A stretch of DNA of 64,000 bases from Oscillospiraceae bacterium (GTDB taxonomy: Bacteria > Bacillota > Clostridia > Oscillospirales > Oscillospiraceae), in contig CADAUZ010000008.1 of NCBI GenBank assembly GCA_902791215.1, positions 1-64,000 of the forward strand, written 5' to 3'. A model generated the notes under the pieces. The model made no database searches and was not told where the DNA came from. It worked only from the letters and a program-made list of their open reading frames with translations. How positions within the stretch are numbered: the first letter of the stretch is position 1; each line of letters begins with the position of its first letter. The position numbers and the translations under genes were made by a program. Shown here one piece after another: positions 1 through 64,000 of this stretch.

Positions 1-1
1 G

Positions 2-274
2 GGCGGCATGACCAACTGCCAGAAGGAAATGGACAAGGCTGTCAAGTGCGGCTACTGGAACCTGTTCCGCTTCAACCCGGATGCAGAGAAGCCGTTCACC
101 CTCGACAGCAAGGAGCCTGCGGGCGGTTACCGCGAGTTCCTGATGAACGAGGCGCGCTACTCCAGACTTACCCGCGAATTCCCGGAGAGAGCCGAGAGAC
201 TCTTCACCGCCAACGAGGAGGAAGCGAAGAAGCGCTACGAGCACCTCATGAAGCTCAAGGCCCTCTACGAATAA
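2..274 (+). CDS. nifJ: Pyruvate:ferredoxin (flavodoxin) oxidoreductase, C-terminal end (partial)
   Basis: Only the last ~90 residues are inside the window; the reading frame is already open at base 2 (Gly-Gly-Met...). The segment with GYWNLFRFNP, FTLDSKEP and the YREFLMNEARY stretch matches the C-terminal tail of one-chain PFOR, which oxidises pyruvate with CoA to acetyl-CoA, CO2 and reduced ferredoxin in the cytoplasm of anaerobes. The catalytic and iron-sulfur domains lie upstream, outside the window. A strong intrinsic terminator follows 22 bases after the stop, so this is the last gene of its unit. Reduced ferredoxin from this enzyme would feed the Rnf complex encoded at 35.7-40.7 kb. Identification is from remembered family motifs. 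Confidence 0.85.
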   Translation, partial: GGMTNCQKEMDKAVKCGYWNLFRFNPDAEKPFTLDSKEPAGGYREFLMNEARYSRLTREFPERAERLFTANEEEAKKRYEHLMKLKALYE

Positions 275-296
275 TCCTAAAGCAGCATAAACCTTC

Positions 297-328
297 GGGC
301 TTCGGCAGCAATGCCGAAGCCCTTTTTG
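297..328 (+). terminator. Intrinsic terminator after nifJ
   Basis: Perfect 10-bp stem (GGGCTTCGGC / GCCGAAGCCC), six-base loop, then a TTTTTG tail, 22 bases after the nifJ stop. Confidence 0.9.
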
Positions 329-350
329 TATTTGTGCACCACACAAAGCC

Positions 351-490
351 TGTCATTGCGAGACCAGTTCTCAAACTGGTCGTGGCAATCCGTTCTCCCA
401 GCGGCCAAGTTACGATTTCAGAGATGTTCAGGGCCTCCGGCGGGCGGATTGCCACGTCACCAGTGTGCGCACTGGTTCCTCGCAATGACA
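351..490. repeat. Dispersed palindromic repeat, family 1, copy 1
   Basis: A 140-bp element with perfect 12-bp ends TGTCATTGCGAG / CTCGCAATGACA and a second internal inverted pair (GTGGCAATCCG / CGGATTGCCAC). A second copy lies at 32188-32321 in the opposite orientation, with the same core sequence around the inner pair. It has no coding potential and is probably a MITE-like intergenic element. Confidence 0.8.
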
Positions 491-541
491 GTCGGCGGAA
501 TGGTCGAAGAGCTTTTGACGCGCGTTTTATCCAAAAAGGGC

Positions 542-570
542 TTGCAATAATTGTATAACTGTGATAAATT
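542..570 (+). promoter_or_regulatory. Predicted sigma-A promoter of pheST
   Basis: TTGCAA, a 17-base spacer, then TAAATT, placed just before the T-box leader. The match is moderate; the position fits a transcript starting near 577. Confidence 0.55.
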
Positions 571-576
571 CTATAT

Positions 577-804
577 GTTATTGCGAAGAAGGGGAAAATA
601 GCGTTATCACCTTTTGCAGAGATCGGGGGCCGTCGGCTGGAAGCCCCTGAAAAGGACAGACGCTTGGTTCGCCCCGGAGCTCCGGCCAATCCCCGGCGTG
701 GGATGCGCGTTAAGCATCGAGAGTGCGGCATATGCCGAACGTGGGTGGTACCGCGGAAGTTTTGCTTTCGTCCCTATGGAGGGATGAAAGCTTTATTTTT
801 TTAT
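577..804 (+). promoter_or_regulatory. T-box riboswitch leader (tRNA-Phe) of pheST
   Basis: The leader carries the hallmark T-box core GTGGGTGGTACCGCGG at 741-756, an upstream stem I region with an AGAGA-type motif near 621 and a distal GGAAGCCCC segment. It ends in a terminator: GCTTTCGTCCCT (764-775) pairs with AGGGATGAAAGC (780-791), followed by a T-rich tail. Uncharged tRNA pairing with the specifier and with the T-box core would favour antitermination. A UUC triplet at 668-670 is the candidate Phe specifier; its position in the fold was not proven here. Expression of pheST is therefore expected to rise on phenylalanine starvation. Confidence 0.93.
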
Positions 805-818
805 AGGAGAAGAGGTTT

Positions 819-1844
819 ATGAAAGAACTTATGCAGAGCCTCAGAGAGGCTTCGATCAAGGCCATCAATGAATCCGACAACCCGGAGAGCATTGAAGCCC
901 TGCGCGTCAAGTACCTCGGCAAGAAGGGCGAGCTGACCGCCATCCTGCGCCAGATGGGCAAGCTTACCCCCGAGGAGCGCCCTGTCATGGGCCAGCTTGC
1001 AAACCAGCTTCGCGCCGAGATCGAGGAGGCCATTGACCTTCGCAAGACGATCCTCAGCAAGGCGATCCTGGAAAAGCAGCTCGAGGCCGAGGCGGTGGAC
1101 GTGACCCTGCCCGGTGAGCAGCAGCCCATCGGCCACAAGCACCCGATGTACAACGTGCTCGACCAGATCAAGGACATCTTCATCGGCATGGGCTTCGAGA
1201 TCGTCGACGGCCCGGAGGTCGAGCTTGCCGACTATAACTTCACCAAGCTCAACATCGACGAGGGCCATCCCTCCCGCGACTGGACGGATACCTTCTACTT
1301 CACCGAGGACGGCAAGATCCTCCTGCGCACCCAGACCTCGCCCATGCAGGTCCACGCCATGGAGACAAAGAGCCTCCCCATCCGCATGATCGCCCCCGGC
1401 CGCGTCTACCGCAAGGACGAGGTGGACGCCACCCACTCCCCCATGTTCCACCAGATCGAGGGCATGGTCATCGACAAGGGCGTGACCATGGCGGACCTCA
1501 AAGCGACGCTCAATCTCGTTGTCGAAAAAATCTACGGCGAGGGCACCGTTACCCGTTTCCGCCCCCACCACTTCCCGTTCACCGAGCCGAGCTGCGAGCT
1601 GGACATCCAGTGCCACAAGTGCGGCGGGAAAGGCTGCCCCACCTGCAAGGGCGAGGGCTGGATCGAGGTCCTGGGCGCCGGCATGGTGCACCCCAAGGTC
1701 CTGTCCGGCTGCGGCATCGACCCGGACGTGTACTCCGGCTGGGCCTTCGGCATGGGCCTGGAGCGCCTTGCCATGGGCGAGTACAAGATCACGGATCTGC
1801 GTCTCATCTTTGAGAACGACGTCAGATTCCTCGAGCAGTTTTAA
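819..1844 (+). CDS. pheS: Phenylalanyl-tRNA synthetase alpha subunit
   Basis: 341 residues, the usual length for bacterial PheS. It has an N-terminal coiled-coil that binds tRNA (KYLGKKGELTAILRQMGKL), then the class II aminoacyl-tRNA synthetase core with motif 2 (GRVYRKDEVDATHSPMFHQIEG) and motif 3 (GWAFGMGLERLAM). A cysteine-rich CHKCGGKGCPTCKG stretch near residue 270 could bind zinc and is not present in every PheS. With PheT it forms the alpha2-beta2 enzyme that charges tRNA-Phe in the cytoplasm. The start is set by AGGAGAAGAGG just upstream. It is transcribed from the T-box leader and followed 14 bases later by pheT. Confidence 0.97.
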   Translation: MKELMQSLREASIKAINESDNPESIEALRVKYLGKKGELTAILRQMGKLTPEERPVMGQLANQLRAEIEEAIDLRKTILSKAILEKQLEAEAVDVTLPGEQQPIGHKHPMYNVLDQIKDIFIGMGFEIVDGPEVELADYNFTKLNIDEGHPSRDWTDTFYFTEDGKILLRTQTSPMQVHAMETKSLPIRMIAPGRVYRKDEVDATHSPMFHQIEGMVIDKGVTMADLKATLNLVVEKIYGEGTVTRFRPHHFPFTEPSCELDIQCHKCGGKGCPTCKGEGWIEVLGAGMVHPKVLSGCGIDPDVYSGWAFGMGLERLAMGEYKITDLRLIFENDVRFLEQF

Positions 1845-1858
1845 GGGAGGACAGACAC

Positions 1859-4549
1859 ATGAAGTTATCGAGAAAATGGCTCAATGAGTTTGTAGAGCTG
1901 CCCCTTTCGCAGTATGACGACCGCAGCTTCGCCGAGGCCATGACCGTCTCCGGCTCCAAGGTCGAGGTGACCGAGGACCTCAGCAAGACGATCAAGAACG
2001 TGAAGGTCGGCAAAATCGTGAAGCTTGAAAAGCACCCCAACTCCGACCATATGCTGGTAGCCCAGATCGACGTGGGCGAGGATGCGCCCGTCCAGATCTG
2101 CACCGGGGCCTGGAACGTGCACGAGGGCGACCTTGTCCCCGCGGCGCTCCACAATTCTATCCTCCCGAACGGCACCAAAATCACCAAGGGCAAGCTCAGA
2201 GGCGTGGAGTCCTACGGCATGCTCTGCTCCCTGAAGGAATTAAACTGCACCACCCACGACTTCCCCTACGGCGACATCAAGCCCGCCGCTCTCTTAAACG
2301 ACTATCACCCCATCGACCCGAATAAGCCCTCCATCCCCGCCGACATCAAGGCAGGCGACAAGGTGTTCGGCACGGTCATCGCGGCCCAGGTCAAGGAAAT
2401 CAAGTGCGCGGGCGTGAACCTCTGGGACGCGGTGCTCGATACCGGCAGCGCGGACGCGGAAGTCGTGACCGACTGCCAGAACATCCACGCGGGCGATCTT
2501 GTAGCCTATGATACCAAAAAGAACACGATCCTCACCCCCGACGATCTGCACGCCGAGCAGAAGGAGTTTCCCCACTGCATCGCCGACGGCATTCTCATCC
2601 TGCACGAGGACTGCAGGCCCGGCGACGACATGGGCGCCCTGCTGGGCCTTGACGACCATGTGGTGGAGTTTGAGATCACCCCGAACCGCCCCGACTGCCT
2701 GTGCATGATCGGCCTTGCCCGCGAGGCCGCCGTCACCTTCAATAAAGAGCTCAAGCTGCACGAGCCCGTGGTCAAGGCCACAGCCGGCGGCGACATCAAC
2801 GAGCTTACCAAGGTCTTCATCGAGGCCCCCCTCTGCGTGCGCTATACCGCCCGCATGGTGAAAAACGTGAAAATCGCCCCCTCCCCCGCCTGGATGCGCG
2901 AGCGTATCCGCAACGCCGGCATGCGCCCCATCAACAACATCGTCGACATCACAAACTACGTTATGCTCGAGTACGGCCAGCCCATGCACGCCTTTGACTT
3001 CTCCTGCGTCAAGGGCGGTGAGATCCATGTCCGCTGCGCCAGAGAGGGCGAGAGCATCCAAACCCTCGACGGAACGGAGCGCAAGCTGAATACCTCCATG
3101 CTCTGCATCTGCGACACGGAAAAGCCCGTGGGCGTGGCCGGTGTCATGGGCGGCGCAAACTCCGAAATCGTGGGCGATACGGCCATGGTGCTCTTTGAAT
3201 CCGCAAACTTCAACGGCACCTCCATCCGCCGCACCGCCACCGCCCTCGGCATGCGCACCGACGCCTCCTCCCGCTACGAAAAGGGCCTCGACCCGCAGAA
3301 CACCTACGCCGCCGTGCAGCGCGCCTGCGAGCTCATCGAGCTGCTCGGCGCGGGCGAAGTGGTAGAGGGCGTCATTGACGTCTGCCCGAACGAACTCAAG
3401 CAGACCACCGTCAAGCTCGAGCCCGAGAAGGTCAACGCCCTGCTGGGCACCGACCTGAGCGAGCAGACCATGCGCGACATCCTCCTGCGCCTCGGCTTCA
3501 CCCTCGAGGGCGACACCATCTATGTCCCCTCCTGGCGCGCGGACGTGGAGCACTACTCCGACATTGCGGAAGAGGTAGCCCGCTTCTACGGCTACAACGA
3601 GATCCCCACTGCCTTCTCCGGCGGCATCTCCACCGCGGGCGGCTACACCCCGACCCAGCAGCTGGAGCGCAAGATCGGCGAGGTCTGCCGCAGCATGGGC
3701 CTTGACGAGATCATCACCTACTCCTTCATCAGCCCCACCTACTACGACAAGATCCGCATGCCCGTGGATTCCCCGCTGCGCGACAGCCTCAAGATCCTCA
3801 ATCCTCTCGGCGAGGATACCTCCATCATGCGCACCACCATTCTCCCCTCCATGCTGGAGATCCTGACGCGCAACTACAATTTCCGCAACAAGGAAGCGTA
3901 TCTCTACGAGATCGGCCGCATCTACCTCAAGCGCCCCGACGGCATGGCCGACGAGCCCAAGATCGTCTCCCTCGGCGCCTACGGCGAGAAGGTGAACTTC
4001 TTCACGCTCAAGGGCTGGGTCGAAAAGCTGCTCAAGGAGCTGGGCGCGCAGAAGGTACGCTTCACTGCCGAAAAGACCAATCCTGCCTACCATCCCGGCC
4101 GCTGCGCGAAGGTGTACGCGGGTGATGTGGAGATCGGCGTTCTCGGCCAGATCCATCCGCTGGTCGCCGCAAACTACGGCGTTGACGCGGAGATCTACTG
4201 CGCCGAGCTCAAGTTTGACGCCCTTAATGAGACCAAGGGCGCGCTGCCGGTCTACAAGCCCCTGCCGCGCTTCCCGTCCGTCACCCGCGATATCGCGGTG
4301 GTCTGCCGGGCAGAGCTCCCCGTGGGCGATATGATCGACTGCATCCTGGCAAACGGCGGACAGTATCTCAAGGACTGCGCGGTCTTCGACGTCTACACGG
4401 GCAGCCATGTGATGGCGGGCATGAAGTCGGTGGCCTTCTCGCTGACCATGCGCTCGGACGAGCAGACCCTCACGGTCGAGCACGCCGAGGAGACGGTGGC
4501 GAAGGTGCTCAAGGCGCTGGCGGACAATTACGGCGCGGTGATCCGTTGA
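1859..4549 (+). CDS. pheT: Phenylalanyl-tRNA synthetase beta subunit, enlarged
   Basis: 896 residues, about 95 more than typical bacterial PheT. Order: N-terminal EMAP/tRBD OB-fold (about 48-124, ending in GVESYGMLCS), an extra segment (about 131-243), the conserved EITPNRPDC stretch (~272-280), B3/4 editing domain, B5 domain, catalytic-like core, and the C-terminal FDX-ACB domain (about 803-895). The extra segment resembles a second copy of the OB domain: QICTGAWNVHEGDLV at ~79-93 lines up with EVVTDCQNIHAGDLV at ~201-215. RBS GGGAGG precedes the ATG. It shares the T-box-controlled transcript with pheS. The family call is firm; the duplication is my own alignment by eye. Confidence 0.96.
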   Translation: MKLSRKWLNEFVELPLSQYDDRSFAEAMTVSGSKVEVTEDLSKTIKNVKVGKIVKLEKHPNSDHMLVAQIDVGEDAPVQICTGAWNVHEGDLVPAALHNSILPNGTKITKGKLRGVESYGMLCSLKELNCTTHDFPYGDIKPAALLNDYHPIDPNKPSIPADIKAGDKVFGTVIAAQVKEIKCAGVNLWDAVLDTGSADAEVVTDCQNIHAGDLVAYDTKKNTILTPDDLHAEQKEFPHCIADGILILHEDCRPGDDMGALLGLDDHVVEFEITPNRPDCLCMIGLAREAAVTFNKELKLHEPVVKATAGGDINELTKVFIEAPLCVRYTARMVKNVKIAPSPAWMRERIRNAGMRPINNIVDITNYVMLEYGQPMHAFDFSCVKGGEIHVRCAREGESIQTLDGTERKLNTSMLCICDTEKPVGVAGVMGGANSEIVGDTAMVLFESANFNGTSIRRTATALGMRTDASSRYEKGLDPQNTYAAVQRACELIELLGAGEVVEGVIDVCPNELKQTTVKLEPEKVNALLGTDLSEQTMRDILLRLGFTLEGDTIYVPSWRADVEHYSDIAEEVARFYGYNEIPTAFSGGISTAGGYTPTQQLERKIGEVCRSMGLDEIITYSFISPTYYDKIRMPVDSPLRDSLKILNPLGEDTSIMRTTILPSMLEILTRNYNFRNKEAYLYEIGRIYLKRPDGMADEPKIVSLGAYGEKVNFFTLKGWVEKLLKELGAQKVRFTAEKTNPAYHPGRCAKVYAGDVEIGVLGQIHPLVAANYGVDAEIYCAELKFDALNETKGALPVYKPLPRFPSVTRDIAVVCRAELPVGDMIDCILANGGQYLKDCAVFDVYTGSHVMAGMKSVAFSLTMRSDEQTLTVEHAEETVAKVLKALADNYGAVIR

Positions 4550-4590
4550 AAAATTTAAGTATTCTTAAAGAAATTTCGACCGTCCGGGAC

Positions 4591-4618
4591 TTTACTTGAC
4601 AAGCTTTTCTGTTATAAT
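4591..4618 (+). promoter_or_regulatory. Predicted promoter of the ireB-like gene
   Basis: A perfect TATAAT at 4613-4618 sits 16 bases after TTTACT (4591-4596). A perfect TTGACA at 4596-4601 is only 11 bases from the -10 and is too close to be the partner. Confidence 0.6.
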
Positions 4619-4654
4619 AAGGCTATCAAGAACGGAAAAGAGGAGGGTTTCACC

Positions 4655-4897
4655 ATGGAAGACGCAACCCGTAAATTTACAGCGCTTGACAGCAAGGCCG
4701 AGATGAAGGAGATCCTCTCTTCGGTGTATAACTCCCTGATGGTCAAGGGCTACAATCCCATCAACCAGATCGTGGGCTACATCCTCTCCGAGGACCCGAC
4801 CTACATCACCAACTATAACAACGCCCGCACGCTCATCTGCCGTATCGACCGGGACGAGCTGATGCAGGAGCTGTTAAAGTGCTATCTGGACAAGTAA
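4655..4897 (+). CDS. ireB: IreB family regulatory protein (UPF0297)
   Basis: 80 residues with the family signature: an N-terminal FTALDSKAEMKEILSSVY helix, GYNPINQIVGYILSEDPTYIT in the middle, and a DRDELMQELLKCYL C-terminus. IreB in Enterococcus is a small cytoplasmic phosphoprotein target of the PASTA kinase IreK and affects cephalosporin resistance; in this organism the role is inferred. In most Firmicutes it is followed by ruvX (yqgF) and a DUF1292 gene. Here it stands alone between its own promoter and a terminator, so the usual operon is broken up. RBS GAGGAGGG lies 8 bases upstream of the ATG. Confidence 0.92.
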   Translation: MEDATRKFTALDSKAEMKEILSSVYNSLMVKGYNPINQIVGYILSEDPTYITNYNNARTLICRIDRDELMQELLKCYLDK

Positions 4898-4911
4898 GCA
4901 AAGGCAACGAA

Positions 4912-4953
4912 AAAGGCACAGTCGGTCGGATCTGACCGCTGTGCCTTTCTTCT
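4912..4953. terminator. Terminator after ireB
   Basis: AAAGGCACAG pairs with CTGTGCCTTT around an inner GGTC/GACC stem. The flanks are T-rich after the stem on plus and A-rich before it, so it could work in both directions. Confidence 0.75.
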
Positions 4954-5160
4954 GTCGTAGGCTTTGGGGTTCTTGCTCCGCCGCGTAACGGGAGAGAGGG
5001 CGCCCCAGGTGCTGCGTTTTTCACGGTTTTTCCTGCGCTGCTCCTTTTTGGAGAGCTTTTTGAAGGGTATAAATTTTTCCATGGGATATGGCTCCTTTCT
5101 GTGTTCTTCACAAAAACAGACGATTCTCCGGACCTTTTGTTCCGGCAGGGTATAAAGAAT

Positions 5161-5967
5161 ATGGAAATATTGAAAAGACGCAAAAAGAAAAAGAAAACCA
5201 GCAAGGCCGCAGCCTCCGCGGTCGCTGCCATGACGGCGGCGGGCGTGATGGTCGGCGGCGCGATGTCCTCCCCGGATGACGCGATGAACGACGGGCCGGA
5301 GGCCATTGTCCAGACCATCGCCGTCACGCCTCAGATCCAGGCGGACGCGGGCGGCGGCGACAGCGACGCCGAGGAAGCGGTCGTCGTGGAGGAAGAAAAG
5401 AAGAAGCGCGGGAAAGCTTCCTCTGTGCGCAAGGCTCTGGCCGAGGCGCCCTTTTCGCAGCGCGTGAAGATCGCGGTGCCGCTCTGGATCGCGGGCACGG
5501 TGGCGATCGCATTTCTAAGCTCCCTGTGGATGAGTGTGCTGCCCCCGCTGGCCGCGGCCGCGCTGAGCTGGGTGTTCACCCTGGTGATGGCGGTGCTGGT
5601 GTTTGTCATGGCTGCCAAGACAGTGTTTCCCGACATGCCGCTCAAAAAGATCCTCAACAAGCGCACCTTCCTCGGCATCGGCATCCTGTGCCTGCTCTTC
5701 GGCATCGCGGACGCGGCCCTGCCGTTTTTCTGGGACGACTACACAAAGCTATCCGTTGTTTTGAAGGTGCTGGGCTCCTTCACCTGTACCGGTGTGCCGC
5801 TTGCGTATTTCATGCGCCGCCACAGGCACACGGAGCCGGAAGTGACCGTCGAGGCCGAGCCCGTGGAGGAAGCGCCGCCCCCGGAACCCACCATGGAGGA
5901 GAAGGAGGCCGCGGCCCGCGCCCTGGTGGAGGAACTGGCCGACAGCGTCTCCCGCCACACGTATTGA
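5161..5967 (+). CDS. Membrane protein of unknown function with charged ends
   Basis: 268 residues from the ATG at 5161, preceded by GGCAGGG; an upstream in-frame start at 5101 is possible but has no ribosome site. A very basic N-terminus (RRKKKKKTSK) leads into a small Ala/Met-rich hydrophobic patch and an acidic, low-complexity stretch. Four hydrophobic segments follow (roughly residues 105-130, 133-150, 163-182 and 192-210), then a soluble acidic/proline-rich tail. I do not recognise the family. It stands alone between two terminators, so context gives no clue to its job. The hydrophobic pattern suggests an integral membrane protein with both ends cytoplasmic, which is inference. Confidence 0.7.
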   Translation: MEILKRRKKKKKTSKAAASAVAAMTAAGVMVGGAMSSPDDAMNDGPEAIVQTIAVTPQIQADAGGGDSDAEEAVVVEEEKKKRGKASSVRKALAEAPFSQRVKIAVPLWIAGTVAIAFLSSLWMSVLPPLAAAALSWVFTLVMAVLVFVMAAKTVFPDMPLKKILNKRTFLGIGILCLLFGIADAALPFFWDDYTKLSVVLKVLGSFTCTGVPLAYFMRRHRHTEPEVTVEAEPVEEAPPPEPTMEEKEAAARALVEELADSVSRHTY

Positions 5968-6049
5968 AAAAAGGACTGTCTCAAAATTCCGTGTCATTCT
6001 GAGCGAAGGATGACGAAACGGTAAACCTTTTGAGGCAGTCCGCTTTTTT
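5967..6049. terminator. Bidirectional terminator with a repeat in its loop
   Basis: AAAAAAGGACTGTCTCAAAA (5967-5986) pairs with TTTTGAGGCAGTCC (6028-6041) followed by GCTTTTTT. The stops of the two convergent genes overlap its flanks. The loop carries a short copy of the TCATCCTGAGCG repeat family (about 5993-6012). Confidence 0.85.
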
Positions 6050-8648
6050 AACGTCTGCGCAGCCAGTAAGCGAAGCCCGCCGGGATGCCCGCCGCGCCTG
6101 CCACGCCTCCGAGTCCCAGCAGAATATAGAGCGGCGTCATGTTCTTCTCGGTCAGCGTGACGGGGAGTTCGGCGCTCATGCCGTATTCATCCGTCGCCGT
6201 GACGGTGAAGTCGGCTTTTTTGAGCCCCTTCATGTCGACATGCAGCGTGCCGTTTTCGATCCGCACCGCGCCGCCGAAATCGTCCGACAGTTCATAGTGC
6301 AGGGCCGTACCCTTCGGATCGCTGAACAGCGTGTCCAGACGTGTCTCCCAGACACCTGCCTGGAAAAGCCCGGTCTTGATCGTCTCGCTGATCGGGCCGC
6401 CGGAGACTGAGGGTCCCGGGAGCTTGAGAGAGAAGGGAATCGACGCCTGCCGGCCGAAGGTGTTCGTCGCCGTGAGATCGAAGGCCGCCTCGCGCACTTC
6501 GCTAAAGTCGACCCGGAGTGTGCCGTCCTCAAGCGTCACGGCGCCGCCGCAGCTGTCAGACAGCGTATAGTTCAGGGGCGAGTCGTTGGTGTCATAGAAA
6601 AGCCCATCCATCGGCAGCGTCCAGACACGGTCCTGCATCTTCCCCAGACGCATCATGTTCGTGACCTTGTCGAGCTTGGCTGTGACCGTGGGGACAGAGA
6701 GGTCGAAGGCCAGCTTCGCGCTCTGGCCCGTGACATCGGTCGCGGTGACCGTGAAGGAGAGGGGTGCGCCGCTGTCTTCCAGACCGGCGTGCACAATGCC
6801 GTCCGATACTGTAACAGCTCCGCTGCGGTCGGCCGAGAGCGTATAAGTGAGTGCGCCGCCCTTGGGATCGTCAAAGAATTCGTCAAGTGCCGCTTCCCAC
6901 TGCCCGTCCTGATAGCGTCCATTTTCCAGAATACTGGATACGCGGCTGGTATTCGCCGTCACAGGGGGCGCCTGGATGTTGAAGGAAATCTGCGCCTGCT
7001 GGTCCATCAGGTCCTTTGCCGTCACGGTAAAGGCCATGGGCTCTGCATTCTCCGGACGCGCGCGCAGCACACCGCCCGCGATGCTCAGCGTGCCGTCATA
7101 GTCGTCGGAAAGCGTATACTGCAGGCCGCTTTCCCGCTCAACACCGAAAAGCGCATCCAGCTCCAGCTCCCACACACCGTCCCGGAAGCGGCCGTATTGG
7201 AGCATGTCCGTTACGGCGTCGACTGTTGGAGCGAGGGGCACGGCATCCACCGTGACGGTGAGCCTGTCGGAAGGGACCTTGAAATCGCCCAGGCTCAATA
7301 CCGCGCTCAGCGTGTATTCCCCGCCTCTGGGGAAGCTGAGCGCCTCAAAGGTGAAGGTGTTTCCGTCCAGAATTTCGGCGGGGTATTCGTGCACAGCTCC
7401 GGTGACAAGGTCCTCGCGCACCAGAACCGCGTTCATGGCGCGAAGCTGTTCCTCCCCGAGCTCCGGCACAGACGGGTCTGTGACGGAGGCCTCAAAGGTA
7501 TAGAGCGTGCCGGTAGTATATGCCTCTACACTCTCGCTACCCGTGAGGGTGACACGCAGGGTGGGGTTGCCGACCATGGTGACATCCACCCAGTCGTCGG
7601 GTTTGCCCTTTAAGAGCACACGCCAGATCCCGAGATCCGGCTCGGGGATCTTCACGAGCAAATAGCGGGAGCTGTCAATGCTGTGTCCAGAGGCCTCAAA
7701 AGGCCCTCCCGAGGGGCGGAGGATCGAAAGCTCCAGCCGCTCCTCGCTTTTTTCGCTCTTCGGGCGAAGCTCCTCGCCCTCGACGATCACATTGACCTCC
7801 TCCACGCCGAAGCTCGGCACGGTGAAGGTGATCTCCGCCTCGCCGTTCTCGTTGAAGGACACCCGCTGATCGCCGGTGTAGGCGGCGTTAGTGACGATGC
7901 GGTACAGTCTGCGGAAAGCGGGGGCCAGATCGGCGGCCTGTTTGACCTCTTCAAACTCGCCGCGCTTGACAAGCGTCTCCCCGTTCTCGCCCTTGACGGT
8001 GCCTGCCGTGCGGTAGGTATAGAGCCGAAACTCCTCTCTGCCGCGCTCGGCCTTCCCCTTCACGTTCAGGAGGATGCCGTTTATGACGATGCCCTCCTCC
8101 TGCGCTGTCTGCACCGCCTTTTCGGCGTTTGCCCAGGAGCTGAGGAAACGCCGGGGCAGATCGCCGGTGGTGAAATCGGTCATGCCGTCGGAGAAGAGGA
8201 GGATCATGCAGGGCAGATCGTTTTCCTGCTTCATGTCGCGAAGCATCTCGGTCGCCCGCAGCATGGCGCTGCCGATGTCCGTGTCGTAGCCGGGGTAATA
8301 GCCCTCCACCTCATGGATCAGCGCCTGCTTTTCCTCCATGCCGCTCAAGGGCCGGATGGGCGCCTCAAATCGGATATGCTCATCGAAAACGACGGCGCCG
8401 ACGTTGTTGCCCTCCTCGGAAAGCAAAGCCAGGAACAAGCGCAGCGCGTCAAAGCGCAGTCCGTCGGGATCGGTGCCGGTGCCGTTTTCACAGCAGAGAC
8501 TGCCGCTTTTATCCACCACCAGCACCACGTTGAAGCGCTGCGGCTCCCCGTATGCCTTTTCGGCCCGGGCCGTGCCCGGGAGGCTCAGCAGCAGCGCCAT
8601 CGACAGCAGCAGCGCAAGCGCCGCCGCGGTGAATTTCTTTTTCGTCAT
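6048..8648 (-). CDS. Secreted/cell-surface VWA-domain protein with four repeated C-terminal domains
   Basis: 866 residues. The start (MTKKKFTAAALALLL) follows AAGGAGA and opens a signal peptide ending at GTARA. A von Willebrand type A domain follows, with the metal-site motif DKSGS near residue 42 and the later SDGMTD segment. After a central beta-rich region come four similar ~100-residue units, each with the pattern xYGRFRDGVWELELDALF...YTLSDDYxGTL...FTVTAKD, which look like cadherin/Ig-like modules. The protein ends with one membrane span and RRR, so it is probably anchored with the VWA domain outside. VWA domains usually mediate adhesion or protein binding in a metal-dependent way. It follows the secreted nuclease gene by 19 bases and is probably co-transcribed. 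Confidence 0.88.
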   Translation of the reverse strand: MTKKKFTAAALALLLSMALLLSLPGTARAEKAYGEPQRFNVVLVVDKSGSLCCENGTGTDPDGLRFDALRLFLALLSEEGNNVGAVVFDEHIRFEAPIRPLSGMEEKQALIHEVEGYYPGYDTDIGSAMLRATEMLRDMKQENDLPCMILLFSDGMTDFTTGDLPRRFLSSWANAEKAVQTAQEEGIVINGILLNVKGKAERGREEFRLYTYRTAGTVKGENGETLVKRGEFEEVKQAADLAPAFRRLYRIVTNAAYTGDQRVSFNENGEAEITFTVPSFGVEEVNVIVEGEELRPKSEKSEERLELSILRPSGGPFEASGHSIDSSRYLLVKIPEPDLGIWRVLLKGKPDDWVDVTMVGNPTLRVTLTGSESVEAYTTGTLYTFEASVTDPSVPELGEEQLRAMNAVLVREDLVTGAVHEYPAEILDGNTFTFEALSFPRGGEYTLSAVLSLGDFKVPSDRLTVTVDAVPLAPTVDAVTDMLQYGRFRDGVWELELDALFGVERESGLQYTLSDDYDGTLSIAGGVLRARPENAEPMAFTVTAKDLMDQQAQISFNIQAPPVTANTSRVSSILENGRYQDGQWEAALDEFFDDPKGGALTYTLSADRSGAVTVSDGIVHAGLEDSGAPLSFTVTATDVTGQSAKLAFDLSVPTVTAKLDKVTNMMRLGKMQDRVWTLPMDGLFYDTNDSPLNYTLSDSCGGAVTLEDGTLRVDFSEVREAAFDLTATNTFGRQASIPFSLKLPGPSVSGGPISETIKTGLFQAGVWETRLDTLFSDPKGTALHYELSDDFGGAVRIENGTLHVDMKGLKKADFTVTATDEYGMSAELPVTLTEKNMTPLYILLGLGGVAGAAGIPAGFAYWLRRR

Positions 8649-8667
8649 GGTGTTCTCCTTGACTTTT

Positions 8668-9966
8668 TTACCAGCAATTGCGGCAGGCTTGATACCCGAT
8701 CGCCTTGGCCCAGTCCAGCGTCTTTTGATACGCGCTGGCAGCATCCACATTCGTGCAGCTGTCCGTGCTGTGATAGCAGTGATCCATGCCGGAAATCCAG
8801 ACCATAGTGCTGTCGGTGGACAGCGCGCTGGACAGAATGCCGGAAAGGAGGCTGTTCCCATCGGACTTGGGTTTTGCGGTCGGCGCCGGGATAATGACGG
8901 GCCGCGGGGTCGGGCTTGCGGCGGAAGCAGGCCCGGACTGGGCAGCGGAGGGAATACTTGTCGTCCCCTGATAGATGGACATGAGATAGCGGTATTCAGC
9001 CTCCGACCAGCACTTCGGGCAGGGCTCATACTTCCTGCTGACGGACGCAAAGGAGCGGGCGGCGGGCGAGCTCATATCGCTGCAGGTGCTTGTTGAGTGG
9101 TATTTCTGGTCGGGGTCGCCGTTGTTCGGAATATAGACGGTTGTGGGGATAAAGGTGGCTTGCGTCTGCGAGCTTGCGGCGGGGTTGTCTTTCTGGTACT
9201 CCTGGGACAGCGCGTCAAAGCTTCCGTGCTGCGGAGCGAGCATCTCGGAAGGCTCCGGGAACAGGTGCAGCGCAAGCAGCTCCTTCGCCGTAAACTCTAC
9301 TGTCATCTCCGCGTCCTGCACGCTCTCGCCGGTACGGTAATCAATAGTGACACCGGGCTGGATGTTGTAGAGGAAGACGTTGAAGCAGACGCTTTTTCCC
9401 CCGTCCTCCACCGAGAGAGCCTCGAGCTGAACGCCGTCCGGCACCAGGTTGTCGCCGCTGTAAACAGGTGTAGCGCGGTACAGGACATGGTTCTGTGTGC
9501 GGGCAAGGTAGTCGGCGATCCGATCCTCAAAGGGCCGCATGCTCTCGTTTTGGAGATAGCGCGTGCCGGTAAAGACATTCTCCGCCGCCGACGCGTCCCC
9601 GCCCAATGCGGGGGAAAGGAGATGGCACAGGCTGTAGAGATACCCGTCCTCATAGCGCGCCGTCACCCAGCCGACGGGCAAAGCGCTGACATCGTCGCTG
9701 CGCAGTCCGGTCGGGAGAGAGGCACGGCCCAGGCAGGCAGTCACCGGGCCTGGCCGTCCAAGCTCATCAAGGGGACTGTATGTGACATGCTCCTGCGTAT
9801 CAATGTCCTCGGCGAGCAGCGTCGGCACATTGCGCTTAAGCTCGGCCGCGGCTGCGCCGTCAAAAGCCGGGATGGCGGGGGCAGCGGCGAAGGCCGCCTG
9901 CGGAAGCAGCAGCGCGATCATCAGGAGCAAAGGCAGAATGCCTCTGCTGAGCTTCGTTTTGTACAC
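8668..9966 (-). CDS. Secreted DNA/RNA non-specific endonuclease (DNA-entry nuclease type)
   Basis: 432 residues from the GTG at 9966 (AGGGAGG sits 10 bases upstream; TTG at 9972 is the alternative). A signal peptide ends near QAAFA. The nuclease core carries LYSLCHLLSPALGG with the likely catalytic His near residue 115, NVFTGTRYLQNESMRPFEDRIADYL, HVLYRATPVY and the CFNVFLYNIQPGVTIDYRTGES block, matching Endonuclease_NS_2 proteins. The Arg usually next to the CHL motif (RCHL) reads Leu here. The C-terminal third holds two short YHSTxxC...C.xCW units (around 290 and 405), separated by a Pro/Ala/Ser linker; they may bind metal. A likely role is extracellular nucleic-acid degradation, an inference from the family. 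Confidence 0.88.
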   Translation of the reverse strand: MYKTKLSRGILPLLLMIALLLPQAAFAAAPAIPAFDGAAAAELKRNVPTLLAEDIDTQEHVTYSPLDELGRPGPVTACLGRASLPTGLRSDDVSALPVGWVTARYEDGYLYSLCHLLSPALGGDASAAENVFTGTRYLQNESMRPFEDRIADYLARTQNHVLYRATPVYSGDNLVPDGVQLEALSVEDGGKSVCFNVFLYNIQPGVTIDYRTGESVQDAEMTVEFTAKELLALHLFPEPSEMLAPQHGSFDALSQEYQKDNPAASSQTQATFIPTTVYIPNNGDPDQKYHSTSTCSDMSSPAARSFASVSRKYEPCPKCWSEAEYRYLMSIYQGTTSIPSAAQSGPASAASPTPRPVIIPAPTAKPKSDGNSLLSGILSSALSTDSTMVWISGMDHCYHSTDSCTNVDAASAYQKTLDWAKAIGYQACRNCW

Positions 9967-10022
9967 AGGCAAAACGCCTCCCTTCAAAAACCAGAGACGG
10001 GAAATCGTGAGTTTCTGACAAT

Positions 10023-10051
10023 ATTATAAAGTATCTTCCATTCCATATCAA
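10023..10051 (-). promoter_or_regulatory. Predicted promoter of the nuclease-VWA operon
   Basis: On the minus strand TTGATA and TATAAT are separated by exactly 17 bases, about 57 bases upstream of the nuclease start. Confidence 0.7.
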
Positions 10052-10157
10052 GTGTCAAGATCGCAAAATAGCATATCCCGTCCGGCGCGGGACAGCGCGT
10101 CATTTGTGAACAAACGGAAAAATCGTCAGGAATTTATCAATCCCGCGCTGCACATAC

Positions 10158-10186
10158 TTCACAAGCGACAGCTTTTGCGGTATAAT
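10158..10186 (+). promoter_or_regulatory. Predicted promoter of hflKC
   Basis: TTCACA, 17-base spacer, perfect TATAAT, 36 bases before the hflK start; GGAGG lies before the ATG. Confidence 0.75.
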
Positions 10187-10221
10187 CATCATGCTATCGA
10201 ACAAAACGGAGGTAAACGCTT

Positions 10222-11271
10222 ATGAACATAAACCCGGACGGCAGCTATTCCAGCGGCCCGTTCAATTCCGGCAGCGGCCCGGACAAGAAACCCGGCGGCC
10301 CGAACAAGGCCCCCAAAAGCCCCTTCAAGCGCCCGAACGTAAAGCTCAATCTGCCCGGCAAATCCGTGATCCTGGTGCTGGTGCTGGTTGTGCTGGTGCT
10401 CGCGGTGATGGATTCCTACTACACCCTCAAGGAGGACCAGTACGCCGTCATCACCACCTTCGGCAAACCCACCATGGTCTCCACCTCGGGCCTCAAGTTC
10501 AAGATCCCCTTTATCCAGGATGTGACCAAGGTCTCCAAGACCATCCAGGGCTTCCCCCTCGGCTACCGCATCGGCAGCAGCCAGAATGTGGAGGAGGAGT
10601 CGCTGATGATCACCTACGACTATAATTTCGTCAACGTCGACTTCTATGTGGAGTACCGCGTCACCGACCCCATCAAGTACCTCTACAGCTCACAGAACCC
10701 GGTGGACATCCTCAAGATGCTCTGCCAGAGCTATATCCGCGACACCATCGGCCTGTATAACGTGGACACCGTCATCACCACCGGCAAGAGCGAAATCCAG
10801 GCTGCCATCAAGGACAAGGTCATGCAGCGCCTGGAGCAGGAGGACATCGGCCTCCAGCTTGCCAATATCCGCATCCAGGACGCCGAGCCCCCCACTTCTG
10901 AGGTGCAGCGCGCCTTCACCGCCGTGGAGACCGCCAAGCAGTCCGCCGACACCACGGTCAACAACGCCAAGAAATACGCAAACGAGGTCATTCCCGCCGC
11001 GGCCGCCGACGCCGACCAGATCATCAAGAGCGCCGAGGCCTACAAGGAGAGCAAGATCAACGAGGCAAACGGCCAGGCCTCCCGCTTCGCCGAACTCTTC
11101 TCCGAGTACCAGAAGTACCCGCTCATCACCAAGCAGCGCCTGTTCTACGAGGCGATGGAGACCATCCTGCCGGGCATGAAGCTCTATGTCCTCGACGCCG
11201 ACACGGGCGTCCAGACCGCCCTGCCGCTCGAGCAGTTTGCCACCGTCAACATGGGAGGTGAGGACAAGTGA
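10222..11271 (+). CDS. hflK: SPFH/Band 7 membrane protease regulator, HflK type
   Basis: 349 residues. A Gly/Pro/Asn-rich cytoplasmic N-terminus is followed by one membrane span (VILVLVLVVLVLAVMDSYY, about 50-68) and the SPFH domain (EDQYAVITTFGKPTMVSTSGLKFKIPFIQDV). A long Ala/Glu helical region (AAADADQIIKSAEAYKESKINEANG) precedes the C-terminus, as in HflK. HflK and HflC form a large ring around the FtsH protease in the membrane and modulate its access to substrates. RBS GGAGG is 8 bases from the ATG. The stop overlaps the hflC start, so the two are translationally coupled. Confidence 0.92.
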   Translation: MNINPDGSYSSGPFNSGSGPDKKPGGPNKAPKSPFKRPNVKLNLPGKSVILVLVLVVLVLAVMDSYYTLKEDQYAVITTFGKPTMVSTSGLKFKIPFIQDVTKVSKTIQGFPLGYRIGSSQNVEEESLMITYDYNFVNVDFYVEYRVTDPIKYLYSSQNPVDILKMLCQSYIRDTIGLYNVDTVITTGKSEIQAAIKDKVMQRLEQEDIGLQLANIRIQDAEPPTSEVQRAFTAVETAKQSADTTVNNAKKYANEVIPAAAADADQIIKSAEAYKESKINEANGQASRFAELFSEYQKYPLITKQRLFYEAMETILPGMKLYVLDADTGVQTALPLEQFATVNMGGEDK

Positions 11272-12143
11272 AAAAGAATTTGAAGATCATCATTCCGGTC
11301 GCGGTCATCATCCTCGCGATCCTGCTGTCCGGGGCCTGCTTCTTTACGACCGAGGCCAACGAGTACACCATCGTGCGCCAGTTCGGCGCGGTGGTCAAGA
11401 TCGTGGACGAGCCGGGCCTGAGCATGAAGATCCCGTTCATCCAGTCGATCAGCACCCTGCCCAAGACGGAGATGCTCTATGACCTCGCCGTGAGCGACGT
11501 TATCACCAGCGACAAAAAGTCCATGGTGGCAGACTCCTTCGTCCTCTGGCGCATCAGCGATCCCCTGAAATTCATCCAGGCCCTCTCCGGCAACGTCGCC
11601 AATGCCGAGTACCGCATCGACACCGTCGTTTACAACAGCCTCAAGACCGTCATTTCCTCCATGCGGCAGGAGGAGGTCATCTCCGGCCGCGACGGGCTGC
11701 TTGCCCAGCGCATCATGGATAACGTGGGCTCCGCCTTCGATAACTACGGCATCAAGCTCCTCGCCATCGAGACCAAGCGCATCGACCTGCCGGACGAGAA
11801 CAAGTCCGCCGTCTATGAGCGCATGATCTCCGAGCGCGCCAACATCGCCGCCTCCTACACCGCCGAGGGCGCGGCCGAGGCAAAGCAGATCCGCAACGAG
11901 GCGGACAAGTCTGTGTCCATCACCCTCTCTCAGGCCAACGCCGCCGCCGAAAAGCTCAAGGCCGAGGGCGAGGCCGAGTACATGCGCATCCTCTCCGAGG
12001 TCTACGACACCCCCGAGGAGGCTGACTTCTACGAGTTCATGCGCGCCCTCGACATGGCGGAGAAGGCCCTGTCCACCGGTGAGAAGACCCTGGTCGTGTC
12101 GGCGGATTCGCCCATCGCGAAGATCTTCAAGGCGGTGGAGTAA
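11268..12143 (+). CDS. hflC: SPFH/Band 7 membrane protease regulator, HflC type
   Basis: 291 residues starting with GTG at 11268, overlapping the hflK stop in a GTGA junction. An N-terminal span (IIIPVAVIILAILLSGACFF) leads into the SPFH domain (NEYTIVRQFGAVVKIVDEPGLSMKIPFIQSI), with VLWRISDPLKF and the RIDLPDENKSAVYERMISERA helix typical of HflC. An Ala/Glu-rich coiled region completes it. It partners with HflK to control FtsH. No separate promoter or ribosome site is seen, which fits strict coupling. Confidence 0.92.
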   Translation: MKKNLKIIIPVAVIILAILLSGACFFTTEANEYTIVRQFGAVVKIVDEPGLSMKIPFIQSISTLPKTEMLYDLAVSDVITSDKKSMVADSFVLWRISDPLKFIQALSGNVANAEYRIDTVVYNSLKTVISSMRQEEVISGRDGLLAQRIMDNVGSAFDNYGIKLLAIETKRIDLPDENKSAVYERMISERANIAASYTAEGAAEAKQIRNEADKSVSITLSQANAAAEKLKAEGEAEYMRILSEVYDTPEEADFYEFMRALDMAEKALSTGEKTLVVSADSPIAKIFKAVE

Positions 12144-12242
12144 ATCGTTTCCATGTATAAAATTTTCGCCTCACGGTGAGACTAAGAGCAGCACCCTACA
12201 TAAACTGTATTGGGCGACTCTTCATCGGAGTGTGAATCAGAC

Positions 12243-12587
12243 ATGGTCAAACGAGGCGATATTTACTTTGCCGACCTCAGCCCGGTCGTCGGCAGCGAAC
12301 AGGGCGGCATGCGCCCGGTGCTGATCGTCCAGAACGACACCGGCAACCGCCACAGCCCCACGGTCATTGCCGCGGCCATCACAAGCCAGATGGGCAAGGC
12401 AAAGCTCCCGACCCATATCGAGCTGCACGGCCGCAGCGTCGGCCTCAACCGCGACAGCGTCATCCTGCTCGAGCAGATCCGCACCATCGACAAATCCCGC
12501 CTGCGGGAACGGATGGGGCGGCTCGACAAGGGCACAATGAGCGAGGTGGACAGCGCTCTCGCCGTCAGCTTCGGCCTGGGGTCATAA
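12243..12587 (+). CDS. mazF: MazF/PemK family endoribonuclease toxin without an adjacent antitoxin
   Basis: 114 residues from the ATG at 12243, the start that gives the family N-terminus [26 protein letters not shown] lies about 12 bases upstream. [17 protein letters not shown] and [20 protein letters not shown] are the conserved strands and helix of the Firmicutes MazF group, which cleaves single-stranded RNA at short specific sites. MazF is normally encoded right after a small antitoxin gene. Here only about 100 bases separate it from hflC and no antitoxin frame is visible; the downstream side is a terminator. The partner may be elsewhere on the chromosome. Confidence 0.93.
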
Positions 12588-12600
12588 CCGCATAACGACG

Positions 12601-12635
12601 CGCTCCTGCTCATACAAATGGGCAGGAGCGTTTTT
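12601..12635 (+). terminator. Terminator after mazF
   Basis: CGCTCCTGC / GCAGGAGCG stem, 12-base loop, TTTTT tail. Confidence 0.9.
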
Positions 12636-12644
12636 GCGCGTTAC

Positions 12645-12787
12645 TTGCCTCCACCAGCCGCCTGCGGCGAATGGGGGAGGGGGACCGCTTCAGCGGTGGA
12701 AGGGGTTCGCTATAGGCAACCATACGCGAGTACGGTCTTGTTAAACTCCCTCTGCCCTTCGGGCACCTCCCTCAAAGAGGGAGGCAA
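12645..12787. repeat. Dispersed repeat, family 3 (GCCTCC...GGAGGC), copy A
   Basis: Ends TTGCCTCC and GGAGGCAA form inverted termini. The left 65 bases (GCCGC.TGCGGCGA.TGGGGG, GACCGCTTCAGCGGTGGAAG) are nearly identical to the element at 16293-16467, while the middles differ. It fills the gap between mazF and the next gene. Confidence 0.8.
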
Positions 12788-12808
12788 TCAAAACAGGAGG
12801 CACATATC

Positions 12809-13396
12809 ATGGCTATTCCGGTTTACATAAATCAAAAGCCTACTGGAGAGCTTACCCTCTCGCAGTCGGGCCTGTACACAGTCATCGAGGCAAGCGCGGA
12901 CGCGCAGGGCCTTGTCCGACTCTGGGCGCACGGGAGCGGAAAAAGCGCTTACCTCGGCGTGATGGAGCCAAAGGACGGCGGGCTGTACCTGCGCCGCAGA
13001 CTCAGCAGGCGCGAGCTTGCCGCCTTTCCGGACCCTATTGAATTTGCGTCCGACCGCGAAGCAGTGTATTTACATAATTCCGAAGACATAATGCCAGAGC
13101 TGCCCGCAGATGTCGAGAACACAGCGGGAGAAATTTCAACGGGAAACGCTCCAGACACAGAAGCGGAAGCAAACGGTAATAGTTTACATAATGTATCTAC
13201 CAGCTACCGCGCCTGCCCCTGGCCGGCCGAGCCGCCGGAGGACGGTCTGCTCTGGTATCGGCGCGCCGACGGGAGCCTTGTCTCCTTTGACGGCGTGAGC
13301 AGTCTGCTGGCCATTCCGGCCAGGCTTCGCGCGGCTCCCGCGCAGGCGGTCGAACGCGTAATCGAGGGCGAGAAATATCTGGTTTTTCGCTATTGA
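12809..13396 (+). CDS. Hypothetical protein
   Basis: 195 residues, ATG preceded by ACAGGAGG. Predicted soluble, with no signal peptide and no membrane span. The N-terminal ~95 residues are beta-rich (YINQKPTGELTLSQSGLYTVIEA, YLGVMEPKDGGLYLRRRLSRRELAAFP). A low-complexity linker (about 95-130, Glu/Asn/Thr-rich) leads to a compact C-terminal part (CPWPAEPPEDGLLWYRRADGSLVSFDG...KYLVFRY). I do not recognise the family. The linker DNA carries TTTACATAA twice and the start region a third copy, a word that recurs in non-coding parts of the window. The promoter of the next gene overlaps its stop codon. Confidence 0.75.
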   Translation: MAIPVYINQKPTGELTLSQSGLYTVIEASADAQGLVRLWAHGSGKSAYLGVMEPKDGGLYLRRRLSRRELAAFPDPIEFASDREAVYLHNSEDIMPELPADVENTAGEISTGNAPDTEAEANGNSLHNVSTSYRACPWPAEPPEDGLLWYRRADGSLVSFDGVSSLLAIPARLRAAPAQAVERVIEGEKYLVFRY

Positions 13397-13421
13397 GAAA
13401 GCGCGCAAAATGCGGTATAAT
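13393..13421 (+). promoter_or_regulatory. Predicted promoter of the pdp-glpK unit
   Basis: TTGAGA, 17-base spacer, perfect TATAAT; the -35 box overlaps the stop codon of the preceding gene. Confidence 0.75.
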
Positions 13422-13469
13422 AAAATATCGTTTTATACGCTCAGATTATTTTGGAAGGAGGTTTTCAAT

Positions 13470-14774
13470 ATGCTGATGACAGACCTTATCGCGAAAAAGC
13501 GCGACGGCGGGGAGCTGAGCGGTGACGAGATCCGCTTCATGATCGACGGCTATGTCCGCGGAGACATTGCTGATTACCAGATGTCCGCCATGTGCATGGC
13601 GATCTACTTCCGCGGCATGACTGACCGGGAGACGCTGGATCTGACCATGGAAATGATGCATTCCGGCGACGTGGTGGATCTCAGCTCCATTAAGGGCATC
13701 AAGGCGGACAAGCATTCCACCGGCGGCGTGGGCGACAAGACCAGCCTCATCCTCTGCCCGATGGTGGCGGCCTGCGGGCTGCGCATCGCCAAAATGTCGG
13801 GCCGCGGCCTGGGTCACACCGGCGGTACGCTCGACAAGCTGGAGAGCTTTCCCGGCTACAACATCTCTATCGGGGAAAAGCGCTTTCTTGAAAACGTCAA
13901 CCGCATCGGCATTGCCATCATGGGCCAGACGGCCGACCTTGTCCCGGCGGACAAGAAGCTCTATGCCCTGCGGGACGTGACCGGCACCGTCCCCAGCATC
14001 CCGCTGATCGTGAGCTCCATCATGTCCAAGAAGCTGGCCTCGGGCGCAGACGTGATCGTGCTGGATGTCAAGTGCGGCAGCGGCGCGTTTATGAAGACCG
14101 AGGCGCAGGCACACGAGCTTGCAAGGGGGCTTACCCGTATCGGCAAGCTTGCCGGGAGAAAGTGCGCCGCCGTCATCACCGACATGAACCAGCCCCTCGG
14201 CTGCGCTGTGGGCAACGCCCTCGAGGTCAGGGAGGCTATTTCCGTTCTGCGTGGGGAGACGAAGGGCGACCTGCTGGAGCTGTGCCTGACGCTCGGCAGC
14301 TGCCTGCTGATCCAAGCGGGCTATACCGAGGATGAGGATACGGCGCGAAAGCTTCTGCAGGAGTCCATCGACAGCGGCAAGGCGCTTCAAAAGCTGGCCG
14401 AGCTGGTGGAGGCACAGGATGGGGACGCGAGCGACGTGTATGACACTTCCCGCCTGCCGCTGGCCCCGGTGCAGCTTGAGGTGCCGTCGGAGGCGGAAGG
14501 CTATATCAGCCGCATCGAATGCGAAAAGGTCGGGCTCATCTCCATGCACCTCGGCGGCGGACGCGCCGCCAAGGAGGACAGCATCGACCTCTCCGTCGGG
14601 CTGGTGCTCCACAAGAAGGTAGGCGACAAGGTGGCCAAGGGCGAGAGCCTTGCCACCATCCACGCCCCCACCATGGAGAAGGCACAGGAGGCGGCGGAAA
14701 GCCTGCGGGCGTGCTGCACGTTTTCGGCAGAGCCGGTCCGGCGCCCGGCGTTCATCAAGGACATTATTATGTAA
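13470..14774 (+). CDS. pdp: Pyrimidine-nucleoside phosphorylase
   Basis: 434 residues starting at the ATG 7 bases after AAGGAGG. The signature SGRGLGHTGGTLDKLES is present at about 108-124 together with KADKHSTGGVGDKTSLI (phosphate-binding) and VPADKKLYALRDVTGTV. The fold is the nucleoside phosphorylase/anthranilate phosphoribosyltransferase type, with the C-terminal PYNP domain at about 340-430. It splits uridine, thymidine or deoxyuridine with phosphate into the base and (deoxy)ribose-1-phosphate in the cytoplasm. glpK follows after 21 bases, so the two are probably co-transcribed; both feed salvaged carbon into central metabolism. The choice of pdp over deoA rests on the Firmicutes context. 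Confidence 0.93.
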   Translation: MLMTDLIAKKRDGGELSGDEIRFMIDGYVRGDIADYQMSAMCMAIYFRGMTDRETLDLTMEMMHSGDVVDLSSIKGIKADKHSTGGVGDKTSLILCPMVAACGLRIAKMSGRGLGHTGGTLDKLESFPGYNISIGEKRFLENVNRIGIAIMGQTADLVPADKKLYALRDVTGTVPSIPLIVSSIMSKKLASGADVIVLDVKCGSGAFMKTEAQAHELARGLTRIGKLAGRKCAAVITDMNQPLGCAVGNALEVREAISVLRGETKGDLLELCLTLGSCLLIQAGYTEDEDTARKLLQESIDSGKALQKLAELVEAQDGDASDVYDTSRLPLAPVQLEVPSEAEGYISRIECEKVGLISMHLGGGRAAKEDSIDLSVGLVLHKKVGDKVAKGESLATIHAPTMEKAQEAAESLRACCTFSAEPVRRPAFIKDIIM

Positions 14775-14795
14775 AAATACACAGGAGGAAAACCC

Positions 14796-16286
<1,491 letters not shown>

Positions 16287-16292
16287 TTTCCC

Positions 16293-16467
16293 CCGCCTCC
16301 CCCAGCCGCTTGCGGCGATTGGGGGAGGGGGACCGCTTCAGCGGTGGAAGGGGTATCGCGACTTCGCTTTGACTCCCTCAGTCACAGCGCGGGCGAACAC
16401 GCGCTGCGACAGCTCCCTCAGAGAGGGAGCCTGCCGGAGTTGCCACCTCCCCCAAAGGGGGAGGCAA
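16293..16467. repeat. Dispersed repeat, family 3, copy B
   Basis: Same left ~65 bases as the copy at 12645, with a longer and different middle and a closing CTCCCCCAAAGGGGGAG segment. It ends 21 bases before the next start codon. Confidence 0.8.
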
Positions 16468-16488
16468 GAAAGCTGATTGGAGAAAGAT

Positions 16489-17310
16489 ATGGATTATACA
16501 AAACTGAAAAATACAAAGCTTTTCCTCTTCGACATGGACGGGACCCTGTATCTGGGGGACAATGTCTATGAGGGCGCCATCGAGCTGATGGAGGATCTGC
16601 CTCGGCTCGGCAAGAAGTACATCTACCTGACCAACAACTCCTCCCGCGCGGGCGAGGATTACATCACCCGTCTGCAGCGCCTGGGCTTCCCCTGTGAGCG
16701 CGAGAACGTCTTCACCTCCGGCATGGCCACCGGCATGTACTTAAACCAGCGCCACCCCGGCGCAAGCGTGTATCTGGCGGGCACGAAGGCCTTCTACCGG
16801 GAGCTCAAGAGCTACGGCGTGAACCTCGTCAACGACGAGCTGGGCCACACCGACGCCGACACGGTGGACGTGGTGGTACAGGGCTTCGACACGGAGCTTG
16901 TGTACGAAAAGCTCGACAAGGCCTGCCACTTTCTGCGCCGGGGCGCTGCCTTCATCGCGGCAAACCCCGACTGGGTCTGCCCCATGCCGCACGATGAGGT
17001 CCTGCCCGACTGCGGCAGCATCTGCGCCCTGCTCACCGCCTCCTCCGGCGTGGAGCCGAACTATATCGGCAAGCCCAACCGCAACATGATCGACGTCATC
17101 TCCGAGATGACCGGCATCCCGAACGAGGAGATCTGCGCTGTGGGCGACCGCCTCTATACCGACATCGCCGTGGCCCAGAACGCGGGCTCGGTGTCCGTGC
17201 TGGTGCTGTCCGGCGAGACCGATCAGGCCATGGTGGACGCTGCCGAGCGCAAGCCGGATTATGTCCTCAAGGACGTACACGAGCTGCACGAGATTCTGAA
17301 AACACTCTAA
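16489..17310 (+). CDS. HAD-superfamily hydrolase, subfamily IIA (NagD/PNPase-like)
   Basis: 273 residues. The ATG at 16489 is chosen because GGAGA lies 5 bases upstream; the in-frame TTG at 16477 has no ribosome site. Motif I is FLFDMDGTLYLGD (Asp nucleophile and acid), motif II IYLTNNSSR, then a C2-type cap, the Lys of KPNRNMID, and motif IV VGDRLYTDIAVAQNAG. This is the NagD/AraL/phosphoglycolate-phosphatase-like group, cytoplasmic phosphatases with broad substrates such as sugar phosphates or nucleotides. Proximity to glpK would fit glycerol-phosphate or nucleotide cleanup, but the substrate cannot be told from the sequence. Confidence 0.92.
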   Translation: MDYTKLKNTKLFLFDMDGTLYLGDNVYEGAIELMEDLPRLGKKYIYLTNNSSRAGEDYITRLQRLGFPCERENVFTSGMATGMYLNQRHPGASVYLAGTKAFYRELKSYGVNLVNDELGHTDADTVDVVVQGFDTELVYEKLDKACHFLRRGAAFIAANPDWVCPMPHDEVLPDCGSICALLTASSGVEPNYIGKPNRNMIDVISEMTGIPNEEICAVGDRLYTDIAVAQNAGSVSVLVLSGETDQAMVDAAERKPDYVLKDVHELHEILKTL

Positions 17311-17335
17311 GGAAAGCGCGCTGTCTCATTTTCCA

Positions 17336-17429
17336 TGTCATCCTGAGCGTAAGCGAAGGATCTTTCACCGGGGGCTTGTGAAAAGCTCCAAGAGAAAGAT
17401 CCTTCGTCACTTTGTTCCTCAGGCTGACA
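17336..17429. repeat. Dispersed palindromic repeat, family 2 (TCATCCTGAGCG), full copy
   Basis: Starts TGTCATCCTGAGCG and ends CTCAGGCTGACA, with GCGAAGGATCTTTC / GAAAGATCCTTCG inside, giving one large imperfect hairpin. Related copies are at 5993, 32067 and 40783. Confidence 0.8.
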
Positions 17430-17466
17430 ATGCGGAGGATGCTGTTGCAGCCGTACCGGAACGCCT

Positions 17467-19212
17467 ATGTTTGAAATCACGAAATACTTTCTGCCCGCCG
17501 CCTGCTTTCTGCTCATCACCGTCTTCTTCATGCTCCTGCCCGACCTGCGCACCTGCAGCTTAAGCGGAGGCACGCGCCGCATGGACCGCGCGGATTGGCT
17601 GGTCGTGGCGGGCGTAACCCTCGTCTACGCTGTCGCGGCCTTTATGGGCCTCGGCAACACCGCTTCGCCCGAGAGCTTTGTCAGAATGGAAAACGAGACC
17701 GCGCAGTTCGGGCTTGACCCGGACGGCGGCGCGGCGGCAAAGCTGATGATCTTCTCCGGCGTCGGCATCGGCGACTACAGCATCGACTATACCGATACGG
17801 ACGGCCATAACCTCCACCTGGCCGAGCTGGAGCAGAGTCACGGGGATGTGCTCAAATGGCACGAGGTAGCGCTCGAGCAGCCGGTGACCGGCGGCACGCT
17901 GCGCATTCTCGGCAGGGGCAATGTCTGGCTCGGCGAGGTCGTGGCGAAGACAGAGGACGGGGAGACCATTGCGCTCAGCGCAAGCCATCCGGAGCTTGCG
18001 GATGAGCAGGACCTGTGCCCCAAGCGCCAGACCTTCATGAACTCCAGCTACTTCGATGAGATCTACCACGCCCGCACAGCCTGGGAGCAGCTCAACGGCG
18101 TGTATCCCTACGAGATCACGCACCCGCCGCTCGGCAAGGCAATCATCGGCCTCGGCATCAAGCTCTTCGGCATGACGCCCTTCGGCTGGCGCTTTTCCGG
18201 GACGCTCTTCGGCGTGCTGATGCTGCCGATCCTCTACTACTTTGCCAAAAAACTCTTCGGCGGACGCATCACGCCCGCCGCCTGCATGATCCTGATGGCG
18301 ACGGATTTCATGCACTTTGTCCAGACGCGCATCTCCACGATCGACACCTACGCCGTCTTTTTCATCCTGCTGATGTACCTGTACATGTATCTGTTCGTCA
18401 GCGAGGGGCGGCTAAGAGACCTCGCCCTGTGCGGGGTGAGCTTCGGCCTCGGCGCCGCGAGCAAGTGGACCTGCTTTTACGCAGGCGCGGGCCTTGCGGT
18501 GATCTGGGCCCTGTGGGTGATCCGCGAGGCGCGGGCCGGGCGGCTGGATTTCCGGGGCTTTGTGAAAAACGCGCTTTTCTGCGTGGTGTTTTTCATCCTG
18601 GTGCCGGGCCTGATCTATTATCTGTCCTACATCCCCTACGGCGCTGCCCAGGGAAAGACGAATCTTTTCAGCCGCGATTACCTGAACATCGTGCTGGATA
18701 ACCAGCGCTATATGTTCAACTACCACTCCCAGCTCGTCGCCACCCATCCCTATTCCTCCCACTGGTACCAGTGGCTGCTGGATATCCGGCCCATCCTCTA
18801 TTATCTGGACTATCTCGCGGACGGGCGGACGGTGAGCTTCGGCGCCTTCGTCAATCCCGTGCTCTGCTGGGGCGGACTGCTGGCACTGTTCGTGCTGGGC
18901 TACCTCAGTTCTGCGCGGCGGGATAAGGTGTCGGCCTTCATCCTGCTGGGGTATCTGGCCCAGCTGTTGCCCTGGGTGCTGGTGCCGCGCCTTACCTTCG
19001 CCTACCACTACTTCCCCTGCACCGTGTTTCTGGCCCTGGCTCTGGGCCGCTGCTTTGATTTGATGGAGCGCAATGTCCGGTACGGAAAGCTGTATGTGGA
19101 CGGCTTCGTGCTGCTGAGTACCGCGGTCTTCGTGATGTTCTTCCCGGTGCTGGCGGGAATCCCTGTCGGCCGCAGCATATTAAGATCCTGGCTGCCGACC
19201 TGGCCGTTTTAA
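17467..19212 (+). CDS. Polytopic glycosyltransferase of the PMT (protein O-mannosyltransferase) type
   Basis: 581 residues. Two N-terminal spans flank a predicted outside beta-rich insert (about 75-180). The PMT-like core then begins with YFDEIYHARTAWEQLNGVYPYEITHPPLGK; its Asp-Glu pair and THPPLGK are the expected acidic metal/donor site and conserved loop. About nine further hydrophobic helices follow. Family members move a sugar from a polyprenyl-phosphate carrier to a protein or cell-wall acceptor at the membrane. Acceptor and sugar are unknown here. No good ribosome site precedes the ATG, so the start is less certain; a family 2 repeat lies directly upstream. It stands alone. Confidence 0.87.
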   Translation: MFEITKYFLPAACFLLITVFFMLLPDLRTCSLSGGTRRMDRADWLVVAGVTLVYAVAAFMGLGNTASPESFVRMENETAQFGLDPDGGAAAKLMIFSGVGIGDYSIDYTDTDGHNLHLAELEQSHGDVLKWHEVALEQPVTGGTLRILGRGNVWLGEVVAKTEDGETIALSASHPELADEQDLCPKRQTFMNSSYFDEIYHARTAWEQLNGVYPYEITHPPLGKAIIGLGIKLFGMTPFGWRFSGTLFGVLMLPILYYFAKKLFGGRITPAACMILMATDFMHFVQTRISTIDTYAVFFILLMYLYMYLFVSEGRLRDLALCGVSFGLGAASKWTCFYAGAGLAVIWALWVIREARAGRLDFRGFVKNALFCVVFFILVPGLIYYLSYIPYGAAQGKTNLFSRDYLNIVLDNQRYMFNYHSQLVATHPYSSHWYQWLLDIRPILYYLDYLADGRTVSFGAFVNPVLCWGGLLALFVLGYLSSARRDKVSAFILLGYLAQLLPWVLVPRLTFAYHYFPCTVFLALALGRCFDLMERNVRYGKLYVDGFVLLSTAVFVMFFPVLAGIPVGRSILRSWLPTWPF

Positions 19213-19216
19213 CATT

Positions 19217-19412
19217 CAATTGCGAATATGATTCGCAATTGATAACTCGCGTTTATCGCACGCGGCTTGCGGGAGATAAGCCGCGTTTGGTCGACGCGAG
19301 ACGTCGCTTTGCTCCGTTCAAGGTGTTTTTGAGGCGGCAAAGCTGCCCCAAAAACGGATTGTATTTGTTTTTCGCCTTGCGAGGCGAAAAATCAGAGGAG
19401 AGGGCTCCTCTG
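19217..19412. repeat. Cluster of hairpins between two genes
   Basis: A perfect 11-bp palindrome pair CAATTGCGAAT / ATTCGCAATTG (19217-19241) is followed by weaker hairpins: TTTTTGAGGCGGC / GCCCCAAAAA, TTTTTCGCC / GGCGAAAAA and CAGAGGAG / CTCCTCTG. This fills the 242-base gap before the reductase gene. The first could end transcription of the PMT gene, but it has no T-run. No promoter stands out. Confidence 0.5.
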
Positions 19413-19454
19413 AACTCCTCCGGCAAAAACCAAGATATAAAGGGGAATACCTGT

Positions 19455-20483
19455 ATGAAAACACTCACACTCGGAAAAACCGGCCTTGTCGTCACCAAGA
19501 CCTCCATGGGCTGCCTGCCGGTGCAGCGCTGCGACAAGGACTACGCCGTGAAGCTCCTGCAGGCGGCCTACGACGGCGGCATCCGCTACTTCGATACCGC
19601 CAACGCCTACACCGACAGCGAGGAGAAGATCGGCCTTGCGCTCAGCGACGTGCGCGATCAGATCGTGATCTCCACCAAGAGCGCCGCGCGCGACAAGGCG
19701 GGGGTACTCGCCCACATCCAAAACAGCCTCAAGATGATGAAGACTGACTACATCGACCTCTTCCAGTTCCACCAGGTGCCGGAGGTGCCCGACCCCAACG
19801 ATCCGGACGGCGCTTACGCCGGGGCACTGGAGGCGAAGGCGCGCGGCTGGATACGCCACATCGGCGTCACCACCCACCGCGTCCAGGTGGCGGAGGACTG
19901 CATCAAGTCCGGCTGGTTTGAGACCCTGCAGTTTCCGTTCAGCTACATTTCCTCCGAGCGCGACCTAGCCCTCGCCGAAAAGTGCAAAGAGGCCGATATG
20001 GGCTACATCGCCATGAAGGGCCTCGCGGGCGGCATGCTCACCAATGTGCGCGCCTGCCACGCCTTTATGAACCTCTACGACAACGTGGTCCCCATCTGGG
20101 GCATCCAGAAGATGGAGGAGCTGAAAGCCTGGCTCGACGCCGCCGAGGAAGACCCGCACATGGACGCGGAGCTGGACGCCTTCATCAAAAAAGAGCGCCA
20201 GGAGCTCTCCGGCTCCTTCTGCCGCAGCTGCGGCTACTGCATGCCGTGTCCCGTGGGTATCGAGATAAGAAACTGCGCGCGCATGAACATGCTTCTGCGC
20301 CGATCCCCCTGGCAGCAGTACATGACGCCTGAGTGGCAGGCCAAGATGAACAAGATCGAAGACTGCCTCGAGTGCCGCTCCTGCGCCTCCAAGTGTCCCT
20401 ACCAGCTCGACACCCCGAATCTCCTAAAGTATATGCTCAAGGATTACCGGGAGTTTTACGAGGAACATAAGGATCTTCTGTGA
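19455..20483 (+). CDS. Aldo/keto reductase with C-terminal 4Fe-4S ferredoxin motifs
   Basis: 342 residues from the ATG preceded by AAGGGG. The N-terminal TIM barrel has the aldo/keto reductase features YFDTANAYTDSEEKIG (Asp and Tyr), a STKSAARD strand with the catalytic Lys, and DLFQFHQV. The C-terminal ~90 residues carry CRSCGYCMPCPVGI and CLECRSCASKCPYQLDTP, two ferredoxin-like clusters. This fused type is common in anaerobes and is thought to move electrons between a carbonyl substrate and ferredoxin; the substrate is unknown. It converges on the protease gene at 20792, with a MITE-bearing terminator between them. Confidence 0.92.
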   Translation: MKTLTLGKTGLVVTKTSMGCLPVQRCDKDYAVKLLQAAYDGGIRYFDTANAYTDSEEKIGLALSDVRDQIVISTKSAARDKAGVLAHIQNSLKMMKTDYIDLFQFHQVPEVPDPNDPDGAYAGALEAKARGWIRHIGVTTHRVQVAEDCIKSGWFETLQFPFSYISSERDLALAEKCKEADMGYIAMKGLAGGMLTNVRACHAFMNLYDNVVPIWGIQKMEELKAWLDAAEEDPHMDAELDAFIKKERQELSGSFCRSCGYCMPCPVGIEIRNCARMNMLLRRSPWQQYMTPEWQAKMNKIEDCLECRSCASKCPYQLDTPNLLKYMLKDYREFYEEHKDLL

Positions 20484-20487
20484 TGCA

Positions 20488-20770
20488 AAGGGCGTGTTGC
20501 AAAATACCAGTTTTTCGCAAAAACACAGCCTTATGAGCGTAGGGGAGGGGCGCCTGTGCCCTCTATGGGTATGCCCCTCCCGCGCACGACAAGCCTAAAC
20601 TACGAAAAAATGTACGGCGATTTCGTAAAATGCTACGATTTCGCCGTACATTGCTTTATAATGGTTGCGTTGTACTGCCGGGAGGGGCATACCCATAGAG
20701 GGCACAGGCGCCCCTCCCCTACGGTATTCATGAACAATTATGCTAAAAGTGAATTTTGCAACGCGCCCTT
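20488..20770. terminator. Bidirectional terminator split by a MITE
   Basis: AAGGGCGTGTTGCAAAA (20488-20504) pairs with TTTTGCAACGCGCCCTT (20754-20770), 16 of 17 positions matching, immediately after the stop of one gene and 22 bases from the stop of the convergent gene. The 186-bp element at 20538-20723 lies in the loop. Confidence 0.65.
20538..20723. mobile_element. MITE-like element with perfect 45-bp terminal inverted repeats
   Basis: Left arm 20538-20582 and right arm 20679-20723 are perfect reverse complements over 45 bases, beginning CGTAGGGGAGGGG. Inside is another hairpin, AATGTACGGCGA (20609-20620) against TCGCCGTACATT (20641-20652). There is no coding potential and no clear target duplication at the edges. 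It is a non-autonomous element that would need a transposase from elsewhere. Confidence 0.85.
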
Positions 20771-20791
20771 CGTACTTCTTGACAGGCAGCG

Positions 20792-22819
20792 TTATTCGGG
20801 AAGGACAGGCATGAAGGTGATCCCGTGCTCGCGCGCGAATGTATCCGCATAGCTGGTTTCAACGCCGAGGATCGTCAGATCCTCGAGGCCGTCGAAGGCA
20901 TCCGGGCTGATACCCGTGACCTGCGGCGGAATATGGATGTAGGCGAGGTTCGGGCAGTCTGCAAAGGCCCTGGGGCCGATGGAGACCGCGTTATCGGGCA
21001 GCTTCACATAGCGGAATGCGCCGCCGCTGAATGCCTCCTTCTCGATAGCGGTCAGCTCTCCGGGCAGAACAAGGTCGGGGCAGGTAAAGGGCATATCGTT
21101 TGTAAACAGCTTGATGCGCGCGTCCTGATCCTGGATATAACCGTCCATGCGCATACCGCTGCCGCGGGAGGCGTTGAACACGATCTTGTAAGAGCTGTTG
21201 CCGACGTAGCCGTAGTATTCGCCGGGGCCCTCCGTGTTGATACACAGCTCGCCGTCGCCGGTAATAATATAGGATACCGTTACCGCTGCTCCCTCCGGGA
21301 TGGGCAGAGGCTTTGAAAGCGGCACCAGGTAATAGCCGGGATCGCCGATCTGAAGCTCCGCTGTGCTGCCGGCGGAACCGCAGGACACGGTAAAACTGAG
21401 ATTTACGGAAGCAGTCTCACAGAATACGCCGATCGCCTGAATCTCTTCTCCTCCGTCCACGCTGAACACCTGTGAAATCGCTGTGCCGCCGTCGACTATC
21501 CAGCACCACAGCGGGGGCGCATTGTCGTAGGCATAACAGTGGTCATAGCGCGATACCTGCGTATCGTATCCAAAGGCTACCGGCGCGAGACTCTTGTCAT
21601 AATAGGACATCCAGAAGTACCCGGCGTAGTTGTAGCCGTCGACGCCCCAGCTGTTGCGGATGAGCCAGGCGCCGTCACCCTCAGGTGTGCCCGGGGAGAA
21701 GCTGCCGACGGGGAAATCGTCATCCCAGCCGACGATGGCGATGATGTGGTTGGTGCCGGGAGAGGCGGCGGAATAATAATAGGAATTGTTGGCGGCGCTG
21801 TAATACCGTTCATCGGAGTTATAAGCGCCCGCGACCGCGCCATGATCCAGAATGGCGCTCTTGACGGAAGCCCTGTTGTTCAGATCATACATGTATAAGT
21901 TTGTGATCTGACAGCAGCCGGTACGTCCGGCGGCGGCAGAGGGCGCATACCCGGCGGCGGAGCTGTAGGGGGCTTCGGACTCCGAAACGGGGCCGAGCAT
22001 GTTTGTCAGGCTCAGGCCGGCGTTAAGGGGACTTCCGCCCACGTAAAGATAATCCGCACCGTTGAGGTCAATACTGTCGCCTTCGTTGCAGCCCTTTTCA
22101 TCGAAGAAGTCATGGTAGGTAAAATAGGCCAGGTGCAGCTCGGACAGGTCGATGTCGGTGTCTGCGCTGCCGTCATGAATCAGATCCGCCTCCACCGCCG
22201 CAACGGACGCAAAGGACCAGCAGGTGCCGTAGGGGTTCTGATTGCGCACCGGGGGCAAAACGCCCTTTTCATATCCGTTGTAAGATGCGGGGAGCGAGGC
22301 ACGGGGAACAGGCGCATAGCTGAAATCGGGAACAGGACCGAAGGCGTCTTCGGGAATCATGGGCAGCGGCGGAATTTGGATACGGCCCAGAACGTTGACC
22401 GTGATCACCGGCGGCTCGACGCCTTCCGCGAGGCTCTCCCCTTCAAGCGCGGGAACAAAGTGGAAGACATCCAGATCCTCGTCGTAGTCTTCAAGACATT
22501 GCCAGGCGGCGTCGATGCGCTTTGTCACCGCGGGCTCGACACGGCGGATCAGGACGGCATTGTCGTCGCCCCGCTCGAAGAAGACGGTGCCGCCCATGCA
22601 AACGGTGAGCTGTGCGGGAAATTCCTTTTCCAGCTCGATCAGGGCATATTTGTATGGTGTGTCGATCACGATCGGGGAATCCGGGCCTTCAAAGCCGACG
22701 ATGACATCATCTGACCAGACCTGCGTTTCAAGCTCTGCGGCCCAGGCGGAAGAGGCAACGCACAGGCAGAATCCGAGACACAGCAGCAGGGTGAACGCCT
22801 TGCGCAGCGTATTGTTCAT
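20792..22819 (-). CDS. Secreted papain-like (C1) cysteine peptidase with BspA-type leucine-rich tail
   Basis: 675 residues. The start (MNNTLRKAF) lies 7 bases after GGGAGGAA and opens a signal peptide ending SSAWA. The peptidase C1A domain spans about 178-430: catalytic Cys200 in NPYGTCWSFASV, His358 in TNHIIAIVGWDDD and Asn389 in WLIRNSWG, with the Gln of the oxyanion site replaced by or shifted to VRNQNP. A beta-sandwich region follows (about 430-590). The last ~90 residues are LRR_5/BspA-like repeats (LTAIEKEAFSG, VSIGPRAFADC, VTGISPDAF) that often bind surfaces. It is probably exported and acts on extracellular proteins. A near-consensus promoter precedes it. A close C-terminal match ends the transglutaminase at 51909-53858. 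Confidence 0.92.
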   Translation of the reverse strand: MNNTLRKAFTLLLCLGFCLCVASSAWAAELETQVWSDDVIVGFEGPDSPIVIDTPYKYALIELEKEFPAQLTVCMGGTVFFERGDDNAVLIRRVEPAVTKRIDAAWQCLEDYDEDLDVFHFVPALEGESLAEGVEPPVITVNVLGRIQIPPLPMIPEDAFGPVPDFSYAPVPRASLPASYNGYEKGVLPPVRNQNPYGTCWSFASVAAVEADLIHDGSADTDIDLSELHLAYFTYHDFFDEKGCNEGDSIDLNGADYLYVGGSPLNAGLSLTNMLGPVSESEAPYSSAAGYAPSAAAGRTGCCQITNLYMYDLNNRASVKSAILDHGAVAGAYNSDERYYSAANNSYYYSAASPGTNHIIAIVGWDDDFPVGSFSPGTPEGDGAWLIRNSWGVDGYNYAGYFWMSYYDKSLAPVAFGYDTQVSRYDHCYAYDNAPPLWCWIVDGGTAISQVFSVDGGEEIQAIGVFCETASVNLSFTVSCGSAGSTAELQIGDPGYYLVPLSKPLPIPEGAAVTVSYIITGDGELCINTEGPGEYYGYVGNSSYKIVFNASRGSGMRMDGYIQDQDARIKLFTNDMPFTCPDLVLPGELTAIEKEAFSGGAFRYVKLPDNAVSIGPRAFADCPNLAYIHIPPQVTGISPDAFDGLEDLTILGVETSYADTFAREHGITFMPVLPE

Positions 22820-22862
22820 CCAGATTCCTCCCAATATTGAATAAGCGAAAAGGTATATATTG

Positions 22863-22891
22863 AATATAATCTGAAACAGAGGGCTTGTCAA
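22863..22891 (-). promoter_or_regulatory. Predicted promoter of the C1 peptidase gene
   Basis: Minus strand TTGACA, 17-base spacer, TATATT; the start codon is 43 bases downstream of the -10. Confidence 0.8.
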
Positions 22892-22938
22892 GATTCGCTG
22901 TGCGGTGTCGCCTTATAGTCGTTCAGGTGAGAAGGGCG

Positions 22939-23340
22939 TTATTTCTCAAGCAGCCATCGGATCAGCAGATACAGCAGGTACAGGATTCCGAGAACAGCGG
23001 AGGCCGCGAGAAAACCGACAGCGCCGTAGACGATGTCGGCCAGCTCCATGCCGCCGGTGCCGGTCATTTTTTGTCCGATCTCAATGGCGAAGGTGACAAA
23101 CATCACCGTCATAAACGTGAGCAGCCACGCCATGAGGCCCGCTCTGTGTTTCCGGGTTAGGAAGATGAACAGCGGCAGGATCAGCAGGAAAAACAGCAGG
23201 CCGAACCCGCCGACAACGACAAAGTGCATCTCCTTGTCCGTGAGCGGAGAGGAGAAGGTACGGTTATAATCCGCCACCGCATCATGTACGCGGGCAATAA
23301 ACACAACCAGCTCATACAGCCAGTCCTTCAGTTTTTCCAC
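22939..23340 (-). CDS. Small four-helix membrane protein, VanZ-like
   Basis: 133 residues from the GTG at 23340, 8 bases after GGAGG; a GTG at 23349 would overlap the ribosome site. Three hydrophobic spans are clear (FVVVGGFGLLFFLLILPLFIF, AGLMAWLLTFMTVMFVTFAIEIGQ, DIVYGAVGFLAASAVLGILYLLYLLI) after an amphipathic N-terminal helix. The FAIEIGQ...DIVYGAVGFL spacing resembles the VanZ fold, whose members are often linked to envelope stress or glycopeptide response; this is a weak family hint. It is the last gene of a tight leftward run (ligase-like, DUF1643, NUDIX, this gene). Confidence 0.72.
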   Translation of the reverse strand: MEKLKDWLYELVVFIARVHDAVADYNRTFSSPLTDKEMHFVVVGGFGLLFFLLILPLFIFLTRKHRAGLMAWLLTFMTVMFVTFAIEIGQKMTGTGGMELADIVYGAVGFLAASAVLGILYLLYLLIRWLLEK

Positions 23341-23384
23341 GGCTGTCACCTCCCCTTACAGTTTACCGCCGCAGGCGGGAGATA

Positions 23385-23951
23385 TTACGCGAAACGCGCG
23401 CGCAGCTTCTCATTGAGCTTGCGGTAGATGCGCTCGACAAACCAGGGCTCCGAGGAGGCCAGCAGCGCCTCATCAAGGCCGAACCAGCGCACGCCGCTGT
23501 TTTCCTCTTCGCAGACGGTGAGCGCGTCCCGGTCGTCCGCGTCCATGAGATAGGTGACGTTCAGGTGCAGATGGCTCGGCACATAGGTGCCGTGCTTTTC
23601 GTGGCCGTCCACGGTGAGGGATTCCAGGGAGAAAATGTCTTTGCTCAAAAGCCTGGCGGATTTCACGCCGGTCTCCTCCCGCACCTCGCGCAGGGCGACA
23701 CGGGCCAGGTCCTCATCCCCGTCGGCATGTCCGCCGGTCCAGGACCAGGAGTCGTAGATTTTATGATACGCCATCAGCACCCTGTCCCGCGCGGGATTGA
23801 CCACCCAGGCCGAGGCCGTCATGTGGGCGACAAGATTGCTGCGGTAAAAGGCGTCGTCGTTTTTTGAGAGGAAATCGAGGATCAGCGCCTTGTCGGCCTC
23901 CTCCTGTTCGTTGAAAGGGATATAGCTTTGGATCGCCTCGCGTATGTCCAT
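23385..23951 (-). CDS. NUDIX hydrolase
   Basis: 188 residues with a complete Nudix box, GGHADGDEDLARVALREVREETGV (about 74-97), holding the REVREE metal-binding core. The N-terminal extension (LSKNDDAFYRSNLVAHMTASAWVVNPARDRVLMAYHKIYDSWSWTGGH) is typical of the group annotated as ADP-ribose or house-cleaning pyrophosphatases. It hydrolyses nucleoside-diphosphate-linked compounds in the cytoplasm; the substrate cannot be told. Only 3 bases separate it from the upstream DUF1643 gene, so co-translation is likely. Confidence 0.93.
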   Translation of the reverse strand: MDIREAIQSYIPFNEQEEADKALILDFLSKNDDAFYRSNLVAHMTASAWVVNPARDRVLMAYHKIYDSWSWTGGHADGDEDLARVALREVREETGVKSARLLSKDIFSLESLTVDGHEKHGTYVPSHLHLNVTYLMDADDRDALTVCEEENSGVRWFGLDEALLASSEPWFVERIYRKLNEKLRARFA

Positions 23952-23954
23952 GCT

Positions 23955-24578
23955 TCAGCCTCCGATCAGATCCAGATAGGTGTTTACGTCAAAGTCCCGC
24001 ACCGGCTCATCTTTTCGCAGATAGAGCGGATGATGGGGGTGTCCCGCCTTGGAGCATTTGCCCGCGCACACCCAGCGCGCGCCGTACTCCTCCCCCACCG
24101 AGACCATATCCCGCACGCAGTCCGGCAGATAGGGCCGCTTTTCGATCACCGCGCCCCAGGCCGCCCAGACAGTGGGGCGGCAGCCCCCGTCCACCCGGGA
24201 AAGGACATAGCGGAAAGCCGCCATGTTTTCCCGATGCAGGCGCTCATTGAGCGTGCGGTCCATGTCGTCGGGCCGGGTCGCGCGCTGGGCATAGACATTG
24301 AACATGATGAAGCTGTCAAAGCCGTTGAAGTCCGCGATACGCTGGACGGACTTGAGGGTGTTGTCCAGATTGCCGGGCTCGGCAGTGGAGGGGTTGACGC
24401 CGATGCAGATGAGAGGGTTTGCGCCAAGAGTGCCGAGTATGTAACGGTATTCGGTGTAAAAATCGGGCACATAGAGCCAGCGGCTCCTGTCGTAGCTGTC
24501 CCCCTGGCCGGACAGGGTCAGGGCCGTTTCAAACGACAGCAGCTCCACCGTCTGGCTTGCGCCGCTCGGGATGTGCAT
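23955..24578 (-). CDS. DUF1643 domain protein
   Basis: 207 residues. The block LICIGVNPSTAEPGNLDNTLKSVQRIADFNGFDSFIMFNVYAQRATRPDDMD is the DUF1643 signature, and the TVWAAWGAVIEKRPYL and HPHHPLYLRKDEPV segments complete the family pattern. Function is not established; the fold is thought to be related to uracil-DNA-glycosylase-like proteins. The ATG sits after AAAGGAG. It is between the ligase-like membrane gene (12-base gap) and the NUDIX gene (3-base gap). Confidence 0.87.
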   Translation of the reverse strand: MHIPSGASQTVELLSFETALTLSGQGDSYDRSRWLYVPDFYTEYRYILGTLGANPLICIGVNPSTAEPGNLDNTLKSVQRIADFNGFDSFIMFNVYAQRATRPDDMDRTLNERLHRENMAAFRYVLSRVDGGCRPTVWAAWGAVIEKRPYLPDCVRDMVSVGEEYGARWVCAGKCSKAGHPHHPLYLRKDEPVRDFDVNTYLDLIGG

Positions 24579-24590
24579 GCGCGTCTCCTT

Positions 24591-26462
24591 TCAGTTGTCC
24601 GGCCCATACCAGGTCACCGCGACCTTCAAACCGCCGTCATCATCGGCTGCGGCCGCAACAAGTATGGTCTTGCCGGTATAATCCGTGCTCTCATCATAGT
24701 GATAGGCATAACCGTTTTGCTCGTAAAAGGCCATCAGTCCCCCGCCGCTGTTCGCGCTTCCCTGACCGTACGGCTCAGGCTGCGTCATATAAGCGGGGCA
24801 GACCGTCCCCTTCTGTTTGTCGTACCAGAAGGGGACAGCCTCCTCCCCAAGCGCGGCGGGATCGATTGTCTCCCGTGCCGCAGTCTCGGCATCGCGCATG
24901 ATGCGCAGATCCGTAAGCTCCAGGTCCCGCTCCTTTTTCAGGCTCAGGCCCGCCGCAATACCGATCATCACGCACAGGGCAAGGCCGAGCAGCACCACAA
25001 CGCCGCTCCCCTTTCCGCCGTGCTCCGCGCTCTCCTCTGTCGGGCAGAGCAGCGGGGTCTCTCCCTCGCAGACGGCGGCGGCCAGGCCCAGGAAAAGCCA
25101 GAAATACGGCGCCGTATTGAAAACGGAGTTGCCGACAAAGGCGGACATCAGATACGCCGCCGTCATGCCGGCGGCGGCCAGCACCGTGGGCTTGAGCCGC
25201 TTGAGCCGCCGCCATTGATGGACGATCAGCGTGATGAGCGCCGCAAGGTACAGCACAAGCGCCGGGATACCCAGATAGCCCGCGACCGCCAGATATTCGT
25301 TGTGCGGGCGCTTACCTTCCGTAATGGCATTTTTGCCGACGAAGCCCTCCGGTCCGTAGCCGAAGACAGGACGTTCGGAGATCCTCTGCAGGGTGTCCCG
25401 CCAAAGCGCAAGCCGTCCTGTACCGGCGCTGCCGACGTCCTCGGTACGGGCGGCGATCTTTGCAAGATCGCGGCCAAGCTCGGTGAAGTTGTTCAGGAGC
25501 TTTCCCCCGGCGGGCACGAAGGCGAAAAAGCAGATCCCCGCCAGCACCGCAAGCGCCAGCACCAGCACCGCCGCGCGTTTGTTGACCTTTCGCCCGGAGC
25601 AGCCATAGAGCAGCAGCATCACCGGCACGGAAAGGGCCGCCGCAAGGATGGCCCCGAAGGTGTCGTTGACAGCCAGGGCATAGGCCAGAAATACCGCGAG
25701 GGCAAGATACAAAACCCGCTGTCCCTTTCTGCACGGGCGGTCAAACAGCAGCAGGCCGACCATATCGGCAAAGGCCATGCACAGCATATAGCCGAAATGG
25801 TTGAACTGGTTGAACACCACAGCCCGGTGCGAGGCGAAGACATAGTCGAGAAAGGCAGGGTGTGTCTTCTCCTGGACGATCATGAGCAGCGCCATCAGGC
25901 AGATCACGCCCGCGAACGCCCACAGGATATGCCTGCGCCAGGACTCCTTCCGCACGACGGAAGCGCAGAGGAAAACGCTGCCGTAAATGAAGAAGCTGGC
26001 AAGGCCGTCGCGGAAGTACGAAGAGCCGGTGACGGCGTTATACAGATAATCCGACGCCGCCGAGGAGAGCACCGCCCATGCCAGCATCGCCGCCAGCAGA
26101 TAGAACCAGGGCTGCTCCTTTACGGATGCGAGGCTGAAAAACCGCTTTTGCGAAAACGCCAGGCACAGCAGCATGTAAAGCAGCGTGATCGCGCCGAGGG
26201 TAAAAAACATGGTCTGGTACGCCTCCAGCGCAATCGTGTTGTTGACATAACCGTACAACAGACCGTGGCTCAGGATCTCGTCTTTGGTGAGATATTTGCC
26301 CAGCGCGCCCTGAATGACGAATACAATGCCTGCCGCCGCCGGCAGCATGCACCACAAAAGCAGGATGCAGTATGCGCCGCGTTCGGCGTGCTTTAGGAAA
26401 TACTCCGCCGTGCGGCTGACGCGCTTGTGCGCTGCCTGCGTCTGTTTTACGCTTTCGTCCAT
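24591..26462 (-). CDS. O-antigen ligase / polymerase-like membrane protein
   Basis: 623 residues with about 12 hydrophobic helices and a large predicted outside loop. The Wzy_C/O-antigen ligase signature is seen as GRLALWRDTLQRISERPVFGYGPEGF followed by RPHNEYLAVAGYLGIPALVLYLAAL (about 350-410), where the Arg, Gly and His are usual active-site positions. A soluble C-terminal region of about 130 residues follows the last span. Such enzymes join lipid-linked glycans to an acceptor outside the membrane. With the PMT-type (17467) and other membrane proteins it suggests surface glycan assembly, though no glycan gene cluster surrounds it. Confidence 0.85.
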   Translation of the reverse strand: MDESVKQTQAAHKRVSRTAEYFLKHAERGAYCILLLWCMLPAAAGIVFVIQGALGKYLTKDEILSHGLLYGYVNNTIALEAYQTMFFTLGAITLLYMLLCLAFSQKRFFSLASVKEQPWFYLLAAMLAWAVLSSAASDYLYNAVTGSSYFRDGLASFFIYGSVFLCASVVRKESWRRHILWAFAGVICLMALLMIVQEKTHPAFLDYVFASHRAVVFNQFNHFGYMLCMAFADMVGLLLFDRPCRKGQRVLYLALAVFLAYALAVNDTFGAILAAALSVPVMLLLYGCSGRKVNKRAAVLVLALAVLAGICFFAFVPAGGKLLNNFTELGRDLAKIAARTEDVGSAGTGRLALWRDTLQRISERPVFGYGPEGFVGKNAITEGKRPHNEYLAVAGYLGIPALVLYLAALITLIVHQWRRLKRLKPTVLAAAGMTAAYLMSAFVGNSVFNTAPYFWLFLGLAAAVCEGETPLLCPTEESAEHGGKGSGVVVLLGLALCVMIGIAAGLSLKKERDLELTDLRIMRDAETAARETIDPAALGEEAVPFWYDKQKGTVCPAYMTQPEPYGQGSANSGGGLMAFYEQNGYAYHYDESTDYTGKTILVAAAADDDGGLKVAVTWYGPDN

Positions 26463-26498
26463 TGTCCTATCCTCCGTTTCCGGGAATCAAAAGCTCGA

Positions 26499-27917
26499 TC
26501 ATATATGGAGAATGAGCTTTGCCACATAGATATAGATGAGCAGGGACACCGCGTCCGTCACCGTGGAGATGAGCGGGTTTGCCATGACGGCGGGGTCCAC
26601 GCCCAGCTTCTCGGCCAGGATCGGCAGCATCGAGCCGACGCTTTTCGCAAAAAGGACGATGAACACGATGGACATGCTGACCGTAGCCGCCACCGGCACC
26701 GTGACCGCATCGTTGTGCAGCAGCATGCCGTCAAGCAGCAGCATCTTCACAAAGTTTACAGCAGCCAGGGCAATGCCGCAGAGAAACGCGACCCGCAGCT
26801 CACGCCACACCACGCTCAGCGCGTCGCGCGGCTCGATATCGCCCAGCGACAGGGCGCGGATGACCGCGGTGGAGGCCTGGGCGCCGGAGTTGCCGCCGGT
26901 GCCCATGAGCATGGGGATGAAGGCGACCAGCCCCGCCTGTACGGCGAGCATATCCTCAAAGGAGGTCAGGATCATGCTGGTGAAGGTGGCCGAGAGCATG
27001 AGGAACATGAGCCAGGGAATGCGGTTTTTCCAGATCTCCACAATGCCCGTGCGGGAATAGGGCTTGTCCGAGGGGAGCATACCGGCGAGCTTTTCCATGT
27101 CCTCGGTGGCCTCCTGCTCCATGACGTCCATAACGTCGTCGACCGTGACGATGCCCACAAGCCGCCGCTCGTTATCCACGACCGGCAGGGCCATCAGGTC
27201 GTAGTCGGCAAATTTCGCCGACACGCTCTCCTGGTCCTCGGTGGTGGAGGCAAAGACCACATTGGTCTCCATCAGGTCCTCGATGATGGTGTCGTCGCTT
27301 GACAGCAGCAGATCCTTCACCGTCACGATGCCCTCGAGCCGCCGGTCGGCCGCGATGACAAAGCAGACATAGATGGTCTCCTTGTCCTCGCCGATGCGCC
27401 GGATGCGGGCGATGGATTCCTTGACGCTCATGTATTTTTTGAGATCCACAAACTCGGCCGTCATGATGCTGCCGGCGGAGTTTTCCGGATAGCGCAGATA
27501 CTGGTTGATGAGGTTGCGGGTCTGGGGGGTGGCAGCGCGCATGACGCGCTTGACGACGTTTGCGGGCAGCTCTCCGACAATGTCCACCGCGTCGTCGACG
27601 TAAAGCTCCTCCATGATTCCGGCGAGCTCGGAGTCGGTGATGGAATTGATGATGCGCTCCTGCTCGGGCGCTTCAAAGTTTGCGAAAACGTCCGCCGCGG
27701 TCTCCTTCGACAGCAGGCGGAAGACCATGGGCATGCGGTTGTCGTCGATCCTGGAGAGAAATTCCGCCACGTCGAACTCGTTGAGCTCCTCCATGCGGCG
27801 CTGCAGCTCCTTCATGTCATGGCGGTCCAGCAGCTCCTCCAGCTGATCGGTCTGCTTTTCGACAAGGGACTCGTAATTCAGGCCCTCGCCCTGTTCAGGC
27901 TTTTCGTTTTCCTCCAA
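26499..27917 (-). CDS. mgtE: Magnesium transporter MgtE
   Basis: About 472 residues. The N-terminal helical superhelix domain (about 20-125, EFDVAEFLSRI...VDDAVDIVGELPANVVKRVM) and two CBS domains (about 135-255, VKDLLL and GIVTVDDVMDVME) form the Mg2+-sensing gate. The C-terminal membrane domain has five helices with the pore stretch MGTGGNSGAQASTAVIRALSLGDI. The family forms a dimeric channel that closes when cytoplasmic Mg2+ is high. The TTG at 27917 fits GGGAGG (8-base spacing); a GTG at 27926 overlaps that site. No M-box riboswitch is visible upstream. It is transcribed away from spoIIE. Confidence 0.95.
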   Translation of the reverse strand: MEENEKPEQGEGLNYESLVEKQTDQLEELLDRHDMKELQRRMEELNEFDVAEFLSRIDDNRMPMVFRLLSKETAADVFANFEAPEQERIINSITDSELAGIMEELYVDDAVDIVGELPANVVKRVMRAATPQTRNLINQYLRYPENSAGSIMTAEFVDLKKYMSVKESIARIRRIGEDKETIYVCFVIAADRRLEGIVTVKDLLLSSDDTIIEDLMETNVVFASTTEDQESVSAKFADYDLMALPVVDNERRLVGIVTVDDVMDVMEQEATEDMEKLAGMLPSDKPYSRTGIVEIWKNRIPWLMFLMLSATFTSMILTSFEDMLAVQAGLVAFIPMLMGTGGNSGAQASTAVIRALSLGDIEPRDALSVVWRELRVAFLCGIALAAVNFVKMLLLDGMLLHNDAVTVPVAATVSMSIVFIVLFAKSVGSMLPILAEKLGVDPAVMANPLISTVTDAVSLLIYIYVAKLILHI

Positions 27918-27950
27918 CCGGAACACCTCCCAGTTATAACAGATTTAAAT

Positions 27951-27979
27951 ATTTTACCATGCCTTGGGGCTGATTACAA
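27951..27979 (-). promoter_or_regulatory. Predicted promoter of mgtE
   Basis: Minus strand TTGTAA, 17-base spacer, TAAAAT, 34 bases upstream of the start. Confidence 0.65.
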
Positions 27980-28062
27980 CTTTTTTAATTTGCTTTCCGC
28001 TTTCCCATAAATGATTGCGGAATCAACAGCGCCAAACGCCCTTCTTCGCCACGTTACATAAC

Positions 28063-28068
28063 TATAAT
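28063..28068 (+). promoter_or_regulatory. Predicted -10 box of spoIIE
   Basis: A perfect TATAAT 36 bases before the spoIIE start; no consensus -35 at the normal distance and no clear 0A box. GTTTACATAA (minus strand) lies between it and the ribosome site. Confidence 0.45.
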
Positions 28069-28103
28069 GATCGTATCTTATGTAAACTCTGGAGGGCATA
28101 GAC

Positions 28104-30428
28104 ATGGATCTTGGGGGACAGGGAAAGGCTGCCGGGCTGCGCGCTGCGGCGGAGGGTATGGACAGGCGCTTTTTTCTAGCCGGGCGGGCGGGGCTGTATC
28201 TGCTCATGGGCGGGATCATGGCCTGCGCGCGCGTACTGTCGGGCGGCGCGCCCTTCGGCATGGCGATGGTGGCCTGCTCCGGGGCGGGCTTAAGCGGAGT
28301 GTTCGCGCTGCTGGGGGCGTCCCTGGGCTATCTTCTGAGCGGTGGGCTTGAATGGGGCATCCGCTATATTGCGGCCTCGGTGCTGGTGTATACCATCGCC
28401 TTCGTCTTTCATGAGTCCGGCGCGTATAAGAGCGAATACTTCATGCCCGCCGCAGCGGCGCTCGTGATGGGCCTGACGGGCTTTCTGGGCAGCTTTGCCT
28501 TCGAGGGCGGGGCGGCGCCGGTGATGGCGGAGCTTTTCCTGGAGCTGACGCTGGCCTTCGGCGGGACCTACTTTTTCCGCGACGCGCTGGACGCAACGCT
28601 CCGTACCTCGGAGACCGCGGAGCTCAGGCACTCGGTTTCGCTGATGGTGCTGGCCTCCTGCGCGCTGATGGCTCTGTCGCGGGTGGTCCTCTTTGGCGTG
28701 GTGTCGCTGGGGCGATTTCTTGCGCTGCTGCTGGTGATGACCTCTGCCATGAAGGGCGGCATGCTCACGGGCGCCGCGGTGGGGACGGTGCTGGGCCTTT
28801 CGATGGATCTCTCCTCCGACGGGCCGCTCTACTACACCATGTCCTACGCCTTCTCAGGGCTGCTGTCGGGCGTATTCGGGCGGCACGGGCGCGTGGTGTA
28901 CGTGCTGTCCTTCGTCCTCGCGGGGGCGCTCGCGACAGTGTGCGCGTGGGGCTATGTCCAGCCGGTGAGCGCCTTGTTCGAGACCTTCTGTGCCTCGGTC
29001 ATCTTCATGATCCTGCCCGCCTCGCTCCTGAACCGCGTGGGGGTGGTGCTCCAGTGCATGGACCGGGGCTGCGGAGAATCGGGCCTCAGGCGCTTTGAGG
29101 CCTCGCGCCTGCACAAGCTCAGCGAGGCCTACGGGGAGCTGTTTGAGACCGTGCGCAAAAACGTGACCGCGCCGGTCAACGACGAAAACATCGCCCGCAT
29201 TTTCGACCGGGCCGCCGACGAGGTGTGCGTGGGCTGCCGCTTTAAAAACCGCTGCTGGAACGCGGAATACGTGGACACCCTCTCCGCCCTCAACGACGCG
29301 ACAAAGGCCATGGTCGAGCACGGCAGCCTCGCGGTGGAGGATCTGCCCGGCTACTTCCGGGAAAAGTGCGTGGGCCTGCCCGCCTTCGTCGCCGCCGTGA
29401 ACGGGGAGCTGCGCGGCATGAGCTACCGGCGGCAGCTTCGCGCCCGGCTTGCGGAGAACCGGAGCGTCGCCTGGGGACAGTTTGCGGACGTGTCCCAGCT
29501 TTTGGAGCGCTTTGCCGCCGAGCTCGGCAGCGTCAGCGGGGCCGACCCCCTGGTCGAGCGCCGCCTGCTGCGCTATCTCAGGAGCCTGGAGATCGACGCG
29601 GACGCCGCCGTCTACCGGGACGGGGGCGGGAGGCTTCGCATCGTGATCGAAAGCGGACGGCTGTCGCCCCTGCTGCATGAGGAGGGGTATCTCGAAAAGC
29701 TGTCGGAGATCGCGGGCGTGCGCCTGTGCCAGCCGGTCAGGCCGGAGGAGGACGCCTCGCGTCTGGAGCTTCTGGAGGCCGAGCCCCTTGCGGTCTCTGT
29801 CGGCATTGCGGCGATGAAGAAGCAGGGCGAAAAGGTCAGCGGCGACCGGGGGACGTATTTCAAAACCGACGCCGGTGTCCTGTGCGTCATCCTCTCCGAC
29901 GGCATGGGCTGCGGGGACGAGGCCGCCGAGGACAGCCGCCGCGTCATCGGCATTTTGGAAAAGTTCCTGCGCGCCGGGATGGAACCCGCCGTCGCCATGA
30001 AGCTTTTAAACTCGGTCCTCCTTCTGCGCGACGCGGAGAGCTGGGGCTTTGCCACGGTCGATCTCATGTGCGTGGACCTCTTCACGGGCCAGACGAGCTT
30101 CTATAAATACGGGGCGGCGCCGTCGTATGTGCTCGCCGGAAGGAACATCCGCCGCGTCAAGGGCGAGACCCTGGCCGCGGGTCTCTCCGCTGGGGAGGGC
30201 ACAGCGCCCGATGTGGTGCGCATGCGCTTAAAGCCCGGCTGCACCGCCGTCATCGCCACCGACGGCGTGATCGCGGATGCCGAGGATGAGTGGCTAAAGA
30301 ACCTGCTCCTGCAAGGCTTCGACGACATGAAGGGCCTTGCCCGCGCGGTACTCAAGCAGGCCGAAGAGCTGTACGGCGCGCTCGACGACATGACGGTCGT
30401 GACCGTGCGGGTGGAGGAGCGGCCATGA
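28104..30428 (+). CDS. spoIIE: Stage II sporulation protein E (serine phosphatase)
   Basis: 774 residues. About ten membrane helices occupy the first ~310 residues, a regulatory region follows (with VCVGCRFKNRCWN, a Cys pair also seen in clostridial SpoIIE), and a PP2C-type phosphatase ends the protein (about 570-770) with VILSDGMGCGDEA and VIATDGVIADAEDE metal-binding motifs. SpoIIE sits at the asymmetric septum and dephosphorylates SpoIIAA to release sigma F in the forespore, so the organism probably sporulates. GGAGGG lies 9 bases upstream of the ATG. It is lined up divergently from mgtE. The downstream small gene overlaps it by 4 bases. Confidence 0.96.
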   Translation: MDLGGQGKAAGLRAAAEGMDRRFFLAGRAGLYLLMGGIMACARVLSGGAPFGMAMVACSGAGLSGVFALLGASLGYLLSGGLEWGIRYIAASVLVYTIAFVFHESGAYKSEYFMPAAAALVMGLTGFLGSFAFEGGAAPVMAELFLELTLAFGGTYFFRDALDATLRTSETAELRHSVSLMVLASCALMALSRVVLFGVVSLGRFLALLLVMTSAMKGGMLTGAAVGTVLGLSMDLSSDGPLYYTMSYAFSGLLSGVFGRHGRVVYVLSFVLAGALATVCAWGYVQPVSALFETFCASVIFMILPASLLNRVGVVLQCMDRGCGESGLRRFEASRLHKLSEAYGELFETVRKNVTAPVNDENIARIFDRAADEVCVGCRFKNRCWNAEYVDTLSALNDATKAMVEHGSLAVEDLPGYFREKCVGLPAFVAAVNGELRGMSYRRQLRARLAENRSVAWGQFADVSQLLERFAAELGSVSGADPLVERRLLRYLRSLEIDADAAVYRDGGGRLRIVIESGRLSPLLHEEGYLEKLSEIAGVRLCQPVRPEEDASRLELLEAEPLAVSVGIAAMKKQGEKVSGDRGTYFKTDAGVLCVILSDGMGCGDEAAEDSRRVIGILEKFLRAGMEPAVAMKLLNSVLLLRDAESWGFATVDLMCVDLFTGQTSFYKYGAAPSYVLAGRNIRRVKGETLAAGLSAGEGTAPDVVRMRLKPGCTAVIATDGVIADAEDEWLKNLLLQGFDDMKGLARAVLKQAEELYGALDDMTVVTVRVEERP

Positions 30429-30781
30429 TCCGCCCGCCGAGTCCCCTTCGCTCCTTCGCCGGGCGGCTGAAGGGGCTGTTCGTCTCCCGCGCGCCCCGGC
30501 GCACACTGCCGCCGCGTCTCAGGGGAAAGCTCCGGCGCGCGGTGGTGGTGCCGACGCCGGACCCCATGTTCTCGGAGGCGGTCTTTATTCTGCGCGACGA
30601 AGCCCTCAGAGAGCCCGGCGTCAGCCGGGAGGAACTGCTGCGCCAGGCGGCCCGCGCCGCCGAGAGCTATACCGAGGACGCCCTGCCCGGCATGGAGCGC
30701 GTGAGTCTGCGCCCGCTCGCCGCGTTTCTCCTGGGCGCGGCGGTGACCCTCGCGGTGCTGTGGGCCGTGGGAATGCTGTAA
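30425..30781 (+). CDS. Small tail-anchored membrane protein coupled to spoIIE
   Basis: 118 residues from the ATG at 30425, which overlaps the spoIIE stop as ATGA. The first half is very basic and Arg/Pro-rich (RLKGLFVSRAPRRTLPPRLRGKLRRAVVV), the middle is helical (EAVFILRDEALREPGVSREELLRQAARAAESY), and the end is one span (PLAAFLLGAAVTLAVLWAVGML) with almost nothing after it. I do not recognise a named family. Strict coupling to spoIIE suggests a role in the same step of sporulation at the septal membrane, which is inference. A dispersed repeat starts at the stop codon. Confidence 0.8.
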   Translation: MIRPPSPLRSFAGRLKGLFVSRAPRRTLPPRLRGKLRRAVVVPTPDPMFSEAVFILRDEALREPGVSREELLRQAARAAESYTEDALPGMERVSLRPLAAFLLGAAVTLAVLWAVGML

Positions 30782-30908
30782 TTGCCTCCCCTGAAAGGGG
30801 AGGTGGTTTCGGCGCTCGCGGCGAAACCGGAGGGGTCGTCTCTCGATCGGCTGAACCCCTCAGTCCGGACGCTGCGCGTCCAGCCAGCTCCCCTTGCAGG
30901 GGAGCCAA
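30782..30908. repeat. Dispersed repeat, family 3, copy C (variant)
   Basis: Begins TTGCCTCCCCTGAAAGGGG and ends CCCCTTGCAGGGGAGCCAA, with further inner hairpins (GGTTTCGGCG...CGGCGAAACC and GGACGCTGCGCGTCC). It shares the GCCTCC/GGAG(G)C terminal design with copies A and B, but its core differs. Confidence 0.7.
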
Positions 30909-30917
30909 GTGTTTTCA

Positions 30918-30946
30918 TTTACTTCATTCCCCGAATATGCTATAAT
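30918..30946 (+). promoter_or_regulatory. Predicted promoter of the patatin gene
   Basis: TTTACT, 17-base spacer, perfect TATAAT, 32 bases before the start codon. Confidence 0.65.
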
Positions 30947-30978
30947 ATCCTTATATAGAAAGAAAGGGAGTGCTGACC

Positions 30979-32049
30979 ATGCGGCTGCAATTTGACGTGA
31001 GCAAGACCTATGCCATCGCGCTCGAGGGCGGTGGGGCCAAGGGCGCCTATGAGATCGGCGTTTGGAAGGCGCTGGACGAGGCGGGTGTGAAATATAACGC
31101 GGTGTCCGGCACCTCTGTCGGGGCGCTCAACGGGGCGCTGATGGCCATGCGCGATCTTCCGCGCGCCATAGAATGCTGGCGCAACATCCACCCGTCCCAG
31201 GTCATCTCCTTGGGCAGTCTGGACGCCGGGACCTTCAAGAACCTGCTGGAGGGCAAATTGGATGCCGACGACTGGCCGGAGCTGCTGCCCCAGGCGGTGG
31301 ATATCATCCTCAACCGCGGGCTCGACGTGTCGCCGCTTCGCGCCTGGGTACGCAGCGTTGTGGACGAACACAAGCTCAAGACCTCGGACGTGGACTTCTA
31401 TATCTCCACCGTCTCCCTCACCGACCGCAAGGGACTGGAAGTGCATGTAAACGAGCTGCCGGAGAATGAAATCTGTGACATGCTCCTGGCCTCGGCTTAC
31501 CACCCGAGCTTCCGCCTCGAAAAGCTGGGCGGCAAGTTCTACGCCGACGGCGGCTTTGTGGACGCCATCCCCCTGCACGCGCTGGTGAAACACGGCTACA
31601 GGGACATTATCGCTGTGCGCCTGCCGAGCCTTGGCGTGGAGAAGCGCTTCAAGATTCCCGACAACGTAAACATCACCACCATCCGCACCTACGCCGATCT
31701 CGGCCATGTGCTGAACTTCACCGCCGAGCAGGCAAGGCGCGACATGGACATCGGCTATATGGACGCGCGGCGCGTGCTCTACGGCCTTTGCGGGCGACAG
31801 TATTACATAGACCGCAGCCTCACCGAGCACGATGCGCTGGAATGGCTCATCGCCCACAGAGGGGAGTCGGCGGGAAGCCTAAGGGATTATCTGGAAACAG
31901 AGCTCCCGTACACGGCCCAGCAGCTGGAGGCGGCGGGCACAGACTATTATGATCTGATGCTGGCCCTGGTCGAGCAGCGGGCGGAGCGGCAGAATCTCCC
32001 GAAGCTCAAGGTATACAGCGACAAGGATTTATTGAAGCTGGTGGAATAA
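30979..32049 (+). CDS. Patatin-like phospholipase
   Basis: 356 residues from the ATG 8 bases after AAAGGGAG. The oxyanion loop ALEGGGAKGAYEIGVW, the nucleophile elbow GTSVGALNGAL (Ser in GxSxG) and the DGG of FYADGGFVDAIP (catalytic Asp) are all present, so the Ser-Asp dyad is intact. Patatins are cytoplasmic or membrane-associated lipid acyl hydrolases. The C-terminal ~130 residues are helical and not part of the core. No signal peptide. Monocistronic: its own promoter upstream and a large hairpin terminator downstream. Confidence 0.93.
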   Translation: MRLQFDVSKTYAIALEGGGAKGAYEIGVWKALDEAGVKYNAVSGTSVGALNGALMAMRDLPRAIECWRNIHPSQVISLGSLDAGTFKNLLEGKLDADDWPELLPQAVDIILNRGLDVSPLRAWVRSVVDEHKLKTSDVDFYISTVSLTDRKGLEVHVNELPENEICDMLLASAYHPSFRLEKLGGKFYADGGFVDAIPLHALVKHGYRDIIAVRLPSLGVEKRFKIPDNVNITTIRTYADLGHVLNFTAEQARRDMDIGYMDARRVLYGLCGRQYYIDRSLTEHDALEWLIAHRGESAGSLRDYLETELPYTAQQLEAAGTDYYDLMLALVEQRAERQNLPKLKVYSDKDLLKLVE

Positions 32050-32066
32050 ACATATACTGTCGATTT

Positions 32067-32156
32067 TGTCATCCTGAGCGTCAGCGAAGGATCTTTACAG
32101 TCTCCGATACCGGGGTATCAAAGATCCTTCGCTTACGCTCAGGATGACATTTTTTA
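32067..32156. terminator. Long-hairpin terminator made from repeat family 2
   Basis: TGTCATCCTGAGCGTCAGCG at the left pairs with the reverse complement at the right (CGCTTACGCTCAGGATGACA), with AAGGATCTTT / AAAGATCCTT and an inner GATAC/GTATC stem. TTTTTTA follows, so the repeat doubles as the patatin terminator. Confidence 0.8.
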
Positions 32157-32187
32157 TTATGCGTATCGGCTTTAATCAGCTAATCCC

Positions 32188-32321
32188 GTCATTGCGAGCC
32201 AGTGCGCACACTGGCGTGGCAATCCGCCCGCCGGAGGCCCTTAACAACTCAGAAATCAAACCTGGCCGCTGGGAGTACGGATTGCCACACCAGTGACATC
32301 GGTCACTGGTTCGCAATGACA
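32188..32321. repeat. Dispersed palindromic repeat, family 1, copy 2 (inverted)
   Basis: Ends GTCATTGCGAG and TCGCAATGAC; GTGGCAATCCGCCCGCCGGA to CGGATTGCCAC in the middle matches the reverse complement of the copy at 351-490 at most positions. Confidence 0.8.
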
Positions 32322-32376
32322 GACTGGGAACTGGTTCTTGCTGAGTTAAGCCGATACCCATATTTTTTATTTTCCC

Positions 32377-32405
32377 TGAAACATTTTCCCTTCCCGATCC
32401 GTTTA
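32377..32405 (+). promoter_or_regulatory. Predicted ECF-sigma promoter of the 32.4-34.8 kb operon
   Basis: TGAAAC (32377-32382) followed by a TTTTC run, a 17-base spacer, and CGTT starting at 32400. This matches the usual ECF (sigma W/M-like) promoter pattern and lies 40 bases before an operon whose second gene is an ECF sigma factor, so it may be autoregulated. Confidence 0.6.
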
Positions 32406-32445
32406 TATAGGTGAGTACGCTATCAAACGCGAAAAGGAGAAACCC

Positions 32446-33405
32446 ATGAAGAGAAAGATATCTGGTCTGATCCTGGTCCCGCTCCTGAGTTTCACCATTC
32501 TGGGTGGAACAGTGGAGGCCGCGCCGGTGCAGAAGCCCTGGCCCACCCATGCCCCGGAGGCCACGCCCTATGTGCGGGTCTACAACGCCGAGGACTTTCC
32601 CAAGGCTGAGGAAGCGGAAACTGTGGTCTTTGAAAGCATAGAGGACTTGTGGGGACACCTCTATACGCAGTTCGGTCACTTCTACGCCAAGAGCGACGAA
32701 TTGGAGATGTTCCGCTCTCTCCCGCAGGATGAACCGTATCCCTTCGTCCCGCACAGCGTCCGCTTTGAGCTGGACGAGGGCGAGGCCATGCGCATGGCAC
32801 GGTACTTTGACGCCCTGGACGGCTGTGAGGCGAAGGTGATCGCCCAGCACACGCTCCAGGATGGCCTGGATACCTGGGACTACCTGACCGTCGTGACCAT
32901 GACCCCGGCGCGCTTTTTTGAGCTGAGTGAGGAAGCGGGAGAGCCTTTTTCGTTCGAGCAGCTCTATGACGGGGTACGCGAGCGCTTCGACGTGGACTAC
33001 TGGCCGGGCGGCCTCTATGAACAGACGGAGGAAGACCTGAAAGTCTATGAAAAGCGCGGCTGCTTTTACTTTGAGAGCGAAACCCTCGAAACGCTTGAAA
33101 AGCTTTCCCGGGACGAGGTCTGCGACTTCACCCTGCGGGAGTACACTCCCGACGGATGGGCGCAGGACGGGCTGATGCTTGCACAAGTCCTGTGGGCCGG
33201 GGGCATCGACTCGGATCTCTACATACGCCATGACAAAGCGGAGAGCGTGTGCGTGGTGTGTCTGACGCCCGCGGAGCTGTCCTTTTGGAGCGAAAAGCTG
33301 CCGGGGCGCTATCTGGTGAGGCTCAGAGAAGCGGATGAGCTGGCACAGACAGAGCCTGACTACAGACTGCCCTTCGGCCCCAACAGGGAGGTGTACGAGG
33401 GATGA
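32446..33405 (+). CDS. Exported protein of unknown function in an ECF sigma operon
   Basis: 319 residues after AAAAGGAG. A signal peptide (MKRKISGLILVPLLSFTILGGTVEA) is followed by a Pro-rich linker and an acidic, mostly soluble body with two similar halves: VRFELDEGEAMRMARYFDALDGCEAKVIAQHTLQDGLDTWDYLTVVTMTPARF resembles the later GWAQDGLMLAQVLWAGGIDSDLYIRHDKAESVCVVCLTPAELSF. I do not recognise the family. Its stop overlaps the sigma factor start (ATGA). Position first in the operon suggests that it senses or responds to the signal controlled by this sigma factor; that is inference. Confidence 0.85.
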   Translation: MKRKISGLILVPLLSFTILGGTVEAAPVQKPWPTHAPEATPYVRVYNAEDFPKAEEAETVVFESIEDLWGHLYTQFGHFYAKSDELEMFRSLPQDEPYPFVPHSVRFELDEGEAMRMARYFDALDGCEAKVIAQHTLQDGLDTWDYLTVVTMTPARFFELSEEAGEPFSFEQLYDGVRERFDVDYWPGGLYEQTEEDLKVYEKRGCFYFESETLETLEKLSRDEVCDFTLREYTPDGWAQDGLMLAQVLWAGGIDSDLYIRHDKAESVCVVCLTPAELSFWSEKLPGRYLVRLREADELAQTEPDYRLPFGPNREVYEG

Positions 33406-33962
33406 ACGAACGCGCCGTACTGCGTGAGCTGAAAGCCGGGGACACCGGGGCGCTTTCGGAGATCATCGGCTTTTATACGCCCTACCTCTACACCATTGCC
33501 TCCAACATCATGGACCCGCCGATGAGCCGCGAGGACGTGGAGGAAACCGTCTCCGACACCTTTGTCCGGCTCTGGGAGCACCGGGACGAGGTCACGCCCG
33601 GTAAATTAAAGCCCTGGCTTGCCGCCGTTGTGCGCAACTGTGCAAAGGATGTCCTGCGTTCCCATAAGCTCCACGCGCCGCTGGACGACGACGTACTGGA
33701 AATCGCCGTGCCGGACGGCATGGAGGAAAGCGTCCTGCGCGAAGAGCTCACAGCAATTGCCCGCGAGGCGGTGGACTCTCTCGGTGAGCCCGACAGCGAG
33801 ATTTTCAAGCGCCACTATTTTCTCTATCAGAAGACCGATGAAATTGCCGCCGTGCTCGACATGAACGCCGCCACGGTGCGCACCAGGCTACGGCGCGGGC
33901 GGGAACGCCTGCGGGAGTACTTCGGCGAAAGGGGGTACAGCTGTGCAGATCCGAATCTCTGA
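33402..33962 (+). CDS. RNA polymerase sigma factor, ECF family
   Basis: 186 residues. Region 2 is seen as IIGFYTPYLYTIASNIMDPPMSREDVEETVSDTFVRLWEHRDEV (-10 recognition and core binding), a short linker follows, and region 4 is YQKTDEIAAVLDMNAATVRTRLRRGRERLREYF (helix-turn-helix for the -35). It lacks region 3, as ECF factors do. The start overlaps the upstream stop by 4 bases and its end overlaps the next gene by 20 bases, so the three genes are translated together. The target promoter is probably the TGAAAC...CGTT pair at 32377. Confidence 0.95.
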   Translation: MNERAVLRELKAGDTGALSEIIGFYTPYLYTIASNIMDPPMSREDVEETVSDTFVRLWEHRDEVTPGKLKPWLAAVVRNCAKDVLRSHKLHAPLDDDVLEIAVPDGMEESVLREELTAIAREAVDSLGEPDSEIFKRHYFLYQKTDEIAAVLDMNAATVRTRLRRGRERLREYFGERGYSCADPNL

Positions 33963-34770
33963 TCTCATGGACGAATGCTGCCCGACGGACGTAAGTCTCG
34001 GGGCAGACGATAAAGATATGGCCCGGCGCGTAAATGCGTCCGTCATGGCAAAAATCGGGGCGGAGCAGCCGAAGCCCCACAGGAAAGCAAAGCGGACACT
34101 GCGCACGCTGCTGCTCGTCGCCGTGATCGCGGCCCTGATGGGCACCGCGGCCTACGCCGCCTCCGGTTGGTTCATGGGCCTTAAAAAGGCCGAGGAGCCT
34201 GTGACGGGCCATTACCGCGCGGTGGACAAAGACGGCAATCTTAAGACCGACTACAAGCTCAGCTTCCCCGACGCGGGGATGGTGCTCACGTTCGAGGGCC
34301 CGGTCGAGCGCTCCAATCAGCCCGAGTTTCGCTGCTTCTACCTCCCGAGCGAGGCAGACTTCGGCTTCACCGACAAAGACGGCTGGGCGACCTATCTCTC
34401 CGATCAGGGCGAGGGCTCCAGCATCCCCTATATTGTGGGCGCATCGAATGTGCGTGCGGGCAACCACCGCCGCATCATCAACGGCGAAGTCACCACCGTG
34501 AAGGAAGAAATCTGGGGCGACTGGCAGGTGACGGAGCTTACAAGCGACTACACCCACTGCACCCAGCGCTGGAACTATGAGCGGGCAAATTACGTCCTGC
34601 TTTTCAACAGTGAAAAGGGCTGGCTTGTCATGATCAGCGGCACGGACGATCTCGACACGCTCGAGCACATCGCGCGCGAGCTGGAGATCCGCGACAGCGG
34701 CGAGCCCGCCTTCTCCGGCGAGGACAGCGCCATCGAATCCATCGGCATCCTTGACCCGGGAAGAGGATGA
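33943..34770 (+). CDS. Membrane-anchored putative anti-sigma factor
   Basis: 275 residues from GTG at 33943. A short cytoplasmic N-terminus (about 45 residues) contains a DECCP motif, then one membrane span (TLLLVAVIAALMGTAAYAASGWF, about 50-72) and an extracytoplasmic domain of about 200 residues. The layout (short inside segment, one span, outside sensor) directly after an ECF sigma gene fits an anti-sigma factor that binds the sigma factor and releases it on an outside signal. A classical zinc HxxxCxxC anti-sigma motif is not seen. Similar proteins are often labelled DUF4367-like. The role is inferred mainly from context. Confidence 0.78.
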   Translation: MQIRISDLMDECCPTDVSLGADDKDMARRVNASVMAKIGAEQPKPHRKAKRTLRTLLLVAVIAALMGTAAYAASGWFMGLKKAEEPVTGHYRAVDKDGNLKTDYKLSFPDAGMVLTFEGPVERSNQPEFRCFYLPSEADFGFTDKDGWATYLSDQGEGSSIPYIVGASNVRAGNHRRIINGEVTTVKEEIWGDWQVTELTSDYTHCTQRWNYERANYVLLFNSEKGWLVMISGTDDLDTLEHIARELEIRDSGEPAFSGEDSAIESIGILDPGRG

Positions 34771-34783
34771 GCACTTTTCGTCC

Positions 34784-34830
34784 CCCCTCCGCATAGTCTG
34801 GTAACAGATTGTCAGCGGAGGGGCTTTTTT
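34784..34830 (+). terminator. Terminator whose 3' arm is also a ribosome site
   Basis: CCCCTCCGC (34784-34792) pairs with GCGGAGGGG (34815-34823), then CTTTTTT. The next gene starts with ATG at 34831, immediately after the T-run, and its only ribosome site is GGAGGGG within the 3' arm. Confidence 0.8.
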
Positions 34831-35562
34831 ATGACTTCAACCTTCCTGTGGGCTCTCGCGGGTACACAGTTTATTTTTCTCATGACGACGCTCGGCGCGT
34901 CGCTGGTGTTCTTCCTGCGCTCTTCAGCGCCGCGCTTTCAGACCGTTCTGCCCGGCTTTGCGGGCGGGGTGATGGCGGCGGCCTCGGTGTGGAGTCTGCT
35001 GCTGCCCGCCATCGAGCAGGTAAGCGCCGAAGGGCGGCTGCCCGCGTGGCTGCCCGCGGCGGCAGGGCTTGTGCTCGGCGCGCTCTTTCTCACGGCGGCG
35101 GACGCCCTGCAGGGCGGCGCGCGGGGGCGGGACCGCATGCTCTTTACCGCCATCACGCTCCACAACATCCCTGAGGGCATGGCGGTGGGCCTCGCCTTCG
35201 CCCTCGCCGCCGACGGGGAGGGGCTGGCCGCGGCGCTGGCGCTTGCCCTCGGCATCGGCATACAGAACTTTCCCGAGGGAGCGGCGGTGTCTCTGCCGCT
35301 TCGCAGCCGGGGCATGGGGCGGGGCAAAGCGTTTCTCTGGGGCATGGGCTCCGGCGCGGTGGAGCCGGTATTCGGGATGCTGGCGGTGTTCGCCGCCTCG
35401 CTCATACACCCCGCCATGCCTTGGCTCCTGAGCTTTTCCGCCGGGGCCATGCTCTATGTCACGGCGCACGAGCTCTGTCCCGAGGCCGCCGACCGGGCCG
35501 GGTCGCTTGCCTTCATCGGCGGCTTCGCGCTGATGATGGCGCTGGACGTTGCGTTAACATAG
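34831..35562 (+). CDS. ZIP family divalent metal transporter
   Basis: 243 residues with about eight membrane helices and a short loop after helix 3. The ZIP metal-site motifs HNIPEGMAVG (about 111-120, helix 4) and QNFPEGAAVSLPL (helix 5) are present, and HELCPEA sits in a later helix. These bind Zn2+ or Fe2+ during transport into the cell; the bacterial group is ZupT-like, sometimes listed as GufA-type. Its start codon directly follows a terminator T-run, so it may be expressed by read-through from the sigma operon or from an unseen promoter inside the terminator. Confidence 0.92.
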   Translation: MTSTFLWALAGTQFIFLMTTLGASLVFFLRSSAPRFQTVLPGFAGGVMAAASVWSLLLPAIEQVSAEGRLPAWLPAAAGLVLGALFLTAADALQGGARGRDRMLFTAITLHNIPEGMAVGLAFALAADGEGLAAALALALGIGIQNFPEGAAVSLPLRSRGMGRGKAFLWGMGSGAVEPVFGMLAVFAASLIHPAMPWLLSFSAGAMLYVTAHELCPEAADRAGSLAFIGGFALMMALDVALT

Positions 35563-35581
35563 ACAAATTTGCATGGTAATT

Positions 35582-35600
35582 CTTGTGAAGTTTTCACAAG
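35582..35600. promoter_or_regulatory. Palindrome TTGTGAA-GTT-TTCACAA upstream of rnf (possible Rex- or Crp/Fnr-like operator)
   Basis: Arms CTTGTGAA and TTCACAAG are perfect inverted repeats with a 3-base centre. A Rex site has the same arms but a 4-base centre, so this is one base short. A second half-site TTGTGATAAAC follows at about 35615. No T-run follows, so a terminator is unlikely. Confidence 0.4.
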
Positions 35601-35661
35601 ATCGCCCTTGCCTTGTGATAAACTTGTCATGAAAAATTACGAAAATTTCCGATGAAAAAAG

Positions 35662-35689
35662 TAGACACCGCTCCTGTTCTTATGATAAT
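35662..35689 (+). promoter_or_regulatory. Predicted promoter of the rnf operon
   Basis: TAGACA, 16-base spacer, GATAAT, followed by an AT-rich leader and rnfC about 48 bases later. Confidence 0.5.
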
Positions 35690-35737
35690 ATAAGTAAGTA
35701 AACTCCGTACCACGTAAAATGTAACGAGGTGAAGTGT

Positions 35738-37084
35738 ATGGCATTTAAATTTAAGGGCGGTGTCCATCCCGATTACCGGAAGCATCCCGAGATTCCCGTG
35801 ACCGTGATCGCACCGCCGCAGCAGGTCGTCATCCCCATGGCGCAGCACATCGGCGCCCCCTGCACCCCGCTGGTGAAAAAGGGCGACCATGTGAACATGT
35901 ACCAGAAGATCGGCGAGAATTCCGCGCCTGTCTCCGCGCCCGTCCACGCCTCCGTCTCCGGCACGGTCGTGGCCGTGGAGCCGAGGCCCCATCCCCTCGG
36001 GGATATGGTCATGTCCGTTGTGATCGAAAACGACGGGCTTGACACACCCGAGCTCCTGCCGCCGCTGACCGAGGATCAGCTCAAAGACCCCCTGTCCATT
36101 CTCCAGCGCATCCGCGAGGCCGGTGTCGTCGGCATGGGCGGGGCCATGTTCCCCACCGCCTTCAAAATTTCCAGCGGCATCGGCAAGGTGGACACGCTCA
36201 TCATCAACGGGGCCGAGTGCGAGCCCTACATCAACGGCGACCACCTCACCATGCGCTACCATCCGGACGAGCTTCTGAAGGGTATCGAGCTTGCCCGCAT
36301 CGCGCAGGGTGTGAACAAGGTCTACTACGGCATCGAGAAGAACAAGCAGGACGCCATTGACCTGCTCAATGCTCACGGCGCGAAGGAGATGGGCATCATC
36401 ATTGAGCCCGAGAGCACGCTCTACCCCCAGGGCGGCGAGAAAATGCAGATCAAGGCCATGACCAACCGTGAGGTCAAGCCCGGCGGGCTGCCCGCGGGCG
36501 TCGGCTGCTGCGTCATTTCCACCCGCACCGCGTATGCCATCTATCAGGCATGTTATGAGGGCAAGAGCGTAATCGAGCGCATCGTCACCGTCGACGGCAG
36601 CGCGATCAAGCTTCCCGTCAACGCCGTGATCCGCGTCGGCACCAGCTTCGGCTATATCGCCGAGCAGTGCGGCGGCTTTGTGCGCACCCCGCGCAAGATC
36701 GTCCTGGGCGGGCCGATGATGGGTATCTGCGCCACCACGCTCGACGCGGTCACCGTCAAGGGCACCGCCGGCGTCCTCTTCTTCACCGAGGATGAGGACC
36801 GCACCGTGGAGGAACCCACCTGCATCCGCTGCGGCAAGTGCATCAATGTGTGTCCCATGCGCCTTGAGCCGACCTACATGTACCAGTATTACAAGAAACG
36901 CGACTTTGAAATGCTGGAGAAGTACCACGTCACCGACTGCATCGAGTGCGGCAGCTGCACCTTCCGCTGCCCGGCGCGCATGCCGCTGACCCATGCATTC
37001 AAGACCGCCAAGCTCATGATCCAGGCCAAGAACGCCAAGGAGAAGGCCAAAGCGGAAGCCGCGAAGAAGGAGGCCGGAAAATGA
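35738..37084 (+). CDS. rnfC: Rnf complex subunit RnfC
   Basis: 448 residues. Order: N-terminal barrel-like domain (FKGGVHPDYRK...SGTVVAVEPRPHPLGD), a Rossmann-like FMN/NADH-binding domain (GVVGMGGAMFPTAFKI, INGAECEPYINGD), SLBB-like region, and a C-terminal pair of [4Fe-4S] clusters (CIRCGKCINVCP and CIECGSCTFRCPARMPL). A Lys/Ala-rich coiled tail ends the protein. RnfC is the peripheral subunit that receives or delivers electrons to NAD(H). ATG after GAGGT. The stop overlaps the rnfD start as ATGA. Confidence 0.97.
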   Translation: MAFKFKGGVHPDYRKHPEIPVTVIAPPQQVVIPMAQHIGAPCTPLVKKGDHVNMYQKIGENSAPVSAPVHASVSGTVVAVEPRPHPLGDMVMSVVIENDGLDTPELLPPLTEDQLKDPLSILQRIREAGVVGMGGAMFPTAFKISSGIGKVDTLIINGAECEPYINGDHLTMRYHPDELLKGIELARIAQGVNKVYYGIEKNKQDAIDLLNAHGAKEMGIIIEPESTLYPQGGEKMQIKAMTNREVKPGGLPAGVGCCVISTRTAYAIYQACYEGKSVIERIVTVDGSAIKLPVNAVIRVGTSFGYIAEQCGGFVRTPRKIVLGGPMMGICATTLDAVTVKGTAGVLFFTEDEDRTVEEPTCIRCGKCINVCPMRLEPTYMYQYYKKRDFEMLEKYHVTDCIECGSCTFRCPARMPLTHAFKTAKLMIQAKNAKEKAKAEAAKKEAGK

Positions 37085-38079
37085 ACGAGAAGAAAGAACG
37101 CATGATCTTTGATGTCACGTACCAGCCCCAGGTACGCACCGTGCGCGACACCCAGCGCATCATGCTCGACGTGATCATCGCCACGCTTCCCATCGTGGGC
37201 TTCGGCGTGTACCGCTACGGCTGGCACGCGCTGCTGCTGGTGGTTTCGAGCATGGCCGCCGCCGTGTTCTTTGAGTGGGCCTACCGCAGGCTCCTCAAAA
37301 AGTCCATCACCATAGACGATCTGTCCGCCGCGGTCACGGGCCTGCTGCTCGTGATGGTGCTGCCCCCGCAGACGCCCGTGTGGATGGCGGTCATCGGCGA
37401 CTTCTTTGCCATTGTCATCGTCAAGCAGCTCTACGGCGGCATCGGCAAGAACTTCTTAAACCCCGCCCTCGCGGGCCGCGCGTTTCTGACCGCGTCCTAT
37501 TCGGGCGTGCTGACCGTCGTGGTCATCGACGGCGTCACCTCCGCCACCCCGCTGGGCTACCTCTACGGCGACGCGCCGATGCCCTTCACCCTGGCGCAGA
37601 GCTTCTTCGGCGCCATCCCCGGCAGCATCGGCGAGATCAGCTCCTTTGCCATCCTCGCGGGCGCGGCCTACCTCATCGCCCGCAAGGTCATCCGCTGGCG
37701 TATCCCGGCCTCCGTCATCGGCACCGTCTTCGTGCTGAGCTTTCTCGGCGGGCACGCGGGCTACAGCCGCTTTGAGTGGGCGCTGCAGAACGTTTGCGCG
37801 GGCGGCGTGATGTTCACCGGCATCTTCATGGCCACCGACTACTCTACCTCCCCCGTCACCATCAACGGCCAGATCATCTACGGCATCGGCATCGGGGCGC
37901 TGACCATGCTCATCCGCTACTTCGGCGGCTATGCCGAGGGCTGCTCCTACGCCATCCTCATCATGAACCTCACCACCTGGGCCCTTGACAAGCTCTGCCA
38001 CCGCCGCCAGTTCGGCGTGTCCCGCAAAGACTTTTATCTGAGCAAAAAGGCGAAGAAGAACAAGGAGGCCGTGTCATGA
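37081..38079 (+). CDS. rnfD: Rnf complex subunit RnfD
   Basis: 332 residues from the ATG that overlaps the rnfC stop. About ten membrane helices are seen. The covalent-FMN segment is VTSATPLGYLYG (about residues 154-165), where most RnfD/NqrB proteins have SGATPL; here the motif reads TSATPL, keeping the acceptor Thr. YGGIGKNFLNPALAGRAFL is the conserved quinone/flavin-side helix. RnfD is part of the ion-pumping membrane core that couples ferredoxin oxidation to Na+ or H+ export. The stop overlaps the rnfG start (ATGA). Confidence 0.97.
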   Translation: MNEKKERMIFDVTYQPQVRTVRDTQRIMLDVIIATLPIVGFGVYRYGWHALLLVVSSMAAAVFFEWAYRRLLKKSITIDDLSAAVTGLLLVMVLPPQTPVWMAVIGDFFAIVIVKQLYGGIGKNFLNPALAGRAFLTASYSGVLTVVVIDGVTSATPLGYLYGDAPMPFTLAQSFFGAIPGSIGEISSFAILAGAAYLIARKVIRWRIPASVIGTVFVLSFLGGHAGYSRFEWALQNVCAGGVMFTGIFMATDYSTSPVTINGQIIYGIGIGALTMLIRYFGGYAEGCSYAILIMNLTTWALDKLCHRRQFGVSRKDFYLSKKAKKNKEAVS

Positions 38080-38615
38080 ATAAAATTCTGAAGCTTGCCC
38101 TCGTTCTTCTCGCCGTCAGCGCCATCGTCGCGGGCGTGCTCGGCGTCATCAACGAGCTGACCTACCCCGTCATCGACGCGCAGAAGCAGGCCAAGACCGC
38201 CGAGGCTTTCGCCAGCGTCCTCAAGGCCGACCGCTTCGACGAGATCGAGTTTGATAACCCCGACTTCCCCACCGTGCTCACCGTACATAAGGCGGAGGGT
38301 GTCGGCTACGTCGTGACCTCCAAGTTCTCCGGCGCGCAGGGCAACATCACCCTCGCCGTCGGCGTGGACAACGACTACAAGTGCACCGGCATCTCCGTCA
38401 TCGAGCATTCCGAGACCTCCGGCCTCGGCGCCAACGCCGCCAGCACCGGCGAGGTCGGCGTGAACTTCCGCAAGCAGTTTGTCGGCCAGGACGAGAGCAT
38501 CGCGCTCTCTAACGCCGGCGGCAGCATCGACGCCCTGACCGGCGCGACCATCACCTCCCGTGCCATCACGGAGGCCGTCGCGACCAGCATCCAGGCCGTC
38601 AAAACTCTGGGTTAA
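38076..38615 (+). CDS. rnfG: Rnf complex subunit RnfG
   Basis: 179 residues, with an N-terminal membrane anchor (ILKLALVLLAVSAIVAGVLGVIN) and an outside FMN-binding domain. The covalent flavin motif is DALTGATITSRA (about 160-171), with TGAT as the usual S/TGAT Thr acceptor site. HSETSGLGANA is the other conserved loop. It carries electrons within the membrane complex. The start is coupled to rnfD by a 4-base overlap. Confidence 0.96.
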   Translation: MNKILKLALVLLAVSAIVAGVLGVINELTYPVIDAQKQAKTAEAFASVLKADRFDEIEFDNPDFPTVLTVHKAEGVGYVVTSKFSGAQGNITLAVGVDNDYKCTGISVIEHSETSGLGANAASTGEVGVNFRKQFVGQDESIALSNAGGSIDALTGATITSRAITEAVATSIQAVKTLG

Positions 38616-38629
38616 GGAGGGCTGAGAGA

Positions 38630-39322
38630 ATGGACCGTAAAAAACAGTTTACCGAAGGCCTGATCACCAATAACCCCGTCCTTGTTCAGCAGATCGGCAT
38701 GTGCGCCACCATGGCCATCACCACCACGCTCTTCAACGGCGTCGGCATGGGCCTGTCGGTGCTCATCATCCTCACCTGCTGCAACGTGGTTATCTCCGCC
38801 ATCCGGCATATCATCCCGGGCGAAATTCGCCTTGCGATCTTCGTGGTCGTCATCGCGGGCTTCGTCACCATCGTGGACCTGCTGCTGCAGGCCTTCGTCC
38901 CCGCGCTGAGTGAAGCGTTGGGCGTGTTTATCCCGCTCATCGTCGTCAACTGCATCATCATCGGCCGCGCGGAGGCTTTCTGCCAGAAGATGCCCGTCAA
39001 GGACTCCTTCTTCGACGGTATCTTCCAGGGTCTGGGCTACACCTGCGTGCTGATCGTGATGTGCGTCGTGCGTGAGTTTCTGGGCTCCGGGCGCTTCGGC
39101 GGCGGCCTCATAGACATCTCCAACGGCTTCCGCTTCACCCTCGACGGCACCGGCGCCGGCATCCAGATCTTCCCCGAGAGCTACGGCGCATCCATCCTGT
39201 CCCTCCCCTTCGGCGGCTTCCTCACACTCGGTTTCCTGATCGCCGCCATGCAGTACGCGCTGAAAAAGGCCGAGGACAAGAAGGCCAAAAAAGCGGAGAA
39301 AGAGAAGGAGGCTGAGAAGTAA
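38630..39322 (+). CDS. rnfE: Rnf complex subunit RnfE
   Basis: 230 residues with six membrane helices. FTEGLITNNPVLVQQIGMCATMAIT at the N-terminus and IVVNCIIIGRAEAFCQKMPVKDSFFDGIFQGLGYT in the middle are the RnfE/NqrD hallmark, and Cys in symmetrical half-helices is the site of an intramembrane iron-sulfur centre shared with RnfA. The C-terminal tail is Lys/Glu-rich. RBS AAGGAGGGC is 14 bases into the gap after rnfG. The stop overlaps the rnfA start by one base (TAATG). Confidence 0.97.
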   Translation: MDRKKQFTEGLITNNPVLVQQIGMCATMAITTTLFNGVGMGLSVLIILTCCNVVISAIRHIIPGEIRLAIFVVVIAGFVTIVDLLLQAFVPALSEALGVFIPLIVVNCIIIGRAEAFCQKMPVKDSFFDGIFQGLGYTCVLIVMCVVREFLGSGRFGGGLIDISNGFRFTLDGTGAGIQIFPESYGASILSLPFGGFLTLGFLIAAMQYALKKAEDKKAKKAEKEKEAEK

Positions 39323-39909
39323 TGCTTAGCAATATCATTCAGATCTCGCTGGGAGCGATCCTGATCAACAACTTCATCTTCTCCCAGTTCCTCGGCTGCT
39401 GCCCGTTTCTGGGCTGCTCCAACAAGGTGGACACCGCCCTCGGCATGGGCCTTGCGGTCGTGTTCGTCATGGGTCTCGCCTCCGCCATCTGCTGGGTCAT
39501 CAACGAGTACATCCTCGTCGCCCTGCATCTGGAGTTTTTGCAGACCCTCGCCTTCATCCTGGTCATTGCGGCGCTGGTGCAGTTTGTGGAGATGTTCCTG
39601 AAAAAGATGGTCCCGTCGCTGTACTCCGCCCTCGGTATCTTCCTCCCCCTCATCACCACCAACTGCGCCGTTCTCGGCGTGGTGCTGCTGAACGTCCAGA
39701 ACAACTACAACTTCATCGAGTCCCTGGTCTACGGCATCACCGGCGGCATCGGCTTCCTGCTCGCCATCGTCCTCTTTGCAAGCGTGCGTGAGCGCGTGGA
39801 GTTTGCCGAGTATCCCGAGTGCTTCCGCGGCTTCTCCATCTGCCTTGTCTCCGCCGCGCTCGTGGCGCTGGCCTTCATGGGCTTCAGCGGCATGGCCATC
39901 CCGGTATAA
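39322..39909 (+). CDS. rnfA: Rnf complex subunit RnfA
   Basis: 195 residues with six membrane helices. LINNFIFSQFLGCCPFLGCSNKVDTALGMG and LPLITTNCAVLGVVLLN are the RnfA/NqrE hallmarks, and the Cys pairs probably hold the shared intramembrane centre with RnfE. The topology is inverted relative to RnfE. The start overlaps the rnfE stop by one base, suggesting tightly balanced production of the two partners. Confidence 0.97.
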   Translation: MLSNIIQISLGAILINNFIFSQFLGCCPFLGCSNKVDTALGMGLAVVFVMGLASAICWVINEYILVALHLEFLQTLAFILVIAALVQFVEMFLKKMVPSLYSALGIFLPLITTNCAVLGVVLLNVQNNYNFIESLVYGITGGIGFLLAIVLFASVRERVEFAEYPECFRGFSICLVSAALVALAFMGFSGMAIPV

Positions 39910-39924
39910 GGAGGGCGTGAAGCT

Positions 39925-40722
39925 ATGAAAACGATACTTCTTTCCATGCTCGTCCTCGGTGTGCTGGGCGGTGTCTTCGGCGCGCTGCTGGCCTTTGCCT
40001 CCAAGATCTTCCACGTTGAGGTCGACCCCAAGCAGGCCGCCGTGCGTGAAGTCCTCGCGGGCGCCAACTGCGGCGGCTGCGGCTACCCCGGCTGTGACGG
40101 CTACGCCGCCGCGGTCGCCAAGGGCGAGGCCCCCTGCAACAAGTGCGTCGCGGGCGGCGCGGCAGTGGCCGAGAAAGTCTCCGAGATCATGGGCGTGTCC
40201 GCCGACGCTGCCGACAAAATGGTCGCCTTCGTCCCCTGCTCCGGCTGCGAGGGTGTGGCGGAAAAGCGCTTCAACTACACCGGCCCCATCGACTGCCAGG
40301 CCGCCATGCTCTTCGGCGGCAAGAGCAACAAGCTCTGCACCTTCGCCTGCATCGGTCTCGGCAACTGCGAGCGCGCCTGCCAGTTTGACGCCATGCATGT
40401 CGTAAACGGCATCGCGCATGTCGACCGCTCCAAGTGCGTCGGCTGCGGCGCATGTGTGGACACCTGCCCCAAGAACATCGTGAAGCTCATTCCCGACAGC
40501 CTCCGCATCCATCCCGCCTGCTCCAGCCACGACAAGGGCGGCGTCGTGATGAAGGTCTGCACGGCGGGCTGTATCGGCTGCATGAAGTGTCAGCGCGAGT
40601 GCCCGGCGGGCGCCATCGTCGTCAAAGACGCCCTGGCCGAAGTCGATCCCGAAAAGTGCATCGGCTGCGGCAAATGCGCCGAGGTCTGCCCGAGACACAT
40701 CATCACGGACTTCACCGCGTAA
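39925..40722 (+). CDS. rnfB: Rnf complex subunit RnfB (iron-sulfur)
   Basis: 265 residues. One N-terminal membrane anchor (ILLSMLVLGVLGGVFGALLAF) precedes a first cluster (NCGGCGYPGCDGYAAAVAKG, then CNKC) and a set of CxxCxxC motifs (CTFACIGLGNCERAC, CVGCGACVDTCP, CTAGCIGCMKCQRECP, CIGCGKCAEVCP). RnfB takes electrons from ferredoxin, which PFOR (nifJ, left end) can reduce. RBS AAGGAGGGC. It is the last gene of the operon and is followed by a strong terminator. Confidence 0.97.
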   Translation: MKTILLSMLVLGVLGGVFGALLAFASKIFHVEVDPKQAAVREVLAGANCGGCGYPGCDGYAAAVAKGEAPCNKCVAGGAAVAEKVSEIMGVSADAADKMVAFVPCSGCEGVAEKRFNYTGPIDCQAAMLFGGKSNKLCTFACIGLGNCERACQFDAMHVVNGIAHVDRSKCVGCGACVDTCPKNIVKLIPDSLRIHPACSSHDKGGVVMKVCTAGCIGCMKCQRECPAGAIVVKDALAEVDPEKCIGCGKCAEVCPRHIITDFTA

Positions 40723-40738
40723 AACATATCCTTATAGC

Positions 40739-40767
40739 AAAAAAGCTCCCGTTTTGGGAGCTTTTTT
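40739..40767 (+). terminator. Terminator of the rnf operon
   Basis: AAAAAAGCTCCC / GGGAGCTTTTTT with a five-base loop, a strong bidirectional terminator. Confidence 0.95.
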
Positions 40768-40782
40768 GTTATGTATTTTTAT

Positions 40783-40815
40783 CATCCTGAGTGAAACGAA
40801 GGATCTTGCCTGATG
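40783..40815. repeat. Partial repeat, family 2
   Basis: TCATCCTGAGTGAAACGAAGGATCTTGCC: the left half of the family 2 repeat, next to the kinase stop codon. Confidence 0.6.
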
Positions 40816-40820
40816 ATCAC

Positions 40821-43118
40821 TCACTCGGTAAATCCGGCGTCCCTGGCTTTCTGGTACCACTCATCCGCCTTGGCGCTGTCCGCCGTCACGCCCTGACCGT
40901 TCCGGTACATATCGCCGAGCCCGTGCATGGCGGCCGCGTCTCCGGCGTCGGCGGCCTTCCGGAACCACGTCAGCGCCTGTGTGTAATCCTGCTCCACACC
41001 GTAGCCCAGATAATAGATCAGTCCCAGATTGCGCGCTCCGGCGCTGCTTCCGTTGTCCGCCGCCTTCCGAAGCCATTCTGTTGCGGCGGCCATATCCTGT
41101 TCCACGAGCTTGCCGTCGGCATACAGGATGCCGATGTTGTTCATTGCCGTGGCATCTCCGGCATCAGCGGCCTTTTGATACCAGCTCAGAGCCTCACGGC
41201 CGTCCTTCTCCACGCCGTATCCCTGCTCATACATCGAGCCGATCGCTGTCATTGCGGAGGGAATTCCCGCATCCGCCGCCTTGGTATACCAGCGCAGCGC
41301 TTCACGGTAATCCCGCTCGACGCCCATAGCCATGGCATAGTGATTGCCGACATTATACATGGCCTGTGCATCCCCGGCTTCGGCCGCCTTCCGATACCAC
41401 GACAGCGCTTCCGTATTGTCTCCGGCTTCGGCCGCGGTCCGGCCGCGTTCGTACATCGCCGCGGCATCGTTCTCCGGTGCGGGCTCGCGCTCGGGCGCAG
41501 CTGCGGGCGTTGCTTCCGGTGTCGCCTCGGGCGCGGCCTTCGGCGTCGCCTCGGGCGTGGCCTTCGGTGTCGCCTCGGGCGTTGCTTCCGGTGTCGCCTC
41601 GGGCGTGGCCTCCGGTGTCGCCTCGGGCGTTGCTTCCGGTGTCGCTTCGGGCGTGGCTTCCGGTGTCGCTTCGGGCGTGGCTTCCGGTGTCGCCTCGGGC
41701 GTGGCCTCGGCCATGACCGCTGCCGTTTCCTCTGCCGCCGGCTGAGCCGGGTCCGGCAGAGAGGCAGGCTTGGACAGTCTTCCGAGCAGGAAGCCGATCG
41801 CCACGAGCAGGATCGCCGCAAGGATCATTGCGGGATGAAAAGCGCTCTTTTTCTTCTCCGGCGCCGGTGCGGCGGGCGCGGCTTTCACAGCCTGCGGTTT
41901 TGTATTTGTCTGCGGCGCTTCCGCAGCTTTCTGCCGCGTTTCCGTATTCGTCTGCGGCGCTTCCGCAGCTTTCTGCCGCGTTTCCGTATTCGTCCGCGGC
42001 GCTTCCGCAGCTTTCTGCCGCGTTTCCGTATTCGTCCGCGGCGCTTCCGCAGCTTTCTGTCGTGTCTCCGTATTCGTCCGCGGCGCTTCCGCAGCTTTCT
42101 GTCGTGTCTCCGTATTTGCCTGCGGCGGCTCCGGCAGCGTTGTCCCGGCCGCTGCCGTCAGCTCCTCCAGCAGTACATGCATGCTCCGGCAGCGCTCCTC
42201 CGGTCTTACGGCAAGGCCCTTTTCCAGTACCGCCGCGAAGGGAGCCGTCAGGCCGCTGTAATCGACCTGTTCTCCTTTGAGGCGCTCTCTGGGCGTCGGC
42301 AGCACGCTTCCCGTGATGCAGTAATAGATCGTGGCACACATGGCATACACATCTGTCCACGGGCCGATCGTTCCCTTCGCCCGGTACTGTTCCATCGGGC
42401 TGAAGCCCTGGCTCACTGCCCTGACAGCGGCCCTGCCGTTTGTATACTGCCCGCTCGTCACCAGATCCTTCGCCGCGCCCATATTCAGCAGCACCAGCTC
42501 GCCTGCCGGTGTGTACATGAGATTGTCTGGCTTGATGTCCCGGTGGATGATCCCCTGCCCGTGCGCCTGTTCAAGATCCTGCATCACGGGCGCCATCAAA
42601 GCAGCACATTCCGCTTCGCTCAGGACCTTCTGCGTCCGGACCAGTCTGTCTCCGAGTGTCTCGCCTTCAACAAAGTCCATGACGATATAGGCCGTCTCGT
42701 TTTCACGGAAGGCAGCCTGCACGCCCGCCACATGCTTGAGCTCCCGCAGCTTGCCTGCATTCTGTGCCTCATCGACGAAGCTCTGGCAGCAGTCCCTGAG
42801 CCTCTGCGCATTCTCGTCGCTGCCCCAGTGTACGGCGCCGCTGTCCGGCATCGTGCGTGAGGCTCCCCCCGCGGGGTAGTATTCTTTGATGCATACCGGA
42901 ACATCCAGCCACGAATCAAAGCCCAGGTAGGTGATGCCGAAGCCGCCCTGTCCCATGGATCGGCCCACCGTATATCGTCCGTTCAAGACCGTGCCGCATT
43001 TGAGCATATGTTCCGGCTGCTTTTCCGGGCCGCTCGTGTTGTCAAATCCGCAGTGCGGGCACACGGCCCCGGGCGCGTCCAGCTCCCGTATACAGCCGTA
43101 ACAGCGTTTGAATTCCAT
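40821..43118 (-). CDS. Kinase-like Sel1-repeat membrane protein with a non-canonical DFG site
   Basis: 765 residues from the ATG 9 bases after GGAGG. Order: zinc ribbon (CYGCIRE...CPHCGF), Hanks-type kinase domain (about 48-340) with glycine loop GQGGFGITYLG, Lys78 in VCIKEYYP and HRDIKPDN (Asp194). The DFG motif is replaced by Asn212-Met-Gly (LNMGAAKDL), losing the Mg-binding Asp. A linker of about five NTETRQKAAEAPR units follows, one membrane span (MILAAILLVAIGFLLG), a long TPEA repeat stalk, and six Sel1 repeats at the C-terminus. Topology suggests the kinase part inside and Sel1 outside. It may be a pseudokinase or bind ATP differently. Both repeat stretches can vary in length. Confidence 0.9.
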   Translation of the reverse strand: MEFKRCYGCIRELDAPGAVCPHCGFDNTSGPEKQPEHMLKCGTVLNGRYTVGRSMGQGGFGITYLGFDSWLDVPVCIKEYYPAGGASRTMPDSGAVHWGSDENAQRLRDCCQSFVDEAQNAGKLRELKHVAGVQAAFRENETAYIVMDFVEGETLGDRLVRTQKVLSEAECAALMAPVMQDLEQAHGQGIIHRDIKPDNLMYTPAGELVLLNMGAAKDLVTSGQYTNGRAAVRAVSQGFSPMEQYRAKGTIGPWTDVYAMCATIYYCITGSVLPTPRERLKGEQVDYSGLTAPFAAVLEKGLAVRPEERCRSMHVLLEELTAAAGTTLPEPPQANTETRQKAAEAPRTNTETRQKAAEAPRTNTETRQKAAEAPRTNTETRQKAAEAPQTNTETRQKAAEAPQTNTKPQAVKAAPAAPAPEKKKSAFHPAMILAAILLVAIGFLLGRLSKPASLPDPAQPAAEETAAVMAEATPEATPEATPEATPEATPEATPEATPEATPEATPEATPEATPEATPKATPEATPKAAPEATPEATPAAAPEREPAPENDAAAMYERGRTAAEAGDNTEALSWYRKAAEAGDAQAMYNVGNHYAMAMGVERDYREALRWYTKAADAGIPSAMTAIGSMYEQGYGVEKDGREALSWYQKAADAGDATAMNNIGILYADGKLVEQDMAAATEWLRKAADNGSSAGARNLGLIYYLGYGVEQDYTQALTWFRKAADAGDAAAMHGLGDMYRNGQGVTADSAKADEWYQKARDAGFTE
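41506..41712. repeat. 12/24-bp minisatellite coding the TPEA stalk
   Basis: Tandem units of about 24 bp (GCCTCGGGCGTTGCTTCCGGTGTC-like, here in parts of 12) keep frame and code repeated Thr-Pro-Glu-Ala. About 15 Thr-Pro-(Glu/Lys)-Ala units; some diverged to TPKA. Confidence 0.85.
41901..42128. repeat. 42-bp minisatellite coding the linker
   Basis: Five full copies of a 42-bp unit (period 42, multiple of 3) with third-position differences only in a few places, coding TNTETRQKAAEAPR. Confidence 0.85.
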
Positions 43119-43166
43119 TTTCTCTCCCTCCGGTCCTTCATATTTCTTACAGTTTATCACAGAAAA

Positions 43167-43198
43167 CGCGCCGCCGCAATAAGGTATGCAGCGGCGCG
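43167..43198 (-). terminator. Terminator after the 43.2-44.8 kb membrane gene
   Basis: CGCGCCGC / GCGGCGCG, a 16-base loop, followed on the minus strand by TTTTCT. It starts 9 bases past the stop. Confidence 0.65.
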
Positions 43199-43206
43199 GG
43201 TCAGTA

Positions 43207-44835
43207 TTAATTGTACTCCGGGAATCTCTCGGCGTAGTCGATCAGCTCTGTGACCGGCCAAAGGCATTGCTGCGAGGCGGTGTAGACATGGTAATAGCCG
43301 TATTGCCCGTGATCTGTCATCTCCACGCCGTTGGCCGTCGTTTCGGCAAGCATCTCGGGTACCTCCGTTTCCAGAAAAACGAAGGCGGCCCGCTTGTAGT
43401 CCTCGATATGATAAATGTCGCGAATGTTGATCACGGCAGAAACCTTGAACAGGTAATCATCCTGCCAGCACCCGGCGACGAGCTTTCCGTCCGAGCACAC
43501 CGCCACCGCCGGAGCGGACATGGACAGGTTCCCGTACACCAGTTCGCAGCCGTTAGACAGCGCCCAGTCGGCGATCTGTTCGGCGGGCGTGGGCTCGGCG
43601 TCAAAGGCGACGCGCAGATCGTCCCTGTAGCTGAAATAGAGGTTTGCCGCCGACAGCGCGCACAGCGCCGCCATCAGTCCCGCGAGCAGACGCGGCTTCG
43701 CCTTTTCCGCGATGAGGGCCAGGGAGAGCGCCGGGAGTGTGTAGTAGAGAAACAGGTAGATGGGCCGCAGCTGCACCGAAGTCGCGAAAGAGGCCGCGAT
43801 CACGGCGGCGCAGCCGATCAGCGTGACCATCCAGAAGCAGCCCGCACCCCGGAAGCCGCGCCGGGAGCGCAGGAGCAGATACACCGCCCCGAGCACCAGC
43901 AGTGTAAGTGCAAGGAACATCAGGATAAAGAACAGGCGGTCCTCCCCTTCCCGCGTGGCCTCATAGCCCGTCACGGTGACGAGTGCCCTGTGCACGTCCC
44001 GGAACTTTTCGCCGAGCGACGCGCCGGAGAAAATGGACGCACCGCTGTAAATTTCATGGCGCTTGACCGGCAGCAGGCGGATCAGCACAAAGCCCAGGAC
44101 ATTCGCGCCGGTATAGCCGAGCACGCGCCACAGCCGCATGCGCCGTCCCTTCTGGTAGACGGGCTGTTTTTTCCAAAGGCGGTACAGTGCCGCAAGCGCT
44201 TCATAGGCAATCAGCGGCAGGATCAGCACACAGGTCTGCCGAAGGCTCTGCATGCCGGTACAAAAGCAGAGGAGCAGCGACAGCCCCAAGGCGGGCAGGC
44301 GCAGCTTCTCCGACGTGCGTGCCCGGGCGTAATCGCCCAGCACCACGAAAAAGCAGATCAGGTAGCAGGCGTAAAAGCTGCACATGGCGAAGAAGAGCTG
44401 CTGTCCGTCCTCGCGGAAGACCGTATAGGGGCCGAAGATTGAGGCAAGGAACGCAAGCATCGACGCGAGCCGCACGACCGGGCGCCTGACATGCGCGCGC
44501 AGCATCCAGTCCATCGACGCGAGCAGGAAAACCGACATGCAGAGCGTCGCCCAGGCCATGGCGCGGTTCATGCTGCCCGTGAGGCCGTAGAACAGGGCCG
44601 ACAGCACCGGTGTCGCCACGACATAGAACTGGTTGCCGAAGAGATAGTTTTTCGGGAACAGCGTCTTCTTCTCCCACATCAGCCGCGCGACCAGCGTGTC
44701 CTCGTACATGTCGGAAGTGCAAAGCCGTGAAAAGCCGCCAAAGTTGATGACGGTGAACACGGTCAGATATCCGAGGATCACCAGCGCGATGAGCGCCGTC
44801 AACACATATTCCGTTTTGCGCTGTCTGTCAGGCAT
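43207..44835 (-). CDS. Polytopic membrane protein, glycosyltransferase-like
   Basis: 542 residues with about eleven hydrophobic helices (first at 11-31) and a soluble C-terminal region of about 130 residues. An acidic pair near the first outside loop (CTSDMYEDTLVARLMWEK) resembles the metal site of GT-C type glycosyltransferases, and a C-terminal soluble region is common there. No named family is certain. It is monocistronic, with a terminator after it. The 5' side is an unusual repeat patch (45 kb). Confidence 0.75.
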   Translation of the reverse strand: MPDRQRKTEYVLTALIALVILGYLTVFTVINFGGFSRLCTSDMYEDTLVARLMWEKKTLFPKNYLFGNQFYVVATPVLSALFYGLTGSMNRAMAWATLCMSVFLLASMDWMLRAHVRRPVVRLASMLAFLASIFGPYTVFREDGQQLFFAMCSFYACYLICFFVVLGDYARARTSEKLRLPALGLSLLLCFCTGMQSLRQTCVLILPLIAYEALAALYRLWKKQPVYQKGRRMRLWRVLGYTGANVLGFVLIRLLPVKRHEIYSGASIFSGASLGEKFRDVHRALVTVTGYEATREGEDRLFFILMFLALTLLVLGAVYLLLRSRRGFRGAGCFWMVTLIGCAAVIAASFATSVQLRPIYLFLYYTLPALSLALIAEKAKPRLLAGLMAALCALSAANLYFSYRDDLRVAFDAEPTPAEQIADWALSNGCELVYGNLSMSAPAVAVCSDGKLVAGCWQDDYLFKVSAVINIRDIYHIEDYKRAAFVFLETEVPEMLAETTANGVEMTDHGQYGYYHVYTASQQCLWPVTELIDYAERFPEYN

Positions 44836-44969
44836 ATCTCCGCTCCTTGTTACGCAGGTTCATAACAGGTAAAGTTTACCCTTGCCGCGCAGAAAAGTCA
44901 ATACGCCTTGACTTGCCGCGTGCAACGTGATAAAATCCACGTAGTTTCAAGGGACAAGTGAATATCCAC

Positions 44970-44990
44970 GGAGGGTTACCGAAACGGGGA
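44970..44990 (+). pseudogene. Broken tRNA-Ser 5' fragment, copy 1
   Basis: GGAGGGTTACCGAAACGGGGA matches the acceptor/D-arm start of the tRNA-Ser at 45381 with an interrupted D-loop; the rest of the tRNA is missing. Confidence 0.65.
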
Positions 44991-45097
44991 CGTTTGCGAG
45001 CGCCGCCTGCGGCGGATACAGCGAGCAATAAGGAGTGGCAGCGGTCGAAATCTTGTGAGCGTCCAGCGAGCAAAAGTTTTTCGGCACTGCAACAGGA

Positions 45098-45114
45098 CAT
45101 AACGGGGCGGTCTT
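45098..45114 (+). pseudogene. tRNA-Ser D-loop to anticodon-arm fragment
   Basis: CATAACGGGGCGGTCTT equals the D-loop-to-anticodon-stem part of the intact tRNA-Ser with one change; no acceptor or T arm around it. Confidence 0.55.
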
Positions 45115-45188
45115 CCCCGCCGTATCTAAGAGAAAATCTAAGACAATTTCATATCGTCGTTACCTCCCGCGAGGGAGTTAACATACAT

Positions 45189-45232
45189 GGAGGGTTACCG
45201 AAGCGGTCATAACGGGGCGGTCTTGAAAACCG
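45189..45232 (+). pseudogene. Truncated tRNA-Ser(UGA) 5' half, copy 2
   Basis: 44 bases identical to the intact tRNA from its first base through the anticodon stem except one pair (C-G for U-A at the base of the stem, matched on both sides). After that the sequence diverges; a T-arm is absent. It has the same upstream flank (TAAGACAATTTCATATCGTCG) as the intact gene, so a whole block was duplicated. Confidence 0.75.
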
Positions 45233-45380
45233 TCGAAGCAAACAGAGCGCCCGATCCTGCGAAGCCGCACGAGCGTTGCCTTTTTCGACGCGTCCCGGTC
45301 ATGGTTCCCCGCCGTATCTAAGAAAAAATCTAAGACAATTTCATATCGTCGTTTCCTCCCACATGGGAATTAACATATAT

Positions 45381-45471
45381 GGAGGGTTACCGAAGCGGTC
45401 ATAACGGGGTGGTCTTGAAAACCATTAGGGCAGTGATGTCCACGCGGGTTCGAATCCTGCACCCTCCGCCA
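45381..45471 (+). tRNA. tRNA-Ser (anticodon UGA)
   Basis: Acceptor GGAGGGT pairs with ACCCTCC (45461-45467), discriminator G, and an encoded CCA end. The anticodon loop CTTGAAA gives UGA, which reads UCA/UCN serine. It has a long variable arm (type II), and the GGGTTCGAATCCT T-arm. A terminator follows within a few bases. Upstream copies of its 5' half are pseudogenes. Confidence 0.95.
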
Positions 45472-45473
45472 TA

Positions 45474-45515
45474 TTAGGTAGGCTGTTTTGATAGAATAGC
45501 CTACCTAAACTTTTT
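45474..45515 (+). terminator. Terminator of the tRNA-Ser gene
   Basis: TTAGGTAGGCT / AGCCTACCTAA, 13-base loop, then ACTTTTT. Confidence 0.9.
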
Positions 45516-45654
45516 GTCCAAAAATGCGAATAAATAGCCAGAATTCAGCTATTTCCTCGCATTTTTCACTTTAAAATTCAAGTCTCTTTCGGTCGCGACC
45601 ATTTTTTTGCGGTCTTTTTTTCACCTTTTTCGGCCGTTCCCGCCCTTGCTCACT

Positions 45655-45740
45655 CAAGCAATCGTTCACTTTGCCTAGCAATCGTTCACTTTGCCGGGCA
45701 ATCGTTCACTTGGTTTACATAATTTAAGAAATCGTTCAAG
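45655..45740. repeat. Iteron-like direct repeats GCAATCGTTCAC
   Basis: Three copies of GCAATCGTTCACTTTGCC spaced exactly 20 bases (starts 45658, 45678, 45698), the third diverging at its end, then a fourth ATCGTTCA at 45731. GTTTACATAA lies between the third and fourth. Regular spacing near two helical turns suggests a protein-binding array. Confidence 0.7.
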
Positions 45741-45773
45741 TTGTCTCCAGTTTTTCGTAGTATCTGAGTAATT

Positions 45774-46004
45774 GTGCATCGCAGTACGACGCTACTGTCA
45801 GAAAAAACTACTTGGAAAGAGTTCTCTAAAAAAGAAAAGAGAACTGTCGAGAACACCGTCCTGTTAGCCAGACTGCTCTATGAGATGACAAAAACAAACA
45901 TCATCATCAAGCAGGACTGCGATGAAAAGCTCGAAAAGCTGAATTCAACAGAACTGGTGAAGTTGCAAAAGCAAGCCGGAAAGCTCTTACAAGAAGCGGT
46001 TTAA
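45774..46004 (+). CDS. Small helical hypothetical protein (uncertain)
   Basis: 76 residues from GTG with no clear ribosome site. It is predicted fully helical and highly charged (TWKEFSKKEKRTVENTVLLARLLYEMTK...LEKLNSTELVKLQKQAGKLLQEAV). It sits between the iteron-like repeats and a terminator, with no neighbour in the same direction. I do not recognise it, and it could be a chance frame. Confidence 0.4.
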   Translation: MHRSTTLLSEKTTWKEFSKKEKRTVENTVLLARLLYEMTKTNIIIKQDCDEKLEKLNSTELVKLQKQAGKLLQEAV

Positions 46005-46037
46005 TGAATCTTGGTTTACATAACTACATACGCTGGT

Positions 46038-46088
46038 GTACTTTTAGGCGTACTTAGCTTAAAAGGTTGTACTTTTGGGCGTACTTAG
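46038..46088. repeat. Twin direct repeat GTACTTTTxGGCGTACTTAG
   Basis: Two 20-base copies (46038-46057 and 46069-46088), 31 bases apart start to start, one base different. Each contains GTAC twice. They lie between the small gene and a terminator. Confidence 0.7.
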
Positions 46089-46093
46089 ACACT

Positions 46094-46126
46094 AAAAAGG
46101 CTGATTCATTAAGAATCAGCCTTTTT
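46094..46126. terminator. Bidirectional terminator
   Basis: AAAAAGGCTGATTC / GAATCAGCCTTTTT, five-base loop. Confidence 0.9.
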
Positions 46127-46140
46127 TCTGTATTTTTTTA

Positions 46141-46435
46141 TCCAAATTAAATTTTGCCCCTTTGAGGAAAATTCAACAATAATTCAACACAGCTCAAAAA
46201 AATGTTTTTTTCAATGTGAGAATATTTGCATACTGTAATGCCTTCTTAGAAAAACATGCAGAAGCCATACTTAAGATATATGCTATCAATTTGGCGAAAG
46301 CGGAACCACGGAGCGCTTTTGCCGGAGAAATGCATATGACAGATGTGAGACCCTGATGAGAGGCGGCATCTGCCGCGAGTGCGGTTTTCCGGTGACTAGG
46401 TATTGCAGAAAGGAATAAAGAATTAGTAAGGTGCT
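46141..46435. other. Gene-free stretch with small hairpins
   Basis: No credible frame. It has an AT-rich left half and a GC-rich right half with GCGGC/GCCGC and CCGC/GCGG hairpins (around 46362-46388). It follows the stop of the secreted protein (minus strand), so it may hold its terminator, although no T-run was found. Confidence 0.4.
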
Positions 46436-47245
46436 TTAAGCCTGGATCGCTCTGGCAATCAGGTCTGTCATATAGACACATCCATAAAACCAGTTTGCGA
46501 GCCTGTACGTCGGATCGGGGTCTTCTCTGTCGGCGGAATATGTGTTTTCTGACAAATCCCGCATTTCGTCTGAATAGCTGCCGCTTGCATCAAGCATGGA
46601 CGCAGTTGCCGTCAGCATCCTGAACAAAGTTTCCGAGCCGAGAAGAAGCTGGTCCACATCACTTTCGGTTACGGACTTGTCAGCCTCATTAAAGGTATTC
46701 AATTCCGCTTCGATCTGTTTAGCCATGCCTTGATCTCGGCAGAATCCGCGCGCGATCAGCGATGCAGCAAGTACGCTGTGGTAAAGACCGTTGACAGCTT
46801 GCTGCTTTGAGTCGGCCGCCTTCTCATCATTTGCGACGAAACTGTCAAAAATCTGCTGGAGTTCCTCCTCATATTTCCCGGTTGAATCAGCCTGCTGCTG
46901 GAAAATCACCAGGGCTTCAAAGGTCTTCATGGCGCCCATGGCGAGCTTGTGTTCAAGGCTCTCCTCCGGCACGTCGATTTCTGCGAGCTTGTCAAGGATC
47001 CTGTTCAGATGATCCGCTTCGCCCTGCGTTTCAATGTTGAGATTATCGAGGGCGACAACCATCTCCGCCAGACGAAGAGCACCATTGGCCGCCTGATCGG
47101 AAGGCGTCTCGGCCGCTTCATCTCCTTTGGTCAGCCTATCCAGAATCAACTCCGTCGTGAGAGTGTCATCTGTCTCCGCGTATCCGCTGATGCCAAGGGA
47201 TGTGAGCATGATCGTGGCTAAAAGGATGCTGAGTACTTTTTTCAT
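46436..47245 (-). CDS. Secreted helical protein of unknown function
   Basis: 269 residues after AAGGAGG. A signal peptide (MKKVLSILLATIMLTSLGISGYA) leads to an almost all-alpha body with two similar halves: DQAANGALRLAEMVVALDNLN and KQQAVNGLYHSVLAASLIARGF are parallel segments. I do not recognise the family. It is the last gene in the leftward set HTH-receiver, histidine kinase, DUF3592, this gene; the 106-base gap upstream could hold its own promoter. Confidence 0.83.
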   Translation of the reverse strand: MKKVLSILLATIMLTSLGISGYAETDDTLTTELILDRLTKGDEAAETPSDQAANGALRLAEMVVALDNLNIETQGEADHLNRILDKLAEIDVPEESLEHKLAMGAMKTFEALVIFQQQADSTGKYEEELQQIFDSFVANDEKAADSKQQAVNGLYHSVLAASLIARGFCRDQGMAKQIEAELNTFNEADKSVTESDVDQLLLGSETLFRMLTATASMLDASGSYSDEMRDLSENTYSADREDPDPTYRLANWFYGCVYMTDLIARAIQA

Positions 47246-47351
47246 TTTTTCCTCCTTATAATACAGTATACTTGGTTATAAACGTAGCAGAAGCTGTCAT
47301 TCACAGCACCGTTATCGCCGTTGACGTTTTTATACTTTTCGCATTGCTGCT

Positions 47352-47888
47352 TCAATTACTGCCAAGGCTGTAGCTGATTAAATTCCCGTTTTCCGCCAGT
47401 TTTATCAGGCTGTCCAGAAGAGAATCAAAGAGACCAAGTATGGCAGCGATGGCTGCCGCCGTAAAGAGAATGCCGAGAACCAACAGGATGATTCCGACTT
47501 TTCTGAATGAAGGCAGAACCGCTTTGGAAACGACCTGCTCCTCCAAAAGAATAAATTCAGTCGGGCTGTTCGGATTATAGCGGATTTTCACCATGTTTCC
47601 CTGTGCTCCCGGAATACCATTCGGGTTGCCATAGGCGAAGTCGGAGGCGGAAGAAATGTGCTGCCCGTCAGCCGTGTCATATTCGTAAACACCGAAATAC
47701 ACGGTTCTTGCCCGATTATTATAGTCATATTCCAATCTGCTGCCAGTATCGATGAGCTTTGCCCAGCCCTGCGCGATCATGCTGCGCTCCGACTTTTCAT
47801 CTGCGATGGTGCGGTACCGGAAAACCAGAACGAAAACCACGCCGATAAAAAGGCAAACAACGCCCGGAATGAAAAACAAAGCTCTCAT
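47352..47888 (-). CDS. DUF3592 membrane protein
   Basis: 178 residues. One N-terminal span (FFIPGVVCLFIGVVFVLVF), a soluble beta-rich domain with YFGVYEYDTADGQHISSASDFAYGNPNG and GNMVKIRYNPNSPTEFILLEE, and one or two C-terminal spans (VGIILLVLGILFTAAAIAAIL). This is the DUF3592 layout; the function is unknown. AAAGGAG precedes the ATG. It lies 30 bases after the kinase gene. Confidence 0.82.
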   Translation of the reverse strand: MRALFFIPGVVCLFIGVVFVLVFRYRTIADEKSERSMIAQGWAKLIDTGSRLEYDYNNRARTVYFGVYEYDTADGQHISSASDFAYGNPNGIPGAQGNMVKIRYNPNSPTEFILLEEQVVSKAVLPSFRKVGIILLVLGILFTAAAIAAILGLFDSLLDSLIKLAENGNLISYSLGSN

Positions 47889-47918
47889 GATTTTCTCCTT
47901 TCACGCAATGCTTACAGG

Positions 47919-49667
47919 TCAATTTGACGCCGGGGGAATCCGCACGGTCACCGTCGTGCCGACGGAGGGAGTGCTTTGAAGCTCCATAGAGCCGCCGCTC
48001 ATCATCTCCAGCCTGTCCCGCACATTCTGAAGGCCGATATGGAATTCGGAAGCGTCCTTGCTCGGAGCGAGCCCCGGCCCGTTATCGCTCACGATGATGA
48101 CCGCCCAGCCGCTCTCCATGCGGGTAGAAACGGTAATCTGTACTGTCTCGCCCCTGATCTGTCCAAGACTGTGCTTCACGGCGTTTTCGACAAGGGGCTG
48201 CAGCGTCAGTGCAGGGAGACGGAAGGCGGTATGCTTCGTGTCAAAAACAACGGAGAGCCTGTCGCCGTATCGAATCGACTCTACTGCGAGATAAGACTTC
48301 GTATGCCGAAGCTCTTCGGGGAAGGGGATCGGCTCTGTCGCGGCGATCGCGGTGAAATTGGCCTGGAGATAAGCGGTAAAATCCTGCACGACCTGCATAG
48401 CCATCACCGGATTATCCCGGCACAGCACATAGATGGACGTCAGCGTATTATAGATGAAATGCGGACGGATCTGCTGCATCAGGCTGGTGATCCGTACGTT
48501 TCGCAGCTCCGCCTCCTTTTCGCGCAGCAGGCGCTCCCGAAGGATTGCGCTGCGCACAAAGCCAAAGCCCTGAATAAACAGGTTCGCGATGATCCACAGC
48601 ATGAAAAACGGCGCGTTATGCATGGAATGGAAACTGACAAAGAGCAGCATATCCATGCCGAGCATCACCAGGAACGGAAGACCCCAAAACAGTTCCTGCC
48701 GCGAGGGTTTCTTCTCAAACAGAACGACCAGATGCAGGACGGCTGCAAATACGCCATAGGTGACAAGAACACTGTGCAGCTCAACGCGGTTCATAAGCTG
48801 CAGAAGGACTAGAACGAACGCCCCGGCCAGCGCGACGTCGTAGCAGATAAGACCTGCCCGGAAGCTCCTGTCGTCCCGAAGCAGGATCAGGAAACGGAGA
48901 GACAGCACCAGCGTGACAATGTACAGCACAGCACCGAGATACCAGATTTCTTTATGATACCCGTAGGAATCCAGCATCAGCGCGACCGAGGACAAGCCGG
49001 TGAGCTTCCATAGACTCGCCGTGATCGCAATGGCGCCCAGCAGGGCGATCCGCTTCCGATCTCTCCGATCCAACGGTAAAAGGAACGCCATCAGAATCAG
49101 AAAACACCCTGTGACGGCTGCGGCCGCACACAGGCTGAGCATCAGCGCATCCTCGGGGATCAGCAGCATGGTAAGGAGCTGTTCGTGGCCGATCAGATAA
49201 AAGCTGGGAATTTCATTCCGCACACTCTCGAAGACAGGAGTCAGCGTAATACGCAGCGTTTTACCGGCGTAATTGGGGCGTACGGGGACGGTGACCCAAT
49301 AATTGCCCGGCGTTCGTCCGATATGCGGCGTATCCAGCTCTGAACTGTCATAGCTCAGCTCAGAGTCTTCGATGGAGAGTGTGGCATAGCTGTGGCGGAG
49401 ATAAAAGGAAATCCGTGCGCCGATGGTTGTGGCGCTTTCCGCCTCCGGAAGAGTAAATATGTAGCTGCGGCGAATCCCTGCATACTCTGAAACAGCCTCC
49501 TCCCTGACCTCATCAGGCTGGAGGATATAAAAGGAGTATGGCGCATAGGCATAGCGCGCAAGGCCTGGACTATGATGGATCAGGCAGACAAGCAGGAGGC
49601 AGACAAACAGAAAAGCGCCAATCGCCAGCTCCGGAAGCACTTTTTTCAATTTTGTCCCGTTTGTCAT
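47919..49667 (-). CDS. LytS-type sensor histidine kinase
   Basis: 582 residues. The N-terminus has a span, an extracytoplasmic beta domain (about 40-165), then seven membrane helices (about 172-390), similar to 7TMR receptors. A His_kinase (PF06580) part follows: phospho-acceptor His in QQIRPHFIYNTLTSIYVL, and an ATPase domain with PLVENAVKHS (N box), VSDNGPGL and GTTVTVRIP. It is paired with the HTH-receiver gene that overlaps its start (ATGA, 49664-49667). It senses an outside signal and phosphorylates the receiver; ligand unknown. Confidence 0.93.
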   Translation of the reverse strand: MTNGTKLKKVLPELAIGAFLFVCLLLVCLIHHSPGLARYAYAPYSFYILQPDEVREEAVSEYAGIRRSYIFTLPEAESATTIGARISFYLRHSYATLSIEDSELSYDSSELDTPHIGRTPGNYWVTVPVRPNYAGKTLRITLTPVFESVRNEIPSFYLIGHEQLLTMLLIPEDALMLSLCAAAAVTGCFLILMAFLLPLDRRDRKRIALLGAIAITASLWKLTGLSSVALMLDSYGYHKEIWYLGAVLYIVTLVLSLRFLILLRDDRSFRAGLICYDVALAGAFVLVLLQLMNRVELHSVLVTYGVFAAVLHLVVLFEKKPSRQELFWGLPFLVMLGMDMLLFVSFHSMHNAPFFMLWIIANLFIQGFGFVRSAILRERLLREKEAELRNVRITSLMQQIRPHFIYNTLTSIYVLCRDNPVMAMQVVQDFTAYLQANFTAIAATEPIPFPEELRHTKSYLAVESIRYGDRLSVVFDTKHTAFRLPALTLQPLVENAVKHSLGQIRGETVQITVSTRMESGWAVIIVSDNGPGLAPSKDASEFHIGLQNVRDRLEMMSGGSMELQSTPSVGTTVTVRIPPASN

Positions 49668-50266
49668 GTCGTGGACAACCCCTTCACAGGATACCTCAGA
49701 TGCGTGATCTCTTTATTAATCTTTTCAGGCGTCAGGGGCTTTAGAATATACCCGCTGCAGTGCAGATTCAGGGCCTCCCCGGCGTACTCCGGGTGACCGG
49801 TCAAAAAGATGATATTCGTGTGCGGGTTGAGCACACACAGCTCTCCGGCAAGCTCGATGCCGCTTTCTCCGCACAGCTCAATATCCAAAAAGGCGACGTC
49901 AACACGGGTTCCACCGGCGAAACGTACGGCTTCTTCCGCTGTCATAAAGCCAAAGGTCTGGATATCCGGCAGAGTATCCTGAAGAATGTGGATAAATCCG
50001 GTGAGAATTATCGGCTCGTCCTCCACCATAATAATCGTCGGCGGCGTGCTTTCAGAGGGAGAATCATCCAAAAGCTCGGAAACCTCAACACCGAGACTGC
50101 GGGCAACACGACCGATCATGCTGACATCCGGCTCGCGTATCCCGGCTTCCCAGTTGCTTATGGTTTTTCTGGCTACAAAGATTTTGTCAGCAAGCTGCTG
50201 CTGCGTAAGATTCTGTCTGATACGCAGCTCACGAACACGTTTTCCGAAATGCTCTGGTTTTTCCAT
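49664..50266 (-). CDS. HTH-receiver fusion response regulator
   Basis: 200 residues. The order is reversed from normal: an XRE/Cro-type HTH first (about 8-62, NLTQQQLADKIFVARKTISNWEAGIREPD), then a receiver (about 75-195). Receiver residues are intact: acidic pair in MVEDEP, Asp128 in AFLDIEL, Thr156 in FLTGHPE, Lys176 in YILKPL. It is the partner of the following LytS-type kinase, overlapping by 4 bases. Phosphorylation would alter an XRE-type repressor or activator rather than the usual LytTR output. The start follows GGAGG in a leader after a minus-strand promoter. Confidence 0.93.
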   Translation of the reverse strand: MEKPEHFGKRVRELRIRQNLTQQQLADKIFVARKTISNWEAGIREPDVSMIGRVARSLGVEVSELLDDSPSESTPPTIIMVEDEPIILTGFIHILQDTLPDIQTFGFMTAEEAVRFAGGTRVDVAFLDIELCGESGIELAGELCVLNPHTNIIFLTGHPEYAGEALNLHCSGYILKPLTPEKINKEITHLRYPVKGLSTT

Positions 50267-50307
50267 GCCGGCGGTTCCTCCGGATTTCTAAAAAATAGAT
50301 CAAAGAT

Positions 50308-50336
50308 ATCATATAGTATTTTTATTGTAAATTCAA
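50308..50336 (-). promoter_or_regulatory. Predicted promoter of the HTH-receiver operon
   Basis: Minus strand TTGAAT, 17-base spacer, TATGAT, 42 bases from the start codon. Confidence 0.65.
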
Positions 50337-50414
50337 GGAATGGCACAATTCGTTCCCTTTTTTACGACGGTTCTTTCTTTATGGAAAAGGCAGCTAAAGC
50401 TTTCCCAATAAAAG

Positions 50415-50429
50415 GGCACGTTCTGTGCC
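50415..50429. promoter_or_regulatory. Inverted repeat GGCAC-N5-GTGCC (possible operator)
   Basis: Palindrome directly upstream of the -35 box of the divergent gene, the right place for an activator. A related imperfect half, TGGCACAATTC, is at 50341. The HTH-receiver protein encoded on the other side is the natural candidate to bind. Confidence 0.5.
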
Positions 50430-50434
50430 ATCGC

Positions 50435-50464
50435 TTGAAATGCCTCCGCGCTGCATGGTAAAAT
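50435..50464 (+). promoter_or_regulatory. Predicted promoter of the acidic repeat protein gene
   Basis: TTGAAA, 18-base spacer, TAAAAT. Confidence 0.55.
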
Positions 50465-50512
50465 CAAGGATGGCAGACATACAGCCGGCAAAAAACAAAT
50501 GGAGGATGCAAG

Positions 50513-51769
50513 ATGAAAAAAGCACTGGCGATCACTCTGGCGCTGGTCTTTGTCCTGTCGTACTGCGGCAGCGCCTTTGCCGCAACCGACAATCTGACGA
50601 TGACTTACAGCACCGCAATTGTCAAGGGAGACCGTGTCAACACGTTTCAGTACCGCGATGCAGATGGGAGACTGGTCCGCGAGGAGATCGACACACTCGG
50701 AGACAATGGACAACTGCTTGAGAAGGCAGTGACCTGCTTTAACGAAGCGGGCCAGAAGGCCAGCGAGAGAGTAGCGGGGCTGGGAAAAGACGGCACCTGG
50801 ACAGACAACGAATCGGTCTGGACCTATCGCGGCGACGGCTCGCAGGTGGTGGACAGCCGAACGGTGTATACGAAGCCGGACAATACGCAGAAATTTGAGC
50901 GCTCGCAAGTCACCGTTTACGCTGACGGAACCAGCGAAGGGCGCGGCGAGGGCCGCGACGCGGGCGGGAACAAGCTGTATGACATGAACTTGTCTCACCA
51001 TGCCAACGAAAGCGAGAATGCCGATGAAGTGAAGTACACTTATCCGGACGGCTCGAGCTCCACGGAATCTATCAGAACGTTCAGCGACGGCACCGCAATC
51101 AAGGATGTCGTCGATGAAAACGCGGGAGGGCAGGTCGTCAAACAGACGTCTTTTCAGCAGAACCCGGACGGTTCCTATGATAAATCAAGCACGTCCATCC
51201 GATATCAGGACAACGGAAGCCGCTTTGTCTCGGAGTCGGCGGAATCAATGGATAAAGACGGCAACCGCAATACACTGCACATATCGTTCAATTTGAATGA
51301 GAACGGCTTCGGTTCCGGTGTCGGTGTCCGCAAAGAAGCAGACGGCCGGCGCGCGCTGGTAGATGTCGAGTATCGGGATGACGGGGAAGAGGGACGGGTC
51401 CGCGCGACCACATATCGCTTCGACGACGGCACGGTTGACCTTGAATATGAGGTTACAGCACCCGACGGAAAGGTCACGAAGAGCTATGAGACGGATGTGA
51501 AGAACTACGACGGCGGCGACGATGATGAGGAAGAGGACATCGAAGCTTTGCTCGCCGAGGAGGAAGAAGATCCCTTTGACACATGGGACGAGGTCTTCGA
51601 TGATTGGTCCGAGCTGCCCGATAATCAGTACGAGGAGTCTTACACCGGCGATCCGTCGGCCCTTGAAAGCGACGGCGAAATCAATTATTACGAGAGCGAA
51701 GTCGACTGGGACAGCGTTTCCGATTGGGGCTGGAACAGTGACTGGGACGACGCTTTCAATTGGGAATAA
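50513..51769 (+). CDS. Secreted acidic protein with YD-type repeats
   Basis: 418 residues, RBS GGAGG. A signal peptide (MKKALAITLALVFVLSYCGSAFA) is followed by about ten ~25-residue beta-hairpin-like units with Asp-Gly turns (YRDADGRL, YADGTSEG, YPDGSSST, NPDGSYD, APDGKVT), a pattern seen in RHS/YD and MORN-like repeats. The C-terminal 70 residues are extremely acidic (DGGDDDEEEDIEALLAEEEEDPF) and Trp/Tyr-rich. I do not assign a family. It is divergent from the HTH-receiver operon with a candidate operator between, so it may be a target of that system. Confidence 0.83.
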   Translation: MKKALAITLALVFVLSYCGSAFAATDNLTMTYSTAIVKGDRVNTFQYRDADGRLVREEIDTLGDNGQLLEKAVTCFNEAGQKASERVAGLGKDGTWTDNESVWTYRGDGSQVVDSRTVYTKPDNTQKFERSQVTVYADGTSEGRGEGRDAGGNKLYDMNLSHHANESENADEVKYTYPDGSSSTESIRTFSDGTAIKDVVDENAGGQVVKQTSFQQNPDGSYDKSSTSIRYQDNGSRFVSESAESMDKDGNRNTLHISFNLNENGFGSGVGVRKEADGRRALVDVEYRDDGEEGRVRATTYRFDDGTVDLEYEVTAPDGKVTKSYETDVKNYDGGDDDEEEDIEALLAEEEEDPFDTWDEVFDDWSELPDNQYEESYTGDPSALESDGEINYYESEVDWDSVSDWGWNSDWDDAFNWE

Positions 51770-51787
51770 TACAAGCATGATATACAG

Positions 51788-51820
51788 ACACTCCCACGGC
51801 CGAATGTTGTGGGAGTGTTT
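51788..51820 (+). terminator. Terminator
   Basis: ACACTCCCAC / GTGGGAGTGT, 11-base loop, TTGT tail. Confidence 0.75.
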
Positions 51821-51908
51821 GTCGTGAATTATCGCGCATTTCTGCCTCGTTTCCTGCAGAGGGCGGCGAGATATGAAGAATATGGTTTACAGACAAAGGG
51901 GATAGCCA

Positions 51909-53858
51909 ATGAAAAGAGCGTTATCATTATTTCTCGCGTTCGTACTGATTGCCGGCATCCTGACACCGCCTGCATCAGCCCAGACCTTTGAGGATGATCT
52001 GCCGCGGCCTGTCCTGCCGGACGGTATTCCGGAAGCAAATCTGCCGCCGGTTCCCGACCAGCAGAGCGATGAAGAAATCCTTTTGGCCGAAGATGAGCTT
52101 CTGCTCAGCGATGAGAAAGTATTCTTCAACTCGGAGGAAGGCGCTCCCGGAGAACTCATCATCTCCGTGCAGGAGAGGGAACCGCAGGGCGCGGCAGCGC
52201 GGACCTGGGACGTCTCGGCCGAGGGCGGCACCGCGCCGTATTTCTATCAGTTCTACATGGTCCTGCCGACTTACATCAACGGGAAATGGAAGTTCTATTC
52301 CGAGGGGCAGCAATTGTACAGCGCCAAAAATTCCTTCAGCTTTACCTTTCAGTATGACGGAACGTATCAGCTCTGGGTCGATGTAAAGGACAGCGGCGGC
52401 CACAACACCCGCTATAAGCTTCCCTTGACTGTCGAAGGCCTGAACGTTCAGCCGCTGCGGATTGATATTTCAAATCCGACGGGCGAATTCTTCACGGAAG
52501 AGACCACATGGAGCATCGGCTTCGCGGGCGGAGACGGATATTACAAGTATAATATCGTGCTTGTTGACCTCGATATGGATTTTCGTGTCCTGCGACAGGA
52601 TGGGTCGACGTATTTGTCCAGTTCGGTTCTCAAAAGATTATACGGGCCGGAAGACAAAGAAGAAGGGGAAAGCGATTATGCCAGAATCAGGCAGATCGAT
52701 TACTCATACAAGCTCCTTGCCTCCAGCCACTATGAGCTGCGGGTATGGCTGACCGACAGCCGCGGCCAAAGAAAATACAATAGCGTGCGCTTCTCTGCCT
52801 TTAACGATGCGTATCCCACCGTTTACGAAGTAGCGTCCAATATCGTCAGCCAATGCCGCGCGGAGGGAGTCACCGGTGATTATGAAACCGCGCTGTGGCT
52901 TCACGACTGGCTGACATATCACGCGGATTATGACCAGACATACGGCCACTATCACGCGGACGGCGTGCTGTGCGGCGGCTACGGCGTCTGCGACAGCTAT
53001 GCCAAGGCCTATTATCTGCTCCTGAAAGAGGCGGGGATTGGCGTGGACAGGATCAACAACATCGACCACGCATGGAACGCGGTGCAGCTGGGCGGAGAAT
53101 GGTACTATGTGGACTGCACATGGGACGACAACGGATACGGCATGGAGCATCATCAGTACTGCTTTGTCCCGGAGGAGATCCTGAGCGTCGATCATCCTTT
53201 CACCTATGATTCGGATTATGTCTGCAACAGCTACCGCTATAACTACTATATGCAGGACGGCGAGGCGCAGGGCTGGGCCGACAGTCTCGAGGCAAGTATA
53301 AGCGACGCCCTGCAGGATGGCAGCTACAGCTTTTCCGTTCCTTTCCCGCAGAGCTACACATTTGAAAACAAAATCACAAGAAGCAGCCGCCTGAACGCAG
53401 GCGCAGTGCTTGCCGATAAGCTGAGCACGCTTCTCGCCGGGGAAAAGGAATATGTCTATCAAAACAGCGGCGAGGTGATCCCGCTCCGCCTTACGCCGGT
53501 TCCCGGACAGTACGATGGCTCCGGCCGATACCTGTTCGCCGGACAGCTCGACTGTGAGGCGGACTTCCCGAGGCTCAGCCTTCCCGCCTCAATGAAGACA
53601 GTGGAGGCAGAAGCGTTCCGGGGTGATACAAGCCTTCGCTATGTGATTTTACCGGAGGGAACAACGACCATCGGGAGCGGCGCATTTGCCGACTGCAGCG
53701 GGCTGTGGATGGTGCTTGTTCCGGGCAGCGTCACGAGCATCGCGTCGGATGCCTTCGACAGGAACAATCCGCATCTGACCCTCCTCGTGCTTCAAGATAG
53801 TCCTGCCCATGTATATGCGGCAGATCACGGTATCAGGTTTCAGATAATTCCGGAATGA
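51909..53858 (+). CDS. Secreted transglutaminase-like protein with BspA-type LRR tail
   Basis: 649 residues, AAGGGGA before ATG. A signal peptide ends at PPASA. Two beta-sandwich units (about 85-300) come before the transglutaminase-like core (about 310-440), with Cys361 in GGYGVCDSYAKAYYLLL, His387 in DHAWNAVQL and Asp402 in YYVDCTWDD. The last ~110 residues are LRR_5 repeats ending in LLVLQDSPAHVYAADHGIRFQIIPE, close in design to the tail of the C1 peptidase (20792-22819). Such domains cross-link or cleave peptides outside the cell. It may be co-transcribed with the next gene (45-base gap). Confidence 0.93.
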   Translation: MKRALSLFLAFVLIAGILTPPASAQTFEDDLPRPVLPDGIPEANLPPVPDQQSDEEILLAEDELLLSDEKVFFNSEEGAPGELIISVQEREPQGAAARTWDVSAEGGTAPYFYQFYMVLPTYINGKWKFYSEGQQLYSAKNSFSFTFQYDGTYQLWVDVKDSGGHNTRYKLPLTVEGLNVQPLRIDISNPTGEFFTEETTWSIGFAGGDGYYKYNIVLVDLDMDFRVLRQDGSTYLSSSVLKRLYGPEDKEEGESDYARIRQIDYSYKLLASSHYELRVWLTDSRGQRKYNSVRFSAFNDAYPTVYEVASNIVSQCRAEGVTGDYETALWLHDWLTYHADYDQTYGHYHADGVLCGGYGVCDSYAKAYYLLLKEAGIGVDRINNIDHAWNAVQLGGEWYYVDCTWDDNGYGMEHHQYCFVPEEILSVDHPFTYDSDYVCNSYRYNYYMQDGEAQGWADSLEASISDALQDGSYSFSVPFPQSYTFENKITRSSRLNAGAVLADKLSTLLAGEKEYVYQNSGEVIPLRLTPVPGQYDGSGRYLFAGQLDCEADFPRLSLPASMKTVEAEAFRGDTSLRYVILPEGTTTIGSGAFADCSGLWMVLVPGSVTSIASDAFDRNNPHLTLLVLQDSPAHVYAADHGIRFQIIPE

Positions 53859-53903
53859 ACGCCCGGATGAACCCCTCAAACATGGATATGGGAGGAAAAT
53901 GAC

Positions 53904-55097
53904 ATGAAGATTATCAAAAAAACCATGGCGCTGCTTCTGGCAGTGATGATGCTCTCAGTACTTATGCCGCACGCTTTCGCGGCGGGCAGCACGGAAATCG
54001 ACGCTGCCACGCTGCTGAATGAGCAGACGATCTGGAATTATATCACGGAGTTCGGCAGTCTCCGGGTCAATATGGATACGTATATTTCCGAAATGGGGCA
54101 CAGCAACCAGATTTCCGAGCAGATCGAGTATTTCTATTCGCCGGAGGTGCCCGCTTCCATCTACAGCGTGCAGATCATAGAGTATAACGGCGGCGAGGAC
54201 TACTATGAATACAGATATTATGAAGACTATCCGTACAGCGCGCTGTATTCCTATGTCTACGACGGCAGTACCGGCGAGGACAGCAACACCGTAACGCTCA
54301 TTGAGGCAGAAGATGTCTATACTTCATGGCACGAGAGCATCTGGGGTTATGACCTTTCCAATGCGCGGCTGAAGTACAGCGAAGAAGACAACGGCTTCCT
54401 TGTCTTTGTCTATGATCTCGGGGATCGGGATGTCAGCTTCTACCTTAATCCGGAGACAAAATGGCTTTGTTACGCTGTGGAGAACGGTTTCCTTGAGACC
54501 GGCGCACCGTATCAGGCTGTTCGTCAGATCGGCACCTGCGACAGCAGACTGCCGGACGTTACCTTCCGGGATTCCATCCTGGTGGAGTCCGGCGTGACAT
54601 TTGAGGATCAGGAAGAATCGCAGACATCCGCACCTGTACTTGAGCCGGAGACATCCGCACCTGCGCTCGACCCGGAGATGAACCGACTGCGCTTCAGCAC
54701 CGTCGATATCTACGGACGGCCTGTGGACGAGTCGATCATACAGGGGGCGAGACTGGTGATCCTGAATATCTGGGAACCCTGGTGCGGCCCCTGCGTGAAA
54801 GAGCTGCCGTCCATGGAAAAGCTCTATGAGAAATATAAAGACGCGGGTGTTCTGTTCCTCGGCCTGTGCTGCAGGCATGAGGATTCCACTGCCGAGGACT
54901 CCATGGAAATCGTGGAGGATGTCGGGATTACCTACCCTGTCATCATGGATTGCGCGGAACTCAAGCAGTTCGATAACGACGGCTGGCCGGAGAACTACTT
55001 CTTCGACGGAGAAGGGAAACTGCTGGATCCTGAGCCGGACGGCGGATACAAGACCGAGGAGGCCTGGGAACAGCTGATCCTGAAGTATCTGCGCTGA
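53904..55097 (+). CDS. Secreted thioredoxin-like (TlpA/ResA type) protein
   Basis: 397 residues after ATGGGAGGAAA. A signal peptide ends FAAG. About 220 residues of unique beta-rich domain are followed by a Thr/Pro/Glu linker with EPETSAPALDPE repeats, then a thioredoxin-like domain with the redox pair WCGPC (Trp293, Cys294, Cys297) in NIWEPWCGPCVKELPSMEKLY. It probably works outside the membrane in disulfide reduction or transfer. No DsbD/CcdA partner is next to it. Confidence 0.92.
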   Translation: MKIIKKTMALLLAVMMLSVLMPHAFAAGSTEIDAATLLNEQTIWNYITEFGSLRVNMDTYISEMGHSNQISEQIEYFYSPEVPASIYSVQIIEYNGGEDYYEYRYYEDYPYSALYSYVYDGSTGEDSNTVTLIEAEDVYTSWHESIWGYDLSNARLKYSEEDNGFLVFVYDLGDRDVSFYLNPETKWLCYAVENGFLETGAPYQAVRQIGTCDSRLPDVTFRDSILVESGVTFEDQEESQTSAPVLEPETSAPALDPEMNRLRFSTVDIYGRPVDESIIQGARLVILNIWEPWCGPCVKELPSMEKLYEKYKDAGVLFLGLCCRHEDSTAEDSMEIVEDVGITYPVIMDCAELKQFDNDGWPENYFFDGEGKLLDPEPDGGYKTEEAWEQLILKYLR

Positions 55098-55199
55098 ACT
55101 GAAAATCCGTACTTTCCCCGCGCGGCAGGCATAAATGAACAATCGAAGAATATATAAAGTGAGAGCACTTCATTATGATGACGGCAACCTTAAAGGACA

Positions 55200-55227
55200 T
55201 TAGCCCCACGCATGTGGGGATGAACCG
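55200..55227. repeat. CRISPR-like solo repeat
   Basis: GCCCCACGCATGTGGGGATGAACCG (25 bases, 55203-55227) has the palindrome CCCCACGCATGTGGGG and the GGGGATGAACCG 3' handle of type I-E repeats. Only one copy was found and no cas gene is in the window. It is either a relic or coincidental. Confidence 0.35.
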
Positions 55228-55263
55228 TCTGTCATAGCCGCCGGAATCGCCCGACACCCACAC

Positions 55264-55309
55264 CCCCGCCGAAAGCACTGAGCAGACGGCGGGGATTTCC
55301 TGTTTTTTT
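55264..55309 (+). terminator. Terminator after the thioredoxin-like gene
   Basis: CCCCGCCG / CGGCGGGG with a 15-base loop and a tail ATTTCCTGTTTTTTT. Confidence 0.8.
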
Positions 55310-55837
55310 GGAGAATTTACGGGAAAGCTGGAAAACCATAGAACGGCACAAAAAGTCACAAGGACATTGCCTTTACAGAAAAAGCAGAACAGACTGCCAG
55401 TATGGAAATGCTTTCTTGAACCTAAGCAAAATCGTATAACTCCGGTTTCAGAAGGGTTGACCCCGAAATCGCCCGAACTTTGTATTATTGGGGGTTTTCT
55501 CCATTGCTGAATGGGGGGAATGCTATGGTAAGCTAACAATTTGAATGTTATAAACTTCTCCTTATTTACGATAGCATTTTTGTTTTGGTTTATATGTATA
55601 AGCGCAGGAAAACACCCTATTTTATTTGCTGTGCTTTCCCCCGAATTTCGGGGGAAACCTCAGTGTGGGGGCTGCTCGGAAAGCAACCAGCTCCCTCGCA
55701 ACAGTGCCCAAAAAAGCGGCTGTGTGCGCTCGTTCGGGCTGGACGAGCCGGGAGCCTTGACGTGGAGGGAACGCGGCACAGCGGCTGGATTTGGGCTGAA
55801 TCTGCGGCAGGGAGCGCAACTCCCGACAGAGCAAAAA
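55310..55837. other. Gene-free region with hairpins
   Basis: No frame here looks real. It contains CCCCCGAATTTCGGGGG (about 55639-55655), GCTCGT/ACGAGC (about 55729-55749), and GGGAG/CTCCC (about 55810-55824) hairpins. It marks the left side of the mobile-element-like region. Small frames on both strands have low complexity and no ribosome sites. Confidence 0.45.
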
Positions 55838-55877
55838 AACAGGCATGTCATCCGCGGTTTTCGGACGACATGCCTGT
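55833..55877 (-). terminator. Terminator of the HipA-like gene
   Basis: ACAGGCATGTC / GACATGCCTGT with a 17-base loop; on the minus strand TTTTTTTG follows. 7 bases past the stop. Confidence 0.85.
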
Positions 55878-55883
55878 TCGTTC

Positions 55884-57272
55884 TTATTCCTTTTTCGCCC
55901 GCGGGAGGGCCAGCAGTTCCCGGACGCGCCGGTCGATGTGCTTCTCTATGGCGGTCAAACGCTCCTCCGGCAAATTGATGGACGGGTGCCGGGTGAAGCG
56001 GAAACCGATCAGGCGGCGAAGCTGGTTGCGTTGCTTTGTGCCCATGACCTCCCGACAGATCGCCTCGTAGGTGATGCCGTAAGGATTGGCGCGCGTCTTC
56101 GCATATTCCTCAAGGGTCTGGATATCGTCGGGCATGGCGTAGTTGAAGAGGGACAGGCCGTTATCAAAGATCGGCGCCGGGCTGAGAATCTTCCCGCTAT
56201 GGTTATCACGCAGGATACCGAAGTTGCCGAAATGTCGGTCCTCGTTATAGATCACCGCATCGAACACCAGCATGCTTTTCAGTTCCTCGGCGGCCTCCTT
56301 TCCAATGCTCTCATAGAAATCCAGGCAAGCCTGTATCCCGCCGCTTCTCACGATCCGACCTATGGAAACATAGGAAGTATCTATGTCAGTGAAGAGCTTG
56401 CACTTTGATGCCAGAATGTCCTTCCAGTTTTCCAGATCGTAATGGACAGCATGCAGCCCCATGCGCTCGGCGATCTGGCAGGCATAGTATTCGCTGTATG
56501 GCTCGCGTCCGGCATTGGACGCGCCCTCGGTGCCGCCTTTGTAGAGATAAATTCCGTCCCCCTCAATGAAACGCCAGGCCTTGCGCAGCATCCCCTGGGT
56601 GGTAAGCTCCGGGGAAGTGGTGAAGGCTTCATGGCTCTGCCCAACGCCAGTGTATGCCACCAAGGAAAGAACACTGGAAAAACGGTTTTCATAAAGATTG
56701 TATTCTTTGAAGGTTCCCTCAAAGCCAAGCGGGACAACCCAATAGCTGTCGTTCAGAGAGAGGCCCTTGCAGACATCAATGATCCCTTTGGTGTTGTTGA
56801 TGCTCAGCCCCAGTGTTTTTAAAATCTCATCCACGAAGGCACGGTTCTTGGGGATTACACGCTTCTCGAGCCACCGCATGATTCCTGCGTCGGTGAGATC
56901 CAGGTCGAGGGGAAAAACAGATTTGCGAACATCCTTCACAGAAAGGACATGCGCCTTCATACCGGCGAGTCCTGCGTCCTCCAAGGAAAATGTCAGAAGC
57001 TCTTCATCATAAAGACGCAAGCTGTATTTATCCACAATCGCTTCACTCCTTTCCTCCAGATTCATAGTTACGTCTTTTCCGAGTGCGCCTGAGATCTTCA
57101 GCAGCATGTCCAGCGAGATATTCTGCGCCCCGCTTTCAATGCGGCAGATGTTTGAGCGCTTGGTGCCGATCCGTTCGGCCAACTCCTGCTGGGAGATGCC
57201 CGCCTCAATCCGCGCAGCGGTCAGCATGGAGATGATCTTCTGCCGATCATCCAGTATCCGTGAATCATCCAT
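55884..57272 (-). CDS. Single-chain HipB-HipA protein (HTH fused to HipA-like kinase)
   Basis: 462 residues, start 8 bases after GGAGG. An XRE-type HTH domain (about 15-65, ISQQELAERIGTKRSNICRIESGAQNISLDMLLKI) is joined through a ~130-residue linker to a HipA-like Ser/Thr kinase part: YLYKGG...EPYSEYYACQIAERMGL, catalytic NEDRHFGNFG (Asp ~345) and metal-binding FDNG (~369). In classical systems HipB (HTH) and HipA (kinase) are separate genes; here one chain combines both. HipA phosphorylates targets such as GltX and causes persistence; the target here is unknown. The operator palindrome in the promoter spacer fits self-repression. Confidence 0.9.
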   Translation of the reverse strand: MDDSRILDDRQKIISMLTAARIEAGISQQELAERIGTKRSNICRIESGAQNISLDMLLKISGALGKDVTMNLEERSEAIVDKYSLRLYDEELLTFSLEDAGLAGMKAHVLSVKDVRKSVFPLDLDLTDAGIMRWLEKRVIPKNRAFVDEILKTLGLSINNTKGIIDVCKGLSLNDSYWVVPLGFEGTFKEYNLYENRFSSVLSLVAYTGVGQSHEAFTTSPELTTQGMLRKAWRFIEGDGIYLYKGGTEGASNAGREPYSEYYACQIAERMGLHAVHYDLENWKDILASKCKLFTDIDTSYVSIGRIVRSGGIQACLDFYESIGKEAAEELKSMLVFDAVIYNEDRHFGNFGILRDNHSGKILSPAPIFDNGLSLFNYAMPDDIQTLEEYAKTRANPYGITYEAICREVMGTKQRNQLRRLIGFRFTRHPSINLPEERLTAIEKHIDRRVRELLALPRAKKE

Positions 57273-57294
57273 AGCGCTCACCTCCGTTGGCTCG

Positions 57295-57323
57295 ATGTTA
57301 TCATATATGATAACAAATGTCAA
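57295..57323 (-). promoter_or_regulatory. Promoter of the HipA-like gene with palindromic operator
   Basis: Minus strand TTGACA, 17-base spacer, TAACAT. The 18-bp perfect palindrome GTTATCATATATGATAAC (57297-57314) fills the spacer and overlaps the -10, so binding would block polymerase. Confidence 0.8.
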
Positions 57324-57336
57324 CGGAACTATGCTG

Positions 57337-57879
57337 TCAGATCTTGCCGTTCAGGTAATCCTCGATCAGCGCCATGTACGCTTCGCCGCGCGCATTCGCC
57401 AGACGCTCGGGCGAGGCTGCGCAGGCAATGATCTCCACCTTGGCGCAGTACTGCTTCCCGCTGATAGTCACGCTGTGGAGCATCCCTGCCCGCACCTGCT
57501 CATACAGTCTTTGGGGACGGACGCTGATGAGCCGCGCCGCCTGCAGTGTCGGGAGCGCATCCGGAAGATCGGCCCAGCGCAGGAGCAGGTATTTTTCAAA
57601 CTCCGCGCTGTTGATCCGTTTACGCGCCCTGTTCGGTGCCGGTGATCCTGCGGGGCGTGTGCTGGTAAAGAGTCCGGACAGCTCCGACAGAAAACCCGGT
57701 TCACACTTCATACGGCGTTTGAACGTCCGCGCATCCTTCACAAGCACACGGTATTTATAGGTGCTCTGGCCGGTGTCCTCATGCGGGATATAGTTGTGAT
57801 CCATCAGGTACTTGAGCTTGCGCGTGGAGATGTGCAGATACTGGCGCAGCTCACTCCCGGTCATGTACTCCTTCTTCAT
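57337..57879 (-). CDS. Hypothetical protein with MerR/excisionase-like HTH segments
   Basis: 180 residues. The N-terminal stretch MTGSELRQYLHISTRKLKYLMDHNYIPHEDTG and the later PTLQAARLISVRPQRLYEQVRAGMLHSVTISGKQYCAKVEII each look like a short winged-helix DNA-binding (MerR/HTH_17) unit. The C-terminus is helical (EAYMALIEDYLNGK). It sits between the integrase and the HipA-like gene, 20 bases after the integrase stop, all leftward. It is probably a regulator or directionality factor of the element; not a known family to me. Confidence 0.7.
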   Translation of the reverse strand: MKKEYMTGSELRQYLHISTRKLKYLMDHNYIPHEDTGQSTYKYRVLVKDARTFKRRMKCEPGFLSELSGLFTSTRPAGSPAPNRARKRINSAEFEKYLLLRWADLPDALPTLQAARLISVRPQRLYEQVRAGMLHSVTISGKQYCAKVEIIACAASPERLANARGEAYMALIEDYLNGKI

Positions 57880-57899
57880 AGTGCGGCGCAGGGACTGCC

Positions 57900-59108
57900 T
57901 TATCCGGCAGTCCCTGCATCCTCCTTCCGGAAAATATCGGAGATCACATCGGCGCTGCTCTGCTTGGCGGCCTTGTCCAAGTGTGCGTAGATGTTCGCGG
58001 TAGTGCTGATGGTGGAGTGCCCGAGGAAGTTTGAGACATTGATCAGCGGAACTTCCTTGCTCAGCAGGACGCTTGCGAAGGTATGGCGCAGATCATGAAA
58101 GCGGATATGCCGCAGCCCGAGCTTTTCTAGCAGGTAGCTGAAATGATCCGTCACGAAGTTTGGACGCATAAGATTCCCCAGCTCATCGGTACAGACATAG
58201 TCATCCCATGTCCGGTTGTAACTGCCGCGGAAGAGCTTGCGGTTGATCTCCTGCCGCGCTCTGATCGTTTCAAGCATTTCGTACACCGGGTCGGGGATCG
58301 GCAGGGTGCGGCGGCTGGATTTGTTTTTCATCTCCTCGATGGCGCGGAGCACCGGTTCTCCGTCCGTCTTTTCCTCCACGATCTTGGTGTCGAGAAGGAC
58401 TGTGCGCTTGTCCATATCGATCCGAGACCAGCGCACCCCCAGGACCTCACTGCGCCGCAGTCCCATTCCGCCCGCGAGAACGACACAGGGCCAGATAGGA
58501 TCGCTGCGGCACAGCTCGAAGAGCGCGATCAGCTCATCCTCGGAATAGTGAGCGCCATGGAAGTCACTTTTCTTCGGCCGCTCCACACGATCGAAGGGAT
58601 TGACGTCAAGCAGCTCATCCTTGTAGGCTTGCTGGAAGGCGCTGTGCAGAAGAGTGTGGTAGTGGATCACACTCCCGGTTTTCAGTCCCTTTCCGAAGAG
58701 CCAATTGTAAAAGGCTTCGATATCCTTGGGCGTGATGCTCTCCACAGTCAGCTTCGGATGGGCGTTGAAGTATTCCTGGACCCTGCTGTACACCATCTGG
58801 TGGTAGCCCTTGTAAGTACTTACTTGCAGGCGGGGCTTCGCCTTTTCAAGGTATGCGCAGAGGAACGGGAAGATAGGAATGTCCGCGTCCGGTCTTCCGC
58901 CTCGGGCAAGGCGCTTATTGTATTCCTCTTCATACGTGGTGACCACTTTGCGAAAGGCCTTGTTGACCTGCGTCTGGCTGGCGCCCTCGGGTAACCCGAG
59001 AGCGCGCCATACCGATTTTGTCTTTCCGTCTTCCTTGACTTGAATCACCGCATGCAGGCGTCCATTCTTCTTCTGGACGCTTGCGGCGAGTGTTGCTTTT
59101 ATTGCCAT
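57900..59108 (-). CDS. Site-specific tyrosine recombinase (integrase)
   Basis: 402 residues. AP2-like arm-binding N-terminus, SAM-like core-binding domain (about 75-175, STYKGYHQMVYSRVQEYF), and a C-terminal catalytic domain with Arg near 218 (GLRRSEVLG), HDLRH near 338-342, and Tyr near 373 (TANIYAHLD). These are the R-H-x-x-R-Y residues needed for cutting and joining DNA. ATG is followed by MAIKATLAASVQKKNG, typical of Firmicutes integrative elements. The excisionase-like gene lies just upstream. Confidence 0.95.
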   Translation of the reverse strand: MAIKATLAASVQKKNGRLHAVIQVKEDGKTKSVWRALGLPEGASQTQVNKAFRKVVTTYEEEYNKRLARGGRPDADIPIFPFLCAYLEKAKPRLQVSTYKGYHQMVYSRVQEYFNAHPKLTVESITPKDIEAFYNWLFGKGLKTGSVIHYHTLLHSAFQQAYKDELLDVNPFDRVERPKKSDFHGAHYSEDELIALFELCRSDPIWPCVVLAGGMGLRRSEVLGVRWSRIDMDKRTVLLDTKIVEEKTDGEPVLRAIEEMKNKSSRRTLPIPDPVYEMLETIRARQEINRKLFRGSYNRTWDDYVCTDELGNLMRPNFVTDHFSYLLEKLGLRHIRFHDLRHTFASVLLSKEVPLINVSNFLGHSTISTTANIYAHLDKAAKQSSADVISDIFRKEDAGTAG

Positions 59109-59208
59109 TTCCTATCGCTCCTTCACTTCCGTTTTGACAGCACGAACAATACCGCAAGAGCGTTCGGAAGTCTATGCCGTCGGTGAAGAGTTATCAGAAA
59201 CAACATAT

Positions 59209-59424
59209 TTATTTCACCGCCTTTCTTTCCGCGCTGCGCAGATAGTCGATCAGTGATTCCTTCGCCACACGATACTCCCGTCCGACCCTCACCGACGGGA
59301 TCGCACCGCTGTGGAGCTGATCGTACACGGTCTTGACATTCACGCGCAGTGTCTGCGCAACCTCGCTCGCGCTCAACGCGTCCGGTAAATCCCGAAACTG
59401 TTTTGCATATTCTCTTCTTGTCAT
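59209..59424 (-). CDS. Excisionase-like HTH_17 protein
   Basis: 71 residues. LSASEVAQTLRVNVKTVYDQLHSGAIPSVRVGREYRVAKESLIDYL is the helix-turn-helix plus wing of the HTH_17 (MerR-like excisionase) family. GGGGGGA precedes the ATG. Position directly upstream of the integrase fits a directionality factor for excision. Confidence 0.85.
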   Translation of the reverse strand: MTRREYAKQFRDLPDALSASEVAQTLRVNVKTVYDQLHSGAIPSVRVGREYRVAKESLIDYLRSAERKAVK

Positions 59425-59441
59425 CCAGTGTCCCCCCTTTA

Positions 59442-59528
59442 TTATTGATCGCCGTCCGCTTTGCAGTTTTCATCCACCAGCTGCGACGCATCCGGCATGA
59501 TCCATAGTGGATATTTGGTTTTGTTCAT
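59442..59528 (-). CDS. Very small protein, possible truncated ribbon-helix-helix
   Basis: 28 residues (MNKTKYPLWIMPDASQLVDENCKADGDQ) with a good ribosome site, GGAGG 8 bases upstream. The YPLWIMPDASQLVDENCKAD start resembles the N-terminus of transposon-encoded ribbon-helix-helix proteins that normally continue with a GSRSEFIEKAI-like helix. Here a stop follows, so it is either truncated or a separate micro-protein. Confidence 0.4.
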   Translation of the reverse strand: MNKTKYPLWIMPDASQLVDENCKADGDQ

Positions 59529-59608
59529 GGGTATAACCTCCATTTCTCGTCGATTCAGGGCCAACAACCCCTCAACATTTCCCGTAAAACCGGGGATTTC
59601 CGGGTTTC

Positions 59609-59720
59609 GTGACCCCCCGTGATCCAGATTTTCCCCTTCAGTGACCCCCCAACAGGATCCCGAAAAACGCCCGCACTGCGGGAGTTTGTGGCCGAGGTGG
59701 GGCGCAAACGACCCCACCTC
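59609..59720. other. Candidate transfer-origin region (speculative)
   Basis: Two GTGACCCCCC copies (59609, 59641) followed by a 9-bp hairpin GAGGTGGGG / CCCCACCTC (59694-59720), next to a MobC-like gene. Such a direct-repeat plus hairpin layout is common in oriT regions. No relaxase gene is visible nearby. Confidence 0.3.
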
Positions 59721-59759
59721 TTTCTCCCGCCTTCTCCTCGTTGTTCGCCCCCCCTGCTC

Positions 59760-60128
59760 TCAGCGGCAGCGGATGGCGGCGAGGACCTCGTCATAGATTT
59801 GATCCTGTTTCTCCAGCGCGTCCGCAAGTGCATCGCTGTTATGCGTTTCCTTCAGTGCAAGAAGCTCAGCGCGAATACTGTCCAGGCTTTTCAGCAATGG
59901 CCGAAACTGTTCGGCATTGCTGTATTGCAGAGCAGAGAGCAGTATGTAGCTTGTGAGACTCTGACCTCTCTTCCGGGCATGAGATCTCAGCAGATCTTTC
60001 TCCTCGGCTGTGAGACGCAGGCTCAGTGTCTCCGTGCGATTTCGTGTATACTTTCTTCCTATCTTCTCTTTTCCCCCATCAGTTTTTTCCAGACGATACA
60101 GCGTGACAAGCATCACGCTTCGCAGCAT
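59760..60128 (-). CDS. MobC-like relaxosome accessory protein
   Basis: About 122 residues; the ATG at 60128 is a guess (an in-frame TTG at 60146 lies close to TAGGA). NRTETLSLRLTAEEKDLLRSHARKRGQSLTSYILLSAL is a ribbon-helix-helix pattern like MobC or other plasmid mobilization proteins, and the C-terminus is a coiled-coil (SLDSIRAELLALKETHNSDALADALEKQDQIYDEVLAAI). It could bind the transfer origin of the element. Confidence 0.7.
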   Translation of the reverse strand: MLRSVMLVTLYRLEKTDGGKEKIGRKYTRNRTETLSLRLTAEEKDLLRSHARKRGQSLTSYILLSALQYSNAEQFRPLLKSLDSIRAELLALKETHNSDALADALEKQDQIYDEVLAAIRCR

Positions 60129-60300
60129 TTTCAAAGGCTTGCGCAATTCCTACTAACGTGACTGCGACCGATTATGAACGGCACAGCAGAGAACGTGAGC
60201 GTGGCAAGTCACGCGCCGGAACCACAATTGTCACATGAAACGAAAAGACTCGGCGGCAAAGCCGGCCGCGCTTTTCAACGTTTCGTCACGCATGTCACAG
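60102..60300. other. Palindrome cluster between MobC-like and helicase genes
   Basis: GCGTGACAAGCATCACGC (60102-60119), GCGTGGCAAGTCACGC (60201-60216) and further TGTCAC / CGTCACGC copies (about 60228, 60283, 60291) share the word GTGAC/GTCAC. Possible operators or a replication/transfer origin of the element. Confidence 0.45.
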
Positions 60301-60305
60301 GTTTT

Positions 60306-62069
60306 TCAAAACATGCTCGCCTCCAACGCTTTCCGGAACTTCTCCTTGGGCAGGAGCATGACACGGCGTGTCTGGCTTTTGAAGCGAATCGACCTTGTGT
60401 TCTCCCCGTGCGCTGTCTCGATCAGTCCTTCCTCTGCCAGCACCTTGGGAAGAGCTTTGGAGTTGATCATGAAGAGCTCGCCCTGGGCTTCGCAGAGTGA
60501 GCGGACGGCTTTGTGTGCCGAATCGTTGTGGATATAGTAATATGTATCATCCTCATACCCGATAAAGTTGTTCGGTAAGATAGAATCATTCTCATCCTTC
60601 CGGAGCAGCACTGCTTGTCCGCTCTCGATCAGAGACTGCAGCTTGCGGACAAAGATCATTGCGGGCTTGTCCTGGTTGACGCTCTGCGCCTGCTTGCGGG
60701 CAAGCGCGTTTATCTGTGAACTGAACACATCGAGGATTTCTTCGGCCCTTTCCCTCGTCAGGCACATCTGCTCTTCCAGAAAGCCGACAAGCATCAGCAT
60801 CCCGATCCGGAGCCATGCGACGATTTCCGGGAGCCTTCTATGTGAGCGGAGGCCGGTTTGATAGAACTCTTCACGGTAATCCAGGAAGGTCTTATGCAGC
60901 ATTTGCAGGAAACGGTTCTCATTTTCGGACGTATTCAGAAACTTCTCCCGCAGCCAGTTCGTGTACAGCTCCATACATGAACAGTAGCTGCCCTCAGACG
61001 CCCGCTCCTGAAAGAAGCCCATTTCCCCAAGCCGAACATCTTCCTGTTTTAGCTCGGCAGGAAAGCAGCGTGCGATTCCGCTCTCACCGATCTCAGGCAG
61101 GAACTCCGCTGTGATAACGGCATTTCCCCTTGGTGGCCGCGTCGTCATCGCAGTTGAGTCTGCTCGCAGTCTGCCGCGCCCGACACGATCACCGTAGGCA
61201 CGAACCACGGCCTGCACATTTTCTGCCATCTTTTTCTCTGCCTGCCTTCCGTCAGGATGATAGTCGTCGATGCAGGTCAGCACATCCTTGAGCGTGAAAG
61301 CATTGTGAATGATGCTGTTGGCGGTATCGCTGAAGGACATGGGAAGATCGGACGCCGTGAACCTCCCGAAGAAGGAAAGGAACAGCGCGATCAGCGAGCT
61401 TTTGCACGCGCCGGTTCTGCCGGCCAGCAGGAAAACGAACTTCGGCTCGCAGTCCGCCATGTGCAGGAAGTGATTCAGCGGCGTCAAGAATGTGAAAGCC
61501 AGGAGCGGCCAGATGGTTTCTTTCGGCGCAGGAGGACTTTCCAGCAGGAGCCCCAAATCCGAAAGCGCATCCGGATCAGTCTTCGAACCAAATTGATAGC
61601 GCGAGAATTGTTCGGGAAGCTCAACCGTCACGGTGTTGTCACCGGGCATAAGGAAATGCCAGCTGTTGTTGATTTTTTCCCAGCCGGTCATCTGATACAC
61701 CGTTTGACGTTCAGCCTCCGCGGCTGTCTGCTGAATGGCGTAGCGGACACTGTCCTTGACCATTTTGCCGACTTCCAGAATACAGTCCGCGCCCCACTGT
61801 TCGATCAGCCAGTTGAAGGTGAAAAGATCATTGCCGCAAATGTCAATCTCCGGCAGAGCGGTACCGTCATGTCTCACACCGCCAAGGCGGAGACGCTTTT
61901 TCTCTTCGGTGCCGTCATGGATCGTGACTTCGCTCACAATGTAGGGAAGAAAGTTGCATAGCTTTTGATCGAAGCTGCCGTTCTTTGTGCGCACCTCTCG
62001 GTAAAGGCAGCCGTCGATCACTTTGTAGGGTTGGGGATAGCTTGGGAGTTTGCGGTTTTCAAGACGCAT
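60306..62069 (-). CDS. DUF927-like ATPase/helicase of a mobile element
   Basis: 587 residues. An N-terminal domain of about 200 residues precedes an ATPase core with Walker A LLAGRTGACKSSLIALFLSFFG (Lys223) and a Walker B-like LTCIDDYHPDG (~260). This matches DUF927/superfamily-3-like helicases that replicate plasmids, satellites and integrative elements. The C-terminal 200 residues are mostly helical (DUF927-type cap and a possible DNA-binding wing). The start has a poor ribosome site. It lies upstream of the relaxosome-like and integration genes. Confidence 0.83.
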   Translation of the reverse strand: MRLENRKLPSYPQPYKVIDGCLYREVRTKNGSFDQKLCNFLPYIVSEVTIHDGTEEKKRLRLGGVRHDGTALPEIDICGNDLFTFNWLIEQWGADCILEVGKMVKDSVRYAIQQTAAEAERQTVYQMTGWEKINNSWHFLMPGDNTVTVELPEQFSRYQFGSKTDPDALSDLGLLLESPPAPKETIWPLLAFTFLTPLNHFLHMADCEPKFVFLLAGRTGACKSSLIALFLSFFGRFTASDLPMSFSDTANSIIHNAFTLKDVLTCIDDYHPDGRQAEKKMAENVQAVVRAYGDRVGRGRLRADSTAMTTRPPRGNAVITAEFLPEIGESGIARCFPAELKQEDVRLGEMGFFQERASEGSYCSCMELYTNWLREKFLNTSENENRFLQMLHKTFLDYREEFYQTGLRSHRRLPEIVAWLRIGMLMLVGFLEEQMCLTRERAEEILDVFSSQINALARKQAQSVNQDKPAMIFVRKLQSLIESGQAVLLRKDENDSILPNNFIGYEDDTYYYIHNDSAHKAVRSLCEAQGELFMINSKALPKVLAEEGLIETAHGENTRSIRFKSQTRRVMLLPKEKFRKALEASMF

Positions 62070-62170
62070 TCAATCACCGTTTTAACCTTTCTATATGATA
62101 TTTTTGTTTTACACAGTTTTGCTTATGACCATCACCTCTGCCGATCAGCAGGTGAATCTGTTTTTGCCAA

Positions 62171-62213
62171 TAAAAAAAGCGAGAGTCAAAGATTGCTCTT
62201 CAACTCTCGCTTT
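62171..62213 (-). terminator. Minus-strand terminator 1
   Basis: AAAGCGAGAGT / ACTCTCGCTTT with a 16-base loop; on the minus strand TTTTTTTA follows. Confidence 0.85.
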
Positions 62214-62247
62214 ATATAGAATCATATGTGAATTCATTTGTCTTTCC

Positions 62248-62306
62248 AAAAAAAGAAAAGCCGGGCATCATTCGCAGAACGAAACGATTCTGCAATGCTG
62301 CCCGGC
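62248..62306 (-). terminator. Minus-strand terminator 2 (end of the candidate RNA)
   Basis: GCCGGGC / GCCCGGC with an inner GCAGAA / TTCTGC stem; on the minus strand TTTTCTTTTTTT follows. Confidence 0.85.
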
Positions 62307-62846
62307 ATTATATAAAGGTCATATAGATAGACTAACCCCTTGTATGTGGATGTTGATAAAAATTTTAGCATTATTTTTGCGCGTGAAAATGTTTGTTACG
62401 CATCGTCGCGTGTGAAAAGTGCGTTGCTCGTCGTATTTGTCTCAGCCCCCGACGATATCCCAGACTGAGCGTTAGCTCATTTGAGAATGGGAGAATTCCA
62501 AGTACCTCGCAGCATCTATGTCGTGACTCTTTTCACGACAACGAGGATCACGCATGGCATCGCAGGCATAATCTCAGCCTGAAACGACCGTGCCCCGCCT
62601 CCAAGCGGGCCTTCACAAAGGGCATGTCATTATCCCCAACCAGGATCATGGCTTGCGGAGCAATGCTGTGTGCTGCTCCGTCCGGCGCAAGGTCTATCGC
62701 TCGCTCCTTTTCGGAGGTCATGGCGCCCTTACCCGGCAGCTTGTCCTTTCGGACTGGCTGGGATTCCCCTTGGAATCCTGTATATTCAATTTTCAAGGTA
62801 CAGCTGTCAAAGGACGGCTGAAGCCAGCCGCCCTTTGACAAAGTAC
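62248..62846 (-). ncRNA. Candidate large structured non-coding RNA
   Basis: A ~600-nt transcription unit on the minus strand: promoter (62853-62880), strong 5' hairpin (TGTCAAAGGACGGCTG / CAGCCGCCCTTTGACA at 62805-62840, 4-base loop), then hairpins GGATTCC/GGAATCC (62761-62778), GTCC-GAAA-GGAC with a GNRA loop (62743-62754), CTCC-GAAAA-GGAG (62704-62716), GGAGCA/TGCTCC (62657-62679), GTCGTGA/TCACGAC (62520-62539) and TGAGC-GTTA-GCTCA (62466-62479), and finally the terminator at 62248-62306. The longest minus-strand frame (97 codons, TTG start, no ribosome site) crosses these hairpins and is not convincing. Size and mobile-element setting recall ROOL, GOLLD or OLE-type RNAs; family identity is unknown. 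Confidence 0.55.
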
Positions 62847-62852
62847 ATTAGT

Positions 62853-62880
62853 ATTATAATTCTAATTGTAATAATCGTAA
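62853..62880 (-). promoter_or_regulatory. Predicted promoter of the candidate RNA
   Basis: Minus strand TTACGA, 16-base spacer, perfect TATAAT, AT-rich surroundings; expected start near 62846. Confidence 0.6.
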
Positions 62881-63019
62881 ATATATGTTTTATACGAAAT
62901 CTCGCTTCTATATTTAGCAATTATTCACAAGGATTGTCGCCGTATTCGAGCGATGCAGAAACCAGTTCAAGTGTATCAGAAAATCGAAGATGAGCGAAAT
63001 CTATTTTTTAGACTTCAGA

Positions 63020-63048
63020 TTGTATAATCGAGCCTTGCGTGTTATACT
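63020..63048 (+). promoter_or_regulatory. Predicted promoter of the HTH/AlbA_2 pair
   Basis: TTGTAT, 17-base spacer, TATACT, 35 bases upstream of the HTH gene start. Confidence 0.65.
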
Positions 63049-63082
63049 TATTTTAGAAATTTATGGGCATGAGGTAAGCGTC

Positions 63083-63304
63083 ATGACAGTCTGCTACAAC
63101 AAGCTGTGGAAGCTGCTTATTGACAAGGGTATGAAGAAAAAGGATTTGCGTCTGGCAACCGGGATGACCACGACTGCGCTGGCGAAGCTGGGAAAGAACG
63201 AGCATGTCAGCACTGCCCTGCTGGTGAAGATCTGCAAGGTTCTGGACTGCGATCTCTGTGATATTGTGGAACTGGTGCGTGACGAGGAGGCCGGCCATGA
63301 TTGA
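63083..63304 (+). CDS. XRE-family HTH regulator
   Basis: 73 residues from the ATG after GAGGT. KLWKLLIDKGMKKKDLRLATGMTTTALAKLGKNEHVSTALLVKICKVLDCDLCDIVEL is a single XRE/Cro-type DNA-binding domain and little else, typical of small regulators in mobile elements. The stop overlaps the next gene by 8 bases, so it is likely a regulator of it. Confidence 0.92.
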   Translation: MTVCYNKLWKLLIDKGMKKKDLRLATGMTTTALAKLGKNEHVSTALLVKICKVLDCDLCDIVELVRDEEAGHD

Positions 63305-64000
63305 TTTCACAAAACTGGAGCAATATTGGGAGAATAACCGCATTGAGGCAAAGAAAGCTCTGGGCGGTCTTCCCCGCAGTATCTGGGAAACCTATTCCGC
63401 TTTTGCCAATACGCTGGGCGGCATCATTCTGCTGGGCGTAGAAGAGTACGCGGACAAGTCGCTGCACACGGTCGACCTGCCCGATCCGGAAAAGTTGGTG
63501 AAGGACTTTTGGGATATGATCAATAATCCCAACAAAGCCAGCGTGAATATCCTCTCCAGCAAGGATGTGACCATCCAGGAGGTAAACGGCGATCACATTA
63601 TTGTAATCACCGTCCCTCGCGCGGATCGCAGCTATAAGCCTGTGTATGTGGACGGCAACCCTGTATCCGGAACCTATCGCCGTAACGGCGAGGGCGATTA
63701 CAAATGCACCAGCGAGGAACTGCACGCCATGTACCGCGACGCCTCCGTCAAAACGCAGGATATGCTGGTTCTAAACGAAATGGGAATGGATGTATTCAAT
63801 TCTGAGAGTCTCCGTGCCTATCGCCAGCGCATGCGTCTTTCCCGCCCCGGACATGTCTGGGACACGCTGGAGGACGAAGACTTCCTTGTGAAGATGGGTG
63901 CTGCCGGGATCGGCGAGGACGGGAAGCGGCATCCCACCGCTGCCGGGCTGCTGATGTTCGGTAATGAATATGAAATTGTCCGCGAATACCCGCAGTACTT
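63297..64000 (+). CDS. AlbA_2 (Schlafen-type) ATP-binding protein, N-terminal part (partial)
   Basis: At least 234 residues; the frame is open at the window end. The AlbA_2 domain is seen as EAKKALGGLPRSIWETYSAFANTLGGIILLGVEE near the N-terminus and HIIVITVPRADRSYKPVYVDGNPVSGTYRRNGEGDYKC around 99-140. These proteins are often regulators or defense-linked factors in mobile islands. Overlap with the HTH gene (8 bases) implies a two-gene unit. The full domain content to the right is unknown. Confidence 0.9.
   Translation, partial: MIDFTKLEQYWENNRIEAKKALGGLPRSIWETYSAFANTLGGIILLGVEEYADKSLHTVDLPDPEKLVKDFWDMINNPNKASVNILSSKDVTIQEVNGDHIIVITVPRADRSYKPVYVDGNPVSGTYRRNGEGDYKCTSEELHAMYRDASVKTQDMLVLNEMGMDVFNSESLRAYRQRMRLSRPGHVWDTLEDEDFLVKMGAAGIGEDGKRHPTAAGLLMFGNEYEIVREYPQY

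Follow-up and report, generated by a model that had tools for sequence, protein, structure and literature searches.

What kind of gene, if any, occupies the roughly 600 nucleotides near the right-hand end of this 64,000-nucleotide stretch of an Oscillospiraceae genome (the window), where several open reading frames but no obvious protein are found among genes of a mobile element? The initial annotation, made from the letters alone, proposed a structured RNA gene on the minus strand behind a good promoter, and a promoter-like site, TTTACG-17-TATAAT, was located at 62853-62881 (-), which agrees with the consensus at 10 of 12 positions and is a consensus match only; it is among the two best of 8 promoter-like matches between 57300 and 64000, where 4.2 are expected from shuffles. 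A 16-bp 5' hairpin with one mismatch had also been described. The hairpin is present at 62806-62839 (-), as GTCAAAGGGCGGCTG-GCTT-CAGCCGTCCTTTGAC directly upstream of the boxA-like element presented below, but the supposed mismatch is a G-U pair and the stem is fully paired; the 58-nt stretch that contains it folds at -34.1 kcal/mol (z -8.8). The strong terminator with a T-run was likewise recovered, as terminator-like hairpin 1 at 62247-62306 (-) (-32.1 kcal/mol, z -5.6), which simple terminator scans missed. A second, tandem terminator-like hairpin, absent from the initial annotation, stands 33 nt past the first at 62170-62213 (-) (17-bp stem, T-run, -24.2 kcal/mol, z -6.9), and two strong terminator-like hairpins therefore lie between the minus-strand RNA and the next gene of the mobilisation/integration cluster. 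Against 20 shuffled versions, the 614-nt minus strand had a stronger fold than every one (z -7.5), and the plus strand of the same region likewise outdid its shuffles (z -6.5). Because both strands fold strongly, folding energy alone cannot fix the strand, and the minus strand was assigned because the covariance-model match, the promoter, boxA and the terminators are all on it.

The search for DNA homologs that had been proposed as a check was productive in part: among 295 genomes of the same order, short matches outside the dinG motif were found in 5 other genomes, but no close homolog of the RNA region was found in phages or plasmids. By DNA search the window's own genome holds one copy of the region, and a 23-base pattern from the 5' hairpin had no match in viral contigs. 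Two of the loci with short matches (L002 and L003) carry three blocks in the order seen in the window, namely TTGAAAAYTGAATA, GCGCCATGACC-hairpin-GCGAGCGATA and AATGATACTTC. A pattern scan with the middle block (box2) returned 30 genome-contig stretches, 21 of which are relatives; 13 of the 30 joined the family set, each with a pemK match, and 8 (L015, L021, L022, L026, L031, L033, L035 and L036) later matched R1, a covariance model of the 5' domain. The remaining 9, from other phyla, were left out of the R1 search and regarded as chance, and R1 matched none of 4 viral-contig stretches at E<=1. When 17 relatives were compared with Rfam, 15 contained the pemK RNA (RF02913) and 2 the dinG RNA, both of the latter having been found via dinG; neither family carries an Rfam clan label. 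Kinship with ROOL, GOLLD or OLE, which had been raised as a precedent, was not supported: Rfam 15 placed no family above threshold at the RNA, and matches to these three were absent both from the window at gathering thresholds and from 62200-62950 at E<=10.

The family set comprised 87 loci, which were reduced to 83 by removal of 2 exact duplicates (L023 and L006) and 2 loci with short upstream sequence; near-duplicates, for example L065, L066, L068 and L070, were kept. A strict regular expression found both halves of box2 in 53 of the 83. For the 5' domain, an alignment (A1) was built from 26 of 51 candidates, author-chosen for a classical box2 and for length; the window RNA is excluded from it, and L081, a further copy in the window's own genome, is included. 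In A1, 92.6% of cells were paired versus 71.2% in shuffled alignments, and 90 double-sided changes were counted versus 24, a value reached by 0 of 500 shuffles; the covariation score was 0.568 versus at most 0.134 with partners slid. The long-range helix P1 displayed double-sided changes at all 7 of its modelled pairs, and short helix 4, the counterpart of P5 in the window, co-varies and is 80.8% paired. The 3' model, R2, was made from 19 of 23 sequences (A2), all of them pemK loci preselected for a 3' loop. A2 gave 115 double-sided changes versus 33, and a score of 0.771 versus at most 0.175 with partners slid; because its members were preselected for the 3' loop, this covariation speaks for that subset. 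Covariation among homologs, another check that the initial annotation had put forward, was strong in both A1 and A2, and the proposal that a mobile region here holds a gene for a structured RNA is supported.

R1, which was derived from A1 and describes a 177-position 5' domain, gave a single match in the 64-kb window at E<=10, at 62620-62798 (-) (78.6 bits, E 3.5e-16). This match, to a sequence outside the training set, runs end to end from boxA to ATAATGAC, and no non-standard pair is marked in the alignment. At the 5' edge of the RNA lies the boxA-like element CCTTGAAAATTGAATA (62783-62798 (-), 0 mismatches); the search pattern CYTTGAMAAYTGAATA, picked after the family had been seen, has this element as its sole match in 64 kb with at most one mismatch allowed, and no match in 100 shuffles. 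The 5' strand of P1, UCCCAGCCA (62755-62763 (-)), forms nine contiguous standard pairs with the 3' strand, UGGUUGGGG (62634-62642 (-)), pairing 62763-62755 with 62642-62634, and the helix has both the R1 match and covariation in relatives behind it. Enclosed by P1 are two hairpins read directly from the sequence, P2 (GUCC-GAAA-GGAC, 62743-62754 (-)), which is the GAAA tetraloop hairpin already picked out in the initial annotation, and P5 (CGGAGCA...UGCUCCG, 62656-62680 (-)). Between them are box2a, GCGCCAUGACC (62716-62726 (-)), in which CGCC is invariant in 26 of 26 sequences of A1; hairpin P4 (UCC-GAAAA-GGA, 62705-62715 (-)), which equals the co-varying helix 3 of relatives; and box2b, GCGAGCGAUA (62695-62704 (-)), in which AGCGA is invariant in 26 of 26. 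P3 (CCGG/CCGG and AAGG/CCUU, 62682-62736 (-)), around box2 and P4, was drawn from the window copy only. After P1 comes the conserved AUAAUGAC (62626-62633 (-)), whose equivalent site in Tn916 is struck by the inactivating canT(S3) mutation. The hairpin that precedes boxA is only partly conserved across relatives: the 60 nt upstream of boxA were in the top 5% of local 60-mers by folding at 18 of 60 relative loci, where about 3 are expected.

Further downstream, the dinG RNA (RF03082) aligns with 80 nt of the window RNA at 62552-62631 (-), with E-values of 2.5e-6 (751 nt searched) and 2.6e-6 (whole genome); however, its 45.4 bits are just below the gathering score of 46.9, and the dinG model describes a fragment of the RNA only. 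In relatives, Tn916 among them, the 5' domain that they share is directly followed by the pemK RNA, whereas the window has no pemK match at gathering thresholds, and 62200-62950 has none even at E<=10. A terminal hairpin with a loop like GGGGUGUCGAGGACAAAUA was found in 32 of 84 relatives versus 7 of 1785 background windows, using a regular expression that misses the window RNA. A candidate 3' terminal hairpin with a loop resembling GGGGUGUCGAGGACAAAUA, UCGUCG-GGGGCUGAGACAAAUA-CGACGA, is present at 62428-62455 (-). R2 gave no match in the full window at E<=10; forced on 361 nt of the window with filters off, it aligned end to end with only 7 bits and placed the terminal hairpin at 62455-62428. 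R2 scored 35.4 bits against a Tn916-like locus (L078). The window RNA is thus clear in its 5' domain and dinG-like in its middle, while its 3' end has diverged and contains extra sequence.

The 5' model also connects the Rfam families with one another. R1 matched four of six dinG loci at E<=2e-5 (L013, L012, L008 and L010; L012 and L013 are close copies from one genome, which also holds L008), a fifth (L007) at E 0.026, and the sixth (L011) not at all. Since R1 recognises the 5' domain at loci with dinG as well, dinG, pemK and canT, the antiterminator RNA of Tn916, are joined into one class by evidence outside both Rfam models. Of 295 genomes sampled from the order, 94 have the pemK RNA and 4 the dinG RNA, neither of which was found in any of 14 control genomes; R1 with strict filters matched 30 of 398 genomes from the phylum. 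The window's own genome is counted in each case. At E<1e-8, R1 matched this genome four times: at the window RNA, and at C15:71023-71192 (L123, 99.8 bits), C5:45537-45721 (L125, 58.0 bits) and C39:25563-25727 (L126, 53.3 bits) of assembly G000. Four members of the class thus seem to be present in it.

In Tn916, canT is described in the main text of PMC11658703 as a 452-nt cis-acting processive antiterminator RNA, encoded between orf8 and xis, that acts on T1, T2, T3 and the gatB terminator as well as on three foreign terminators in an array. Published canT coordinates were mapped onto L078, a Tn916-like copy on plasmid pCTN1046 with a sigma gene, an HTH gene, the RNA, an excisionase and an integrase, by setting the orf8 stop at 740. 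The canT interval of L078 contains the conserved boxes and a pemK RNA at 1023-1123 (55 bits); its long-range helix, 899-907 with 1012-1020, was read by eye, L078 being gapped at this helix in A1. On this map, which relies on coordinates given in that text, the active 452-nt fragment is L078:866-1317, and the inactive 162-bp deletion is L078:969-1130, so that both the pemK motif and the 3' strand of the long-range helix are lost. The inactive 3-bp substitution S3 (ATA to TGC) falls at L078:1023-1025, on the three bases with which the conserved ATAATGATAC begins. Mutations that were made for other reasons therefore strike conserved features. The same text reports that in a 400-bp canT fragment S3 made little or no difference, and that a 291-nt fragment, which includes the regions altered in inactive mutants, was inactive (Wirachman and Grossman 2024; PMC11658703). 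The active 452-nt fragment, so mapped, begins inside boxA (TTGAAAAC), and a complete boxA may therefore not be needed.

Tn916 canT and the window RNA share the order of boxA, GCCAUGACC-hairpin-GCGAGCGA, AUAAUGAUAC and a dinG/pemK-type domain (a candidate one in the window RNA), together with the long-range helix, and both are mobile-element leaders ahead of an excisionase and an integrase. They differ in that the window RNA has an adjoining upstream promoter-like site, a diverged 3' domain and two adjoining downstream terminator-like hairpins, and in that its element has a small mobilisation-type cluster, with a divergent HTH gene upstream instead of orf7-orf8. By its end-to-end R1 match and the boxA at its 5' edge, the window RNA is assigned to the canT-type class, and pemK RNA, dinG RNA, canT and the window RNA are, on comparison of their sequences, one RNA class in which three separately catalogued RNAs are joined. 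Processive antitermination based on RNA is also known for conAn of pLS20, put of HK022 and EAR of the B. subtilis eps operon, which are likened here by description, following the summary in the text of PMC11658703.

The boxA element is frequent in the family: CHTTGAMAA was found within 320 nt upstream of pemK matches at 62 of 83 loci versus 54 of 1787 background windows. No 16S gene was found in the window's own assembly or in assemblies G242 and G070, and 12 16S loci from five other genomes of the order were therefore used for a comparison with rRNA operons. The boxA core TTGAAAAYTGAAYA, which is also that of the window RNA, lies 263-843 nt past the 16S 3' end at 12 of 12 loci (position measured from 16S), and CCTTGAAAATTRAACA lies 173-187 nt upstream of 16S at 8 of 12. 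In E. coli, boxA is the binding site of NusB and S10 in the antitermination complexes of lambda N and rrn, according to passages of PMC12691694. By analogy, the boxA of the window RNA would recruit NusB/S10 as in rRNA operons, and the RNA perhaps uses host rRNA-type antitermination factors.

The genes around the RNA look like those of an integrative mobilisable element. The first downstream gene (60306-62069 (-)) encodes a 587-aa protein for which Pfam, NCBIfam and PHROG gave no match; two Brachybacterium plasmids encode hypothetical proteins that resemble it distantly (24% identity, E 2e-13). This gene is followed by those for a NikA-like mobilisation accessory protein (59760-60146 (-); PF21983, 34.3 bits, cut-off 27), an excisionase-like HTH protein (59209-59424 (-); HTH_17, TIGR01764 over cut-off) and a tyrosine integrase (57900-59108 (-); PF00589, 84.2 bits). 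Upstream of the RNA are a divergent HTH gene and an AlbA_2 gene. The sole NCBIfam match of the HTH gene (63083-63304 (+)) is a VanU regulator at 84.3 bits against a cut-off of 150, and since this is far below the cut-off the label should not be taken as resistance. Near the integrase, 55884-57323 (-) encodes a 479-aa protein in which an HTH_3 domain is accompanied by a weak match to HipA_C (27.7 bits against a cut-off of 30.5); it is possibly a fused HipBA-like protein. Past the window end on contig C8, two similar stretches of about 107 nt lie 5.66 kb apart (L151:11795-11901 and 17455-17562), 85% and 93% identical in two pieces, with an inverted repeat followed by TTTTT. Attachment sites were looked for as direct repeats around the element and none was recognised.

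The context of relatives was scanned as the longest nearby open reading frames, which are not called genes, at 66 of 83 loci downstream and 49 of 77 upstream. Downstream, 19 of the 66 frames encode a resolvase domain, 9 a phage integrase, 8 a PemK toxin and 5 an AAA_31/ParA-type ATPase; upstream, sigma-70 region 4 was found in 15 of 49. By these matches, the relatives appear to lie mostly in mobile-element contexts where a family was recognised. At one of the duplicate loci an Rfam gut-2 RNA (L023:3158-3205, 48.9 bits) was observed about 1.1 kb upstream of the pemK RNA. Across the family, an enrichment of terminators was seen upstream of the RNA (29 of 75 loci versus 4 of 75 on the opposite strand), whereas no such enrichment was found just downstream of it (8 of 75 versus 9 of 75). 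Terminator adjacency downstream is therefore a feature of the window copy and not of the class, and processive antitermination needs no adjacent terminator. Terminator-like hairpins with T-rich tails were also seen on the RNA strand shortly upstream of boxA at L101, L102, L108 and L088.

Taken together, the region is most probably, by analogy with Tn916, a canT-type antiterminator leader of a minus-strand mobile-element operon. RNA polymerase would start at the promoter around 62853-62881 and make a folded RNA of about 400 nt, laid out as boxA, the long-range helix enclosing hairpins and conserved boxes, and then the candidate dinG/pemK-type domain. The nascent RNA would act in cis on its own polymerase and make it terminator-resistant, as in Tn916 canT. 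The order of promoter, RNA, two terminators and genes in the window can be read to mean that the RNA takes polymerase past the two terminators: the modified polymerase would pass tandem terminators 1 and 2 and reach the genes for the 587-aa protein, the NikA-like protein, the excisionase and the integrase, while unmodified polymerase, stray transcription included, would halt at terminator 1 or 2. That the window copy antiterminates in cis is inferred from its likeness to canT, and terminators 1 and 2 as its targets, with the downstream cluster as one operon, would follow the same model.

Other readings of the locus share part of this evidence. The region could encode a stand-alone RNA of about 600 nt that ends at terminator 1 and acts in trans, perhaps as an RNP, in the manner of the large ornate RNAs; its own promoter-like site and a strong terminator-like hairpin do bound a discrete transcript of that size, and the fold is strong. 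This is unlikely, given that its relatives are canT-type RNAs, that Tn916 canT gave no complementation in trans according to the main text of PMC11658703, and that ROOL, GOLLD and OLE have no match here in Rfam. About equally unlikely is a conventional attenuator or riboswitch that controls terminator 1 only through alternative pairing, perhaps with a ligand. The leader position would suit such a device, as would a terminator about 120 nt beyond the last candidate element and the type 'Cis-reg' that Rfam gives to pemK RNA; however, no terminators are enriched right after the RNA across relatives, and the action of Tn916 canT on many terminators, foreign ones included, as that paper's text describes it (PMC11658703), is hard to square with pairing. 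A single-stranded-DNA signal (an origin of transfer or single-strand origin), in which the hairpins are selected in DNA, would be at home in a mobile element and would explain why both strands fold well, but it is distinctly less probable still: G-U pairs and double-sided changes fit a one-strand RNA, and in Tn916, by the same main text (PMC11658703), oriT and sso map apart from canT, and canT mutants keep excision and lose downstream-gene transcription. A protein-coding gene can be dismissed almost entirely, for although open frames of 97 aa (62548-62841 (-)) and 142 aa (+) exist, the absence of a convincing protein gene noted at the outset was borne out by the lack of any Pfam match at E<=1 for 5 ORFs (45-142 aa) across the region and of anything significant for the 97-aa frame in plasmids by tblastn (best E 0.2), and relatives differ in length while keeping pairs and boxes.

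With the canT-type leader as the preferred reading, the initial claim of an undescribed system stands only in part. Rfam already lists pieces of the class as dinG and pemK, and canT is published; neither the link into one class nor the window member itself was found in print in the open-licence full-text literature, where no paper was seen to link canT, pemK and dinG or to name boxA in canT. The dinG and pemK motifs of Rfam reportedly come, in all likelihood, from Weinberg et al. 2017. The main text of the canT paper contains no occurrence of boxA, Rfam, pemK or NusB (PMC11658703).

These findings suggest a function for the pemK and dinG families of Rfam, for neither of which one was found in the open-licence literature, and indicate that canT is the best-studied case of a common RNA and not an oddity of Tn916. 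The comparison also supplies conserved structure that the authors of the canT study did not have, and the role of boxA and NusB in the expression of element genes becomes directly testable. More broadly, there is perhaps an even chance that Tn916 canT, pemK, dinG and the window RNA belong to a single large antiterminator RNA family of Bacillota mobile elements, which would borrow host rRNA antitermination factors via boxA, with the folded RNA replacing accessory factors, and which would work together with insulating terminators. If this is true, such an element would keep stray transcription out and yet express its own long operon.
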